A stretch of DNA of 49,043 nucleotides from Deltaproteobacteria bacterium (lineage in GTDB: Bacteria > Desulfobacterota > Desulfomonilia > Desulfomonilales > Desulfomonilaceae), in NCBI GenBank assembly GCA_021777225.1, contig JAJYDQ010000027.1, positions 1 to 49,043 on the forward strand, in the 5' to 3' direction. Below the pieces are notes generated by a model. The model made no database searches. It saw nothing but the letters and a program-made list of their open reading frames with translations, and was not told the origin of the DNA. Both the position numbers and the translations under genes were made by a program. Positions 1-49,043 of this stretch are shown here, in pieces; within the stretch, counting starts at the first letter, position 1, and every line of letters starts with the position of its first letter.

Positions 1-1
1 T

Positions 2-3000
2 GAGGCCTTAAAATGGTATGTTAAGGCTGCTGGACAAGGGCTCCCGGACGCTCAGAACAATCTCGGACTCATGTACAAAAATGGTTTGGGCGTACCTCAG
101 GATTATGATGAGGCGATAAAGTGGTATCGACTTGCAGCCGAGCAGGGATATGCAATCGCTCAAAGTAACCTTGGTTTCATGTACGATAATGGCTTTGGCA
201 CAGCTCAGGATTATGATGAAGCGATAAAGTGGTATCGACTTGCAGCCGAACAAGGGTATTCGGTAGCTCAATTCAATCTTGGGGTCATGTACGAAAACAG
301 CCTTGGCACGGCGGAAGATTATGATGAGGCGGTGAAATGGTATGTTAAGGCTGCTGGACAAGGGCTCCCGGACGCTCAGAACAATCTCGGACTCATGTAC
401 AAAAATGGTTTGGGCGTACCTCAGGATTATGATGAAGCGATAAAGTGGTATCGACTTGCAGCCGAGCAGGGATATGCAATTGCTCAAAGTAACCTTGGTT
501 TCATGTACGATAATGGCTTTGGTACAGTTCAGGATTATGATGAAGCGATAAAGTGGTATCGACTTGCAGCCGAACAAGGGTATTCGGTAGCTCAGTTCAA
601 TCTTGGGGTCATGTACGATAACGGCTTTGGCACAGCTCAGGATCATACTGAAGCGATAAAGTGGTATCGACTTGCAGCCGAGCAAGGTCTGCCGGACGCC
701 CAAAACAGTGTCGGGCTTATATACAAAAATGGCTTTGGCACAGCTCAGGATCATGCTGAAGCGATAAAGTGGTATCGACTGGCCGCCGAGCAAGGACATT
801 CGGTAGCACAATTCAATCTGGGAGTCATGTACGATAACGGCTTTGGCACAGCTCAGGATCATGCTGAAGCGATAAAGTGGTATCGAATAGCCGCCGAGCA
901 AGGCTTGCCGGAAGCTCAAAACAATCTGGGATTTATGTATAAAAACGGTCTTGGAACATCTCAGGATTTTGCGGAAGCGGTCAAGTGGTATCGGCTCGCA
1001 GCCAAACAGGAATACGCAGAAGCTCAGGGCAATTTGGGTTTTATGTATGACAACGGTTTAGGCGTTCCTCAGGATTACACGGAAGCGGTCAAGTGGTATC
1101 GGCTCGCAGCTGGGCAAGGATACCCGTCGGCTCAATTCAATTTGGCTTTTATGTATGATAACGGTTTAGGTGTCCATCAAGACCATGGCGAAGCGCTAAA
1201 GTGGTGCCGTTTGGCCGCTGAACAAGGACATTCACAAGCTCAGTTCAATCTGGGGGCCATGTACGAAAACGGCCAGGAGGTCTCACAAGATTACAAAAAG
1301 GCGATCAAATGGTACCGCCTGGCTGCTGAGCAGGGTTTGGCCGACGCCCAAAATAGTCTTGGACTTATGTACAAAAACGGACTCGGAACACCTCGAGACT
1401 ATGCTGAAGCGGTTAAGTGGCACGGACTGGCCGCAGAGCAGGGATATGCCGTCGCTCAGAGCAATCTCGGTTTTATGTATGATAATGGTCTTGGGGTATC
1501 ACAGGACCATAAAAAGGCGGTAAAATGGTATCGGCTCGCTGCTGATCAAGGATATTCCGTTGCTCAATTTAACCTTGGTGGAATGTATGAGAACGGCTTT
1601 GGTGTCGCCAAAGACTATAAAAAGGCCCTTAAATGGTATCGTAAAGCCGCTGATCACGGATTAGCCGACGCCCAAAATAATTTAGGACTTATGTATAAAA
1701 ACGGCTTCGGGGTCTCCAGAGACTATGGTGAAGCGGTCAAGTGGTATCGAAAGGCCGCTGACCAGGGACATTCAGTGGCTCAGAGCAATCTTGGCTTTAT
1801 GTACGATAACGGTTTAGACGTACGCGAGGACCATGATGAAGCAATAAGGTGGTATCGACTTGCAGCTGAACACGGGTATTCCGTCGCTCAATTCAATCTA
1901 GGCGCCATGTACGAAAATGGTCTCGGCGTGCCTCAAGATTATGTTAAAGCTCTAAAATGGTATCGACTTGCAGCCGAACAAGGGCTACCAAACGCTCAGA
2001 ACAATCTGGGGTTCATGTTTAAGAATGGTTTCGGTGTTCAACAAGACTATACAGAGGCTATTAAGTGGTATCGGCTCGCCGCTGAACAGGGCCTGCCTGA
2101 TGGTCAAAATAATTTGGGACTGATGTACGAAAATGGTCTTGGTGTGCATCAGGACTATAAGGAGGCTCTAAAATGGTATCGACTTGCAGCGGAACAGGGC
2201 CTGCCCGACGCTCAAAATAATCTGGGGCTCATGTACAAAAACGGTTTCGGAGTTCTGAGAGATCACAATGAAGCTGTAGAGTGGTATCGACTTGCAGCGG
2301 AACAGGGCCTGCCCGACGCTCAAAATAATTTAGGACTTATGTATAAAAACGGTCGTGGGGTGTCGCAGGATTATCGCGAGGCGATCAAGTGGTACAAACT
2401 GGCCGCCAATAAGGGATATTCATTAGCTCAATTCAATCTGGGGGTAATGTATGAAAACGGCCATGGCATTACTCAGGATTATGTTGAAGCGTTAAAGTGG
2501 TATCGTAAAGCGGCTGATCAGGGTCTGGCCGACGCTCAATCCAGATTGGGGTCCATGTACGCTCACGGCCAGGGAGTAAGCCAGGATTATGGTGAAGCTA
2601 AAAGATGGTTTGATAAAGCTGCGGAACAAGGCTTATCAGAGGGTCAATGCAATCTTGGTATTGTTTATTTTTATGGATGGGGTGTTCGACAGGATTATAA
2701 AGAAGCTGCTAAATGGCTTAAATTGGCGGCTCAAAATGGAGACTCAAGGTCCGAATCATATCTAAAAGAGATTGAAGGTCAGCTAAAACAGAAAAGACGC
2801 AAGCCGGCTACGGAGAAACCGAAGTCAAAACGCTCGAAACCGTCAAAAGAAACCAGCGCTTCATTGGATCAACTGTTTGCGGAACTAAATAAAATGGTAG
2901 GTCTGCAACGAGTTAAAGATGAAATAGACCAGCTTATAAAATTTGTACGTGTACAAAAGATGAGGAGTTCTCAAGGTCTTAAGGCGGATTCATTGTCCCT

Positions 3001-3712
3001 TCATTGCGTGTTTTTTGGAAACCCAGGCACCGGGAAAACCATGGTTGCAAGAATTTATGGCAAGATGCTGAAAGCGCTTGGTTTATTGAGCAAGGGCCAT
3101 CTTGTCGAAACCGACAGATCTGGCTTGGTGGCGGGATATGTTGGACAAACTGAGCTGAAAACGGATCAGAAAATTTCCGAGGCTTTGGGTGGCATACTTT
3201 TCATTGATGAGGCTTACTCGCTGTACAAAGGTAAAGATACCCAGTCAGATTACGGGAGCGAGGCCATCAGCATACTCCTGAAAAGAATGGAAGATCATCG
3301 GGATGATTTTGTAGTTATCGTAGCTGGGTACGAAAAGCCCATGGCCGAATTTCTACTATCCAATGAGGGCTTAAAAAGCCGTTTCTCAACCAAGATTCGA
3401 TTCCCGGATTACTCTCCTGAAGAGCTTCTCGAGATATTCGAATTGTTTTGTAAGGAAGGTAACTACGAAATTCAGTCAGCCGCCCTGGAACTGGTTTCAT
3501 ATATACTGAACAACGAATATAGAGATCGTGATGAAACATTTGGAAATGGACGCCTGGTTCGGAACTTTTTCCAGAGTATAGTGAGGAATCAATCGGTTCG
3601 GATTGCGGAAACAATTTCGGATTCCACACATTCTGATTTGGTTACTATACTTCCCGATGATGTCCGTCCACTTTTGGAGAAGAAACAGGAACCAGTTTCG
3701 CCTAGCTATTAA
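2..3712 (+). CDS. Sel1-repeat array fused to a CbbX/SpoVK-type AAA+ ATPase (5' end outside window)
   Basis: The frame is open from the window edge, so the true start lies upstream; residues here are counted from the ATG at 71. Residues 1-900 are 25 consecutive Sel1-like repeats, each exactly 36 residues (M-Y-x-N-G-x-G-V/T-x-Q-D-Y-x-E-A-x-K-W-Y-R-x-A-A-E-Q-G pattern). A basic linker (901-930) follows, then an AAA+ domain with Walker A GNPGTGKT (983-990), Walker B GGILFIDEA (1040-1048), a sensor-1 region near 1081-1087, an arginine-finger-like SRF (R1104) and a sensor-2-like GNGR (R1161). The ATPase resembles the CbbX/SpoVK family. Sel1 arrays are protein-binding solenoids, so a chaperone-like or scaffold-bound remodelling ATPase is the natural inference; the client is unknown. 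No signal peptide can be judged because the start is missing. It ends facing the UbiA-type gene. Confidence 0.93.
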   Translation, partial: EALKWYVKAAGQGLPDAQNNLGLMYKNGLGVPQDYDEAIKWYRLAAEQGYAIAQSNLGFMYDNGFGTAQDYDEAIKWYRLAAEQGYSVAQFNLGVMYENSLGTAEDYDEAVKWYVKAAGQGLPDAQNNLGLMYKNGLGVPQDYDEAIKWYRLAAEQGYAIAQSNLGFMYDNGFGTVQDYDEAIKWYRLAAEQGYSVAQFNLGVMYDNGFGTAQDHTEAIKWYRLAAEQGLPDAQNSVGLIYKNGFGTAQDHAEAIKWYRLAAEQGHSVAQFNLGVMYDNGFGTAQDHAEAIKWYRIAAEQGLPEAQNNLGFMYKNGLGTSQDFAEAVKWYRLAAKQEYAEAQGNLGFMYDNGLGVPQDYTEAVKWYRLAAGQGYPSAQFNLAFMYDNGLGVHQDHGEALKWCRLAAEQGHSQAQFNLGAMYENGQEVSQDYKKAIKWYRLAAEQGLADAQNSLGLMYKNGLGTPRDYAEAVKWHGLAAEQGYAVAQSNLGFMYDNGLGVSQDHKKAVKWYRLAADQGYSVAQFNLGGMYENGFGVAKDYKKALKWYRKAADHGLADAQNNLGLMYKNGFGVSRDYGEAVKWYRKAADQGHSVAQSNLGFMYDNGLDVREDHDEAIRWYRLAAEHGYSVAQFNLGAMYENGLGVPQDYVKALKWYRLAAEQGLPNAQNNLGFMFKNGFGVQQDYTEAIKWYRLAAEQGLPDGQNNLGLMYENGLGVHQDYKEALKWYRLAAEQGLPDAQNNLGLMYKNGFGVLRDHNEAVEWYRLAAEQGLPDAQNNLGLMYKNGRGVSQDYREAIKWYKLAANKGYSLAQFNLGVMYENGHGITQDYVEALKWYRKAADQGLADAQSRLGSMYAHGQGVSQDYGEAKRWFDKAAEQGLSEGQCNLGIVYFYGWGVRQDYKEAAKWLKLAAQNGDSRSESYLKEIEGQLKQKRRKPATEKPKSKRSKPSKETSASLDQLFAELNKMVGLQRVKDEIDQLIKFVRVQKMRSSQGLKADSLSLHCVFFGNPGTGKTMVARIYGKMLKALGLLSKGHLVETDRSGLVAGYVGQTELKTDQKISEALGGILFIDEAYSLYKGKDTQSDYGSEAISILLKRMEDHRDDFVVIVAGYEKPMAEFLLSNEGLKSRFSTKIRFPDYSPEELLEIFELFCKEGNYEIQSAALELVSYILNNEYRDRDETFGNGRLVRNFFQSIVRNQSVRIAETISDSTHSDLVTILPDDVRPLLEKKQEPVSPSY
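11..293 (+). repeat. First copy of a 324-bp-offset tandem duplication inside the Sel1 array
   Basis: Bases 11-293 match 335-617 at a fixed offset of 324 bp (three 108-bp Sel1 units), with about five mismatches by eye. Other units of the array are far more diverged in DNA, so this pair looks like a recent unequal recombination or gene-conversion event. The offset is a multiple of 3, so the reading frame is kept. Confidence 0.9.
335..617 (+). repeat. Second copy of the 324-bp-offset tandem duplication
   Basis: Near-identical partner of 11-293. Differences seen are single bases near 432, 480, 522, 527 and 591; beyond about 617 the copies diverge into different Sel1 units. Confidence 0.9.
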
Positions 3713-3794
3713 AAACTTCAAAGCCTGTTTAAGTGACGCGACTTGCGAGGACATAGGCAACATAAATATCTGGAAAACTTCAAAAAGCGTTAAA

Positions 3795-3820
3795 GCGTAT
3801 GTAATTTTGATTACATAGCT
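3795..3820. terminator. Candidate hairpin between convergent genes
   Basis: TATGTAAT (3798-3805) and ATTACATA (3810-3817) form a perfect 8-bp stem around a TTTG loop. It can be extended by AGC/GCT with one bulge. It lies between the stop codons of the Sel1-ATPase and the UbiA-type gene. There is no clear U-tract, so the terminator role is only inferred. Confidence 0.35.
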
Positions 3821-3828
3821 CCAACCAC

Positions 3829-4713
3829 TCACATATAGATTACTATTATGCAGCAGGCCAGCCAGATCATGACGCAAATCAGAAGCGGATAATCAGCCAG
3901 GAGCAGTTCTGTTGGAGAACCACCAACCCCTTTTTGATAAATAAGGTAGAGATATCTAAATATTCCATACGTAACTAACGGAATAGTAATAATCATTTTT
4001 TCGGAATGTATGTTTCCAGATGCGCCCGTAACAGCGTAAAGACAGTAGAAAATGAAGGTAGAGGTTGTGACAATCTGAAGTAGCTGGTCGATAAAACCTA
4101 TGCTGTAACTTTCGAGCACAGGCCTATGGATAGAAGCTGCTCTATGTAAAGAGATGACTTCATGTCTCCGTTTTCCCAGGACCAGGAATGTTGCTACAGA
4201 GAATGTACACAATATGAGCCAGCTAGAAAGTTCTACGTTAACTGCCAAACCACCAGCAAGAATTCGAAGCAAGAAACCAAAAGAAACTACAAGCACGTCA
4301 ATGATTACCCAATTCTTGAATTTCCAAGAATAGAGACAATTCAAAATTATATAACTTACCAGAATCCAAAGGGTGGAAATTGGCAAACGGAAAAGGATTA
4401 TTGTCAGAAACATTACAATTACTAAGCTGGCAGCCAGAGCCATTCCGATCATTGGAGTAATTGCGCCTGAAGCGAGAGGTCTATCCTTTTTTAATGGATG
4501 GATTCTATCCCTGTCCATATCCATGTAGTCATTGATGATATACGTCGCAGAGGCTGCCAGACAAAAAGCGACTAAAGCGGCAAACGCTCTAAATGTATCG
4601 CAAAGCGAGAATAGTCTACCGCCAAAGACGAGAGGCATTAACACGAAACCATTTTTTATCCACTGGGTTGGTCGTATTAATTTTATAAGTGAGATTATCT
4701 GATGCTTATTCAT
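3829..4713 (-). CDS. UbiA-family prenyltransferase, decaprenyl-phosphate phosphoribosyltransferase-like
   Basis: A polytopic membrane protein of 294 residues from the chosen start. The aspartate-rich UbiA motif is NDYMDMDRDR (61-70), followed by HPLKKDRP. A later IDVLVVSFGFLLRILAGG segment and a KRRHE motif match the DPPR-synthase branch (5-phosphoribosyl-1-diphosphate: polyprenyl-phosphate transferases) better than quinone-biosynthesis UbiA. The inferred role is making a polyprenyl-phosphate-linked pentose donor for the membrane glycosyltransferases of this locus. The frame stays open to 4827, but the ATG at 4713 begins the family-like sequence MNKHQIISLIKLIRP; a GGAGG lies about 14 nt upstream, slightly far. 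It is transcribed divergently from the CapK-like gene at 5066. Confidence 0.85.
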   Translation of the reverse strand: MNKHQIISLIKLIRPTQWIKNGFVLMPLVFGGRLFSLCDTFRAFAALVAFCLAASATYIINDYMDMDRDRIHPLKKDRPLASGAITPMIGMALAASLVIVMFLTIILFRLPISTLWILVSYIILNCLYSWKFKNWVIIDVLVVSFGFLLRILAGGLAVNVELSSWLILCTFSVATFLVLGKRRHEVISLHRAASIHRPVLESYSIGFIDQLLQIVTTSTFIFYCLYAVTGASGNIHSEKMIITIPLVTYGIFRYLYLIYQKGVGGSPTELLLADYPLLICVMIWLACCIIVIYM

Positions 4714-5065
4714 ATGCAGATCAAAAACCTCCATTGACCAAAGAATAGACGTAATGACCTGGATTTTCCATTTATTCGAGGAGAGAAAACTTATTCCCAA
4801 AGTTCGACAAGTCCTCGAGGTGAACAACTAAAACATTTGGAGCATTTCTTTGAACTTATTTAAACAATATTGGCAAAAATTTGTTTTAGAGGCCAATAAA
4901 AAGTGATCGCTCGTACAATAATCTCTTTGTTAACCCTGGTAATTTGCTTTATTATGAGTAAATGTCAGTTACAAAAGTAATTGAATAAGGCAGTTCTTTT
5001 TCTGGAAATGACACGAACATAGCAACTTATCGTTTGGAAAAATTTCCCATTTTGGAATTTATCTA
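4714..5065. other. 352-bp divergent intergenic region
   Basis: It separates the UbiA-type gene (minus) from the CapK-like gene (plus). It is A+T-rich. The frame of the UbiA-type gene continues to 4827, but the extra residues do not look like family sequence. Apart from one plausible rightward promoter (4927-4955) I see no gene, repeat or clear RNA structure here. Confidence 0.5.
4927..4955 (+). promoter_or_regulatory. Candidate sigma-70 promoter for the CapK-like gene
   Basis: TTGTTA (4927-4932), a 17-bp spacer and TATTAT (4950-4955). The match is 4/6 and 5/6 to consensus. It would start transcription near 4962 and leave a leader of about 100 nt before the ATG at 5066. Confidence 0.35.
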
Positions 5066-6493
5066 ATGAGTTCCCACCCTCTGTTTTTTCTGTATAGGAG
5101 ACTTCCCGTATGGTTGCAGGCCAGAGCATGCTGGCTCTATGGATACAACTTCGCCCGAAAAACCTATGATCAACAATTCTTTGAAAAACTGGAATGGTTG
5201 CTGGAATCGGAAAGATGGTCGGCTGGCGAAATAGAGGCCTATCAAAACGAAAAATTAGAAAATCTCATCAGGGAAGCCTACGAAAATGTCCAATATTACA
5301 GGGAAGTAATGGATAGCCTGAAACTTCGCCCATCGGATATAAAAAATATTGGTGATTTGCCGAAACTCCCGACATTGAAAAAAGAAAATATCCGAAAAAA
5401 TCAGGAAAAATTTATTTCGAAGAAAACCGACAGACGTAACCTTATGTTCAGGCACACCAGCGGGACCACAGGCACAGGCCTTCATTTCTATGTTAATCGT
5501 GAGACTAATACTCTCCAGTACGCCGTGTGGTGGCGACACAGAAATCGGTTCGGAATGAAAAATGACTCCTGGCACGTCAATTTTCGTGGGAATCTCTTTG
5601 TGCCTATTGATCAGAACGTGCCGCCCTATTGGCGGTGGATAACTCCTCTCCGTGAAGTCCACATCAACATGCAGCATATAACTCCTTCCAAAATAAAATA
5701 CATCATCGATTTCCTCAATGAGCGCTATTTCGAATTCTATACCGCTTTCCCTTCCATCGTGCACATTCTGGCCGTTACAGCGATGGAGAACGGACTGAGT
5801 TTGAAGACTCCTCCACGGGTAATATTCACGGGCGCGGAAAATGTTTTAGGTTTTCAACGTAGATGTCTGGAAAAGTTTACAGGCGCAATCATAGCCGATC
5901 AGTACGGGTTTTCGGAAGCTTGCGCCAATGCTTCGCAATGTGAACAGGGCGTTTATCATGAGGATTTCGAGCTTGGTATTATGGAATGTGTGGAGTCTGA
6001 ATCGCAGCCCGATGGGGGAGTCTGGGGAAAAATTGTTTGCACAGGCCTTCAGGGATGCGATTTTCCTTTTATCAGATATGAAATCAGAGACATGGCTATC
6101 TGGGAGGATCCACACGCTAACTGCTCCTGTGGCCGGCATTCTAAAGTAATTAGGCGGATTGAAGGCAGGGAAGATGATTATGTTGTCACACCTGAAGGCC
6201 AGCGGACCATGCGGTTTGATTACATTTTTAAAGATGTAGAGAACTGCCTGGAATCTCAAATAGTACAGAAAGAACCTGGGTCAATCACGATTTTTATGGT
6301 CAAAAGCGGAGCATACGCTGAAAAAGACGAAAAATTTATACGAAATGAGATTAAAAAATGGATCAGTCCAACTCTGGATGTTGAGTTTGTTTATGTGCCT
6401 GAAATTGAAAGAGAACCCAACGGAAAATTTAGGGCGGTCAAATCCTCTTTGTATCCTGCAGACGTTGGAAGCGCCCTGAGGGTGGATAGTTAA
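5066..6493 (+). CDS. CapK/PaaK-like adenylate-forming enzyme (first paralogue)
   Basis: A 475-residue protein of the phenylacetate-CoA-ligase-like/CapK group. It has the AMP-binding loop HTSGTTGTG, a second motif around DQYGFSEA, the FPFIRYEIRD segment and a CSCGRH cysteine pair near the C-terminal hinge. Family members activate a carboxylate with ATP. CapK-like members in capsule loci have no firmly known substrate, so a role in making or transferring an acyl or amino-acyl decoration is inference. No hydrophobic segment long enough for a membrane anchor is obvious. The Shine-Dalgarno signal is weak. A paralogue lies at 27013. It is followed by the GT39-like gene at 6543 after 49 bp, probably in one operon. 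Confidence 0.85.
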   Translation: MSSHPLFFLYRRLPVWLQARACWLYGYNFARKTYDQQFFEKLEWLLESERWSAGEIEAYQNEKLENLIREAYENVQYYREVMDSLKLRPSDIKNIGDLPKLPTLKKENIRKNQEKFISKKTDRRNLMFRHTSGTTGTGLHFYVNRETNTLQYAVWWRHRNRFGMKNDSWHVNFRGNLFVPIDQNVPPYWRWITPLREVHINMQHITPSKIKYIIDFLNERYFEFYTAFPSIVHILAVTAMENGLSLKTPPRVIFTGAENVLGFQRRCLEKFTGAIIADQYGFSEACANASQCEQGVYHEDFELGIMECVESESQPDGGVWGKIVCTGLQGCDFPFIRYEIRDMAIWEDPHANCSCGRHSKVIRRIEGREDDYVVTPEGQRTMRFDYIFKDVENCLESQIVQKEPGSITIFMVKSGAYAEKDEKFIRNEIKKWISPTLDVEFVYVPEIEREPNGKFRAVKSSLYPADVGSALRVDS

Positions 6494-6542
6494 TTAAATT
6501 GACTAACAAAAAGCTCTGAACAAGTTCTCCGGAGATCTATGA

Positions 6543-7937
6543 ATGAGTTCCCTAGGCCGCCAAATTAGGATAGTCCTGATTGGGGCTTTTGTATTGAGAG
6601 CGTGTTTCGCGATAGCGGTATTTTTGACTGTAGGAAACCTAGAGGCGTATCACATCGCTGATTCATGGACTTACCTTAAGGCAGCTCATTCACTTATTGA
6701 TCAAGGATTGTTCTTTTCAGACGGAAGCCCGGAAATTTTTCGTACCCCTGGTTATCCCATATTTCTAATCCCTGGCATATTGATGGGATATCCGGAGATT
6801 TTTACTGTGTTGACGCAGTGTGCCCTGAGTTGTGTGACTGTCTATCTGGTTTTTTTGACTTCACAGGAGCTTTTTCGCAATTACAAAATCGCTCTCGTCG
6901 CGGCGATCTTGTATGCGTTTGAACCTCTGTCAAACCTTTATGTGGCCGTGTTGTTGACCGAGACGCTCTTCACATTTTTTATCATGATTTTTGTGTATCA
7001 ATTCGCAGTTTACATCCGAACTGAAAGATTGAGAACTTTATTCAGCGGCTGTGTGTTCCTGATTGCGTCAATCTACGTGCGGCCAGCTTCTTACTACCTA
7101 CCAGCCTTTGTAGCCTTGTTCATCGTGTTTTTGGGTTTAGTTACCCGAAAGAATCCAAAAAAGTTGATTTGGCATTCACTCGTTTTCACGTTGACAACAC
7201 TTGTTGCCGTAGGCGTCTGGCAAGTGAGAAACTACCTGGAAACTGGCTATTATGGATTTTCGAGTACTGCGCCATACAATTTATATTTTTGGATGGGGTC
7301 GCTTATTGTTGCCGGCAAGACGGGAAAAACGCCGGACAGCATAAGGGAAAAATGGGGAGAATTTTCGCCGGAACAATATTTTGCCGAGCATAACGATCAA
7401 CGAGAATGGCCGGAGAGTAAAATCTTAAACTGGCAACAAAGACAGGCGATCATTTACATAAAAGAGAATTGGTATCATTATTTCCTGTTGGTCTTCAAGG
7501 GAGCTGGTTACAATTTATTGGGTTCTGGCTTTGACACTTATCGCTACTTGCTAAGATGTGAAACTAACCTGTTCAGACCGCCCAAGGAAAGCGGTAGGGA
7601 GCTTGATTTAGGCGGTTCGATGTTTGCTCAGGCAATAAGGTGGATGCGATCTCTCCCAACAGTTTTATTGATAATTCAATTTGTCTTTTTGTTCCTACTC
7701 GCGACTACTTACGCAATGGCAATCCCCGGCTTTATTCATGGATTTAAAACCAACTTTGCGTTAACGTGTTTCATGATGCTGACAGTCGCATATTTTATTT
7801 TGGTTTCTGCCGCAATAGGACTGTGGTCTTCCCGCTATCGCATGCCGGCGATGCCCATTATTTGTGTATTTGCCGGGTATGGAGCAACCGCAACGAAAGA
7901 TCATTTTGCCAAACTTATCCGTATCCAAGACAATTAA
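6543..7937 (+). CDS. Polytopic membrane glycosyltransferase, GT39/ArnT-like
   Basis: A 464-residue protein with many hydrophobic segments. After TM1 comes an acidic-containing loop (IADSWTYLKAAHSL) and then the RTPGYPIFLIPG signature. This layout is typical of GT-C enzymes that take sugars from polyprenyl-phosphate donors on the outer face of the inner membrane. The ATG at 6543 has GGAG 8 nt upstream; the ATG at 6539 is out of frame and stops at once. It is clearly paralogous to the protein at 19207, sharing the RTPGYP block and the EPLS..Y segment. The next gene begins 9 bp downstream. The acceptor and sugar cannot be read from the sequence. Confidence 0.82.
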   Translation: MSSLGRQIRIVLIGAFVLRACFAIAVFLTVGNLEAYHIADSWTYLKAAHSLIDQGLFFSDGSPEIFRTPGYPIFLIPGILMGYPEIFTVLTQCALSCVTVYLVFLTSQELFRNYKIALVAAILYAFEPLSNLYVAVLLTETLFTFFIMIFVYQFAVYIRTERLRTLFSGCVFLIASIYVRPASYYLPAFVALFIVFLGLVTRKNPKKLIWHSLVFTLTTLVAVGVWQVRNYLETGYYGFSSTAPYNLYFWMGSLIVAGKTGKTPDSIREKWGEFSPEQYFAEHNDQREWPESKILNWQQRQAIIYIKENWYHYFLLVFKGAGYNLLGSGFDTYRYLLRCETNLFRPPKESGRELDLGGSMFAQAIRWMRSLPTVLLIIQFVFLFLLATTYAMAIPGFIHGFKTNFALTCFMMLTVAYFILVSAAIGLWSSRYRMPAMPIICVFAGYGATATKDHFAKLIRIQDN

Positions 7938-7946
7938 TTAAGGACC

Positions 7947-9581
7947 ATGGCGCCTACCGTTCCAATATTCTTGCGTCAAAACTGGAGCTTATGCGCCGCC
8001 TTGTTTTTGTTTTGGGGTCTACTCGCATTCACCATTTTCAAGGCGATGTCTCTCACTCGAGGACAACTCATCTATCCTCTGGATGACGCTTACATACACC
8101 TGGCTGTAGCGAAAAATTTGGCTCAGAATGGAAGTTGGTCCCTAAATGGCACAAACTTTTGTTCTTGTTCATCTTCTTTGTTATGGACAGTATTGATCTC
8201 AGCGTTTTACTTGTTTCTGGGGGAACACGCATTGCTTGCTCCATTAGGTGTAAATATTCTTTTAGGCTCCGGGTTTTTAATTTTTGCATACTATTGGCTT
8301 AAGGATGCCTACAATAACCATATAACCATCCTGGTTATTCTGGTCAGTGCGATTTTTTTTACTCCCTTGCCCATGTTAGCCTTTCTCGGAATGGAACACG
8401 TTCTCCATTTATTGATTTTTGTCGTTTTCATTGCCTTGGCGGCGGACTTGATTGCAAACAATATTTGTACAACTTATCATCAGCTACTTTTGTTGTTGAT
8501 GGCTCCTCTGGTTACCACCGTGAGATATGAGGGATTGTTCGTTGTATTTGCTGTCTGTGTGGCTTTTCTTTGGCGGGGCAAAGTTTCTCTGGGGATATTG
8601 GTTGGTCTTTTGGCGTTAACACCTTTGGTGATTTATGGCATAATTTCAGTTAGATATGGATGGAGCCTCCTGCCCAATGGAGTTCTCCTCAAAGGGACAC
8701 ATGTTAGTCTTGCATCGTTTACAGAATTCATGGACTGGGCCGTAATGAGAATGTTCAGCCTCTATTCTTTCTGGAAGATTCCAGGCGTAATTTTGATGAT
8801 TGTGTCCCTATTGGTAATAAACATGTGGGTACAACGGAATGAGACTCTATGGCATGAGAGGCGTTCAGTATTTTTGACAATATATTTCATAGCGCTGCTT
8901 TTACATTCTTCCCTGGCGGAATATGATTCCTTCTACAGATACGAAGCTTACCTGGTCGCAGGAGGCATAATAGGCGTTGGAGCTAATTTGTGCGTTTTGG
9001 CCGCAAATGGAATGTGTAAAAAACCAAGTTGTGATTCTGTCTTGAAATGTGTTTTTCTTATTCTGTTTCTTGTCATTATGGGTTTTCCTTTTTTTTGGAG
9101 GGCTGGGGCAGGGTTGATGAATGCGCCCACGGCTTCGAAAAATATTTATGAGCAGCAGATCCAGATGGCTAAATTCCTGAGGTATTATTATCCGACTAAA
9201 GCTGTGGCCGTAAATGACATAGGGGCAATCAGCTATTTCTCGAACATAAAATTGATTGATCTTAGGGGGTTGGCCTCAAAAGAAATGGCCAAGGCTATAA
9301 TTTCTCATGAAGTGGACATAGAGACAATTCAGAAAGTTGTGGATCAAAAAAAAGGCCAAATAGCCGTAGTTTATGACAAATGGTATAGAAAAAACGGTGC
9401 GTCAATACTACCTCATCAATGGGTTAAAGTAGCTGAATGGACAATTTCAAACAACAAGGTATGCGCCGGAGACACGGTCTCTTTTTATTCAATAGGCAAG
9501 AATACTGAGAAAATGTTACATCTTGACTTGAAGAAATATGAAAAAGAACTCCCATCAGGGGTTGCTGTCAAGTATTATTAG
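7947..9581 (+). CDS. Polytopic membrane protein, probable GT-C glycosyltransferase
   Basis: A 544-residue protein with about 10-12 hydrophobic segments and a soluble C-terminal part (about residues 385-544). After the first TM comes an YPLDDAYIHLAVAKNL motif; an Asp-Asp pair at this position is the usual catalytic/metal-site hallmark of GT-C transferases. A related DDAM motif occurs in the protein encoded at 15972-17609. AAGGA sits only 2-3 nt before the ATG, which is tight, but no alternative start is better. It lies 9 bp behind the GT39-like gene and just ahead of a decayed relative. The substrate is unknown. Confidence 0.75.
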   Translation: MAPTVPIFLRQNWSLCAALFLFWGLLAFTIFKAMSLTRGQLIYPLDDAYIHLAVAKNLAQNGSWSLNGTNFCSCSSSLLWTVLISAFYLFLGEHALLAPLGVNILLGSGFLIFAYYWLKDAYNNHITILVILVSAIFFTPLPMLAFLGMEHVLHLLIFVVFIALAADLIANNICTTYHQLLLLLMAPLVTTVRYEGLFVVFAVCVAFLWRGKVSLGILVGLLALTPLVIYGIISVRYGWSLLPNGVLLKGTHVSLASFTEFMDWAVMRMFSLYSFWKIPGVILMIVSLLVINMWVQRNETLWHERRSVFLTIYFIALLLHSSLAEYDSFYRYEAYLVAGGIIGVGANLCVLAANGMCKKPSCDSVLKCVFLILFLVIMGFPFFWRAGAGLMNAPTASKNIYEQQIQMAKFLRYYYPTKAVAVNDIGAISYFSNIKLIDLRGLASKEMAKAIISHEVDIETIQKVVDQKKGQIAVVYDKWYRKNGASILPHQWVKVAEWTISNNKVCAGDTVSFYSIGKNTEKMLHLDLKKYEKELPSGVAVKYY

Positions 9582-9642
9582 TTCCAGGAGGTTATAGATA
9601 GGCGTTTTTTTGTCAGGGGGTCTTGGGAATATATTACAAAGA

Positions 9643-10144
9643 ATGAATGAAAAGCTCTATTCTTACCTCTTCCCTATTCTTTGGTCCTGTTGTGTCGCTA
9701 TCTCAGCGCATTTAATGTATTCGGCGCTTGGATTTAATCCCACAGACGACGGGTTCACTCTAGCTTACTCCCGTCGTATTCTAGAGGGGCAAATCCCGCA
9801 TCGAGACTTCATCATAATTTGTCCTGAGACACCCAAATTTTTCGATACGCTATAATTCCGGAAGTAGCAGCATATTGGGTGCTATCCACCCAAATGAACC
9901 CGTTGCCAATTGATTGGGCTCAAGGCATAGAATTAAACGCCAGAACTCTTCTTGCACGAGAGTCAAAGGCTATCGAACAGCAGCGATTACAAACCGTCAT
10001 TATTTTACAGAAAGTTAAGGCAGATACTTTAAGTTCGGGATTTTCACCAATATCTCCCAATGATACTTTTTATACTGTTGCTCACTACGTAAAGGCCACC
10101 TCGAAAAGATTGGTGACACTCGTTACTTCGAACTTTACAAATGA
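9643..10144 (+). pseudogene. Decayed membrane glycosyltransferase: internal deletion plus frameshift
   Basis: From the ATG at 9643 the frame encodes a typical GT-C start (one TM, then GFNPTDDGFTLAYSRRILEG and PHRDFIII). It stops at 9855 after about 70 residues. A second frame, open from 9828 to 10151, encodes what looks like the soluble C-terminal end of such a protein (RYAIIPEVAAYWVLS, then NPLPIDW). About 400 residues of membrane core would be missing between them, with the joint near 9821-9827. Near the end, a one-base shift around 10110-10120 would restore DTRYFELYK and a stop at 10142-10144, a plausible ancestral terminus. The two pieces plus the frameshift indicate a relic rather than two small genes. 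Reading the second piece as a C-terminal fragment is from memory of the family. Confidence 0.7.
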
Positions 10145-10160
10145 TCATTAAGAACTAAAA

Positions 10161-10880
10161 CTATCTACGAATCCGCAAAGGCAACAAAAAAAAGACCTTG
10201 AGCATGCTCCACCAACCAGTCACGGGTTTCATTTTAGTGTAAGCAACTCCTTTTACAGGATATGCTTTGGTCACTGGCGCTTCTGTGCATCTGTATCCAC
10301 AACGGATAACCATGTAGTAAAGATAAATTTCCAGTTCGTATTGATTGAGCCAGTCCTGGTACAAATTGATCCTGTTATCTTCCAGTATTTGCGTCCGGAA
10401 AGCACGAAATCCATTGGTGCTTTCAGTGACTGGTTTTCCTGAGACTAGAGAAAAAACCAACGCGTGAAACTTGGTAGCTAAAAGGCGATAATATGGTGTA
10501 TTCGGATGCCTTCCTCCACTTAAATATCGAGATCCTTGGACAAAATCAAACTTTTCATCCACTATGGGTCTAATCAGTCGGATAGCTTCTTCGGGGTTGT
10601 CTTTGCCGTTGCCTGCCATTACTACAATTATTTGATAATGATTCTGTCTAGCAAACTCGAAGCCTCGTCTCAATGCGGCGCCTACACCAAGAGTAGCTCC
10701 TAGCCGAATTACTTCGGCGCCAAAATTCTCAGCTTCCAAGGCTGAACCATCATTTGAGCCATCGTCAATTACTAGGGCAATGTCAACAAGATCGCGTGGT
10801 ATTTCTTTTATTACTTTACCTATTTTGCCTTTCTCATTAAATACGGGGATTATGGCGATTATTCGGTTTCCTTTGTACAT
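10161..10880 (-). CDS. Family 2 glycosyltransferase (DPM1/polyprenol-phosphate type)
   Basis: About 239 residues. The GT2 nucleotide-binding start IIAIIPVFNEKGKIG and the VIDDGSNDGS motif are clear. Where most GT2 enzymes have a DxD-type metal site, this one reads MAGNGKDNPEE, a variant I associate with one GT2 subgroup. There are no C-terminal TM segments, so it is likely cytosolic or peripheral. It may charge polyprenyl phosphate for the GT-C enzymes encoded nearby. The upstream aminotransferase stop (10889-10891) overlaps a possible TTG start at 10892; I prefer the ATG at 10880, with a G-run about 13 nt upstream. It is the last gene of the leftward operon. Confidence 0.85.
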   Translation of the reverse strand: MYKGNRIIAIIPVFNEKGKIGKVIKEIPRDLVDIALVIDDGSNDGSALEAENFGAEVIRLGATLGVGAALRRGFEFARQNHYQIIVVMAGNGKDNPEEAIRLIRPIVDEKFDFVQGSRYLSGGRHPNTPYYRLLATKFHALVFSLVSGKPVTESTNGFRAFRTQILEDNRINLYQDWLNQYELEIYLYYMVIRCGYRCTEAPVTKAYPVKGVAYTKMKPVTGWWSMLKVFFLLPLRIRR

Positions 10881-10888
10881 TGGTTTTC

Positions 10889-11998
10889 TCAATCCCCCAA
10901 AAATTGTCTCACTGCTTCGACAACCCTGAGAATCTCATCATGAAACATTTCGGGAAATATTGGCAATGACAAGACCTGCCGGCTTAAAAGCTCAGCCACC
11001 GGGAAGTCACCAGCTTTGTATCCAAGACTCTCATAAGCCTTGTGCAGATGTATTGGCACTGGATAGTGAATCGCAGCCCCGATCCCATTGGCGAGAAGGA
11101 AATTGAGCAGATCATCACGCCACTTCGTTCGAATTACAAACAAATGGTAAACGTGGCCCGGGTTAAAGCAAGGAGCGCACGGCAATCCGATTGCCACCTC
11201 CTTCAGCGCCTCATGATAAACGTCGACTAATTTGCGACGATTAAGATTCCAGTCTTTCAAATACTTAAGTTTCACTCTCAACACTGCCGCTTGGAGTGAA
11301 TCTAATCTGCTATTAAATCCAACCAGGTCATGATGGTATTTTTTCGATTGTCCATAGTTACGCATCGTTCTGATTTTTTTAGCCAGGTTGTCATCATTCG
11401 TGGTGACAATCCCCCCATCGCCGAAACACCCCAAGTTCTTTCCGGGATAAAAACTGAATGCGCCCGCTTCGGACATACCTCCCGCAGGTTCCTGTCCGTA
11501 ACGGGCTCCATGCGCCTGACAAGCATCTTCAATCACCAACAAATTTCTTTTATTAGCAAAAGCTCGGATTGAGTCCATTTGTGCGGCGCACCCGTATAGG
11601 TGCACAGGTATTATAGCTTTGGTTTTTGGTGTGCATGCGTCTGCAAGTTTTTCCGGGTCCATGTTGAAGTCAGTTTCTCTCACATCCACGAGCACAGGTC
11701 TAGCTCCACACGAAGAAACTGCATAGGCTGTCGCTATAAATGTGAAGGCAGGAACTATTACCTCATCAAAGGAACCAACTCCACAAGCCTTTAGAGCCAG
11801 GATTAGAGCGTCAGTTCCAGAAGCTACGCCTATGGCATATTTAACTCCAATGAAATCCGCAAACTCGGACTCGAAAAACGTAACATCTTCGCCGAGGATG
11901 AAATCAGAAGTCATGAAAACACGTTCCATGGCATCCTTGATTTCAGGCTTCAGAAGGTCATACTGGCGACGTAAATTAACCAGAGGAATTTCATTCAT
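10889..11998 (-). CDS. DegT/DnrJ/EryC1-type sugar aminotransferase (WbpE/WlbC-like)
   Basis: A 369-residue PLP enzyme of the usual family length. Visible hallmarks are the start IPLVNLRRQYDLLKPEI, EDACQAHGA (the Asp contacts the PLP pyridine N) and SFYPGKNLGCFGDGG, containing the Lys that forms the Schiff base. These enzymes transfer an amino group from glutamate to a keto-sugar nucleotide. Downstream of an NAD-dependent sugar dehydrogenase and a hexapeptide acetyltransferase, the expected product is a 3-amino-3-deoxy sugar nucleotide, as in the Wbp/Wlb pathway to 2,3-diacetamido-uronic acids. The exact sugar cannot be told from sequence. It begins 45 bp after the acetyltransferase. Confidence 0.9.
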   Translation of the reverse strand: MNEIPLVNLRRQYDLLKPEIKDAMERVFMTSDFILGEDVTFFESEFADFIGVKYAIGVASGTDALILALKACGVGSFDEVIVPAFTFIATAYAVSSCGARPVLVDVRETDFNMDPEKLADACTPKTKAIIPVHLYGCAAQMDSIRAFANKRNLLVIEDACQAHGARYGQEPAGGMSEAGAFSFYPGKNLGCFGDGGIVTTNDDNLAKKIRTMRNYGQSKKYHHDLVGFNSRLDSLQAAVLRVKLKYLKDWNLNRRKLVDVYHEALKEVAIGLPCAPCFNPGHVYHLFVIRTKWRDDLLNFLLANGIGAAIHYPVPIHLHKAYESLGYKAGDFPVAELLSRQVLSLPIFPEMFHDEILRVVEAVRQFLGD

Positions 11999-12043
11999 CG
12001 CTAGAGTCTCGGTCGTTTGCTGGCCATACGAGGGCTGCTTGGT

Positions 12044-12658
12044 TTATCGGTAATTCAAATCCGAAGCTTTTGACATCACACGTGCAGGATTACCAATAAC
12101 AACCGATCCAGGCGGTACGTTTTTGGTCACTACCGCTCCGGCTCCTATCAATGAGCCTTTGCCAATGATTACCCCTGGTAATATAGTGCTATTGGCTCCT
12201 ACTCGAACTCCAGATTCTATGACAGGCCCCTTCAGGCATTCTGCGCAAATTGGATACCGGTCGTTTGTGGTGATGACGCCTGGAGCCAGAAAAACGTCGT
12301 CTCCAATTTCTGTAAACTGCGCCAAGTAAACATTATTATGGATTCTGACTCGATCACCGATGTTGCAGCCGTAATCAATCACAGAGTTCGACCAGATCAT
12401 TAAACCATCGCCTACAATATTTTCTTCTCTAATCACCACTCCGTGTCCGGTCTCAAGTTGATTTCCAATTCTGGTTCCCCCGTAAATGACAGTGCCGGAT
12501 CTTATTGTTGCGTCATCTCCTATTCGCAAAATTCGATCGGCTATTTTCCGGCTCGTAGGATAACCAAGCACTACGCCAGGATCTATATCGGCGTTTACTC
12601 CTATTTCATAAAGATCTGGCGTAATATTTTTAGCACGCGAAAACTGGTCTGGACTCAT
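12044..12658 (-). CDS. Hexapeptide-repeat N-acetyltransferase (WbpD/WlbB-like)
   Basis: A 204-residue protein made mostly of left-handed beta-helix repeats (for example IGDRVRIHNNVYL, IGDDVFLAPGV and the C-terminal GAGAVVTKNVPPGSVVIGNP). It probably acetylates the amino group installed by the neighbouring aminotransferase, using acetyl-CoA, in the cytosol. The start overlaps the stop of the upstream dehydrogenase in an ATGA junction (12655-12658), so the two are translationally coupled. Dedicated 3-N-acetyltransferases such as WbpD, WlbB or QdtC have the same fold and cannot be separated here. Confidence 0.88.
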   Translation of the reverse strand: MSPDQFSRAKNITPDLYEIGVNADIDPGVVLGYPTSRKIADRILRIGDDATIRSGTVIYGGTRIGNQLETGHGVVIREENIVGDGLMIWSNSVIDYGCNIGDRVRIHNNVYLAQFTEIGDDVFLAPGVITTNDRYPICAECLKGPVIESGVRVGANSTILPGVIIGKGSLIGAGAVVTKNVPPGSVVIGNPARVMSKASDLNYR

Positions 12659-13668
12659 GATTTCACCTCTATGAGCTTCCCATTTTTAACAAGTGATTCA
12701 TCCATAGCTTGCAATGTTGAGTCAACTTTCAGGGGGATCATTCCCATAGCCTCATTCCCGCGATCATCCAGAACTGCAGCGACAAATGCTTCGCATTCAT
12801 TAAACAAAGGTTCTTCCGGAGTTATAGGAGGAATCACAATGTCCCCGGTTCTAACGGCCATTCTGTGGGACCCGTAGGAGTCATAAAAAATCTCTTTTGC
12901 AACCCCTTTATCATAAATCTTGATTGGTTCTGATGGAGACATGTCATCAAAAAGGAGCATTTTATTGGACCCAACAACAGTAATCTGTCTTAGTTTACAT
13001 GGGTCCAACCAACTGGTATGCAAGAATCCGCGTTGACCGTTTTCGAAAGTAATTTGGGCTATAGCCACATCATCAAAGGGGTTCCCGAGAAATCTAGCTC
13101 CGTTTGCGTTGACGGTAACGGGGTTTTGTCCCAACCAGTACAACATTATGGCAATGTCGTGAGAAGCCAGATCAGAAAGGCAGTTGCTGTCTGTCCGGAT
13201 TGGGCCAAGATTGCTACGTACGCTATGGATATAATATATTTCACCCAACAAGCCATCGAGGATGACTTTTTTGGCATACTTTATTGCGCAATTGAATAGA
13301 AAGACATATCCAACCATAAGTACGAGATTTGACCGCACAGCTAAACTGGTTAATTCCAGCGAAGCCTTATAATTCACAGAAAGTGGTTTTTCGACAAAAA
13401 CATGTTTTCCAGATGAGAGAGCATCTTTGACTATTTGATAGTGACTGGGCAGCGGAGTGGCGACAGCTACGGCTTCAATTTGTTTGTCATCAAGGATTTC
13501 TTCGTAACGACTAGTCCATGGAATACCTTTTAACCTAACGCTAAGATCTTTGGCTTTTGCAGAGTTAACATCACACACACGAGTTAGACAGGTCCTCCGG
13601 TTCAGTATAAAATTTCGCGCCAAATTAGGACCCCAGTGTCCACAGCCTATAAGACCCATCTGAAGCAT
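12655..13668 (-). CDS. Gfo/Idh/MocA-family sugar-nucleotide dehydrogenase (WbpB/WlbA-like)
   Basis: About 337 residues. The Rossmann start is MGLIGCGHWGPNLARNF, followed by VEKPLSV (the EKP motif characteristic of the family) and SDLASHDIAIMLYW, matching the GxHxxD-type active-site region. WlbA/WbpB oxidises C3 of UDP-GlcNAcA ahead of transamination; with the following acetyltransferase and aminotransferase genes this is the most likely role. The frame starts at a TTG (13689), but the ATG at 13668 has AGGAG 7 nt upstream and gives the normal family start. It overlaps the acetyltransferase gene by 4 bp. The enzyme that makes the uronic acid substrate is not in the window. Confidence 0.88.
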   Translation of the reverse strand: MLQMGLIGCGHWGPNLARNFILNRRTCLTRVCDVNSAKAKDLSVRLKGIPWTSRYEEILDDKQIEAVAVATPLPSHYQIVKDALSSGKHVFVEKPLSVNYKASLELTSLAVRSNLVLMVGYVFLFNCAIKYAKKVILDGLLGEIYYIHSVRSNLGPIRTDSNCLSDLASHDIAIMLYWLGQNPVTVNANGARFLGNPFDDVAIAQITFENGQRGFLHTSWLDPCKLRQITVVGSNKMLLFDDMSPSEPIKIYDKGVAKEIFYDSYGSHRMAVRTGDIVIPPITPEEPLFNECEAFVAAVLDDRGNEAMGMIPLKVDSTLQAMDESLVKNGKLIEVKS

Positions 13669-13753
13669 GTTTTTGCTCCTAGAAATCAAAACTGTTTTTA
13701 GTTGTCATCTGTTGACAATATTGAACCGACATAAACCTAGTAGAATAACGCAA

Positions 13754-15874
13754 CTAATGTATATCCATAAAATGAAAAAGACCGTACCTTTCGTTGCCGG
13801 TAACTTTACGAAAATTCTCTGGATGCTGCACCATCCAGAGAACTTCCAGAGATTCAGGAAGAAAACTCATTACTTCAGTTATCCGATTTTTCTTTAGACG
13901 TTTGAGCCATGATTCATAATTAATATCGCGGACATCGAACCCTGAGGCCGTAAAATCCAAAACCTTACCGCTTGTAGATACAGGGACGTAGTAAAGGGAA
14001 TTTTTCAAAGTTTTCCCCATGAAAAGGCACATAAACCAATTGTCACCATTCTGATATGGTCCTGATGTCATCGCTATTCTTCGGGGAAAGTGGTCATCAT
14101 CTATATGGGGTATAGCATCAACCCAATAACGTGGAAAGTCGTGGAAAAAATAACTTTTTTCTAGAGATTCAGCCCTTATATGGTCTCTCGCCAAATATAT
14201 TCCTGTGAAACAGAAGAGAAAAATAGCCATGCTAACTAATATTCCCTGAATGTTTCTCTTGTTGATTATAGAAAAGACTATGCTAGCCGATCCAATTGTT
14301 AACAGCGCTCCACCAAGAGCAAGGTAAGGAATTTCAAATGACTGCCAGTACATATATCCACCCAACGCAAGGTGAACACATGAAACAAAAAGCAAAAAAT
14401 CCAAATATCTTTCGAGGGTGACGCCACGGAACATTAAAGGAGTGGCTATTGTTGCTGGTAGTACGACTCCATAAAGAAAACGGGAATTCCCTTCAGCCCA
14501 AAGCAGTCTAATTATCGAAAAACCTGGTGAAAAATAGGTGATTAAAACTGTTATCATAAGAGTACCCATCAACATAGCTATTCCTAGATTTCTCTTGATG
14601 ATTGAGACAAATGTTACAGGGAAAATGCAAAGAGAAAATAGCCCCATTATTCCCCAATTTGGCAACTTCCGACCATGTGAGGGCCACCATGGCCATATAA
14701 AGAGCCTGAAAATCGCCCCTGCCTCTTTCTTGAGATCGTAGGCCACAATTTTTGGTCGGTCGAAGTACCAACTGATCATTGGGTTATTAGCCTCAGTATG
14801 GTACCCAGCAAAATTGACTGAAAATGGAAATAACGAGTGATTGTCACCTAACAAATTATATACAAACCAGGGCACGATGGGAATCAGCATGATCCCAAAA
14901 GCTGTCAAAAAAGCTAACGATGTCCGTAAGTTTATACGGCCTGCAAGTTTGGTCTGAAGCGATAAGACGGCTGCGATTCCCAACATGGGGGCATAAGCAA
15001 AGTATTTAATTCCCCCAGCAATTCCCAATGCCATGAAACACAGAATTAGATAAAGAATTTTGAAATTCAGGCAAAATAAAGACGCGAAACTCAGCCCAAA
15101 TATCAGAACAAGAGTCAAAGTGAGATCCACATAACAACTCCCAACTGAAAATGCCGTAACTGGAAGAAACATGCAAAAAATAGATCCGATAAAAGAACTC
15201 TCCCTGCTGAGTCCTATACATCTTCCTAAAAGAAATAGAGCTGGAATTAGTGAGATCCACAAAGCTAAATCCACTAACCCAACTGGAAAATTGCTGTGAA
15301 AAGGTAGGATGCTTAAAGACTGAAGCGATTCAGCGCCACCTGGATAATCACGGTAGTATGACCAGCCTCCGGGAGCGTCCATTAGACGAATTTTTCCAGT
15401 CTGAACCCACATGTCCGCCTTAACCACGTGATATGTGAGCGCATCCCAGGATAATGGCGGCAAAAGACAAACCCTAGCCGCTACAAGACTTACTCCAATT
15501 CCTAAAATCCCTAGAAAAATTTTCCTCAGAAAGCCGTTTTGGGAAAATATGAATTGTTTTAGTATGTTAAAATCATTTTGCACACCTGTAATCATTTTTG
15601 AAAAAGTATAACCTTTAAAACGAATGCCCCCAATTAAACACGCGATTGTCAACGCCAACGAGTAAATGTTAAATAGACCAGTGACCATCAGCGCATGAAA
15701 TCCAGCAGATGATATCCACAGCCCCGTGACAATAATTGCGCTCCACCTGACGGAGGCGCTCTCACCGGAAAGTGACCGATCTAGCATTCCTGACACGACA
15801 TACAGCGTTCCTATAATGAGAAAACATGCTGCAAGAAACCTAACCCAGAAAATCGCAAGTTGTTCGATTCCCAT
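13754..15874 (-). CDS. Large polytopic membrane protein, probable GT-C glycosyltransferase
   Basis: About 706 residues with many TM segments and a soluble C-terminal domain of roughly 130 residues. After the early TMs comes LSWDALTYHVVKADMWVQTG, with the Asp position typical of GT-C enzymes, then RDYPGGAESLQSL. It is longer than the 460-545-residue relatives nearby. It is probably an inner-membrane glycosyltransferase using polyprenyl-phosphate sugars, substrate unknown. A TTG at 15886 is also possible, but the only nearby GGAG is too close to it; the ATG at 15874 lies 13 nt from that GGAG. It sits between another GT-C-like gene upstream (97 bp away) and the dehydrogenase downstream (85 bp). 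Confidence 0.7.
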   Translation of the reverse strand: MGIEQLAIFWVRFLAACFLIIGTLYVVSGMLDRSLSGESASVRWSAIIVTGLWISSAGFHALMVTGLFNIYSLALTIACLIGGIRFKGYTFSKMITGVQNDFNILKQFIFSQNGFLRKIFLGILGIGVSLVAARVCLLPPLSWDALTYHVVKADMWVQTGKIRLMDAPGGWSYYRDYPGGAESLQSLSILPFHSNFPVGLVDLALWISLIPALFLLGRCIGLSRESSFIGSIFCMFLPVTAFSVGSCYVDLTLTLVLIFGLSFASLFCLNFKILYLILCFMALGIAGGIKYFAYAPMLGIAAVLSLQTKLAGRINLRTSLAFLTAFGIMLIPIVPWFVYNLLGDNHSLFPFSVNFAGYHTEANNPMISWYFDRPKIVAYDLKKEAGAIFRLFIWPWWPSHGRKLPNWGIMGLFSLCIFPVTFVSIIKRNLGIAMLMGTLMITVLITYFSPGFSIIRLLWAEGNSRFLYGVVLPATIATPLMFRGVTLERYLDFLLFVSCVHLALGGYMYWQSFEIPYLALGGALLTIGSASIVFSIINKRNIQGILVSMAIFLFCFTGIYLARDHIRAESLEKSYFFHDFPRYWVDAIPHIDDDHFPRRIAMTSGPYQNGDNWFMCLFMGKTLKNSLYYVPVSTSGKVLDFTASGFDVRDINYESWLKRLKKNRITEVMSFLPESLEVLWMVQHPENFRKVTGNERYGLFHFMDIH

Positions 15875-15971
15875 CGCGTCCGGCAAACTCCGAAAATCTT
15901 TGAGTATAGAGCGCCAAGTTGTTTTTTTACCTGCGCCGTTGATTTCGCCAGAGAGGAAGCTAGAAAAAATT

Positions 15972-17609
15972 TTATTGGCCCGGTAGTACTACTTTCCCCC
16001 ATAGGATATTGGGGGAGTTTTTGCGCAGCCAGCAATCTCCTCCGGTATTTCCCATGTCTACTTTCTCATAATCCTTGCGCAGCAAAGAGATTCCTTCATT
16101 TTCGTTATCCCACAACCCCTGCACGACATCGGGCTTTAAATGCCCCAAGCTATATTTATAATCGTATTTCATGTGGCCCGGCCAAAACAGTCTCCATCTG
16201 GTATATGGATTAACCCCGGGCGCCTTGTCATCCGGTAATCGCATCGGCAACTTGCTGATGTGCTTGTCCGATTTCCCCAGAATATCGGTTGTGGGCCTAT
16301 GGACAAAATAAGGTAAGGTTCCAGCCGAGTATACCGCTATGGTAGCGTCTTTAGTAGTAATTCCTCTCAGCCATAAGGCCTCCCTTATTTTTTGAATGTC
16401 ATAATCTACGTACAAAGGCTTTACGAGTGACATGCCCAGTACGCTTGTGTTGAAAGGTATCCCATTCAGTGCGACAAAAACCGCTAAAATAGCCAACACC
16501 TTTGTTGCGGTGTCTCCGTACACCTTTAAACGAAAGGGCGTCTCATTCCATCTCGTTACGGAAAAGCGCAGTTTATCTGTTGTGAAAGTCAACAGCAAGA
16601 TGACAGCAGGTATGGCAACCGTTACATACCTGTTGGAAAATCCTAACCTCTCCCAAGCGTCGCCGCCGACATAGATGTTGTAAAGAATTTGCATTAGCGG
16701 AATTACCAGTAACAGTCCCAGCTTCCTGTTTAGACTGAACAAAAAACAGTGGGGTAAAAGGAATGAAATAGGAACCAATACTACGAGCCATTGAAGTGTA
16801 ACCCACAGTCCACGCAATAACCTTGGCGCAACGGGAAACCCCGTCAATTTTAGATAGTAGGTGTTTGGCACCCATTCACCAAAGTAGATCAATCTCCATA
16901 CGGTTTGACCGCCCACACATGCCAATAGAATGATTCCCCCTGTCAGGATATGTTTTAGTCGGTTCCGTGTGTCAAAAATCGCCGAGAACAACAACACTGT
17001 AGTAAATGGAATGACCATGTCGAGTCTGGTAAGGACAGCTATTCCCAACAGAACGCATGGAATATACGAAAACTGAGCGCTTGATAAAACCCGAACAGTG
17101 ATGAAAATGGCTGAAATCATTAACAGAGTCAGTAAGCCGACTTCCATTCCTCTCAGTGTCCAGAAAATCAACGGATAATAAAATGCGGTCAAAAAAGCGG
17201 ACGTGATTACCACAAAGGTGTTATTCCCGGAAATGATCGCAGCTGTTTTGGTTGTAACCAGCACGGTCATGATAAGAATCAACAAACCAGTCAATTGAAC
17301 AACCAGACAAATTTTAGATTCCGGCACTGGCAGAAAATGGCAGACCGACATAAACAATGTCCACAGCAAATTGGTTGTCCCCTCAACCTTTTCACCTCCT
17401 GTATTCCACACAAAACCGTTTCCTGCAGCGATATTTGACGCGTAACGCATGGAAACCATGGCGTCATCGAAGAGAGTGAAATAACGATCTCCATTAATCA
17501 GGACACTCGAACGGTAAATAAAAAACGTAGAATATATACAGAGCAAAATGATAATCAGTAGGATTGATATTTTTATCCAAAGATTAGTATGTGATTTCTC
17601 GTGACACAT
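15972..17609 (-). CDS. Polytopic membrane glycosyltransferase, DDAM-motif (AftB-like) type
   Basis: A 545-residue protein with a short cytosolic N-terminus, TM1 (about 13-32) and then FTLFDDAMVSMRYASNIAAG and GGEKVEGTTNLLW. This motif pair is typical of a GT-C group that includes mycobacterial arabinofuranosyltransferases and many uncharacterised bacterial proteins. About ten TM segments are followed by a soluble C-terminal region. With the DPPR-synthase-like gene at 3829, transfer of a pentofuranose from a polyprenyl-phosphate donor is an attractive inference. AAGGT lies 7 nt before the ATG at 17609. It follows the SGNH gene by 60 bp. Confidence 0.78.
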   Translation of the reverse strand: MCHEKSHTNLWIKISILLIIILLCIYSTFFIYRSSVLINGDRYFTLFDDAMVSMRYASNIAAGNGFVWNTGGEKVEGTTNLLWTLFMSVCHFLPVPESKICLVVQLTGLLILIMTVLVTTKTAAIISGNNTFVVITSAFLTAFYYPLIFWTLRGMEVGLLTLLMISAIFITVRVLSSAQFSYIPCVLLGIAVLTRLDMVIPFTTVLLFSAIFDTRNRLKHILTGGIILLACVGGQTVWRLIYFGEWVPNTYYLKLTGFPVAPRLLRGLWVTLQWLVVLVPISFLLPHCFLFSLNRKLGLLLVIPLMQILYNIYVGGDAWERLGFSNRYVTVAIPAVILLLTFTTDKLRFSVTRWNETPFRLKVYGDTATKVLAILAVFVALNGIPFNTSVLGMSLVKPLYVDYDIQKIREALWLRGITTKDATIAVYSAGTLPYFVHRPTTDILGKSDKHISKLPMRLPDDKAPGVNPYTRWRLFWPGHMKYDYKYSLGHLKPDVVQGLWDNENEGISLLRKDYEKVDMGNTGGDCWLRKNSPNILWGKVVLPGQ

Positions 17610-17669
17610 GTTGTGACCTTAATTGAATAGGTGATCATCGATGGTTTAGATTCGACTGCAACAACGGTC

Positions 17670-19067
17670 TCACGGCTTGAAAGCGGCGCTCGGCACGGGA
17701 TAGTTTTCAAATACTGATTTATAATGTGACAGCAAGTAGTTAAAAATGTCTTCAGCCATTGATTCATTGCCTGCGACCGTGACATGTGGATCATTACGGG
17801 TTCTATAATATGGGAGCGTATTATCAACAACACCTATGCCCATTTTCGGCATGATTTCACACAAGGCCCTGACCGGACTCAAAAAGTTCTCCTTAGCTTC
17901 AACGGTGTTGGGGTAGCGATACCATGAAACATGCCATTCAAATTCAGCTTCGTCGGTAGCAGGGAAGATTACCAGGTCAGCGTGAATTGTATTGGCTAAT
18001 TGCCTGATTTTTGTCACAAGCGCTAAAAATAGCCTCCATTCATAAGAACTGGTGTCCAGTTTTTTAGGGTTGTAGCTTTCTCTGGACCAGTATTCATGAA
18101 GTAGTCTGTCTTCAAGCACTCTTAAAACTATTTTTTTTGTTTGTGCATCTGCGGTCTTGAGAACCCTGTTTATCTCATCTGTAGAAACTTCAGAGCCCAG
18201 GCGCATTTGCAGAAATTTGTAAAGAGATGAAGATCTATCTAAATTTAACAAAAACTGGAGTTGATCAAATTGATTCGCTCCTACCTTGTAAACTGTTTCA
18301 CACGGACTGTGGCGCACGGTGAATTGATATAATCGCTTGAGTATTTCGGAATAGTTTATGCAAAATTTGGCAAAATCATGGCTCGTCAAAAATCCCCATG
18401 TCCATGGTCTGTGAAAATACGAATTATTTTTTCTGACCAACTCATTTGAGTCGGTCAATTCGTAATAAAAGGGCTTATAGCCTTTCAATTGAGGAGGAAT
18501 TTTAGAGCCTAGCTTCGTGGCAAGATAGTAATAGGCATTATCTCCCAGGTCGTTGGTTGAAAATTGATAAATGATCAAGTTTGGTTTGTATAGTAATCCC
18601 TCATGTATGAGCGCCTCCAGTTCCTGGTCTGTTCCCCAGCTCGATAGTGCGATGCTAATGACTTCAATGTTGTAGCCTGCGTCTCTCAGTTTTTTTTCCA
18701 ATATTCGAGTGTAAATTGCCTTCGCAGGCACAACGAGTCCGAAGGTGTGAGAATCGCCCAATACCAGAATGCGGTATGCTCCTGTTCTATTCTGGTAATG
18801 CCTGTCAAGATCTCTCCAGCCATGGTTGTTGGTTCGGTCAATATAGACATTGCAAGAATCAGGGTCGGAAAGTTTTATCAATTGTTTGGGATCGAAACCC
18901 CAGCCATAGAGTGATCCGTTATGATTTGAAGGTAGTCCGAAAGTAGCTACCGGAGCCGGATAAAATACTCGTAAGAAAATCTCAACAATGAAAACCAAGA
19001 AAACAATAGCGGCGGCATTGATTAAGATCAGTGTCAATACGGGATGCTTTTCAAACAGTGAACTCAC
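17670..19067 (-). CDS. Membrane-anchored SGNH/GDSL-type hydrolase (first of two)
   Basis: A 465-residue protein with one N-terminal TM (about 11-33) and a periplasmic SGNH domain. Block I is GDSHTFG with nucleophile Ser106; block III-like FSTNDLGD and a C-terminal DPHVTVAG (the Asp-His pair) complete the catalytic set. A long insert (about 200-330) separates them. The NNHGWRD motif before the domain is shared with the second SGNH protein encoded at 20611 (NSDGFRD). Such proteins in polysaccharide loci add or remove O-acyl groups. The start is GTG, supported by GGAG 7 nt upstream. It is first in the leftward operon to 10161, divergent from 19207. Confidence 0.8.
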   Translation of the reverse strand: MSSLFEKHPVLTLILINAAAIVFLVFIVEIFLRVFYPAPVATFGLPSNHNGSLYGWGFDPKQLIKLSDPDSCNVYIDRTNNHGWRDLDRHYQNRTGAYRILVLGDSHTFGLVVPAKAIYTRILEKKLRDAGYNIEVISIALSSWGTDQELEALIHEGLLYKPNLIIYQFSTNDLGDNAYYYLATKLGSKIPPQLKGYKPFYYELTDSNELVRKNNSYFHRPWTWGFLTSHDFAKFCINYSEILKRLYQFTVRHSPCETVYKVGANQFDQLQFLLNLDRSSSLYKFLQMRLGSEVSTDEINRVLKTADAQTKKIVLRVLEDRLLHEYWSRESYNPKKLDTSSYEWRLFLALVTKIRQLANTIHADLVIFPATDEAEFEWHVSWYRYPNTVEAKENFLSPVRALCEIMPKMGIGVVDNTLPYYRTRNDPHVTVAGNESMAEDIFNYLLSHYKSVFENYPVPSAAFKP

Positions 19068-19130
19068 ACGGCGTCTCCAGCGAAAATGGCTTTTTGTTTC
19101 CTAAAAACACTTGTATGAAGGCTGGTTATA

Positions 19131-19143
19131 AGTTACTGTAACT
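19131..19143. promoter_or_regulatory. 13-bp perfect palindrome in a divergent promoter region
   Basis: AGTTAC-T-GTAACT is a perfect inverted repeat between the divergent genes starting at 19067 (minus) and 19207 (plus). A TATAAA at 19156-19161 lies 17 bp downstream of TTACTG (19133-19138), so the palindrome covers the would-be -35 element of the rightward promoter. This fits a regulator-binding site; the regulator is unknown. Confidence 0.4.
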
Positions 19144-19206
19144 AAAATAAAAAACTATAAACAGGCCGTGTTGATTGTCATCAAGCCGGGAATTAAAGAT
19201 ACAGAA

Positions 19207-20598
19207 ATGATTGATCCAAAAAGCAACTGTAAACCAAGTCTTAAAAAACACCGTAATGCGCTGTTTGCAATCGTACTGTTTGGATTTTTATTAAGAGCAA
19301 TTGTTCCTATCCTAGCATTTTCAGTTACAAAAGATATAAATATTTTTCACAGTTACGACACTTCCAAATATGTCGGAGCCGCTCTGGGCCTTGTAAAAAC
19401 CGGCCAGTTCACCACAAATGGCATTCCTGAAACGGTTAGAACACCTGGTTATCCTCTTTTGATAGTCCCAGGGTTGTGGGTTGGGATCGTTGAACCGGTT
19501 ACCGTAGCGCTTCAGATCCTGTTGAGCTGTTTTACAATCTACTTGATTTATAAAATAGGACTAAAACTGTTTGAAGCTCCAGGTCCGGCCCTGCTCGCAG
19601 CCGGACTCTACGCCGTTGAACCATTATCCATAATTTATACTAGCCTGTTAATGTCGGAAACTTTGTTTGCGACGACCCTGATGTGTTTTGTCTATTATTT
19701 CGTGAAATATCTTAAAAATGACAGTTGGAAAACCTTAATTATATCAGCCACTTTATCAGCAATATGCGTGTATGTCCGCCCTGTTAGTTACTTTTTGGCG
19801 GCTTTGATAACCCTGTTTCTTTTTGGAATGGTCCTCATCAGGAGGATTTGGACCAGAAAAACGGCCCTGCAGACTTTGTCTTTTTTTTTAATAAGTTATG
19901 CGTTGCTTGTTCCATGGCAGCTTAGGAACGCTTATTACGCCGATAGCTGGAGTTTTTCCGGTGTTTCGTCAGATGATTTATATTTTTTCACGGCGTCTAC
20001 GGTTTTAGCTCAAATCAACAAGGTTCCCTATGAGGAGCAAAGGGAAGAAATGGCGTATGCAAGCGCGGAACTTTATCTTAAACCTCACCCAGGGGGAGGG
20101 GAGTGGACCGAAAACGAAGTCAGACGCTGGCGATCATCAGAAGCGCTCAGAATCATTACCGCCTATCCTGTGGCGTATCTCAAGATGGTGAGTTTGGGTG
20201 TTGCGTGGACTGTTGCCGGGCCGGGAGTCGGTTCCTGGCTGGAAGTGTTTAAAATGAATCGGGACCCAAGCGGTAAAGGGAAATTTGCGACAGAAGATGA
20301 CAAGTTATACTATCTTCGAGTCTCCCGGTTGTCATATTGGGGGTCGATTTTTCTTGGCCTGACACTGGGGGTGTATTGGATAACAGCCTTGGTCGGAGGT
20401 TACAAAATGTTTAGGCTGGATCCCTGGTCATTGGCTTTCCTGGTCTTGATAGCCACATATTTTGTGCTAATTCCAGCTATGCTGGCCATAGGATACAGCA
20501 GATTCAGACATCCTATATTGCCGATAGTTTGCATACTTGGGGGACATGGTCTTTGGGCTATTTTTGACCGGCTCCTGTCACGAAAAAACCCTACCTAG
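19207..20598 (+). CDS. Polytopic membrane glycosyltransferase, GT39/ArnT-like (paralogue of 6543-7937)
   Basis: 463 residues from the ATG at 19207; a GTG at 19168 would add 13 residues. I prefer the ATG because a TATAAA at 19156-19161 would start transcription at about the GTG, and because the paralogue encoded at 6543 also begins close to TM1. No convincing Shine-Dalgarno is seen for either start. RTPGYPLLIVPG, EPLSIIYTSLLMSETLF and the C-terminal SRFRHPILPIVC segment match the first paralogue block by block. It is a probable inner-membrane GT-C enzyme using a lipid-linked sugar. It is a single gene facing the SGNH gene at 20611, with a hairpin between the stops. Confidence 0.8.
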   Translation: MIDPKSNCKPSLKKHRNALFAIVLFGFLLRAIVPILAFSVTKDINIFHSYDTSKYVGAALGLVKTGQFTTNGIPETVRTPGYPLLIVPGLWVGIVEPVTVALQILLSCFTIYLIYKIGLKLFEAPGPALLAAGLYAVEPLSIIYTSLLMSETLFATTLMCFVYYFVKYLKNDSWKTLIISATLSAICVYVRPVSYFLAALITLFLFGMVLIRRIWTRKTALQTLSFFLISYALLVPWQLRNAYYADSWSFSGVSSDDLYFFTASTVLAQINKVPYEEQREEMAYASAELYLKPHPGGGEWTENEVRRWRSSEALRIITAYPVAYLKMVSLGVAWTVAGPGVGSWLEVFKMNRDPSGKGKFATEDDKLYYLRVSRLSYWGSIFLGLTLGVYWITALVGGYKMFRLDPWSLAFLVLIATYFVLIPAMLAIGYSRFRHPILPIVCILGGHGLWAIFDRLLSRKNPT

Positions 20599-20601
20599 CA
20601 A

Positions 20602-20624
20602 TAGTTGGCCTTAATTGCCAGCTA
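20602..20624. terminator. Hairpin between convergent stop codons
   Basis: TAGTTGGC (20602-20609) pairs with GCCAGCTA (20617-20624), 8 bp with one G-U, around a 7-nt loop. It sits between, and partly inside, the ends of the genes at 19207-20598 and 20611-21657. A short A/U tract is present on the rightward side only. The terminator function is inferred. Confidence 0.35.
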
Positions 20625-21657
20625 AAGAGATCTTAGGCTTTAAATGGTCGGCTATAGCTTTTGCGTATATCTTCTGAGCCTTGGCGTTAGGATGTGGATC
20701 CATTGAAGAGACCCAAAAGTTCATAAAATTCTGATTCTTAAAATAACTTAACGTGTCAATGCAATCAATCTGATTTTTTTTGCAGAAATCCAAAATGATA
20801 TTATTTGCCTTCTGAAATGGATAATTGCGGAAGTCCAGCATTGCGGGCAACAGAGCTACTGTGAAACCAATACCTTTTGATTCACATTCAGATTTCATTC
20901 TTTTGAGGAGACCAGACACCTTTTCATGCCAAGGTCCGTCAGGGGCAAGGTATTGATTTACAGTGTCCTGCGCATAAGTTGAAGCGTACCAGTTAGGATT
21001 AAAGAGTCGAATGAAGTTTCCAATCCTTTGTTTCACGAACTGGGTTATGAGCAGATCATTGTGAATATACCTGCTTAAACGTCCCCACATGGATTGCTCA
21101 CTTTTCTCCTCTGTTTTTATCAGCCCGGGGTCTACTCCAATAGGCTCGATATCATTAATATTGTAACCAACAACTACCCAGTTGGGCTTTTTATCCAATA
21201 CAAAATGCTCTAACTGATACGCTTCCTGTTCAGTGTTATAACCTGATACTCCAAGGTTCCACACGCGAAATCTGCCTGTCTTGTGATAACGATTCAAAAG
21301 TCCCTGAAGAATTGCAGGAAGTGTCTCGGATTGTGGTACCCCTTGGCCAAAAACATAGGAATCCCCAAGGAGCGCAATTACGAATTGGCCCGCTTTAGGT
21401 TCTCCAGTAAATTCGATGTCGCGAAACCCATCAGAATTCGTGTTGATTTGAACACCTTCCCGAACAATATCGAGATTGGGAATCATTTCGTAAGTAATAG
21501 GGGTGGAAGTCAGCCGGACCATGCCAGAGTGATCAGCGCTTGGAATAAATGACCTTATCGCGATCTCTCCGAAGACAATCAACAATAGCACCGTTGTTCC
21601 GAGTATTACTAGATTGACGAGAACTATTTTTAGAATGGATTGTTTACTTTTTGGCAT
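20611..21657 (-). CDS. Membrane-anchored SGNH/GDSL-type hydrolase (second of two)
   Basis: A 348-residue protein with an N-terminal TM (about 9-30) and a periplasmic SGNH domain: GDSYVFGQG with Ser100, NLGVSGYNT (block II Gly), YNINDIEP (block III Asn) and a C-terminal DPHPNAKA (Asp-His). All four blocks are present, so catalysis is likely. A carbohydrate O-acylesterase or acyltransferase role in the periplasm fits the locus but is not proven. It lies 34 bp downstream of the methyltransferase gene, so the two probably form one operon. The Shine-Dalgarno at the ATG is weak. Confidence 0.82.
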   Translation of the reverse strand: MPKSKQSILKIVLVNLVILGTTVLLLIVFGEIAIRSFIPSADHSGMVRLTSTPITYEMIPNLDIVREGVQINTNSDGFRDIEFTGEPKAGQFVIALLGDSYVFGQGVPQSETLPAILQGLLNRYHKTGRFRVWNLGVSGYNTEQEAYQLEHFVLDKKPNWVVVGYNINDIEPIGVDPGLIKTEEKSEQSMWGRLSRYIHNDLLITQFVKQRIGNFIRLFNPNWYASTYAQDTVNQYLAPDGPWHEKVSGLLKRMKSECESKGIGFTVALLPAMLDFRNYPFQKANNIILDFCKKNQIDCIDTLSYFKNQNFMNFWVSSMDPHPNAKAQKIYAKAIADHLKPKISLAGN

Positions 21658-21691
21658 AGGACTTATTCCCAGATTTCACGATGCGCTCGAA

Positions 21692-22681
21692 TCACGTTTT
21701 GTGTATGGCCAAATTAATATAAGGATCAATAGTCTTACCGGTAAGTGTTTTGAAAACCCTACAGAATTCCACGGCGAATTTTTTGATCCCTCCCAAACTC
21801 GAGGAATCCTTTGTAAGGTTCCAGATATCAATAGAGTCTCTGACACCCAGTCTGTTTGCCGTCAGGAATTCCGGTTTGTTTCCGGTTTCCTCCAATATCA
21901 GTTTTATCTCATGCGCCGTGCCCCCTCGAAATCCTCCTCTCAGAAGCCTTTCCCAGTCCGCGTCTATCCCGTAATTTTTCTTCATAGCCCACCGGCCGAC
22001 ATGAAACGCCAGACTGTCAGGGAGGAAATTCACAATAGGTATGCGGGTGACGTGAGTTCCTATGGGGGAATATCTGTTGGGCGTCTGGGAAACAAAAAGC
22101 GCTCCACCTGTGGGTAACCTGTCCCAGATCGCATGAAGCAGACTGTGTCGTTCCGGTGGCAAAAGATGCTCAAACACACCGCAAAGTATGCAGTAGTCAA
22201 TGTGTCCCAATACGGCCGGCAACTGGTCATCCGCACTGGAGGCGACAAAGGAAACCCGATCGAGGGACAACTGTTCTTTTTTGAGGTTACAGACATTTAT
22301 ACAATCTTCAAGCCTATCCAGGCCCAGTATATGGGTTTGAGGAAAAATTCTGGACAATGCGAATGTCGAAGCTCCGCAGCCGCAGCCGAAGTCCAGAAGC
22401 CTCTTGCCGACAAACTCTTCGTCCGGTAAAAAACTTAAAGTATAGTATTTTAGTCCGAGTTCAAGTCCAGATGGGCCTTCTTCTCTTGTAAATTCACTGA
22501 TCAGTCTGTCAGGCCCACCCATATCTAACAGCGCTTGAGCCACCTTTGCGCCATAGAAGCTGTCAAATGAAGTTTCTTTGACTCTTTGCCCCATTCCAGT
22601 CCCTTTTAGGTGATACCTGAACCTGGAGTTGGGAAGCTCTTCAACATGAACAGTCGCCTCAGGTGTTTTGAGAGTAACCAT
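21692..22681 (-). CDS. Class I SAM-dependent methyltransferase
   Basis: A 329-residue protein. Motif I is LLDFGCGCGASTFALS (residues 95-110), followed by the acidic ILGLDR that binds the SAM ribose and by a YCILCGVFEHLLPPE segment typical of small-molecule methyltransferases. The N-terminal 80 residues and the C-terminal 100 are not assignable. A sugar O-methyltransferase acting on polysaccharide precursors is likely from context. AAGGAGA 6 nt before the ATG fixes the start. It leads an operon with the second SGNH gene and is divergent from the GT4 gene at 22870. Confidence 0.8.
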   Translation of the reverse strand: MVTLKTPEATVHVEELPNSRFRYHLKGTGMGQRVKETSFDSFYGAKVAQALLDMGGPDRLISEFTREEGPSGLELGLKYYTLSFLPDEEFVGKRLLDFGCGCGASTFALSRIFPQTHILGLDRLEDCINVCNLKKEQLSLDRVSFVASSADDQLPAVLGHIDYCILCGVFEHLLPPERHSLLHAIWDRLPTGGALFVSQTPNRYSPIGTHVTRIPIVNFLPDSLAFHVGRWAMKKNYGIDADWERLLRGGFRGGTAHEIKLILEETGNKPEFLTANRLGVRDSIDIWNLTKDSSSLGGIKKFAVEFCRVFKTLTGKTIDPYINLAIHKT

Positions 22682-22778
22682 TGGCTCTCCTTCGGTTCCC
22701 CGGTTTGAAGGTGTTCCTGGGAAACCTAATTCTTAAAGCAGGTTTTTCCTATAGGACTCAGACGTGGAGACTGAAGAG

Positions 22779-22811
22779 TTCAAATTTCTTTTCACAAATT
22801 CAAATTTCTTT
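22779..22811. repeat. Two 13-bp direct repeats with 20-bp period upstream of a GT4 gene
   Basis: TTCAAATTTCTTT occurs at 22779-22791 and again at 22799-22811. The 20-bp period is about two helical turns. The second copy covers the -35 position of a promoter with a good -10 (TATACT, 22829-22834) but no -35 match. This is the arrangement expected for an activator binding two sites on one DNA face. Confidence 0.5.
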
Positions 22812-22834
22812 AGATTCTTTTTTAAAAATATACT
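22806..22834 (+). promoter_or_regulatory. Candidate activator-dependent promoter for the EPS assembly operon
   Basis: The -10 element TATACT (22829-22834) matches 5/6. At 17 bp the -35 position reads TTCTTT, a poor match, and lies in the second of two direct repeats. It is the likely promoter for the rightward genes from 22870 onward. Confidence 0.4.
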
Positions 22835-22869
22835 ATTTTTACGCCGAATTTCAATATAAAGCTTGAAAC

Positions 22870-24030
22870 ATGAAAGACAAAAATCAGGACACCATGGCTT
22901 CTGGCAACTCAACTACAAAAAGAGCACTTATTATCGGTCCTCTTCCGCCTCCTTATGGGGGAATAGCCACTGTTATCGACAGTATTGTAAACTCAGAATT
23001 ACGCATTGATTATTCCTTTCAAATGTTCAACCGTTCCGAAAGCATATACGACCCGGGGATAAGTTCTTTTAAGCGACGGGTCCTTAAAGTCAAAAGGGCC
23101 TGGAACCTATTTAAGGACTTGCGGTGCGGCAAATACGGCTTCATACATCTTCACGGGTCAACAGCAGGTTTTCTGGGCGATACACTAGTCATGATTGTGG
23201 CGTTTGTCAGCGGCTCAAAGGTCCTTTTGCATTTACATGGCACCGACTGGGAAAGGTTTTATGGCAATGTTTCCCGGTTTAGGCGCTTTTATGTTCGCAT
23301 TGGCCTCGCGATCCCTAAAAGGATAGTAGTCCTTTACGATTTGTGGGCGGAAAATATTAGGAAAATAAATCCCGGAATAAACGTCAGGGTGATAAGGAAT
23401 TTTGTCCCGGACCAACCTCAACCAGGCCAAGCGCTTCTTGAAGACCTTCACAAAAAACTAGGCATAACTGAACAGGATTTTGTCATATCTTCAATCGGCA
23501 GGGTTGGATGGCGTAAAGGGAGTTTTGATATTGTTTTTGCGGTAAAAACATTGATTAAAGAAAGAGTAGATTTAAAAGTATTGCTTGTGGGGGGGCAAGA
23601 GGGTGAAGGCGAAATGGAGCAACTCAGGACGGCGATTCTGGAAAATGGCCTGAATGACTGGATCAAGCTTGTTGGGGAAGTCGACATTGACGATATCCCG
23701 GTATTCCTGGCAATTTCAGACGTTTTTGTTCTGCCTTCGTACTACGAAGGGATGCCGATGTCCATCATCGAAGCCATGAGAAGTGGCAAAGCCATTGTAT
23801 CTACCTGTGTCGGAGCGATTCCTGACATGATTCAGCCAGGGATTTCGGGAATATTGATAGACCCGGGTAAACCAGAACAAATAGCTGAAGCCGTATTACA
23901 ATTGAAAAATGATCCTGAGCTTCGGGGTAAGATTTCGTTGGGAGGCAGGAAGGCTTTTGAAGATAGTTTTGAAACATCAAGGGTTGTCAGGGAAATTAAA
24001 ACAGTCTACCAGGAAATGATTGAACAATGA
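22870..24030 (+). CDS. Family 4 glycosyltransferase
   Basis: A 386-residue GT-B protein. The N-terminal domain begins with the glycine-rich ALIIGPLPPPYGGIATVID. The C-terminal nucleotide-binding domain shows SIGRVGWRKGSFD and EGMPMSIIEAMRSGKAIVST, the E-x7-E signature of GT4 retaining transferases. It is probably cytosolic or peripheral and adds one sugar to the lipid-linked repeat unit; donor unknown. It is first in the rightward assembly operon, 101 bp ahead of the initiating transferase. The ATG at 22870 has only a weak Shine-Dalgarno, and a second Met follows at residue 9. Confidence 0.9.
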   Translation: MKDKNQDTMASGNSTTKRALIIGPLPPPYGGIATVIDSIVNSELRIDYSFQMFNRSESIYDPGISSFKRRVLKVKRAWNLFKDLRCGKYGFIHLHGSTAGFLGDTLVMIVAFVSGSKVLLHLHGTDWERFYGNVSRFRRFYVRIGLAIPKRIVVLYDLWAENIRKINPGINVRVIRNFVPDQPQPGQALLEDLHKKLGITEQDFVISSIGRVGWRKGSFDIVFAVKTLIKERVDLKVLLVGGQEGEGEMEQLRTAILENGLNDWIKLVGEVDIDDIPVFLAISDVFVLPSYYEGMPMSIIEAMRSGKAIVSTCVGAIPDMIQPGISGILIDPGKPEQIAEAVLQLKNDPELRGKISLGGRKAFEDSFETSRVVREIKTVYQEMIEQ

Positions 24031-24131
24031 TGCTTCAGAGAACTTCTGATTTGATTTTCGGACGCCTATCAGTCTTTGACCAACGGGGCCCCATAGCAAA
24101 ACTCTAAGGGAGAAAAACTTGTTCCAATCTT

Positions 24132-25532
24132 ATGTATAAACAATATCATCGTTACAAGATAACTCTAATCATTGCAGATTTCTGGATCACCATGATAATG
24201 TTGCTGGTGGCTGAACATTTCAGGCCTTTTCTTCCTGGGGAGCAAGTTGCGCCCTCATTCCTGGTCCAAAATTATTCGATCTATTTCTTTTGTCCATTTT
24301 TGTTCCATGTGCTCTTTTCTCTTACTGGGGTTTATGATTACAAAAGGATCCCCAACCTTCCATCGCAAATTACCAGGCTGACATTTTCCTATGCCTTGGC
24401 GGTATGGGTATTTGCAGGGGTGCTCTTTTTCACTTTTAGAGAGACCTCGCGTTTGTTGGTAATTTATTTTACCTTTATTAACTACATAGCCCTTATTGTT
24501 GTTCGATATGCGATCTGGTCAGTTTTGAAGAAAAGACATGATCAAAACAACGCAGCGTCAGTCCTAATAGTCGGGATAAATGATACATCCAATGTTCTTG
24601 CAAAAACAATTTATGAAGAACTCGGGTCCGTATTCAGATTGATTGGTTTTGTAGATTACGAAGCCCCGGAGAATTTGGAGTTACCCGCCAGGTTTCTCGG
24701 AACTATTGAAGAGTTAGAGGAAATAGTTAGCCAAAATGAAGTAGAAGTAATAATTATAGCTAAAACAGATTATGATTATGGCTACCTGGAATCTTTAGTT
24801 CGGGATTTGGCTCGTTTACCGGTAAGGATCTATCTCGCTCCTGATTATGTGCAGCTTGCGCTAGTAGAAGCTGAGGTCGAGCAAATTGGAAACATGATTC
24901 TTATAGGAATACGCGAACCCGTTATTCAAGGCGGAAAAAGGTTCTCCAAAAGGATCATGGATATTGCTATATCCATTGCATTATTTTTGTTAGCATGGCC
25001 ACTTTTGATAGTGATATGGATCGCAATAAAAATTGATTCAAAGGGCCCAGCCATTTTCGCGGCTTCAAGGGTTGGCGAAGGTGGCAAAATCTTTAAAATG
25101 TATAAATTTAGGACCATGTTTGTAGGTTCCGAAAATTTACAGCATTCTGTTACTGAAACCGACGAACATGGACGTAAAATCTATAAAATCAAGGACGACC
25201 CTCGTATTACTAAAGTTGGTAGATGGCTAAGACAAACGTCACTAGATGAACTACCGCAAATGTTTAATGTTTTGAAAGGTGACATGTCCTGGGTAGGGCC
25301 CAGACCCGAACAACCATTTATAACCAAAGAATATGAACACTGGCAATGGCAGAGGGTACTTGTACCCCCAGGAGTCACAGGATGGTGGCAGGTTTCTGGC
25401 AGAAGTGATTTGCCAATGCACCTGAATACAAATTATGATGTTTATTATGTCAGAAATTATTCTATCCTTTTGGATCTAAAAATACTTATTCGAACTGTTG
25501 TAGAAGTGTTGAGGGGCAAAGGGGCCTACTAG
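24132..25532 (+). CDS. Polyprenyl-phosphate sugar-1-phosphate transferase (WcaJ/WbaP type)
   Basis: A 466-residue enzyme of the usual length. About four N-terminal TM segments (12-130), a CoA-binding-like Rossmann domain (about 140-255) and a C-terminal bacterial sugar-transferase domain from about 270, with KRIMDIAISIALFLLAWP, MYKFRTM, then IKDDPRITKVGRWLR, TSLDELPQ and WVGPRP. It starts repeat-unit synthesis by moving hexose-1-phosphate from a nucleotide sugar to undecaprenyl phosphate. The usual F-x-Q-x-R-V-G motif reads FAASRVG, so a normally conserved Gln is Ala. The ATG at 24132 is in frame and fits the family start; the G-rich stretch is about 20 nt upstream. It probably forms an operon with its neighbours. 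Confidence 0.93.
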   Translation: MYKQYHRYKITLIIADFWITMIMLLVAEHFRPFLPGEQVAPSFLVQNYSIYFFCPFLFHVLFSLTGVYDYKRIPNLPSQITRLTFSYALAVWVFAGVLFFTFRETSRLLVIYFTFINYIALIVVRYAIWSVLKKRHDQNNAASVLIVGINDTSNVLAKTIYEELGSVFRLIGFVDYEAPENLELPARFLGTIEELEEIVSQNEVEVIIIAKTDYDYGYLESLVRDLARLPVRIYLAPDYVQLALVEAEVEQIGNMILIGIREPVIQGGKRFSKRIMDIAISIALFLLAWPLLIVIWIAIKIDSKGPAIFAASRVGEGGKIFKMYKFRTMFVGSENLQHSVTETDEHGRKIYKIKDDPRITKVGRWLRQTSLDELPQMFNVLKGDMSWVGPRPEQPFITKEYEHWQWQRVLVPPGVTGWWQVSGRSDLPMHLNTNYDVYYVRNYSILLDLKILIRTVVEVLRGKGAY

Positions 25533-25579
25533 GTTGTGTGTTAGTGGTCATTGCATGGATTATAGCCTGAGTAATCATC

Positions 25580-27016
25580 ATGGATAGTATTCTACCATTA
25601 AACAAAAATTTGAAGACGTTTCTTATTACCTCCTTTCTTGCATTAACAGGGGGCTATTTTTATGTCGCTGCCTTGGGAACCGGTTTTAGAGCTTTTATCA
25701 TTATCCATGGCGGCATTTTATTTTTTGCCGGTGTAGCGATATTTCTTAGGAATATAAAAGAGTTCCTCATCTTTTCGACTGTGTTTGCAATAGGTTTAGG
25801 TTATGGAAGGCATTTTATTTTCGAAAGACCGGCGTTTGAATCTGTTCTTTACAGTATTGGGATCCGACTTGACGGGTCAGAACTGATTCTCATAATTTGC
25901 TATATTCACTGGATCATTTCCTCCATCGGCTCCCAGGGAGCGAAGAAACAGTTCACAATTGGGGGAAAGGTTGGGGTGATTTTCCTGTCGTGGGTAACCT
26001 ATGTTTTTTTATCCTCATTCCTTACGGCGACAAGAGAGGATTTTAGTCTTTATGAAGTGTTTGTCTATGTAAAAGGTTTTCTTCTATATCTTTACCTTGT
26101 TAATAACATAAGAAATAAATATTACCTAAGGGTGGTAATTTACGCAATATTTGCCACCTGTGTAGTCCAATCTTTGTACATGATACTTCAATATGTTACC
26201 AAAACCGCTTATACAATAAATGGTGACTGGATTTCATATATTGGCCCTGAAGGATTTCGATCGAGGGGGTTTTTCGGCAGTCCCGATGCCCATGCGACAT
26301 TTCTGGCTACTATTTTCCCTATGTTTTTTTTGGCGCTGTTTTTCACGGGAGACCTTTTCAAGAAGGCTTTGATATTCTCCGCTATGGTGACAATCATGGC
26401 TGCCATCGTATGCAGCAAGGTTAGAATTGCATTCGCTTCAATCGGCATTGGTTTGGCCACTGCCGTCCTGGTCAGTTACTATCGTGGCTGGCTATCCAAA
26501 AATCAAATTGCGGGAACTATAATAGCCGGCGCATTAGGTTTACTGGTCCTTATACCTTTCGTGTACGCAAGATTTGCTCATGGAATTTATGGAGAGGATC
26601 GATGGCCTCTGGTAGTTACTGCTTACAACATGTTCAAGGGTAATATATTATTTGGGGTTGGAGCGAATAACTACAACTTTGTAGTTCAAAATTATATTCC
26701 TCCTAGTATGTCTACGGCCTGGCTATTCACAGTGCATGATGAATATCTTTTAAGGATTGCTGAAACTGGCTTGTTGGGTTTCTGCTTTTATTATTATTTG
26801 ATTTGGACGGTCACAAAAGAGTTTTATCATGCTTTGTCCACTAAAGATATGCTTGTCTATGTTGTCGCGTGCGGTCTTTTTTCTGCTTTTGTTGGTTCAT
26901 TTTTCCATCGATTAGTCTCAATGTATCATTATCAGCAGGTTTACCTGTTGCATTGCACAATCTATGCTCTGGCTTTTGTCGTGAATTCCCTGAAAGAGGA
27001 CATTCCGGCGCCATGA
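25580..27016 (+). CDS. O-antigen polymerase/ligase-like membrane protein (Wzy/WaaL family)
   Basis: A 478-residue protein with about 11-12 TM segments and a large periplasmic loop (about 335-400). The loop contains GEDRWPLVVTAYNMFKGN and GVGANNYNFV, the typical pattern of the O-antigen ligase/polymerase fold. It follows the initiating transferase by 47 bp. In a locus with a PCP and an OPX it most likely polymerises repeat units in the periplasm, but ligase and polymerase cannot be told apart by sequence alone. Its stop overlaps the start of the next gene (ATGA, 27013-27016). No Wzx flippase is visible in the window. Confidence 0.83.
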   Translation: MDSILPLNKNLKTFLITSFLALTGGYFYVAALGTGFRAFIIIHGGILFFAGVAIFLRNIKEFLIFSTVFAIGLGYGRHFIFERPAFESVLYSIGIRLDGSELILIICYIHWIISSIGSQGAKKQFTIGGKVGVIFLSWVTYVFLSSFLTATREDFSLYEVFVYVKGFLLYLYLVNNIRNKYYLRVVIYAIFATCVVQSLYMILQYVTKTAYTINGDWISYIGPEGFRSRGFFGSPDAHATFLATIFPMFFLALFFTGDLFKKALIFSAMVTIMAAIVCSKVRIAFASIGIGLATAVLVSYYRGWLSKNQIAGTIIAGALGLLVLIPFVYARFAHGIYGEDRWPLVVTAYNMFKGNILFGVGANNYNFVVQNYIPPSMSTAWLFTVHDEYLLRIAETGLLGFCFYYYLIWTVTKEFYHALSTKDMLVYVVACGLFSAFVGSFFHRLVSMYHYQQVYLLHCTIYALAFVVNSLKEDIPAP

Positions 27017-28419
27017 CAAAGTGGGTAAACCCTCTATACTCAAAACTACCCGTTTTTGCACAGCATATCGCGTGCAACATCCACGGTGCGTACATGAATC
27101 ATCGATTCTTCGGGGCTAGATATAGGGAGATTCTTGACGCGAACGTCAGGCGTTCCTTCCTCTCACATAGATCATTGAGGGAATACAGAGACAAAAAATT
27201 GAGAAATTTTATTGAACATGCCGTTCAAACTACGCCTTACTACACTAAGCTATTTGCCGAGATTGGCGTTTCCAGTCAAGATATTGAGACCCTGAAAGAT
27301 CTTGATAAACTTCCCTTACTGAAAAAGATCGATGTGCAGGATCATTTTGAGGACCTGCAGTCTACAGACGCGCCACGAAATGACAAAATTTTAATCAATA
27401 CCAGCGGTACAACCGGAATGCCTCTTAATATCTATACGACGGATGTTGGGTTGATGGAACTATACGCCATTTGGGGCAGGTACTACCACTGGCACGGGAT
27501 AACCCCAGGCGAAGATTGGTGCGCTGTGTTCGGGGCCCGTCCCTGGGTGGATATGTCTCAAAAAAAACCCCCTTTCTGGAGATACAACCACTTTGGGAGA
27601 CAAATTCTGTTTAGCGCATTCCATATGACGCAAGAAAATATCAGGTATTACGTATCTGAAATTCGAAAAAGACAACCACCCTGGATACAAGGTTTTCCAT
27701 CGCTAATTGTTCTTCTGGCAAATTATCTGATAGAAAATGAACAGAGTTTGGGTTATCCAGTAAAACATGTGACTTTTGGCGCTGAGAACGTTTTTTCTTA
27801 CCAAATCGAGGCCGTTAAAGAAGCGTTTGGTGTGCGGCCGAGACAACACTATGGCCTGGTTGAAGCAGTAGCGAATATCTCTGAATGTGAATTCGGAAAA
27901 CTTCATGTGGATGAGGATTTTGGGGCTGTAGAATTCATTCCGAGGGGAGACGGGACATTTTCCCTTGTAGGAACCAATTTATCAAATCCAGCGATGCCTT
28001 TAATAAGATATGATACCAATGATTTCGTTACCCTCGATGAAAATGAATGTGACTGTGGCCGGTCTGGACGACTCATAAAGGAGATAGACGGTAGAATTGA
28101 AGACTACATAGTTAAAAAAGACGGGTCAAAGATAGCGCAAATGGATAGTATATTCAAAGGCTTAACATCTATAAGGGCAGCGCAATTCTTTCAGGACCAG
28201 CCAGGGGCGTTTATCTTGAGACTTGTTAAGGGGAAAAATTATTCGAGGTCTGATGAAAGAAAGCTTCTAGTCAGAATCGCAGTAAGAGTTGGACCGGAAA
28301 CAGAGGTTGAACTTGATTACGTTGATGAATTGGAACGCTCCTCTGGAGGAAAGGTAAGATTGTTTATCAATAAGCTTACCAGGGTTTCATCCAATACAAA
28401 CACATCGCCACAGCATTAA
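27013..28419 (+). CDS. CapK/PaaK-like adenylate-forming enzyme (second paralogue)
   Basis: 468 residues from the ATG at 27013, which overlaps the TGA of the polymerase gene; the frame runs further upstream, but those residues are an out-of-frame read of the polymerase. The AMP-binding loop is INTSGTTGMPLN, followed by QHYGLVEAVANISECE, MPLIRYDTND and the cysteine pair CDCGRSGR. It parallels the protein at 5066-6493 along its whole length (including the opening HPLFFLYRRLPV versus NPLYSKLPVFAQ). Translational coupling to the polymerase suggests a role in modifying the polymer or repeat unit. The carboxylate substrate is unknown. Confidence 0.85.
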   Translation: MTKWVNPLYSKLPVFAQHIACNIHGAYMNHRFFGARYREILDANVRRSFLSHRSLREYRDKKLRNFIEHAVQTTPYYTKLFAEIGVSSQDIETLKDLDKLPLLKKIDVQDHFEDLQSTDAPRNDKILINTSGTTGMPLNIYTTDVGLMELYAIWGRYYHWHGITPGEDWCAVFGARPWVDMSQKKPPFWRYNHFGRQILFSAFHMTQENIRYYVSEIRKRQPPWIQGFPSLIVLLANYLIENEQSLGYPVKHVTFGAENVFSYQIEAVKEAFGVRPRQHYGLVEAVANISECEFGKLHVDEDFGAVEFIPRGDGTFSLVGTNLSNPAMPLIRYDTNDFVTLDENECDCGRSGRLIKEIDGRIEDYIVKKDGSKIAQMDSIFKGLTSIRAAQFFQDQPGAFILRLVKGKNYSRSDERKLLVRIAVRVGPETEVELDYVDELERSSGGKVRLFINKLTRVSSNTNTSPQH

Positions 28420-28487
28420 GTATTGTTATAAATTCATCTAAAAAGAATCCATAACTATTTAAGAAATCGAAAAAATATTGACATGTA

Positions 28488-28516
28488 AGTCTGCTTTTGA
28501 TAGGAGGCCAAGCATT
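28488..28516 (+). promoter_or_regulatory. Candidate promoter before the PCP gene
   Basis: A perfect -35 TTGACA (28488-28493) followed after 17 bp by TAGGAG (28511-28516), a weak -10. It lies in the 157-bp gap before the chain-length regulator gene. It may serve as an internal promoter of the rightward operon. Confidence 0.3.
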
Positions 28517-28576
28517 AGGGGATATTTTGTAAAGAAATTGGAGACCTCCCAGGATTTTCGCTGAAAGGCATAGTTG

Positions 28577-30061
28577 ATGAAGGAAGCTCAGGGGCTGACT
28601 TTACGAGATCTTGTAAATGTAATTTACAAGAGGATATTCATATTAAAACTCGTGGTTGTGCTAGTCCCGATAGGTGTTTTCATCGGTTGCCTGTTAGCCA
28701 CGCCAGTTTATCAAGTTGGGGCTAAAATAATTGTTACGGGTAAAAAAGATGAGTCATCGCTGCTTGTAGGCCCAAGCCCAGGGGCTTCCCGCATAGTAAA
28801 TCTAAATATAGATGAAATGGACCTTAACAGCGAAATGGAAATATTGAAAAGTGCGGACCTATGGACAAAAACCGTCAAGGCCCTTGGTCCTGACTTTTTT
28901 ACAAGGCAATCCAAAGGGATTACCTCCAGGATCAGGGAAGCGATTTCAAGTTCTGTAATTGGTTTGTTCAAATCTAATAAAGAACCCGAAAATAAGCAAG
29001 ACCAGGATTTGTCAAGGGAACGGGCCATGGCGTACAGCTTGATGAGCAGGTTCGATGTTACACCAGTAGCGCGTTCTAAAGTGCTGGACCTTAGTTTCAA
29101 AGACTCTAACCCGGATAAAGTACAGAAAATTCTTTCGACTTTGCTTGCTGTCTATGTTCCGTTCCATTCCATGGTCTATTCGTTGCCAGGAGTTCAAGGG
29201 TTTTTTTCTGAGCAACTAGAGGCGGCGAAAGCAAGATTTGACCTTGTCCGAAACAAAATGGTTAAATTTAAGAAGGAATCGAACCTGTCAATCCCCGAAC
29301 GACAGGAAACAGATGTAATGTCCACCCTCAAACTAATCGAAGACTCGCTTTTAGATGTCAACGCCGGACTGAAACAATATAGTAAAATGCTAACGCTTCT
29401 TGCAAACGGTGGGCTACCTACCGGACAACTTGCGCCAGGCGCTCAAAGGGGTGGAGAAAGCACTCTTATCAATGTTCTAGCCGTCCAAATGATTCAGGCG
29501 AGTCAGAAGCAATCACAAGTAGGAGAAATTTTCGCGGCAGGTAGCCGCGATTACATTGCCGCTGCGGATCAATATCAAGATATGGTGTTAAAGTTCAAAT
29601 CCGCTCTGTCTAGCGAAGCTTCTATATTGAGGATAAAGAAAGCCAGCCTGGAAGAGAGCCGAAATAGAGTCATGGCGCAAATGCAAACCTTGTCGGAGAA
29701 AGGTGAAGAACTCAGAGCCATGCAATTGGATGTATCCGTTGCCAGAGAACAATATTTACAATTGGTAGGAAAAGAGCAAGCGGCGCGGATGGAAGCTACT
29801 GAAGGTCGACAAAAGCTTGTTGATATAAAAATTCTAGGTAGCCCTTCTATACCTAAAAATCCTATCTTCCCTAAAACGAGCCTTTACGTTATTCTCGCTT
29901 TCTTGTTTTCATTTCCACTTGGCATAGGAATAATATTTGTAGCCACATTCCTAGACCATTCGTTCGATGATCCTTCAAGGCTCGAAGCGGCTACCGGATA
30001 CAGAGTCCTTGCTTCCTTTGGAAGGGTTAAAAAAGAGGAGCCACCAGGAGACTCTAAATGA
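28577..30061 (+). CDS. Polysaccharide co-polymerase / chain-length regulator (Wzz/GumC-type PCP, no kinase domain)
   Basis: About 494 residues. An N-terminal cytosolic stretch (LRDLVNVIYKRIFILK) precedes TM1 (about 22-42). A long periplasmic part holds coiled-coil segments (about 215-260 and 340-400). A proline-containing SPSIPKNPIFPK segment leads into TM2 (about 435-455), followed by a short cytosolic tail. This is the PCP-2-type layout without the fused C-terminal kinase, and a separate BY-kinase-like gene lies at 35023. PCPs set polymer length with Wzy. A TTG precedes the ATG directly; AAAGG about 9 nt upstream favours the ATG at 28577. The stop overlaps the next start (30058-30061). Confidence 0.88.
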   Translation: MKEAQGLTLRDLVNVIYKRIFILKLVVVLVPIGVFIGCLLATPVYQVGAKIIVTGKKDESSLLVGPSPGASRIVNLNIDEMDLNSEMEILKSADLWTKTVKALGPDFFTRQSKGITSRIREAISSSVIGLFKSNKEPENKQDQDLSRERAMAYSLMSRFDVTPVARSKVLDLSFKDSNPDKVQKILSTLLAVYVPFHSMVYSLPGVQGFFSEQLEAAKARFDLVRNKMVKFKKESNLSIPERQETDVMSTLKLIEDSLLDVNAGLKQYSKMLTLLANGGLPTGQLAPGAQRGGESTLINVLAVQMIQASQKQSQVGEIFAAGSRDYIAAADQYQDMVLKFKSALSSEASILRIKKASLEESRNRVMAQMQTLSEKGEELRAMQLDVSVAREQYLQLVGKEQAARMEATEGRQKLVDIKILGSPSIPKNPIFPKTSLYVILAFLFSFPLGIGIIFVATFLDHSFDDPSRLEAATGYRVLASFGRVKKEEPPGDSK

Positions 30062-30390
30062 AGTTAGCTTCGAGAGTAAAAATGGTACTCTTTTTTACCT
30101 TCGTTTTGATTAGTGCTCCAAACGGTTCAACGCACGGTCAAAGTGTAATTCCGTTATCAGACACAGGCGCCATTCGAGAAATTATTGGTGACAGGATATA
30201 CATGCAAGGAAAACTTGGAGCTTATGTTTTCGAAATGATCACAACATGTTCCTGGTGCGAAAACGGTGCGAAGGTGGCGGTGGATTTTGAAAGTTTCAGT
30301 CGCGCCACGCTGACACCTTACCCTAACCCTCTTCAAATGTCGGCAGTTCAGCTATTTATTCTCAAAGACGCGAGAGAAGATCTTTTCTGA
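30058..30390 (+). CDS. Small exported CxxC protein coupled to the PCP gene
   Basis: A 110-residue protein. A signal peptide is clear (basic MKLASRVK, hydrophobic 9-20, probable cleavage near THG/Q28), leaving about 82 periplasmic residues with one CSWC pair (Cys64, Cys67) and no other cysteine. The fold and family are not recognised; the CxxC is not in a thioredoxin-like context. The ATG overlaps the PCP stop in an ATGA junction, so it is made with the PCP and may act with it. It ends 6 bp before the converging GT4 gene with no hairpin between. Confidence 0.72.
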   Translation: MKLASRVKMVLFFTFVLISAPNGSTHGQSVIPLSDTGAIREIIGDRIYMQGKLGAYVFEMITTCSWCENGAKVAVDFESFSRATLTPYPNPLQMSAVQLFILKDAREDLF

Positions 30391-30396
30391 TGTTCT

Positions 30397-31635
30397 TTAC
30401 GATCTCCTGGAAATTTTCTCATAAGCTGACATGTATTTTTCTATCAATACACCCCAATCTCGATTTTCGATGACCCAATTTCTTGACCGCTTTCCCAATT
30501 CTATCCGACGATCCACAGTTCCCAACAATAGCCCGCATTTTTCAACAAGGGCGTCCGTTTGCTCCGGTGTAAAAAGGATCCCGTTAAGACCATCGGTAAC
30601 AATTTCCCGATGTCCGCCAATATCACTCGCCACCAAGGGTTTAGCCATTGCCATTATTTCAAGAGGTTTTAAAGGTGTCACCAAATTGGCCTCCCTTGCG
30701 TCTCTTCGAGGCAGGGCCATTATGTCAAACAACTTATAATAATCTACGATCAGATCGTTTTTTATCCTTCCTGTAAAAATGAATCGATCAGAATGGAGTG
30801 ATTTAGCCGCAAACTCCTTCAGTTTAGGCATTAATTCACCATCGCCCACCAAAAGCAGCACTAGCGACGGGTAGTTTGACGCGAGAATTTCGAAAGCTTC
30901 AGCTAATAAGTCCAAGCCTTCATAATAAAAAAATGTGCCTATGTAACCCATTACCAATTTGTCCTTGAGTCCGAGCTTTTGAATCAACTCATCGTTGGGT
31001 TTCCCGGGACTAAATTTCCTCACATCCACACCATTGGGCGCTATCATTATCTTGTCGGGTTCGACGCCTCTGGAGACGATCTCGTCTTTGAGCGCGTCGG
31101 ATATCGCAAAGAGCCTATCAGCTCGCTTGAGCGCAACAGTTTCTAAAAATCTAACGCCTCTATATCTGAGAGAAGTGGTAGCCATGCCGTAGCGACTTGT
31201 GTGCTGATCTTCCCAGATCCCACGCATCTCATATACCGTCGGTATACCCGTCAAAGAACCGACCATGTCACCAACTAGGCCGCAAGTAAATGGTGAGTGG
31301 GCGTGAATGACATCCGGTTTGTAATTCCGGGCAATGCGCCACGCCATTCTGAAAAGATTCGAATTTTGCAGGACCCTCAAGGTGGCCCTTACATATTTCC
31401 CATCCTTGACTTCAGGAGTAGGCTCAAGGAGCTTTCCACAGCTCCTGAAATATCTTACCCCATCAATTACTTCGCTGAATTCAGGGTCCAATTTCCCCAA
31501 CGGGGATTGGGACGGCGAAGTTACTACCAGAGGTTCAACACCTTTAGACAACAATTGGGAAACAATTTCTTTACTCCGAATAGCGTACCCGTGAGTTCCC
31601 GGCACGGATCTGTGGAGAATATGAAGAACTCTCAT
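30397..31635 (-). CDS. Family 4 glycosyltransferase
   Basis: A 412-residue GT-B enzyme. It opens with MRVLHILHRSVPGTHGYAIR. Its C-terminal half has APNGVDVRKFSPG, MGYIGTFFYYEGLDLL and REANLVTPLKPLEIMAMAKPLVASD, the acceptor/donor-site E-x7-E region of GT4. It is soluble and probably membrane-peripheral. The start is the ATG at 31635, which shares bases with the TAA of the upstream lyase gene (TAATG junction), so the two are coupled. It is last in the leftward operon begun by the BY-kinase-like gene. Confidence 0.9.
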   Translation of the reverse strand: MRVLHILHRSVPGTHGYAIRSKEIVSQLLSKGVEPLVVTSPSQSPLGKLDPEFSEVIDGVRYFRSCGKLLEPTPEVKDGKYVRATLRVLQNSNLFRMAWRIARNYKPDVIHAHSPFTCGLVGDMVGSLTGIPTVYEMRGIWEDQHTSRYGMATTSLRYRGVRFLETVALKRADRLFAISDALKDEIVSRGVEPDKIMIAPNGVDVRKFSPGKPNDELIQKLGLKDKLVMGYIGTFFYYEGLDLLAEAFEILASNYPSLVLLLVGDGELMPKLKEFAAKSLHSDRFIFTGRIKNDLIVDYYKLFDIMALPRRDAREANLVTPLKPLEIMAMAKPLVASDIGGHREIVTDGLNGILFTPEQTDALVEKCGLLLGTVDRRIELGKRSRNWVIENRDWGVLIEKYMSAYEKISRRS

Positions 31636-33770
31636 TAAAAGACCCCTAAATTGCAAGTAGATTTCACAAAATCACATTTGTAAATCCAATCCGTCGAAAG
31701 ACCGGGACGCTGAATTATGGTGACTAATTCTCTCTTGTTCCAAATATCAAGACAGAACCTAATGGTCGAGGTAGGGACCATATGCCCATAACTCGCGGAA
31801 TACCATCCCAGCATAGGGGTGTCAGATCCTTTTACAATGCTGGAAGAAATATCCGAAGGTTGGAACAAAATTAATTGAAGTAGATCCTTTCCATCAGATA
31901 TGATGAATTCGTTTTTTTTGTAGGAGCGAACATTAACATCAGGATGCAGATGAAAATGACCCTCTACGCATGCGTGTCCTTGAGTCCAAATCCGGTCACA
32001 AATTATAAAACCGTTTTCGATAGCATGAAGAACTTCTCTTTGATGAACATAGGACCCAGTCACAACCTCTCCTGAAAACAGTCTAAAATCATCATTTTTG
32101 ACGACGTCAACCCACTGGATGCGATAGCCTGAAACCCATTTAAAGGTGTCGAGTATTTCTGCCTGGCCTGTGTTGTTTATTGTTAAGGTGTTATGACTCA
32201 GGGTTTGTCTGAAATAGGAGCGAGATTCGAGTCCGGCGTTGTAATGCAATGTACCTGTGTCAACAATTATTGGTTGATTTTCAATGCTCATGAGTATTGA
32301 CAAAGCGTCCGCATGCCCATGACCGTATCCCGGATAAATGCCCAAGGGGCCGGAATCGAAAATCATCTGAAAATAGGAATCATTCGAAATATGATATCCA
32401 CCGATAGGGAATTCGATATTGTTTGATATCTTATCTTTCGAAGCGCCAAATGATTTAATAGGGCGATGACTGAATTTTTTGAACTTGTTCAAACCTTCAA
32501 GGCCCGTGTTTAAGAACGCTTCGGCCGGGTATTTTTCTATTCCTTCAGCCAGATTGGGCCTATTAAACAGTGTTGAGCCGGCTGCCAATAACCACGAGAA
32601 GTCGGAATAGTCGGTGAGCCTCCATCCAATGGCTGAACCGGAATCAAAGTCACCAATCATCGGAGTGGCTTGACCACAATCGGACAGCGCCTGAATAAAT
32701 TCGAGTGAAGAAATAATCCTCCGTGAAGTTGTTAGGGAAAAACAACCGGCTTCCGAGCCTGCAATAAAAATTAGCGGTAACACAAATTCAAGGACAAATT
32801 TGAGGTAACCAGTTGACTGCTCCGTATAGACACCGTCTGAATAGATTAACTTAGGAATAATCTCGTCGATCGTTCTTACACTAAAGGGTTTCCATAAACC
32901 TGGATAAAACAGCGAAAACCACATTAGGGAACATGCTTCGCCCAATTGATGATTGCCCATTGTGTGATGCAGAGTTATCTCTTTACGCAGATGTATAGCG
33001 TGAAGATGATTCCATGCGAAAAGTGTAGAATTGAATGCAGGGTCCCATGCGGGGCTATTCATGCACATGATACTGCAGCGTGAAAAAGAGAGCAAACGTA
33101 AGCCCACTTCAAGATTACTGCTCCATTCTACTCCAAACGGGTATTTAAGCCGGCTGAACCACGATTCCAGGAACTCTCGGGCAGTGGAAGCGAACTTGTT
33201 GTTCCCCGTCAGCCTCCATGCGGCCCCTAGCCATAGTAGGAACTGGAACCTTTGCAATTCCCAAAGCCATTTTACATCAAAATCCGGACGCATTTTGCTA
33301 TGATAAAAGTTTATGCTCCAATAGTTGGATTTGGCCCAACGGTCAATAATCTCTCTTGTTTCAAGATCTTGAGGCCCCAAAGAAGGAACCGGAACTGATA
33401 TTGTCTTCCAGCCAAAAAGTTGAACACGCCCCTGTAAAACATCATCAGCCAAGCTCAATAATTTTTCTGTGTCTTGAGCGTAAAGGCTTTGGAACGAATT
33501 CCAGAAATCAGGATCATTTAAAAATCCTCCAGGCAAAACGCCGGACAATTGCGAGTTTAATTGCTTCTGACCTGGCTCCCCGATTTGACCTGACGATGCG
33601 CAACAATTCAGCCATTCATAGATGGACGAAGATGTAATTGGCGCAGAATGCTTATTGACAAAATCAAGAATCTGATTACGCCATGATCGAATTTCCAGGC
33701 GTCTTTGTAAATCAACCAGGCTCAAAGTCCTTAAACGCCTGTATCGATATTTCAAATCATTTACGTTCAT
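31635..33770 (-). CDS. Heparinase II/III-family polysaccharide lyase
   Basis: A 711-residue protein with an N-terminal alpha/alpha toroid and a C-terminal beta domain. Family landmarks are all present: HHTMGNHQLGEA (about 268-279, the NH-x3-E signature), the Tyr of SDGVYTEQS (about 315), GHGHADALS (about 483-491) and LSHNTLTI (about 524-531). These enzymes cleave uronate-containing polymers by beta-elimination. No signal peptide is evident at the N-terminus, unusual for an enzyme acting on an exported polymer. Uronate substrates would fit the Wbp-type cassette at 10.9-13.7 kb. It is coupled to the GT4 gene downstream and lies 30 bp after the GT4 gene upstream. Confidence 0.88.
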   Translation of the reverse strand: MNVNDLKYRYRRLRTLSLVDLQRRLEIRSWRNQILDFVNKHSAPITSSSIYEWLNCCASSGQIGEPGQKQLNSQLSGVLPGGFLNDPDFWNSFQSLYAQDTEKLLSLADDVLQGRVQLFGWKTISVPVPSLGPQDLETREIIDRWAKSNYWSINFYHSKMRPDFDVKWLWELQRFQFLLWLGAAWRLTGNNKFASTAREFLESWFSRLKYPFGVEWSSNLEVGLRLLSFSRCSIMCMNSPAWDPAFNSTLFAWNHLHAIHLRKEITLHHTMGNHQLGEACSLMWFSLFYPGLWKPFSVRTIDEIIPKLIYSDGVYTEQSTGYLKFVLEFVLPLIFIAGSEAGCFSLTTSRRIISSLEFIQALSDCGQATPMIGDFDSGSAIGWRLTDYSDFSWLLAAGSTLFNRPNLAEGIEKYPAEAFLNTGLEGLNKFKKFSHRPIKSFGASKDKISNNIEFPIGGYHISNDSYFQMIFDSGPLGIYPGYGHGHADALSILMSIENQPIIVDTGTLHYNAGLESRSYFRQTLSHNTLTINNTGQAEILDTFKWVSGYRIQWVDVVKNDDFRLFSGEVVTGSYVHQREVLHAIENGFIICDRIWTQGHACVEGHFHLHPDVNVRSYKKNEFIISDGKDLLQLILFQPSDISSSIVKGSDTPMLGWYSASYGHMVPTSTIRFCLDIWNKRELVTIIQRPGLSTDWIYKCDFVKSTCNLGVF

Positions 33771-33800
33771 TAAAAGCCTAATGGAGTTTTGCGATGAACG

Positions 33801-35003
33801 CTAACTTTTGAAGATGAGCTTTTCAACCAAATTTCGATAAATCGGATACTGGTCCTTCCACAACATTCTGGACCCTTTTGCTTTGGCCGTTCTGGCGTAA
33901 AGCTGCCTCTTCTCTGGAAATTCATACAGTTCAACGACCTTCCGGGAAAATTCAGTTGTGTCACCGGATTCTACAAAGGCGATTGAGTCAGGACCATATA
34001 GTTCTTCCAGGACTGTAATTCTTGAAGCGATGATCGGCAGTTCCATATTGACCATTTCAGGGATCTTGAGCGAAAGCGCATTATCCATGTGACAGTCCTT
34101 AAGGGCAGGGTAAACTCCGACGTCCGCGTTTGCCATAATAGACGGCATTTTCTCCAGAGGCACAGGGTCATTAACCTCAAAAATGTCTTCTACTTGAAGA
34201 TCCAGCGCCAATTGCTGACAGTCCGACAATGCTTTGCCTTCTTCCTTGATTTTAGTAAAGACCTGAAGTTTAATGCCCGGGATTCTCTTCCTAAGATAAG
34301 GCAGTGCTTTAACGACTGTTTCCAGGCCATATCTATATGCTACTGTCCCAACATAAAGAAGGACAAACTCCGTATCATTGATGTTTCTGACACGGAGTGA
34401 GTCTCTGGAGTCGAACAAACGCTCATCGGGAAAATTGGTAATCACTGTAATCTTTTTCTCAGCGGTCCCTCGCTCAACAAGTTTTTTCTTAAAAGACTTA
34501 GTGGCTGTGATCACGTGAGAACTTAACGCAATGCAGATTTTCTCCAAAAGATTTTGTATTCTTACAAGAGGATGGCGAGGCCCTATGCCAAGCTTTGATT
34601 GAGTAAGCTCAGGAACGGCGTCATGAATATTCAATATAACCGGTGTTCCTCCAAGCCTCTGAACTACTGCACAAAGGACCAATAAGTCGGGCATATTATG
34701 GACATGAATCAAATCATAGTGATGTTTGAAATTAAGTTTGTTCGTATACCAGAACATAAAGAAGATAGACATGCCCCAATCTAGTAAATGCCCAAGTTTT
34801 TCACGACGACGCCTGGTCATCGGGACGGGATATACTCCAAGGCGGGTATCTTGTGATTGGGGAGAGTTGTCCTCTGTAGCCAGACAAATTACATCTACCA
34901 GATACCCATCGTTCACCAGATATTCGGCGTAACGGCGCACGCGAATATCCCTGGAATACACGCTGTGAGTCAGCATGAGTATGCGTAGTTTAGTTTTGTT
35001 CAT
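33801..35003 (-). CDS. Family 4 glycosyltransferase
   Basis: A 400-residue GT-B enzyme with an N-terminal KLRILMLTHSVYSRDIRVRR. The second domain has LLYVGTVAYRYGLETVVKAL and DNALSLKIPEMVNMELPIIAS, the GT4 acceptor-site pattern with Glu. It is one of three GT4 enzymes here, consistent with a repeat unit of several sugars. It sits 19 bp downstream of the BY-kinase-like gene and 30 bp upstream of the lyase gene, in the same leftward operon. Its Shine-Dalgarno is weak. Confidence 0.9.
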   Translation of the reverse strand: MNKTKLRILMLTHSVYSRDIRVRRYAEYLVNDGYLVDVICLATEDNSPQSQDTRLGVYPVPMTRRRREKLGHLLDWGMSIFFMFWYTNKLNFKHHYDLIHVHNMPDLLVLCAVVQRLGGTPVILNIHDAVPELTQSKLGIGPRHPLVRIQNLLEKICIALSSHVITATKSFKKKLVERGTAEKKITVITNFPDERLFDSRDSLRVRNINDTEFVLLYVGTVAYRYGLETVVKALPYLRKRIPGIKLQVFTKIKEEGKALSDCQQLALDLQVEDIFEVNDPVPLEKMPSIMANADVGVYPALKDCHMDNALSLKIPEMVNMELPIIASRITVLEELYGPDSIAFVESGDTTEFSRKVVELYEFPEKRQLYARTAKAKGSRMLWKDQYPIYRNLVEKLIFKS

Positions 35004-35022
35004 CGGCGCACGATAACAATAA

Positions 35023-35679
35023 TTACAGAAATCTATACAACCATTTCGGGATGTAGAAGACGCGTTTATTTAAAATCAATCCTGCAATGTGTGCATCCAC
35101 TGATTTGAGGCGATTGATCGTTACATCCAGCACTTCTGCCTTGGTAGAATTAGCTTCAACGACTATCACGACAGAATCTGCAAAACCAGCCACAATGTCG
35201 CTGTCGACAAAAGGGAGAACTGGTGGAGAATCCACCAGGATGAACTTGTAACGAGTCCCCAGGTCGTCAAAAAGTTTCCTTAGATTCTCCAGATACGATT
35301 CAGGCCCTCGGTAACTACTCTCCATGGGGGCGGTCCCGGCTGAGAGAACGGAAAATCCGTAGTCTTCAATCTTGATAACAGAGTCAAGTGAATTAACGCC
35401 GGTATCCAGAAGATTAATTAAAGGAACTCTGGGAATAACACCCAAGACCTCGTGAAATCCCGGCTTTCTAAGGTTGGCTTCTACCACTACTGTCGAATCA
35501 GTCCCAAACAGACGCGACATAGAGGCGGCCAGCCCGAGCGTAACAGTTGTTACTCCTTCCCCGAAACGTGAAGAGGTTATTTGAACAACGCAAGGTTCTT
35601 TAACAGCTTCAGCCTGGAATAAGGCCCATTGCAACCTATGCATTTGGTCGACGTGAGAAGAAGTAAACAACTTGATCAT
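35023..35679 (-). CDS. BY-kinase-like ATPase (CpsD/CapB family) with degenerate Walker motifs
   Basis: A 218-residue protein with the fold order of bacterial tyrosine kinases, but key residues are changed. The P-loop reads SSRFGEGVTT (37-46), with Val43 where the family has the ATP-binding Lys. The Walker A' segment reads VVVEANLRKP (64-73) in place of the usual IDADLRRP. Walker B, FILVDSPP (147-153), is intact. There is no tyrosine-rich C-terminal cluster. It may bind nucleotide poorly and act as a structural or regulatory partner of a PCP rather than as a kinase. GAGG 7 nt upstream supports the start. It leads the leftward operon from the promoter at 35714-35741. Confidence 0.85.
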   Translation of the reverse strand: MIKLFTSSHVDQMHRLQWALFQAEAVKEPCVVQITSSRFGEGVTTVTLGLAASMSRLFGTDSTVVVEANLRKPGFHEVLGVIPRVPLINLLDTGVNSLDSVIKIEDYGFSVLSAGTAPMESSYRGPESYLENLRKLFDDLGTRYKFILVDSPPVLPFVDSDIVAGFADSVVIVVEANSTKAEVLDVTINRLKSVDAHIAGLILNKRVFYIPKWLYRFL

Positions 35680-35708
35680 TTATGGCCTCACTAAGGTCAA
35701 TATTAGAA

Positions 35709-35778
35709 AATATCTTATACTACGGCAACATATAATGTCAATATGATTTATCACATTAATTATTAAAAATAAGATATT
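35709..35778. repeat. 10-bp inverted repeat spanning divergent promoters
   Basis: AATATCTTAT (35709-35718) and ATAAGATATT (35769-35778) are perfect inverted copies 50 bp apart. One overlaps the leftward -10 and the other overlaps the rightward -35. This may be a shared operator for the two divergent EPS operons, or chance in an A+T-rich region. Confidence 0.4.
35714..35741 (-). promoter_or_regulatory. Sigma-70-type promoter for the leftward BY-kinase/GT4/lyase/GT4 operon
   Basis: On the minus strand: TTGACA (35741-35736), a 16-bp spacer and TATAAG (35719-35714). The match is 6/6 and 5/6. It lies about 35 bp upstream of the gene start at 35679. Confidence 0.65.
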
Positions 35779-35805
35779 GACATTTATGGTTCTTTTTAGT
35801 AACAT
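35777..35805 (+). promoter_or_regulatory. Sigma-70-type promoter for the rightward PCP-like/barrel/OPX operon
   Basis: TTGACA (35777-35782), a 17-bp spacer and TAACAT (35800-35805). The match is 6/6 and 4/6. Transcription would start near 35812, about 80 nt before the ATG at 35892. Confidence 0.6.
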
Positions 35806-35891
35806 TCCAGCCATAGTCGTATGCGAATGACTTTAACTGAAATTGTCTTGATCGCGAAACGACGACAAGCAGTTTCTGAGGAATTCGAATA

Positions 35892-37517
35892 ATGATAACC
35901 AGAAAAAAGACTCTCGAAATGGCCACTCCACGGCGCACAGGGGATGAAGAGTCTGCCAGGACAAAGGAATTCACTCCTGATGTTTTGGACAGGGTATTAG
36001 AAATAACGAGCCCCCTGGATGATCTAGAGTTTGGCGAGACGGAGCTTGAGCCCAGCCCTCCAGCGCCGCCAGAGAATCAAGAGAAACTTCAAAAGCCTCA
36101 ACGACCTCAAAAGCCTGACCTGCAGGAGTGTCACGAGAAACCTGAGAATCCGGTTGTTGAAAAACGCGCTGGTGAAGTCACAACGCTCGAGACAATCAAG
36201 AGACATTATCAAATTACAAAAAAATACAATGGGTTAACTTTTGTTGCATTAGCTTTGTTGTGTTTGATCATAGGTTTATATCTTTTGGGAAAACAGTCTT
36301 ACACAGTCGAAACCAGACTGGTATTCATTATCGGTGATAGAAAGGCGCTCGAAAAAGAAAACTGGTCCCCGATGAGGGAACTGTCTCTCTTGCAAAACCC
36401 TAAAACAACTTCCGTTTTGTCGAGTAAATATTTCGCCACTGTAGACCCTATGAGTCTTTTCAATAAAGTTGACGGGACCTCTGTCGACAGCATTTTTTCA
36501 AAGTCTACAGAGGTTAATCCTGTGTTGGTCAAGAAAGACTTTTACAAGACCTCTGTTGATTTTGAATCCTGGCTCTCCAGATCAATAACTTTTGAACCGG
36601 ATTTCTACGGCGGCCAGAATGGGGTAGCCATAAAACTGACCGGTCCCGATCCCAAACTCTTAAAAGGAGTTTTGCTTGATTACATAAGTTCCTATGTAGA
36701 CTTGAGAAGAGTGGTTGCGGCTCGATCAAAGGAAATGGGAAAACCACAATCTCCTGTCCCCGCCGAAGTTATAGAAAATGCCCAAAATCAGAAGGCTCTC
36801 GAAAGCCTTAATGAGAAAATAAAGAAACTCGATCTATTATTGAATGATTATCAACTGGCAATAAACCTTATGGAGTCGAACAACGGCTCAATAAGCTCTT
36901 TTTCTTTAGACCCAAATAGCCCAATATTTGCCAACCTCGCAAGATTCCAGGATAAAATTATTCAGCTCGAAATTGAACGAGGCTCACTTGAAGCTCGTTT
37001 CACGCCACAAAGCCATGAAATCAAATCAATAAATTTTCAGATCGATGGTGTAAAGGGCCTAATGAGACAATACCTGTCAGAGCAGATCAAATACCTCAAT
37101 AATGATAAAAACATGCTTATCGCTCAGAAGAAAGATTTCGAAAGCAACCCTCAGCCTAAATCGGAAATGACCGAAGAACATAAAGATATGAGTAAATCAT
37201 CGGGTATGCTGGCCAGTGGGGCGAAGTGGTATTTCCTGAACGATGGGCTTTCAGTCATCAATGAAAATCCTTTTGTAACATCGAAACCCTTGCTTGGCAA
37301 AATAGCGGACCTCAAGGACGCTCTATTGGCCAGTCTGTTCTCCTCCGGAAACGGGGGCCGAGGCGGGCCACCGTCAGGATCGTACGCCGGGACCATGAAC
37401 AACGCCTATGGTAGTCCATCTGCGGGACAGTATTACGGTCAGTCTTCTTTCCGCGGAGGACCGACATCGCACCCAGTAGACTTTCAAAATGACATGGCTT
37501 CATTTGTGAGGCGCTGA
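35892..37517 (+). CDS. One-TM PCP-like protein with proline-rich N-tail and Gly/Tyr-rich C-tail
   Basis: A 541-residue protein. A long cytosolic N-tail (1-110) includes a Pro/Gln/Lys-rich stretch (about 54-90). One TM follows (about 113-133). The periplasmic part contains PCP-like coiled coil (about 290-420), with ERGSLEARFTPQSHEIKSIN resembling the helical region of GumC/Wzz proteins. No second TM is present, unlike normal PCPs. The last 57 residues are rich in Gly, Ser, Tyr and Pro. It probably helps polymer export, perhaps bridging the inner-membrane complex to the outer-membrane OPX/barrel encoded just downstream. GAGGAA about 9 nt upstream supports the ATG. It begins a three-gene operon. 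Confidence 0.7.
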   Translation: MITRKKTLEMATPRRTGDEESARTKEFTPDVLDRVLEITSPLDDLEFGETELEPSPPAPPENQEKLQKPQRPQKPDLQECHEKPENPVVEKRAGEVTTLETIKRHYQITKKYNGLTFVALALLCLIIGLYLLGKQSYTVETRLVFIIGDRKALEKENWSPMRELSLLQNPKTTSVLSSKYFATVDPMSLFNKVDGTSVDSIFSKSTEVNPVLVKKDFYKTSVDFESWLSRSITFEPDFYGGQNGVAIKLTGPDPKLLKGVLLDYISSYVDLRRVVAARSKEMGKPQSPVPAEVIENAQNQKALESLNEKIKKLDLLLNDYQLAINLMESNNGSISSFSLDPNSPIFANLARFQDKIIQLEIERGSLEARFTPQSHEIKSINFQIDGVKGLMRQYLSEQIKYLNNDKNMLIAQKKDFESNPQPKSEMTEEHKDMSKSSGMLASGAKWYFLNDGLSVINENPFVTSKPLLGKIADLKDALLASLFSSGNGGRGGPPSGSYAGTMNNAYGSPSAGQYYGQSSFRGGPTSHPVDFQNDMASFVRR

Positions 37518-37568
37518 TTATTGGAAATCAACCGGTTCTTAAAAAGATTGGTGAAAGAGAGGATCGCT

Positions 37569-38573
37569 ATGGGCTCTCAAAACCTGGAGAAAGTGAAAAA
37601 AATCAGGGCTAGCAGCAATAGGAAGTCGCATCTTCGATTGTGGATAGCATTTTGTACAATCTCCGTTGCAGTCTTGGGATATGGAACAGGCAGCGCTGAC
37701 ACACTGGACTACCTGGCTCCCTGGTCTATCGGCTCTGAATTCATGTATAGCTGGATATGGGGAACAATGGGGTACGACCAGCAGAACGCAGGTTTCGGCA
37801 CGATTAACCAACTCCGGGACGATCTGGGACTACCCCAGGACAATCAGACATACCGTGTTTATGCGACCATACGCCCTCTTGAACACCACATGCTTAGGGT
37901 CTTTGGAAGTGTCCCGGAACTGTATCAATCTCAGAATTTCCTAAAGAAGGACTTGAGGCTCACTCAACTTCCCGGCTTAGCTGTCAATGGTCTTACCACT
38001 ACGAATCAGGTCGTGGTATTCCCAAGAGGCACTTTGATCAAATCTCAGATGCAAACCGCGCAATTTGGTTTTGGATACGATCTTGATTTCTTAACTGGGC
38101 CCGGACACGCTGCTGGTATGCAGGGAGAGTTGAAATATATAGATCTGCGTCTGTCTATAAGTGACCTCGACGGTCAGTATTGGCCAGGCTCGGCAACAAC
38201 TTTCCCCATTCCCACTGACACTAATATTATAGGATATCAGTACTACAACACGACATTGGATGAGCTGGTTCCGTGCTTGGGCGCGCATGCGCAGGCCGTG
38301 CTTCCTTTTGGTTTCGGCAAGATGTTTCCCGATCTGACACTAGGTGGTTACACCCGTATGAATTTTGGAATCTGGCCTAACTATCTAAACTATATGGATA
38401 TCCAGGCTGGTTTGCAGTTAAATTCTGGCCAGAAATGTGGCAGCAGGCGATTTCTAATCGCAAAATTCGGGGTAGAGCATGAAAGCATTCTTCATGACGG
38501 TCAGATCAGGACAGGTAGGGCACTGGAATTGAAGCGCGACGGTTTAACTTGCGCTCTTGAGGCTGTTTTTTAG
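37569..38573 (+). CDS. Outer-membrane beta-barrel protein of the export operon (Wzp-like candidate)
   Basis: About 334 residues. The signal peptide has a basic N-region, a hydrophobic core (LWIAFCTISVAVLGYG) and probable cleavage near GSA/DT. The mature part alternates polar and hydrophobic residues in short beta strands and ends in Phe (EAVF), a typical Bam-recognition C-terminus. It has no recognised enzymatic motif. In Myxococcus xanthus, OPX proteins lacking an outer-membrane span work with beta-barrel Wzp proteins; the position between a PCP-like gene and an OPX gene suggests the same here. A TTG at 37521 is also in frame, but GAGAGGA 5-6 nt before the ATG at 37569 decides the start. Confidence 0.7.
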   Translation: MGSQNLEKVKKIRASSNRKSHLRLWIAFCTISVAVLGYGTGSADTLDYLAPWSIGSEFMYSWIWGTMGYDQQNAGFGTINQLRDDLGLPQDNQTYRVYATIRPLEHHMLRVFGSVPELYQSQNFLKKDLRLTQLPGLAVNGLTTTNQVVVFPRGTLIKSQMQTAQFGFGYDLDFLTGPGHAAGMQGELKYIDLRLSISDLDGQYWPGSATTFPIPTDTNIIGYQYYNTTLDELVPCLGAHAQAVLPFGFGKMFPDLTLGGYTRMNFGIWPNYLNYMDIQAGLQLNSGQKCGSRRFLIAKFGVEHESILHDGQIRTGRALELKRDGLTCALEAVF

Positions 38574-38640
38574 TTAGGATTGCGTTCGAGTTTCCTCTGC
38601 GTAGAAGTTTGCGTAGAGTCAAGGGCATGGTGATGTCAAC

Positions 38641-39699
38641 ATGAGAACAATCATAATTCTCGACAGGACAAGGTTGGTAAAACAAAAATTGCAGCTTATG
38701 GCGATGGTTTTGTGCTCTGCTGCAATCTGCCTGAGTGGTTGTGTCGCGACCAAAGATCGTGCGGTAGGTCAAATAGATCACCCTGCGGCAACAATAGCTT
38801 CGGCGATAACAAATCATTTTCCTACTTCCTTATATCATCTATCGGAAGGGGACTCGCTGGAAGTAATGTACCTGACTCGTCCGAAAGAGACTTCCGCACC
38901 ATATAAACTTCAAGTGAAGGACGCAATTGATATAGAATTTACATACCACCCGGAAATGAATCGCACAGTCAGAGTGCGTCCTGACGGTAGAATTAGCATA
39001 CCCCGGAAGAAAGATGTCTCTGTAGCCGGAATGACTCCCGATCAAGTTAGCGCCATGCTCAAGCAGATGTACTCGGACCTGCTTAAAGACCCTGAAATTA
39101 CCGTCACTGTACGAGAATTCGGAGCCAAGCTCGACGAATTACAAAAGGCCTTGGCCACCGCTCCGTACGGGCAAGCTAGATTGGTCACCATTCGTCCCGA
39201 TGGTCGCATTTCTGTGCCTTTGATCGCTGACGTACAGGCGGCGGGACGGACAGTGCCTCAATTGACTGAGGCCCTGAACAAAGAATATCAACATTTAATC
39301 TCAGATATGAATATTTCCGTATTGTTAAGAGATGTGGTAGGAAACCTTGTGTTTGTAGATGGGCAAGTCGAAAAGCCGGGTGTATTTACTATGAAAGGCC
39401 CCACGACAGTCCAGCAGGCAATCGCGATGGCAAATGGAACAAAGCCTACAGCGGAACCACGCTCTGTGCTCGTACTAAACAAAAACGCCAAAGGGAATAT
39501 TATTCCTAAAACAGTTGATCTGACCCGAATCACAGGTGGGACCGATTATGTCCTGAGCAAAAATGATTTGGTCTATGTTCCACGAAGCCTTATATCTCGG
39601 GCGGACATCTGGGTTGATCAGAATGTTAAGCAACTGCTGCTCTTCAACGGTTGGTCGCTCGGATTGGGGACTCAGGCGGGCAGGCAGGGAACGAGATAA
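38641..39699 (+). CDS. Polysaccharide export lipoprotein (OPX/Wza type) with duplicated export domain
   Basis: A 352-residue protein. A lipoprotein signal peptide ends in LSGC with Cys34 as the lipid-bearing residue. Two polysaccharide-export (Poly_export) motifs follow: VRPDGRISIP (112-121) and IRPDGRISVP (184-193), about 72 residues apart. An SLBB-type domain follows (VDGQVEKPGVFTMKG, about 239-253). A possible amphipathic segment lies at 330-345. It is probably the outer-membrane export channel or its periplasmic part. The tandem duplication of the export motif is not the usual Wza layout. It is last in its operon, ahead of a strong terminator. Confidence 0.9.
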   Translation: MRTIIILDRTRLVKQKLQLMAMVLCSAAICLSGCVATKDRAVGQIDHPAATIASAITNHFPTSLYHLSEGDSLEVMYLTRPKETSAPYKLQVKDAIDIEFTYHPEMNRTVRVRPDGRISIPRKKDVSVAGMTPDQVSAMLKQMYSDLLKDPEITVTVREFGAKLDELQKALATAPYGQARLVTIRPDGRISVPLIADVQAAGRTVPQLTEALNKEYQHLISDMNISVLLRDVVGNLVFVDGQVEKPGVFTMKGPTTVQQAIAMANGTKPTAEPRSVLVLNKNAKGNIIPKTVDLTRITGGTDYVLSKNDLVYVPRSLISRADIWVDQNVKQLLLFNGWSLGLGTQAGRQGTR

Positions 39700-39712
39700 C
39701 ATCCACTGGTCT

Positions 39713-39743
39713 AAAAAAGGGCCAAAGACTTAGGCCCTTTTTT
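39713..39743. terminator. Bidirectional rho-independent terminator
   Basis: AAAAAAGGGCC (39713-39723) and GGCCCTTTTTT (39733-39743) form a perfect 11-bp stem around a 9-nt loop, with A and T tracts on both sides. It ends the OPX operon rightward and the deacetylase gene leftward. Confidence 0.9.
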
Positions 39744-40596
39744 ATTCCAAAGAAGACGATGACCGCTGCAATCGGTACCCCCACTCATCGACAAATCGCC
39801 ACGGATCAAGATCGCCTTTCATAATCATTTTGAAGGTTTTCAGACCATCACCAGCAGTTATGGTTGTGCGTTGCAACCTGAATGGATCACATCCTATATG
39901 ATTCAAACCATGGATAGCGGTCACAGCGTAAGGATAACCACAGTTTCTCGTGACTGAGATCACGTCGTCAGAAAAGTCCCGATATGTGCCGAAAGGGTAA
40001 GAAAAACCGTCAGGTGGCACCCCTAACTCCACTTTTAGGCGATCGTAGGATCCTTTAAGCTCCGTATGAACTACCTTGGAGTTTAGTTTGCCGAGACTTC
40101 TGTGAGTGATTGTGTGGGACCCTATCAGGAATCCTTCTTTTTTCAATTGCTTGACTTTATCCCACGACAGATAATCAACTCCTGAATATCCCGTCTGTTT
40201 GCCATCCAGAATTCCAGTAATTACAAAGAAACACGCGGGAACTTTATACTTGTGCAAAATTTCTCGAACCACACCAGCAATCTCTGCATAGCCATCATCA
40301 AAAGTAATACAAACAGCTCCATCTAGAAGTTTAATCTGACCGAGCAAACCCGATACCATCTCTGAAAGGCTCACGAGTGGGTAATTATCCTTTAGAAAGG
40401 CTATGTGGTCTCTAAAATGACGGATTGTCAGGCTGTGAGAGTCAGTCGGATGCGGTGTAATGCGATGGTATGTTAGTATGCGGCATCCAGTCTTAAAATA
40501 GGAAGAGTTACGATATACTAACCCACCGCCGGATAATTCAGTAGTCCATTCAACACCCCATTTTAGAGCCCGTTTCAGGAACCAGCGAGGAGTCAC
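39742..40596 (-). CDS. Polysaccharide deacetylase (NodB homology domain)
   Basis: A 284-residue protein. The NodB domain shows TFDDGYAEIA (Asp-Asp, metal ligand and base) and GSHTITHRSLGKL (the H-x3-H metal pair), so it should be an active metal-dependent carbohydrate esterase removing N- or O-acetyl groups. No clear signal peptide or TM is seen, so its location is uncertain. Deacetylation of the acetamido sugars predicted from the Wbp-type cassette is plausible. It starts with GTG at 40596 (no usable ATG nearby). It faces the OPX gene across a shared terminator and lies 54 bp after the PilZ gene, probably co-transcribed with it. Confidence 0.88.
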   Translation of the reverse strand: MTPRWFLKRALKWGVEWTTELSGGGLVYRNSSYFKTGCRILTYHRITPHPTDSHSLTIRHFRDHIAFLKDNYPLVSLSEMVSGLLGQIKLLDGAVCITFDDGYAEIAGVVREILHKYKVPACFFVITGILDGKQTGYSGVDYLSWDKVKQLKKEGFLIGSHTITHRSLGKLNSKVVHTELKGSYDRLKVELGVPPDGFSYPFGTYRDFSDDVISVTRNCGYPYAVTAIHGLNHIGCDPFRLQRTTITAGDGLKTFKMIMKGDLDPWRFVDEWGYRLQRSSSSLE

Positions 40597-40650
40597 ATGT
40601 AATCACTCAAATCCCTAGTTTGAAGAAATAAGCTTAAATTAACCGCCGGT

Positions 40651-41037
40651 CTAAACCACAAATTCCAGACCCAGCTTGTTGAGATAGGCCCAGACAATTT
40701 TTGCGTCAGTTTCGAAGGAGATCTCTTTTGATTCTGCTCCGTCCACCGCGTCAATAGTGTTTTCCAGTGATATTTGCTGTTTCTGGACCATATCAAGCAC
40801 ATCTTTTGCGTTCTTGTTATTAACCTGCTCGGGTTTTAAAACGAACTGGAGTTTGACTACATCTCCCTCAGTGAAAATAAGAGCATCGAACAGATCGAAA
40901 AATTCGGCGCCTACTCCTCCCTTACTTATGTCAAGTAGGTCCGCCAGACAGTCACCATCTTTAACTTTAATTCGCAGAGAATTTGGGAGCCTGACTTTGA
41001 TCCGGGGATATTTTCTGGCGTCATGATTTTCCGGCAT
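40651..41037 (-). CDS. PilZ-domain (c-di-GMP-binding) protein
   Basis: A 128-residue protein that is essentially one PilZ domain. The c-di-GMP-binding motif pair is present: R-x3-R (R8 and R12 in RKYPR) and D-x-S-x2-G (D36 to G40 in DISKGG). It is therefore expected to bind cyclic di-GMP, the usual switch for exopolysaccharide production. The layout with the deacetylase gene downstream suggests control of polymer modification or export. A GGAGG lies about 13 nt before the ATG. Its promoter is probably at 41131-41159, which gives a leader of about 95 nt. Confidence 0.88.
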   Translation of the reverse strand: MPENHDARKYPRIKVRLPNSLRIKVKDGDCLADLLDISKGGVGAEFFDLFDALIFTEGDVVKLQFVLKPEQVNNKNAKDVLDMVQKQQISLENTIDAVDGAESKEISFETDAKIVWAYLNKLGLEFVV

Positions 41038-41130
41038 TGTGTGAACTTTTCCTCCAGTGAAATTTGGGAACTAGACCAAAAACAATTTAAGAAAATTGTA
41101 TCCACATTACAATGCTCAATGTCGAATTAT

Positions 41131-41159
41131 TTACTATCCTAATGTTGGCAACGCGTCAA
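41131..41159 (-). promoter_or_regulatory. Candidate promoter for the PilZ gene
   Basis: On the minus strand: TTGACG (41159-41154), a 17-bp spacer and TAGTAA (41136-41131). The -35 matches 5/6 and the -10 matches 3/6. Confidence 0.4.
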
Positions 41160-41271
41160 GCCCAAGCTTTTCTGGATGGATTATTCAGGACTCAAAAGGA
41201 TGTTCATTTGTGGATGCTGGATTAGTGGCGCCTTCGTCTAAAAGGTGTTAATTACGTTTTGGCTTTACAGG

Positions 41272-41300
41272 TTGACTTCTTGAGCATATAGGTTTAAATT
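41272..41300 (+). promoter_or_regulatory. Sigma-70-type promoter of the sRNA candidate
   Basis: TTGACT (41272-41277), a 17-bp spacer and TAAATT (41295-41300). The match is 5/6 and 4/6. The expected start, near 41307, falls only a few bases before a hairpin that ends in a U-tract. Confidence 0.55.
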
Positions 41301-41306
41301 AGAAAT

Positions 41307-41376
41307 GGTGAGGCCGTCTTCATTGTATCATGACTCCCCCCCCTTGATACTTTCCCGAAGACGGTCTTCTTTTTTC
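41307..41376 (+). ncRNA. Candidate small RNA: one long hairpin with a C8 apical loop and U-tract
   Basis: An outer 12-bp stem (41310-41321 with 41357-41368, two G-U pairs) and an inner 6-bp stem GTATCA/TGATAC (41325-41330 with 41345-41350) enclose a 14-nt loop containing eight C in a row (41336-41343). A T-rich tract (41367-41375) follows. A promoter lies just upstream, so a transcript of about 70 nt with no ORF is predicted. C-rich loops in bacterial sRNAs commonly pair with G-rich ribosome-binding sites. Alternatives are an attenuator for the small gene at 41640 or a plain terminator, although no gene precedes it on this strand. Confidence 0.5.
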
Positions 41377-41559
41377 TGCTCAAATTTTATATCCCCAATG
41401 TTACTACTTCGCCTAACCCACACGTCGCAAAACGGACCCCGAGAGGATCATCTTGACAGGCCCAGGGGATGTGTACGGAAACGCCTACAAGCATAACATG
41501 CTGAAAGCACTGATCGTAAATATTTCTGAAATAATTTGCCGGGAAGATGGGCTTTTGAG

Positions 41560-41588
41560 TTGACTTTACAAAATGGTTGGATTAATAG
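41560..41588 (+). promoter_or_regulatory. Candidate promoter for the 53-residue small gene
   Basis: TTGACT (41560-41565), a 17-bp spacer and TAATAG (41583-41588). The -35 is good (5/6) and the -10 weak (3/6). It is about 52 bp ahead of the ATG at 41640. Confidence 0.3.
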
Positions 41589-41639
41589 CGGGAGCAATTC
41601 ATTAAAGCTGGACCACAAAATCAATCTGGAGAACGGACA

Positions 41640-41801
41640 ATGCATATGCCTGACGCGTCATGTCAAGAGACAAGTCCTAAACCGTACCGGCCTCTAAAGG
41701 ATGATCCGAAATTTGAACAGGTCCGAAGACTGATCAACAATTTCCCCCCTGAAAAGCTGGTAAAGCTAAAAAAATATATTAAGGACCTCGAAAAATCCTA
41801 G
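41640..41801 (+). CDS. Small protein of 53 residues, function unknown
   Basis: The ATG at 41640 has GGAG 9 nt upstream; a second in-frame ATG is at 41646. The product has a Pro-containing start (MHMPDASCQETSPKPYRPL) and a lysine-rich helical end (PPEKLVKLKKYIKDLEKS). The FPPEKLVKLKKYIKDL part looks like an amphipathic helix. There is no signal peptide or TM. It is separated from guaA by 66 bp of convergent space. It was found by reading rather than by homology, so coding is inferred from the ribosome-binding site, the helix pattern and the lack of an overlapping gene. Confidence 0.6.
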   Translation: MHMPDASCQETSPKPYRPLKDDPKFEQVRRLINNFPPEKLVKLKKYIKDLEKS

Positions 41802-41867
41802 ACTGGTAAATCCTTAGACGCAATCCACGCTCGGGCTATTTTATGCTTTTGTCCTGCTATACATTTA

Positions 41868-43418
41868 TTATTCCCATTCAATAGTGCTGGGGGGTTTAGA
41901 TGAAATGTCATAGACTATGCGATTGATACCGCGAACCTCATTTATTATTCTATTTGAAATAACTGCCATTACATCATGTGGCAACCTGAACCAGTCCGCT
42001 GTCATTCCATCAGTGGAATCTACCGCTCTCAAAGCGGCTACATGCTCATAAGTCCTTTCATCTCCCATGACACCGACAGACCTCACTGGTAATAGGACCA
42101 CAAAGGCCTGCCAAATGTCCCTATACAGACCTGCTTTCCTGATTTCGTCGATTGCAATTGCATCCGCCTCTCTGAGCAAATCAAGTCTTTCACGAGTAAT
42201 TTCGCCCAGAATCCTGACCGCCAAACCCGGCCCCGGAAACGGATGACGCCACACCAAGCTTTCGTCAAGGCCCAACACAAGACCTAACTCGCGGACTTCG
42301 TCTTTGAATAGTTCCCGCAGAGGTTCTATCAGTTCAAGTCGCATGAACTCCGGTAAACCTCCCACGTTATGATGGCTTTTGATAGTTGCGGATGGACCAC
42401 CTCTAAACGAAACACTTTCAATGACGTCCGGGTACAGGGTCCCCTGTGCCAGGAAACGGACATTTGGAAATCGGGAAGCTTCTTCTTCAAAGACTTGGAC
42501 AAATTCCGCGCCGATAATTTTTCTTTTCTGCTCAGGGTCCGTGACGTTACTGAGTTTAGCCACGAAGCGTTCCGAAGCGTCGATGTGATCGACCTCAATG
42601 CCTAGACGCTGTTCGAGCGCCTGATGGACACGTTCGGCTTCGTCTTTTCTGAGGAGTCCATTGTCAACAAATATTGGATGAAGTCGCTTTCCAATGGCCC
42701 TGTGTATCAATGCCACCATGACAGAAGAATCTACCCCTCCAGATAAGGCCGCGACTACATGGGAATCCCCCACGCGTCTTTTAACTTCCTGAATGGAACT
42801 TTCGACGAATGATGACATGGACCAGGTGGGCTTAATTTTAGCCATTTTGAAAAGAAAATTCGCCAAAATTTGGGCTCCATTAGGTGTGTGAGCGACTTCA
42901 GGGTGGAACTGAACTCCGCATATCAGTCCGTCGTTGCGTTCGAGGGCCGCAACAGGAGTATCAGTAGTCGAGGCTGTGACCATGAAATTCGGAGGTGGAG
43001 CAATGACCTTGTCTCCATGGCTCATCCAGACGGTAAGATCGGATTTCTGAAGGCCATCAAAAAGGATTGACCCTTCGGAAATCCTGTTCAGGACAGCGCG
43101 TCCATATTCTCGTTCAGAGGCCCTTTGAACTGATCCGCCCAATAAATGAGCCAGTGCTTGCAAGCCGTAACATATACCAAGAACAGGTATGTTCAAGTCG
43201 AGAATTTGTTGGTCCAACTGGGGAGAATCCGGATCATATATACTGGCCGGGCCACCTGACAATATTATTGCCGCTGGTCGCCTTTTCCTGACTACATTTA
43301 GAGCAGTATTGAAGGGATGAATTTCTGAATAGACGCCGGCTTCTCGAACCCTTCGAGCGATGAGCTGAGTATATTGGGAGCCATAATCCAGAATCAAGAC
43401 GTAAGAATCATGCGTCAC
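41868..43418 (-). CDS. guaA: GMP synthase, glutamine-hydrolysing
   Basis: A 516-residue two-domain enzyme that converts XMP, ATP and glutamine to GMP in the cytosol. The N-terminal class I glutamine amidotransferase has the nucleophile Cys83 in GICYG, and His172 and Glu174 in FHPEVAHTP. The ATP-pyrophosphatase P-loop is SGGVDSS (226-232). The C-terminal dimerisation region ends with the typical PPSTIEWE. Length and all motifs are normal. The start is GTG at 43418, with GGAG 7 nt upstream. A terminator just upstream separates it from the exported-protein gene, so it has its own promoter or reads through. Confidence 0.98.
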
Positions 43419-43470
43419 TGAATTACTCCGATGAAAAAATTGAAATAAAAAAGATCAGAAAACAGAACGC

Positions 43471-43499
43471 AAAAGACCGGAGTTTTTCTCCGGTCTTTT
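43471..43499. terminator. Perfect rho-independent terminator
   Basis: AAAAGACCGGAG (43471-43482) and CTCCGGTCTTTT (43488-43499) form a perfect 12-bp stem around a 5-nt T loop. It ends the exported-protein gene on the minus strand, ahead of guaA; being palindromic, it can work both ways. Confidence 0.9.
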
Positions 43500-43524
43500 G
43501 AAGATAACCTCGAAAACTGTTAAC

Positions 43525-43986
43525 TTATCTAATCTCCTGCTTTTTGATCATTTCATAACCAAGACCAGGTGTTACACAAGGATTGCAGCCAGGGGACTTA
43601 ACAGTGTATTTTTCAACATTGCTTACGAGCTTTGAATTCGGAGGAAGAACCGGGGGAGCACCCCAAGCGATTGGTCCGCCATAAGCAGGCGCAACACACT
43701 TCGGGGGGATAACCTGAACTCTTTCTGTGCAGGTTGTGCCCTTCCAAACGCCCCAGGGACGGAATCCACCCGTATACTGTTCACATCCGCTCAGCATCAG
43801 GGTGCTGTCACCACCGGCTGTTCCAGCAACGGATTTGCTGAAAGATGTTTTAACTTTCATGGGGATCATAATAGTATCCCCTGAGTTAGCAACCATAGGC
43901 ATCCCTGAAACTTGCGCTTCCGCTACAGCCATCCCGCTCACCATAATGGCCATCGCGCCTAACAGAACGATCATTCTTTTAACCAT
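43525..43986 (-). CDS. Exported cysteine-containing protein of unknown function
   Basis: 153 residues from the ATG at 43986, fixed by AGGAGG 8 nt upstream; a TTG two codons earlier is not needed. It has a clear signal peptide with probable cleavage after AEA. The mature part has five cysteines (SGC, TTC, PKC and the pair GCNPC), is rich in Pro and Gly and has no TM. It looks like a small secreted or periplasmic disulphide-stabilised protein. No family is recognised. With its own strong ribosome-binding site and terminator it looks like an abundant monocistronic product. A possible promoter is at 44077-44103. Confidence 0.75.
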   Translation of the reverse strand: MVKRMIVLLGAMAIMVSGMAVAEAQVSGMPMVANSGDTIMIPMKVKTSFSKSVAGTAGGDSTLMLSGCEQYTGGFRPWGVWKGTTCTERVQVIPPKCVAPAYGGPIAWGAPPVLPPNSKLVSNVEKYTVKSPGCNPCVTPGLGYEMIKKQEIR

Positions 43987-44295
43987 ACCCAAATCCTCCT
44001 TTTATTAGGCTCCACAGAAAAAGAGCGTGAAACCAAATGTGGAATTATAGACGAACAAAAGCTATTTGATACTTTGATTATCAGAATGGTTTTGAGAAGT
44101 CAAGAAATTTTTTCTCGATCCACTCTGACGCTCACGCTACTAAAGCAAAATTAGCACAAAAAATCATGGCAATAAAGATGTTTTTAATTTAACTGATTTT
44201 CTGGGTTTCTGTCCAGAGAAATATAGCCAAATTTGCAAAACACTTCCAAAAGAAAATCAATCACAACCAAACCTGAGCTAATTCTAAAAGTCACG
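43987..44295. other. 309-bp intergenic region
   Basis: It lies upstream of the exported-protein gene and downstream of leuC, both on the minus strand. It is A+T-rich. One possible minus-strand promoter is visible (44077-44103). leuD is not here, and no other gene or strong hairpin is seen. Confidence 0.5.
44077..44103 (-). promoter_or_regulatory. Weak candidate promoter for the exported-protein gene
   Basis: On the minus strand: TTGACT (44103-44098) and GATAAT (44082-44077). Both hexamers match 5/6, but the spacer is only 15 bp. Confidence 0.3.
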
Positions 44296-45555
44296 TCAAA
44301 TCTGTCTTGGGTCAGTTATGATTCCAGTTAAGGCGCTAGCGGCGGCTACGGCCGGTGAACTCAAAACCACCTCACTTTCGGGATGCCCCATCCTGCCAAC
44401 AAAGTTCCGGTTAGTCGTTGAAACTGCGCGCTCTCCACGCGCCAGTATACCCATATGTCCACCGAGGCATGGGCCGCAGGTTGGTGTAGAGACAATTCCA
44501 CCAGCCTCAATGATTGTTTCAATCAAACCTTCCCTGATTGCCTGAATCACAATATTTTGAGTTGCGGGAAGAACTATCAGTCTAACCCCTTTTGCTACCT
44601 TCTTCCCCTTGAGGATCGACGCCGCGATTCTAATGTCTTCAATTCTTCCGTTGGTGCAGGATCCTATTACAACCTGATCCACCTTCATGTCTTTTACATC
44701 TGAAGCTGGTCGAACATTTTCCGGCGAAAATGGTAACGCAACCAATGGATCAATCCTGTCAAGTTCTATAACCGTCTCGGAACAATATTGAGCGCCATCA
44801 TCGGATTTGTAGACAGTATATGAGCGGGACCCATTTTCCTCAGCATATGCCTTGGTAACCGTATCAAACGGGAATATACCGTTTTTGGCGCCGGCTTCCA
44901 CAGCCATATTGGATACAGTGAGTCTGTCAGCCATAGTAAGGCTGGAAACGCCGCTCCCAGAGAATTCCATCGCGTGGTAAAGAGCGCCGTCTACTCCAAT
45001 ATCTCCAATTATCTTTAAAATTAAGTCCTTACCACTTACCCATTTCCCAAATGCGCCGGTTAGAATGAATCTCATTGATTCGGGTACCTTGAACCAACAT
45101 TTGCCGGTTAACATGACCGCTGCAAAATCCGTACTCCCTACTCCAGTTGAAAACGCCGACAAAGCTCCATAAGTGCATGTATGACTATCAGCTCCTACTA
45201 CAAGGTCTCCAGGCCTAACTATGCCTCTTTCCGGAAGAAGAGCATGCTCAATTCCCATTAAACCAAGATCAAAAAAGTTAACCAACTTCATTTCGTTTGC
45301 AAAATCCCGTGATTTTGCCAACATCATGGCAGAATCAATACTTTGTGCGGGATTAAAATGATCCAGGACCACAACCACTTTTCCCGGATCGAAAACTTTA
45401 ACCCCACCGGCCTCCTTGAAAGGTTTAAGAGCTAAGGGCAGAGTTATATCATTGGCCAGAGCAATATCGACATTCGCTTCGATGAGTTGTCCGGGTTTAA
45501 CAAATTCAAGTCCAGCATGAGCGGCCAGAATGTTTTCAGTTATTGTCATCGCCAT
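44296..45555 (-). CDS. leuC: 3-isopropylmalate dehydratase large subunit (LeuC/HacA family)
   Basis: A 419-residue aconitase-family protein of the shorter LeuC/homoaconitase type. The 4Fe-4S ligands are Cys300 (VIGSCTNG), Cys360 and Cys363 (TPTCGPC). [20 protein letters not shown] and the C-terminal NRNFVGRMG are typical. With a small LeuD subunit it isomerises 2- to 3-isopropylmalate in leucine synthesis. Neither leuD nor leuB is in the window, which is unusual. The start may be 45555 or the Met at 45549; AGGAA is better spaced for the latter. It is 3 bp behind rfbD and is thus co-transcribed with a deoxysugar gene. Confidence 0.93.
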
Positions 45556-45558
45556 TTC

Positions 45559-46425
45559 CTAAACAGTCCTTCCCGAAAGGTATTTTCCAAGAGCGTCTTC
45601 CCAGTTGGGCAATTTCATCCCCGTCAGACGAGTAAACCTGGAATTGTCAAGCACGGAATAAAGAGGACGAGGCGCAGGACGGCCTAAGCGCCGCGTATCG
45701 ATATTTTGGATCTCAACATCATCCAAACCGGCAAGTTTAAAGATCTTTGACGCAAAACCACTCCAGGTAGTATACCCGGAATTTGTAACATGAAAAATAC
45801 CATTTGCTCCTATTGAGCACAATTTAATTATTCCAGCGGAAAGGTCCACTGTATACGTGGGTGATCCAAACTGATCATTAACGATTTCTAAGGCTTTGTT
45901 TGTTTTCCCAGCCCCAATTATCGTATCGACGAAGTTCTTGCCATTTGCGCCATAAAGCCATTGTGTCCTTATAATGCAGTAATTTGTCGTAAGGACCCTC
46001 TTTATGCCCAGTTCGCCTTCCAGTTTTGATTTGCCATAGGTTCCCAAAGGATTAGGTAGATCGTCTTCCGTGTACGGCCGGTTCTTTGATCCATCGAATA
46101 CATAGTCAGTGCTGATGTGAACTAAAAATGATCCCAGATTACTAGCCGCCATAGCAAGATTTTCAGGACCCGTCGCGTTTACCCTAAAAGCCTGCTCCTG
46201 TTGGGACTCGCATCCATCGACGTCGGTTAAGGCCGCGACATTTATAACCAGTTTAGGCTTAATTTTTCCCAAAACCCCCACGACAGAGGATAAACTGGTT
46301 ATATCCATTTCCGGAATGTCCATTTCAACTGTCTGGGTCCCGGCTTCTCTGAGCGCAGCACAAAGGTCCTGGCCCAGCATTCCGCGCGCCCCTACTACAA
46401 TACATGGCCCCAAGAAGTCCTCCAT
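45559..46425 (-). CDS. rfbD: dTDP-4-dehydrorhamnose reductase
   Basis: A 288-residue extended short-chain dehydrogenase. It has the NADPH-binding GARGMLGQDL, NVAALTDVDGCE, the catalytic STDYVFDG and YGKSK (Y-x3-K), and a final LPNWEDAL typical of RfbD/RmlD. It reduces dTDP-4-keto-rhamnose to dTDP-L-rhamnose, the last step of activated rhamnose synthesis. rfbA, rfbB and rfbC are not in the window, so this copy is separated from the rest. GGAG 6 nt before the ATG supports the start. It is first in an operon with leuC. Confidence 0.94.
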   Translation of the reverse strand: MEDFLGPCIVVGARGMLGQDLCAALREAGTQTVEMDIPEMDITSLSSVVGVLGKIKPKLVINVAALTDVDGCESQQEQAFRVNATGPENLAMAASNLGSFLVHISTDYVFDGSKNRPYTEDDLPNPLGTYGKSKLEGELGIKRVLTTNYCIIRTQWLYGANGKNFVDTIIGAGKTNKALEIVNDQFGSPTYTVDLSAGIIKLCSIGANGIFHVTNSGYTTWSGFASKIFKLAGLDDVEIQNIDTRRLGRPAPRPLYSVLDNSRFTRLTGMKLPNWEDALGKYLSGRTV

Positions 46426-46443
46426 TAATACTCCAGAAAACTC

Positions 46444-46457
46444 AAATCTTTAGATTT
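46444..46457. promoter_or_regulatory. Palindrome in the rfbD leader
   Basis: AAATCT-TT-AGATTT is a perfect inverted repeat about 19 bp upstream of the rfbD start. It may be an operator or a weak leader hairpin. It is A+T-rich, so chance cannot be excluded. Confidence 0.3.
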
Positions 46458-46540
46458 ACTCCTGCGAACAAAATTTTGGTTGTTCGGCCCGGATTTGCAA
46501 GCACTATAAAAACAACTCTGAATAATATCAAACTTCTTCA

Positions 46541-46569
46541 TTGAACTTGCCACACAGGTTAAATATTAT
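46541..46569 (+). promoter_or_regulatory. Candidate sigma-70 promoter for 46642-47847
   Basis: TTGAAC (46541-46546), a 17-bp spacer and TATTAT (46564-46569). The match is 4/6 and 5/6. Transcription would start near 46576, about 66 nt before the ATG. Confidence 0.45.
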
Positions 46570-46641
46570 CTAACCAAGTTGCAAATTAAAAGGACTCCCT
46601 CTGATTGTGAAATAGTTTCTTCCTTTTGAATAAGGCCAGTC

Positions 46642-47847
46642 ATGAAACCAGTAATCAAATCGATTGCAGAAAGAAGTTTCAAGGATGTTAAGCTTTTCCT
46701 CGGAAGCGGTTTTATCAGGGACGCTGTTTTCGAAGAATTGCCTTTAAATTCGGGAGACATCACGGATCAACACAACTGGAACGTTGCTTGGCTTGAGATC
46801 GATAACACAGCGGAAGCGGCTTTACTATGGACAAGGATGACTGATGACGAAATAGCTGTAAACGCCATCGCCATCTCTGACCAGGCCCTAAAAACTGGTC
46901 TGGGCATTGAACTGTTAAAACACGGGATAATGAACTGGGCTGAATTGAAAACTTCCAAAGTTAGCCTTGTCCTTCCAGAAACAAAAGCCGAAAGGCTTAT
47001 AAATGCTTTGAAGTCCTGTGGGTTTATCTACGAGGCTACGTTGTGGTCCGCTCGAACCGAAGGAATTAACTCCGTCAAATTCTCCAAAAAGTTTGTCTAC
47101 GGAACATTACCACAATCGGAAACCTTAAATTTTCTGAGTGATCTGTTCTCTGAATGGGGTTACGAGACTCGAGTTGGGAGTGACGGCCTTTTTTATAGAT
47201 CGAAAGCTATCTATCAAAACCCTTTTCTTTTTCCCTCATGGCACAAGATCAGCCGTCAGGGGCAAAAATTGATAGTAACTCCACCGGCGCGCCCTCTTGA
47301 ATCCATTGAACTCGAAACTCTCCTGTTTCCACTAATGATAAAGGGGAATAGCGAAAACCCCCTGCTGGTAACAATCGACAAGAAACGAGCCCCCGTCATG
47401 ATAGAATTGCCTCAACAGAGGGATGACAATTTGTTTGCCGGGGAAGATTCAGGGCTCAGTCAGTTGAGGGGAAACATCGTTTACACTTTTCCAAGCGGTT
47501 TCCAGGAAATTAGGCGAGGATTGCCGGTGCTGTTTTATGTCAACAGTGTGGGGGCGGTGGGTAAAGCGCGAATAAGTGACTGGTCTTTCGAAGATCCGGC
47601 AGCGCTTTGCAAGGCGCTGTATAGTGATGAGAAATTTGACCTGGAACATGTTCGAGGGCATGCTGGAGTATCCGGCCCAAGGTCCGGCAAAGTCCTTGTC
47701 CTCAGATATGAGTATTATAAGGTGTTCAGGAGACCGGTTCAACTAGACCAGATGAAAGCTCTCGACAAAGACTTTAATCCACAACGCCAGAGGTCCATTT
47801 CCTGGGATTTTTTCCAGACTGTATCACGGATTGGGACTGAACAGTAA
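46642..47847 (+). CDS. Two-domain protein: GNAT-like N-terminus and PUA/ASCH-like C-terminus
   Basis: A 401-residue protein without signal or TM. Residues about 45-150 look like a GNAT acetyltransferase core (WLEIDNTAEAALLWTRM, then LKTGLGIELLKHGIMNWAE resembling the acetyl-CoA-binding loop). Residues about 285-385 look like a PUA-superfamily (EVE/ASCH-like) domain, with GLPVLFYVNSVGAVGKARI and VLVLRYEYYKVFRRPV. Proteins pairing these domains are known but poorly characterised; a nucleic-acid-linked acetylation role would be a guess. The domain calls are from pattern memory and are tentative. AAGG 7 nt upstream supports the ATG. The gamma-carbonic anhydrase gene follows by 46 bp. Confidence 0.7.
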   Translation: MKPVIKSIAERSFKDVKLFLGSGFIRDAVFEELPLNSGDITDQHNWNVAWLEIDNTAEAALLWTRMTDDEIAVNAIAISDQALKTGLGIELLKHGIMNWAELKTSKVSLVLPETKAERLINALKSCGFIYEATLWSARTEGINSVKFSKKFVYGTLPQSETLNFLSDLFSEWGYETRVGSDGLFYRSKAIYQNPFLFPSWHKISRQGQKLIVTPPARPLESIELETLLFPLMIKGNSENPLLVTIDKKRAPVMIELPQQRDDNLFAGEDSGLSQLRGNIVYTFPSGFQEIRRGLPVLFYVNSVGAVGKARISDWSFEDPAALCKALYSDEKFDLEHVRGHAGVSGPRSGKVLVLRYEYYKVFRRPVQLDQMKALDKDFNPQRQRSISWDFFQTVSRIGTEQ

Positions 47848-47893
47848 AGCTCTGACTTGTTTGGGTGAGCCATTTTTCAACGTGGAGAAATCG

Positions 47894-48418
47894 ATGATAA
47901 TTGAATTCAGTGGAATAAGGCCGAAGCTCGGGGCGGAGGTTTTTTTGGCGCCTGGGGTCGTTGTATTGGGTGACATAGAAATTGGAGACTATAGCAATCT
48001 TTGGTTCTATACAGTTGCGAGGGCTGACGCCAATTACATCAGGATAGGCGCTCAAACCAATATACAAGATCATTGCATGCTACATGTAACAACGGACAGG
48101 TTCCCTTTAACTATTGGCGCCGGGGTGATTGTGGGACATCGCGCTGTAATTCATGGCGCCACAATTCACGACAGGGCTTTAATAGGTATTGGGGCTTTGG
48201 TGCTTGATGGAAGCGTAGTTGAAGAAGGGGCTATAGTGGGGGCCGGCGCGGTTGTGAGTCCGGGTAGCGTCATACCCTCCAACAAGGTGGCGCTAGGAAT
48301 TCCTGCGCGCCCGGTCCGGGATTGCACGGAAGCTGAGCGCGAGTTTCATTTAAAAAATTGTTTAAAATACAAAGAATATGGCAGGAAGTTCTCGGATTTA
48401 ACTAGAGTAATCGATTAG
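47894..48418 (+). CDS. Gamma-class carbonic anhydrase family protein
   Basis: 174 residues from the ATG at 47894, which has GGAG 6 nt upstream; an upstream in-frame TTG at 47831 lies inside the preceding gene. It is a left-handed beta-helix with hexapeptide repeats. The three metal-binding histidines are likely His64 (LHVT), His82 (GHRAV) and His87 (IHG). Trimers of this family hydrate CO2 or have lost that activity; which applies cannot be decided here. The C-terminal helix and NCLKYKEYGRKF are typical. It is probably co-transcribed with the upstream two-domain gene. Confidence 0.9.
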   Translation: MIIEFSGIRPKLGAEVFLAPGVVVLGDIEIGDYSNLWFYTVARADANYIRIGAQTNIQDHCMLHVTTDRFPLTIGAGVIVGHRAVIHGATIHDRALIGIGALVLDGSVVEEGAIVGAGAVVSPGSVIPSNKVALGIPARPVRDCTEAEREFHLKNCLKYKEYGRKFSDLTRVID

Positions 48419-48500
48419 AGACTCCACGATTTTTGAGTTTTCATTACGGGGCACTATTGAAAAACATTTTCTAATTATTGCTAATGTAAAACTTTAAGTA

Positions 48501-48529
48501 TTGACAATATCCACTTGTTATGTTTTATT
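48501..48529 (+). promoter_or_regulatory. Sigma-70-type promoter of the 59-residue acidic protein gene
   Basis: TTGACA (48501-48506, perfect), a 17-bp spacer and TTTATT (48524-48529, 4/6). Transcription would start near 48536, about 44 nt before the ATG. Confidence 0.55.
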
Positions 48530-48579
48530 TATTTTCAGTTGCGACGCAACGGCATTCATAGAAAACGGGAGGATCAAGC

Positions 48580-48759
48580 ATGCCTCATTCTCACAATATT
48601 GATTACTACATCGGTCATGTGAAGGAAGAATCATTGGCCGAAGCTCTCGCTGACTTTGAAGATCCCCTTGAGGGTGGTCCCGTAGATTTGTTGTCCTCCC
48701 TTGAAGTCGACGAAGATTATGCCGACGATGAGTTAACGATAGACTTCGACGACTTTTAA
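48580..48759 (+). CDS. Small acidic protein of 59 residues, function unknown
   Basis: The ATG at 48580 has a strong GGGAGG 7 nt upstream. The product begins MPHSHNIDYYIGHVKEESLA and ends in a very acidic tail (EVDEDYADDELTIDFDDF). There is no cysteine, signal peptide or TM. Its own promoter (48501-48529) and a strong terminator (48783-48828) make it monocistronic and probably well expressed. The acidic C-terminus could bind metal, RNA-mimicking surfaces or a partner protein; this is speculation. No family is recognised. Confidence 0.75.
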   Translation: MPHSHNIDYYIGHVKEESLAEALADFEDPLEGGPVDLLSSLEVDEDYADDELTIDFDDF

Positions 48760-48782
48760 CTTTTTTATAATAAAAATAAAGC

Positions 48783-48828
48783 GAACGACCGGCCTTTAAA
48801 AGCGCCGGTCGTTTCGTTTTTTTTGGAT
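48783..48828. terminator. Rho-independent terminator between the acidic protein gene and the YggT-family gene
   Basis: AACGACCGGC (48784-48793) pairs with GCCGGTCGTT (48803-48812), a 10-bp stem. The CTTTAAAAG-type loop may close further. A T-rich tract (48812-48824) follows; A/T-rich sequence on the left lets it serve the minus strand too. Confidence 0.9.
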
Positions 48829-48847
48829 GAATTCTGAACGTGCTGGA

Positions 48848-49042
48848 TTAACGGAACGCGTCAGCTATTTGGAGAAGAGTCTTAACCAAAAATTGTTGAA
48901 GAAAAACTATTGCCAGAAGAACAATAAGAGGGGAAAAGTCTATTCCCATTTGCGGTATAGGAAGATGACGCCGCACAAAGCTGAATAACGGCTCGGTAAT
49001 CCCATATAAAAACCTTACAATGGGATTGTATGGATCAGGATT
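48848..49042 (-). CDS. YggT-family membrane protein (C-terminal 64 residues; start outside window)
   Basis: Reading the minus strand from the window edge gives NPDPYNPIVRFLYGITEPL, a strong match to the second conserved block of YggT-family proteins, then a hydrophobic helix (SPLIVLLAIVFLQQFLV) and a stop at 48850-48848. YggT proteins are small inner-membrane proteins with two such repeats, linked to osmotic tolerance and cell-division-associated gene neighbourhoods in other bacteria. Only the C-terminal half is visible. It shares the terminator at 48783-48828 with the acidic protein gene. Confidence 0.88.
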   Translation of the reverse strand, partial: NPDPYNPIVRFLYGITEPLFSFVRRHLPIPQMGIDFSPLIVLLAIVFLQQFLVKTLLQIADAFR

Positions 49043-49043
49043 G

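Follow-up and report, generated by a model that had tools for sequence, protein, structure and literature searches.

A long Sel1 repeat array joined to a SpoVK-EccA-CbbX-type AAA+ module in a genus of Desulfomonilaceae

Introduction

AAA+ ATPases of the SpoVK-EccA-CbbX clade are defined by a GY signature in the sensor-1 region, as described by Delerue et al. (PMC10659427). The characterised members of this clade are chaperones with a dedicated client; the N-terminal domain varies among them and is believed to recruit the substrate (PMC10659427). In this paper we describe a protein in which such a module follows a long array of Sel1 repeats. Its gene lies at the end of a contig in the draft genome of a Deltaproteobacteria bacterium of the family Desulfomonilaceae (GCA_021777225.1; 4.04 Mb, 153 contigs, 97.6% complete). 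The window that we analysed is this contig in full (C3:1-49043, 49,043 nucleotides), so that the open reading frame at 2-3712 begins at the contig end. Our literature search returned no paper joining Sel1 with CbbX (and AAA) or Sel1 with SpoVK, and nothing relevant for other combinations of Sel1 and AAA.

Results

The reading frame is already open at the window's first base and encodes a product of 1236 aa. Pfam finds in this product 25 Sel1 stretches over the cut-off (PF08238, E 5.9e-292), an AAA domain (PF00004, E 5e-16, aa 1003-1135) and an AAA_lid_6 domain (PF17866, E 1e-14, aa 1161-1221). The Sel1 stretches are tandem helix-loop-helix units with a spacing of exactly 36 aa from start to start; ahead of the 25 complete ones lie 16 aa of a further unit. 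An earlier reading of this DNA, made from the sequence only, had counted at least 25 repeats of 36 residues and had described the Walker A, Walker B, arginine-finger-like and sensor-2 residues as intact. Both descriptions hold, and all of these motifs can be located in the AAA+ module (Table 1). The 36-aa spacing and the domain content of the reading frame are not a chance pattern.

Table 1. Coordinates of the Sel1-AAA+ gene and its features (positions on the window unless another contig is named)
Feature	Position	Strand
5' part of the Sel1-AAA+ gene	contig C88, L039:2-655	-
3' part of the same gene, coding for 1236 aa out of 1,454 or more (5' part on C88)	2..3712	+
Solenoid arm, 25 complete 36-aa Sel1 units in N-S-F triplets (aa 17-916)	50..2749	+
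Solenoid cap and Lys/Arg-rich linker, the segment with the lowest conservation (aa 917-955)	2750..2866	+
CbbX/SpoVK/EccA-type AAA+ module with AAA_lid_6 (aa 956-1236)	2867..3709	+
Walker A, GNPGTGKT (aa 1006-1013)	3017..3040	+
Pore loop, GYVGQT (aa 1045-1050)	3134..3151	+
Walker B, FIDE (aa 1067-1070)	3200..3211	+
Sensor-1 AGY, clade signature (aa 1108-1110)	3323..3331	+
SR, arginine finger (aa 1126-1127)	3377..3382	+
Sensor-2 region, RLVR (R1184, R1187)	3551..3562	+

The start of the gene had been placed outside the window, which is right, and we found the 5' part on a second contig of this genome. A Sel1 search of the whole genome gives matches on C3, C88 and C127 only, and those on C127 are small internal Sel1 ORFs. 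The terminus of C88 falls within a Sel1 array whose ATG lies 655 bp from the contig end. This N-terminus reads MAKSEIDRIRRMAIAHNDP, followed by five and a half Sel1 units (counted here as six more), and it matches those found in the full-length orthologues (MVKSELERITRMAVAQNDP, MEKSEIDRIRRMAESQNDP). This match, together with the elimination of other contigs, identifies C88 (minus strand) and C3 (plus strand) as carrying the two ends of one gene. The gene is broken in the assembly at near-identical repeats between the two contigs; the C3 end holds an exact repeat of 101 bp whose copies lie 324 bp apart. The contig ends do not overlap and the gap between them may be anything from about 6 nt upward, which makes the protein length of at least 1,454 aa and the count of at least 31 Sel1 units lower bounds. 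The array is thus longer, as had been suspected, by the six units on C88. The signal or further domain that might have preceded it did not appear: a soluble leader of 20 aa runs directly into the Sel1 repeats, and we find no signal peptide, transmembrane segment or additional domain in the completed N-terminus. As this N-terminus lacks hydrophobic character (the highest mean over 19 aa is 0.37), the protein is probably cytoplasmic.

Four species of one genus carry the Sel1-AAA+ fusion. The gene is present in 4 of the 7 genus genomes, namely the source genome G000, G001 (locus L043), G004 (L042) and G006 (L041); several of the genomes that lack it have a completeness of only 82-83%. Outside the genus, AAA_lid_6 is absent from all 11 other genomes of the family that were sampled. 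In the phylum as a whole it occurs in just 6 of 395 genomes. Two of the orthologues are complete, L042 with 1,672 aa and 37 Sel1 units and L043 with 47 units and 2,038 aa by ORF or about 2,030 aa from the conserved Met. In L041 a frameshift breaks the Sel1 array (assembly coverage 2.75x) and the AAA part is intact. The final 1,200 aa of three proteins of the genus align without a gap, which shows that the joint between the two halves is real.

The AlphaFold2 model of the array is an unbroken solenoid of 25 units with two helices per unit and a pLDDT of about 90. This 1,200-aa job, based on a three-sequence alignment, modelled the AAA part poorly, and the separate AAA job described below is more trustworthy for that part. 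Each unit belongs to one of three types (AQN-, AQS- and AQF-), which follow each other in the order N-S-F with a period of 108 aa or 324 bp. Similarity between units at lag 3 is above that of shuffled order in the three arrays (p 0.0005, 0.003 and below 0.0005), and the best-scoring row of a tandem-repeat search has a 324-bp period with 7.6 copies. From these observations the array seems to grow by duplication of triplets. The array also turns over, since positional orthology is partial with L042 and slight with L043: 12 of the 25 units match best at their own position in the former and 3 of the 25 in the latter. The slowest-evolving part of the protein is the AAA+ motor. Among the orthologues the AAA parts are 86-93% identical with a dN of 0.04-0.09, and the Sel1 parts are 68-75% identical with a dN of 0.16-0.21. 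With dS mostly saturated in these comparisons, the substitution rates indicate purifying selection on both parts, stronger on the motor.

For the AAA module alone, an AlphaFold2 model built on 79 sequences has a pLDDT of 91.6. Foldseek matches this model to CbbX with E 3.5e-24 versus 6.6e-10 for p97, and in the structure comparison CbbX is at the top with Z 26-28 and the next fold reaches about 18. EccA1 is missing from the fold-match lists, which is no argument against a likeness to EccA1, and a sequence search of the PDB gives EccA1 and CbbX as top matches. The module satisfies the sequence signatures of the SpoVK-EccA-CbbX clade given by Delerue et al. (PMC10659427). The AAA core and AAA_lid_6 are both over their Pfam cut-offs. 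Across the alignment of 79 relatives the Walker A and B motifs are invariant or nearly so, and the AGY of sensor 1, N1121, R1127 of the SR and the sensor-2 arginines R1184 and R1187 are invariant. The residue four positions after N1121 is Lys where CbbX and EccA1 have the Arg of NxGxR, a point against the chaperone reading given below, although the majority of close relatives have Lys there as well.

We asked whether the protein can be given one of the three clade names and rejected all of them. The equivalog models score far under their cut-offs, with 226 bits against 459 for CbbX (TIGR02880), 276 against 423 for SpoVK (TIGR02881; the best NCBIfam score) and 244 against 467 for EccA (TIGR03922). 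The source genome gives no match to the RuBisCO large subunit (PF00016). For EccC (TIGR03925) its best score is 58 bits against a cut-off of 347; 8 of 14 control genomes also give matches to this model, every one under the cut-off. Because of these scores and the lack of RuBisCO and EccC, we regard the protein as a member of the SpoVK-EccA-CbbX clade that is none of the three named proteins. The model of the anti-phage ATPase IetA/IteA (NF042959) likewise stays at 31 bits against a cut-off of 510, and PADLOC gives for IetA only a match of E 3e-9.

In a tree of AAA domains the four genus sequences form one clade (support 99), and its sister (99) is L044, an Anaerolineaceae protein with 60% identity and no Sel1. 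The other nearest relatives also bear N-termini other than Sel1, and the N-terminal or partner domains among relatives include a beta-helix, a T4SS coupling protein, a PH-like domain and tandem AAA. CbbX-type ATPases had been called usually stand-alone proteins, a view that does not agree with the many partners found in this group, such as the TPR or beta-helix of EccA and the T4SS and PH-like domains (PMC10659427). One of about 300 Bacillota genomes encodes Sel1 with two AAA modules (L216, G647:C33, 948 aa). Its placement elsewhere in the tree suggests an independent fusion, in a tree whose deep branches are weakly supported, and the Sel1-AAA+ architecture has probably arisen more than once. 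In about 300 Bacteroidota and about 300 Cyanobacteriota genomes, none of the matches listed spans both the Sel1 and the AAA halves. Among plasmid records, 407 match part of the Sel1-AAA query, and in no record does the match reach 80% of its length. Phage records contain AAA relatives, as do viral contigs, and none on the viral contigs has Sel1 in the same ORF.

The gene neighbourhoods have little in common. In the source genome the gene lies in a polysaccharide region, with a flippase/glycosyltransferase cluster on one side and UbiA, GT and aminotransferase genes on the other. Because it is divergent from its upstream neighbour, which has no Pfam match, and convergent with UbiA downstream, it does not form an operon with these neighbours. 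The L042 gene has a small ORF on one side and a MarR gene on the other, with an Fe-S gene near, the L043 gene adjoins LexA, and the L041 gene adjoins an isochorismatase gene at a locus that also has a cyclophilin. An Fe-S/TrmB gene is close by in both L042 and L043 but lies on opposite sides, downstream of the gene at one locus and upstream of it at the other. There is no constant neighbour across the four genus loci or across 80 loci of relatives, where the commonest family occurs in 10, mostly of one lineage, and neither set offers a partner or conserved neighbour that points to a client. The sequence-only reading expected a constant neighbour if the protein belongs to a system; as the neighbours differ at every locus, no such system is supported. 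Its suggestion of a defence or stress device fares no better, with no constant neighbour at the 4 genus and 80 wider loci and only weak generic AAA matches in PADLOC.

Discussion

Our preferred reading, to which we give a probability of roughly 0.6, is an AAA+ remodelling chaperone, a predicted hexamer with a dedicated client, that uses the Sel1 array as its recruiting arm. A remodelling machine bearing a large binding scaffold had been proposed from the sequence, and as a reading of the architecture this is supported. By analogy with the family, the C-terminal AAA+ module would most likely form an ATP-driven hexamer, which would tug on the client by means of its tyrosine pore loop, with threading or partial unfolding. 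The long Sel1 superhelix, which has no fewer than 31 units in this protein and 37 and 47 in its orthologues from sister species, would be the arm that recruits the client, and the flexible basic linker would tether this arm to the motor. Placing six solenoids, each longer than 1,000 aa, around one ring may be sterically difficult.

Several other explanations have to be weighed against this chaperone. The contig terminates inside the repeat array of a 153-contig draft, which might suggest a chimeric assembly at the Sel1-AAA joint. The joint is however 2.8 kb away from the contig end and recurs in three other species, so that an assembly error is refuted and we regard a chimera as next to impossible. 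It is also very unlikely that the protein is simply CbbX, the Rubisco activase, or EccA, the type VII secretion chaperone, with a lengthened N-terminus. The nearest fold and the top PDB sequence matches would speak for such an identity, but the equivalog scores are far too low, the RuBisCO large subunit is missing and the EccC model stays under its cut-off. A rather unlikely reading is a chaperone for an enzyme of cell-envelope polysaccharides or lipid-linked sugars, comparable to SpoVK with MurG or to the suggested role of EccA1 with the mycolate enzymes. The clade does include envelope-related members (PMC10659427), and the position of the gene between the flippase/glycosyltransferase cluster and the UbiA, GT and aminotransferase genes would fit. 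This setting is not shared by the three orthologues, which lie in unrelated surroundings, and the gene orientations at the source locus also argue against it.

A defence or conflict ATPase, with the solenoid as sensor of a phage or mobile-element protein that the AAA module would then remodel, is quite unlikely in our view. The patchy occurrence of the gene in the genus and its near absence from the rest of the phylum would fit such a function, as would the fast turnover of the Sel1 array, and the sister protein L044 adjoins a restriction-endonuclease-like gene (PF22558, REase-ARP). Against this, several of the genus genomes without the gene are the incomplete ones, no genus copy has a nuclease or effector beside it, the protein itself has no effector domain, and PADLOC gives zero matches for the neighbours tested. 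A more speculative idea, to which we give a low probability, combines receptor and unfoldase in one chain. The Sel1 superhelix would capture either a foreign protein or a single client that is large or polymeric, and would pass it to its own AAA ring; the arm would be lengthened or shortened in steps of 108-aa triplets. Such a protein would be a bacterial analogue of SEL1L/Hrd3-p97, possibly in immunity. The restriction-endonuclease-like gene beside the sister protein is a hint in the direction of immunity.

The genus offers a natural series of proteins in which one kind of motor is combined with arms of at least 31, 37 or 47 repeats. This series would allow tests of how the choice of client depends on the length of the arm and the type of repeat, and of how a solenoid grows by duplication of a super-repeat. 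The details of the protein are a genus-level curiosity unless a client turns up.

The known systems closest to this protein share some of its features. SpoVK (stage V sporulation protein K, the MurG chaperone) has the same AAA+/AAA_lid_6 module and the best NCBIfam score, but that score does not reach the equivalog cut-off, and in our protein the module is preceded by over 1,000 aa of Sel1 repeats. The nearest solved fold is that of CbbX, the activase of red-type Rubisco (3syk, 3zuh), with 39-40% identity and a Y-x-G pore loop; CbbX has about 300 aa and no Sel1, and no RuBisCO is found in the present genome. The Bacillota protein L216 likewise has Sel1 N-terminal to a CbbX-type AAA+ in a single chain; it differs in its five Pfam Sel1 stretches, its two AAA modules and the distant position of its AAA in the phylogeny. 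The known Sel1 solenoids (6ok3, 4bwr, LceB 8sxq and SEL1L/Hrd3) have the same repeat fold, with about 40% identity for the bacterial ones, but far fewer units and no fused AAA motor. Eukaryotic ERAD is a functional parallel that divides the two roles between separate proteins, SEL1L/Hrd3 as the receptor with Sel1 repeats and p97 as the AAA motor. The nearest characterised overall design is that of EccA (ESX/T7SS chaperone; 9lur), which combines a helical-repeat (TPR) N-terminus with a C-terminal CbbX-type AAA. In EccA the TPR domain is short compared to the 31-47 Sel1 units of our proteins, and a T7SS was not found here. The Sel1-AAA+ protein is a known chaperone design in an unusually large form, and what is new is its size and its organisation in triplets.

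Genomic context of the Sel1-AAA+ gene

In the study genome the Sel1-AAA+ gene is enclosed by a surface-polysaccharide region, which covers part of contig C88 (L039, with the 5' part of the gene) and part of the window. About 100 bp 5' of the gene are conserved between the study genome and the matching stretch of L043, an orthologue locus in the same genus. Within this stretch we read by eye a promoter-like pair, TTGACC-18-TATTA(G/A), and the conserved region also holds a short ORF-like stretch, IMLDLxxDxELLxxHHLRI. The sole further Sel1 locus of the study genome, on contig C127 (L040), consists of small Sel1 ORFs, one of which has a hydrophobic N-terminus like that of exported proteins.

At the orthologue locus L041 the Sel1 array is frameshifted just 5' of the AAA part, and because the source is a low-coverage MAG, this may be either an error or a recent pseudogene. 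In G004, the contig with the complete gene also holds, about 112 kb away, a short fragment of AAA_lid_6 that is possibly the remnant of a second copy.

Coordinates of the features discussed
Feature	Position	Content
Polysaccharide region, C88 side	L039:1-7046	Wzx-like flippase, GT1, beta-helix protein
Polysaccharide region, C3 side	window 3829-13689	UbiA, PMT-like transferase, GT2, DegT aminotransferase, hexapeptide transferase, GFO/IDH
Conserved upstream stretch	L039 ~736-875, minus strand	
Small Sel1 ORFs	L040:374-985 and 1222-1539	
Frameshift	L041 ~1290-1345 (G006:C255)	
AAA_lid_6 fragment	L128:6591-6830 (G004:C71)	
Anaerolineaceae sister locus	L044:8215-11375	PF22558 REase-ARP, 118-aa ORF, AAA
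Bacillota fusion	L216:592-3438 (G647:C33)	
Coupling-protein fusion	L151:3760-6873 (viral_contigs)	

Related loci and architectures

At the Anaerolineaceae locus L044, the sister AAA gene without Sel1 is preceded on the same strand by a restriction-endonuclease-like gene and a short ORF, and a 165-aa ORF overlaps its end. ArdC-like and recombinase-like ORFs, read by eye, lie nearby, and this is therefore perhaps a mobile conflict locus.

CbbX-type AAA modules also occur in other architectures. A Bacillota protein carries Sel1 repeats followed by two such modules, a fusion apparently independent in origin. Proteins with three or four CbbX-type AAA/lid modules in tandem and a length of about 1,300 aa, such as those at L223 and L227 in the Bacteroidota phylum sample, recur in many Bacteroidota genomes, and in one further protein a T4SS coupling protein (TraG/TraD-like) is fused to a CbbX-type AAA module.
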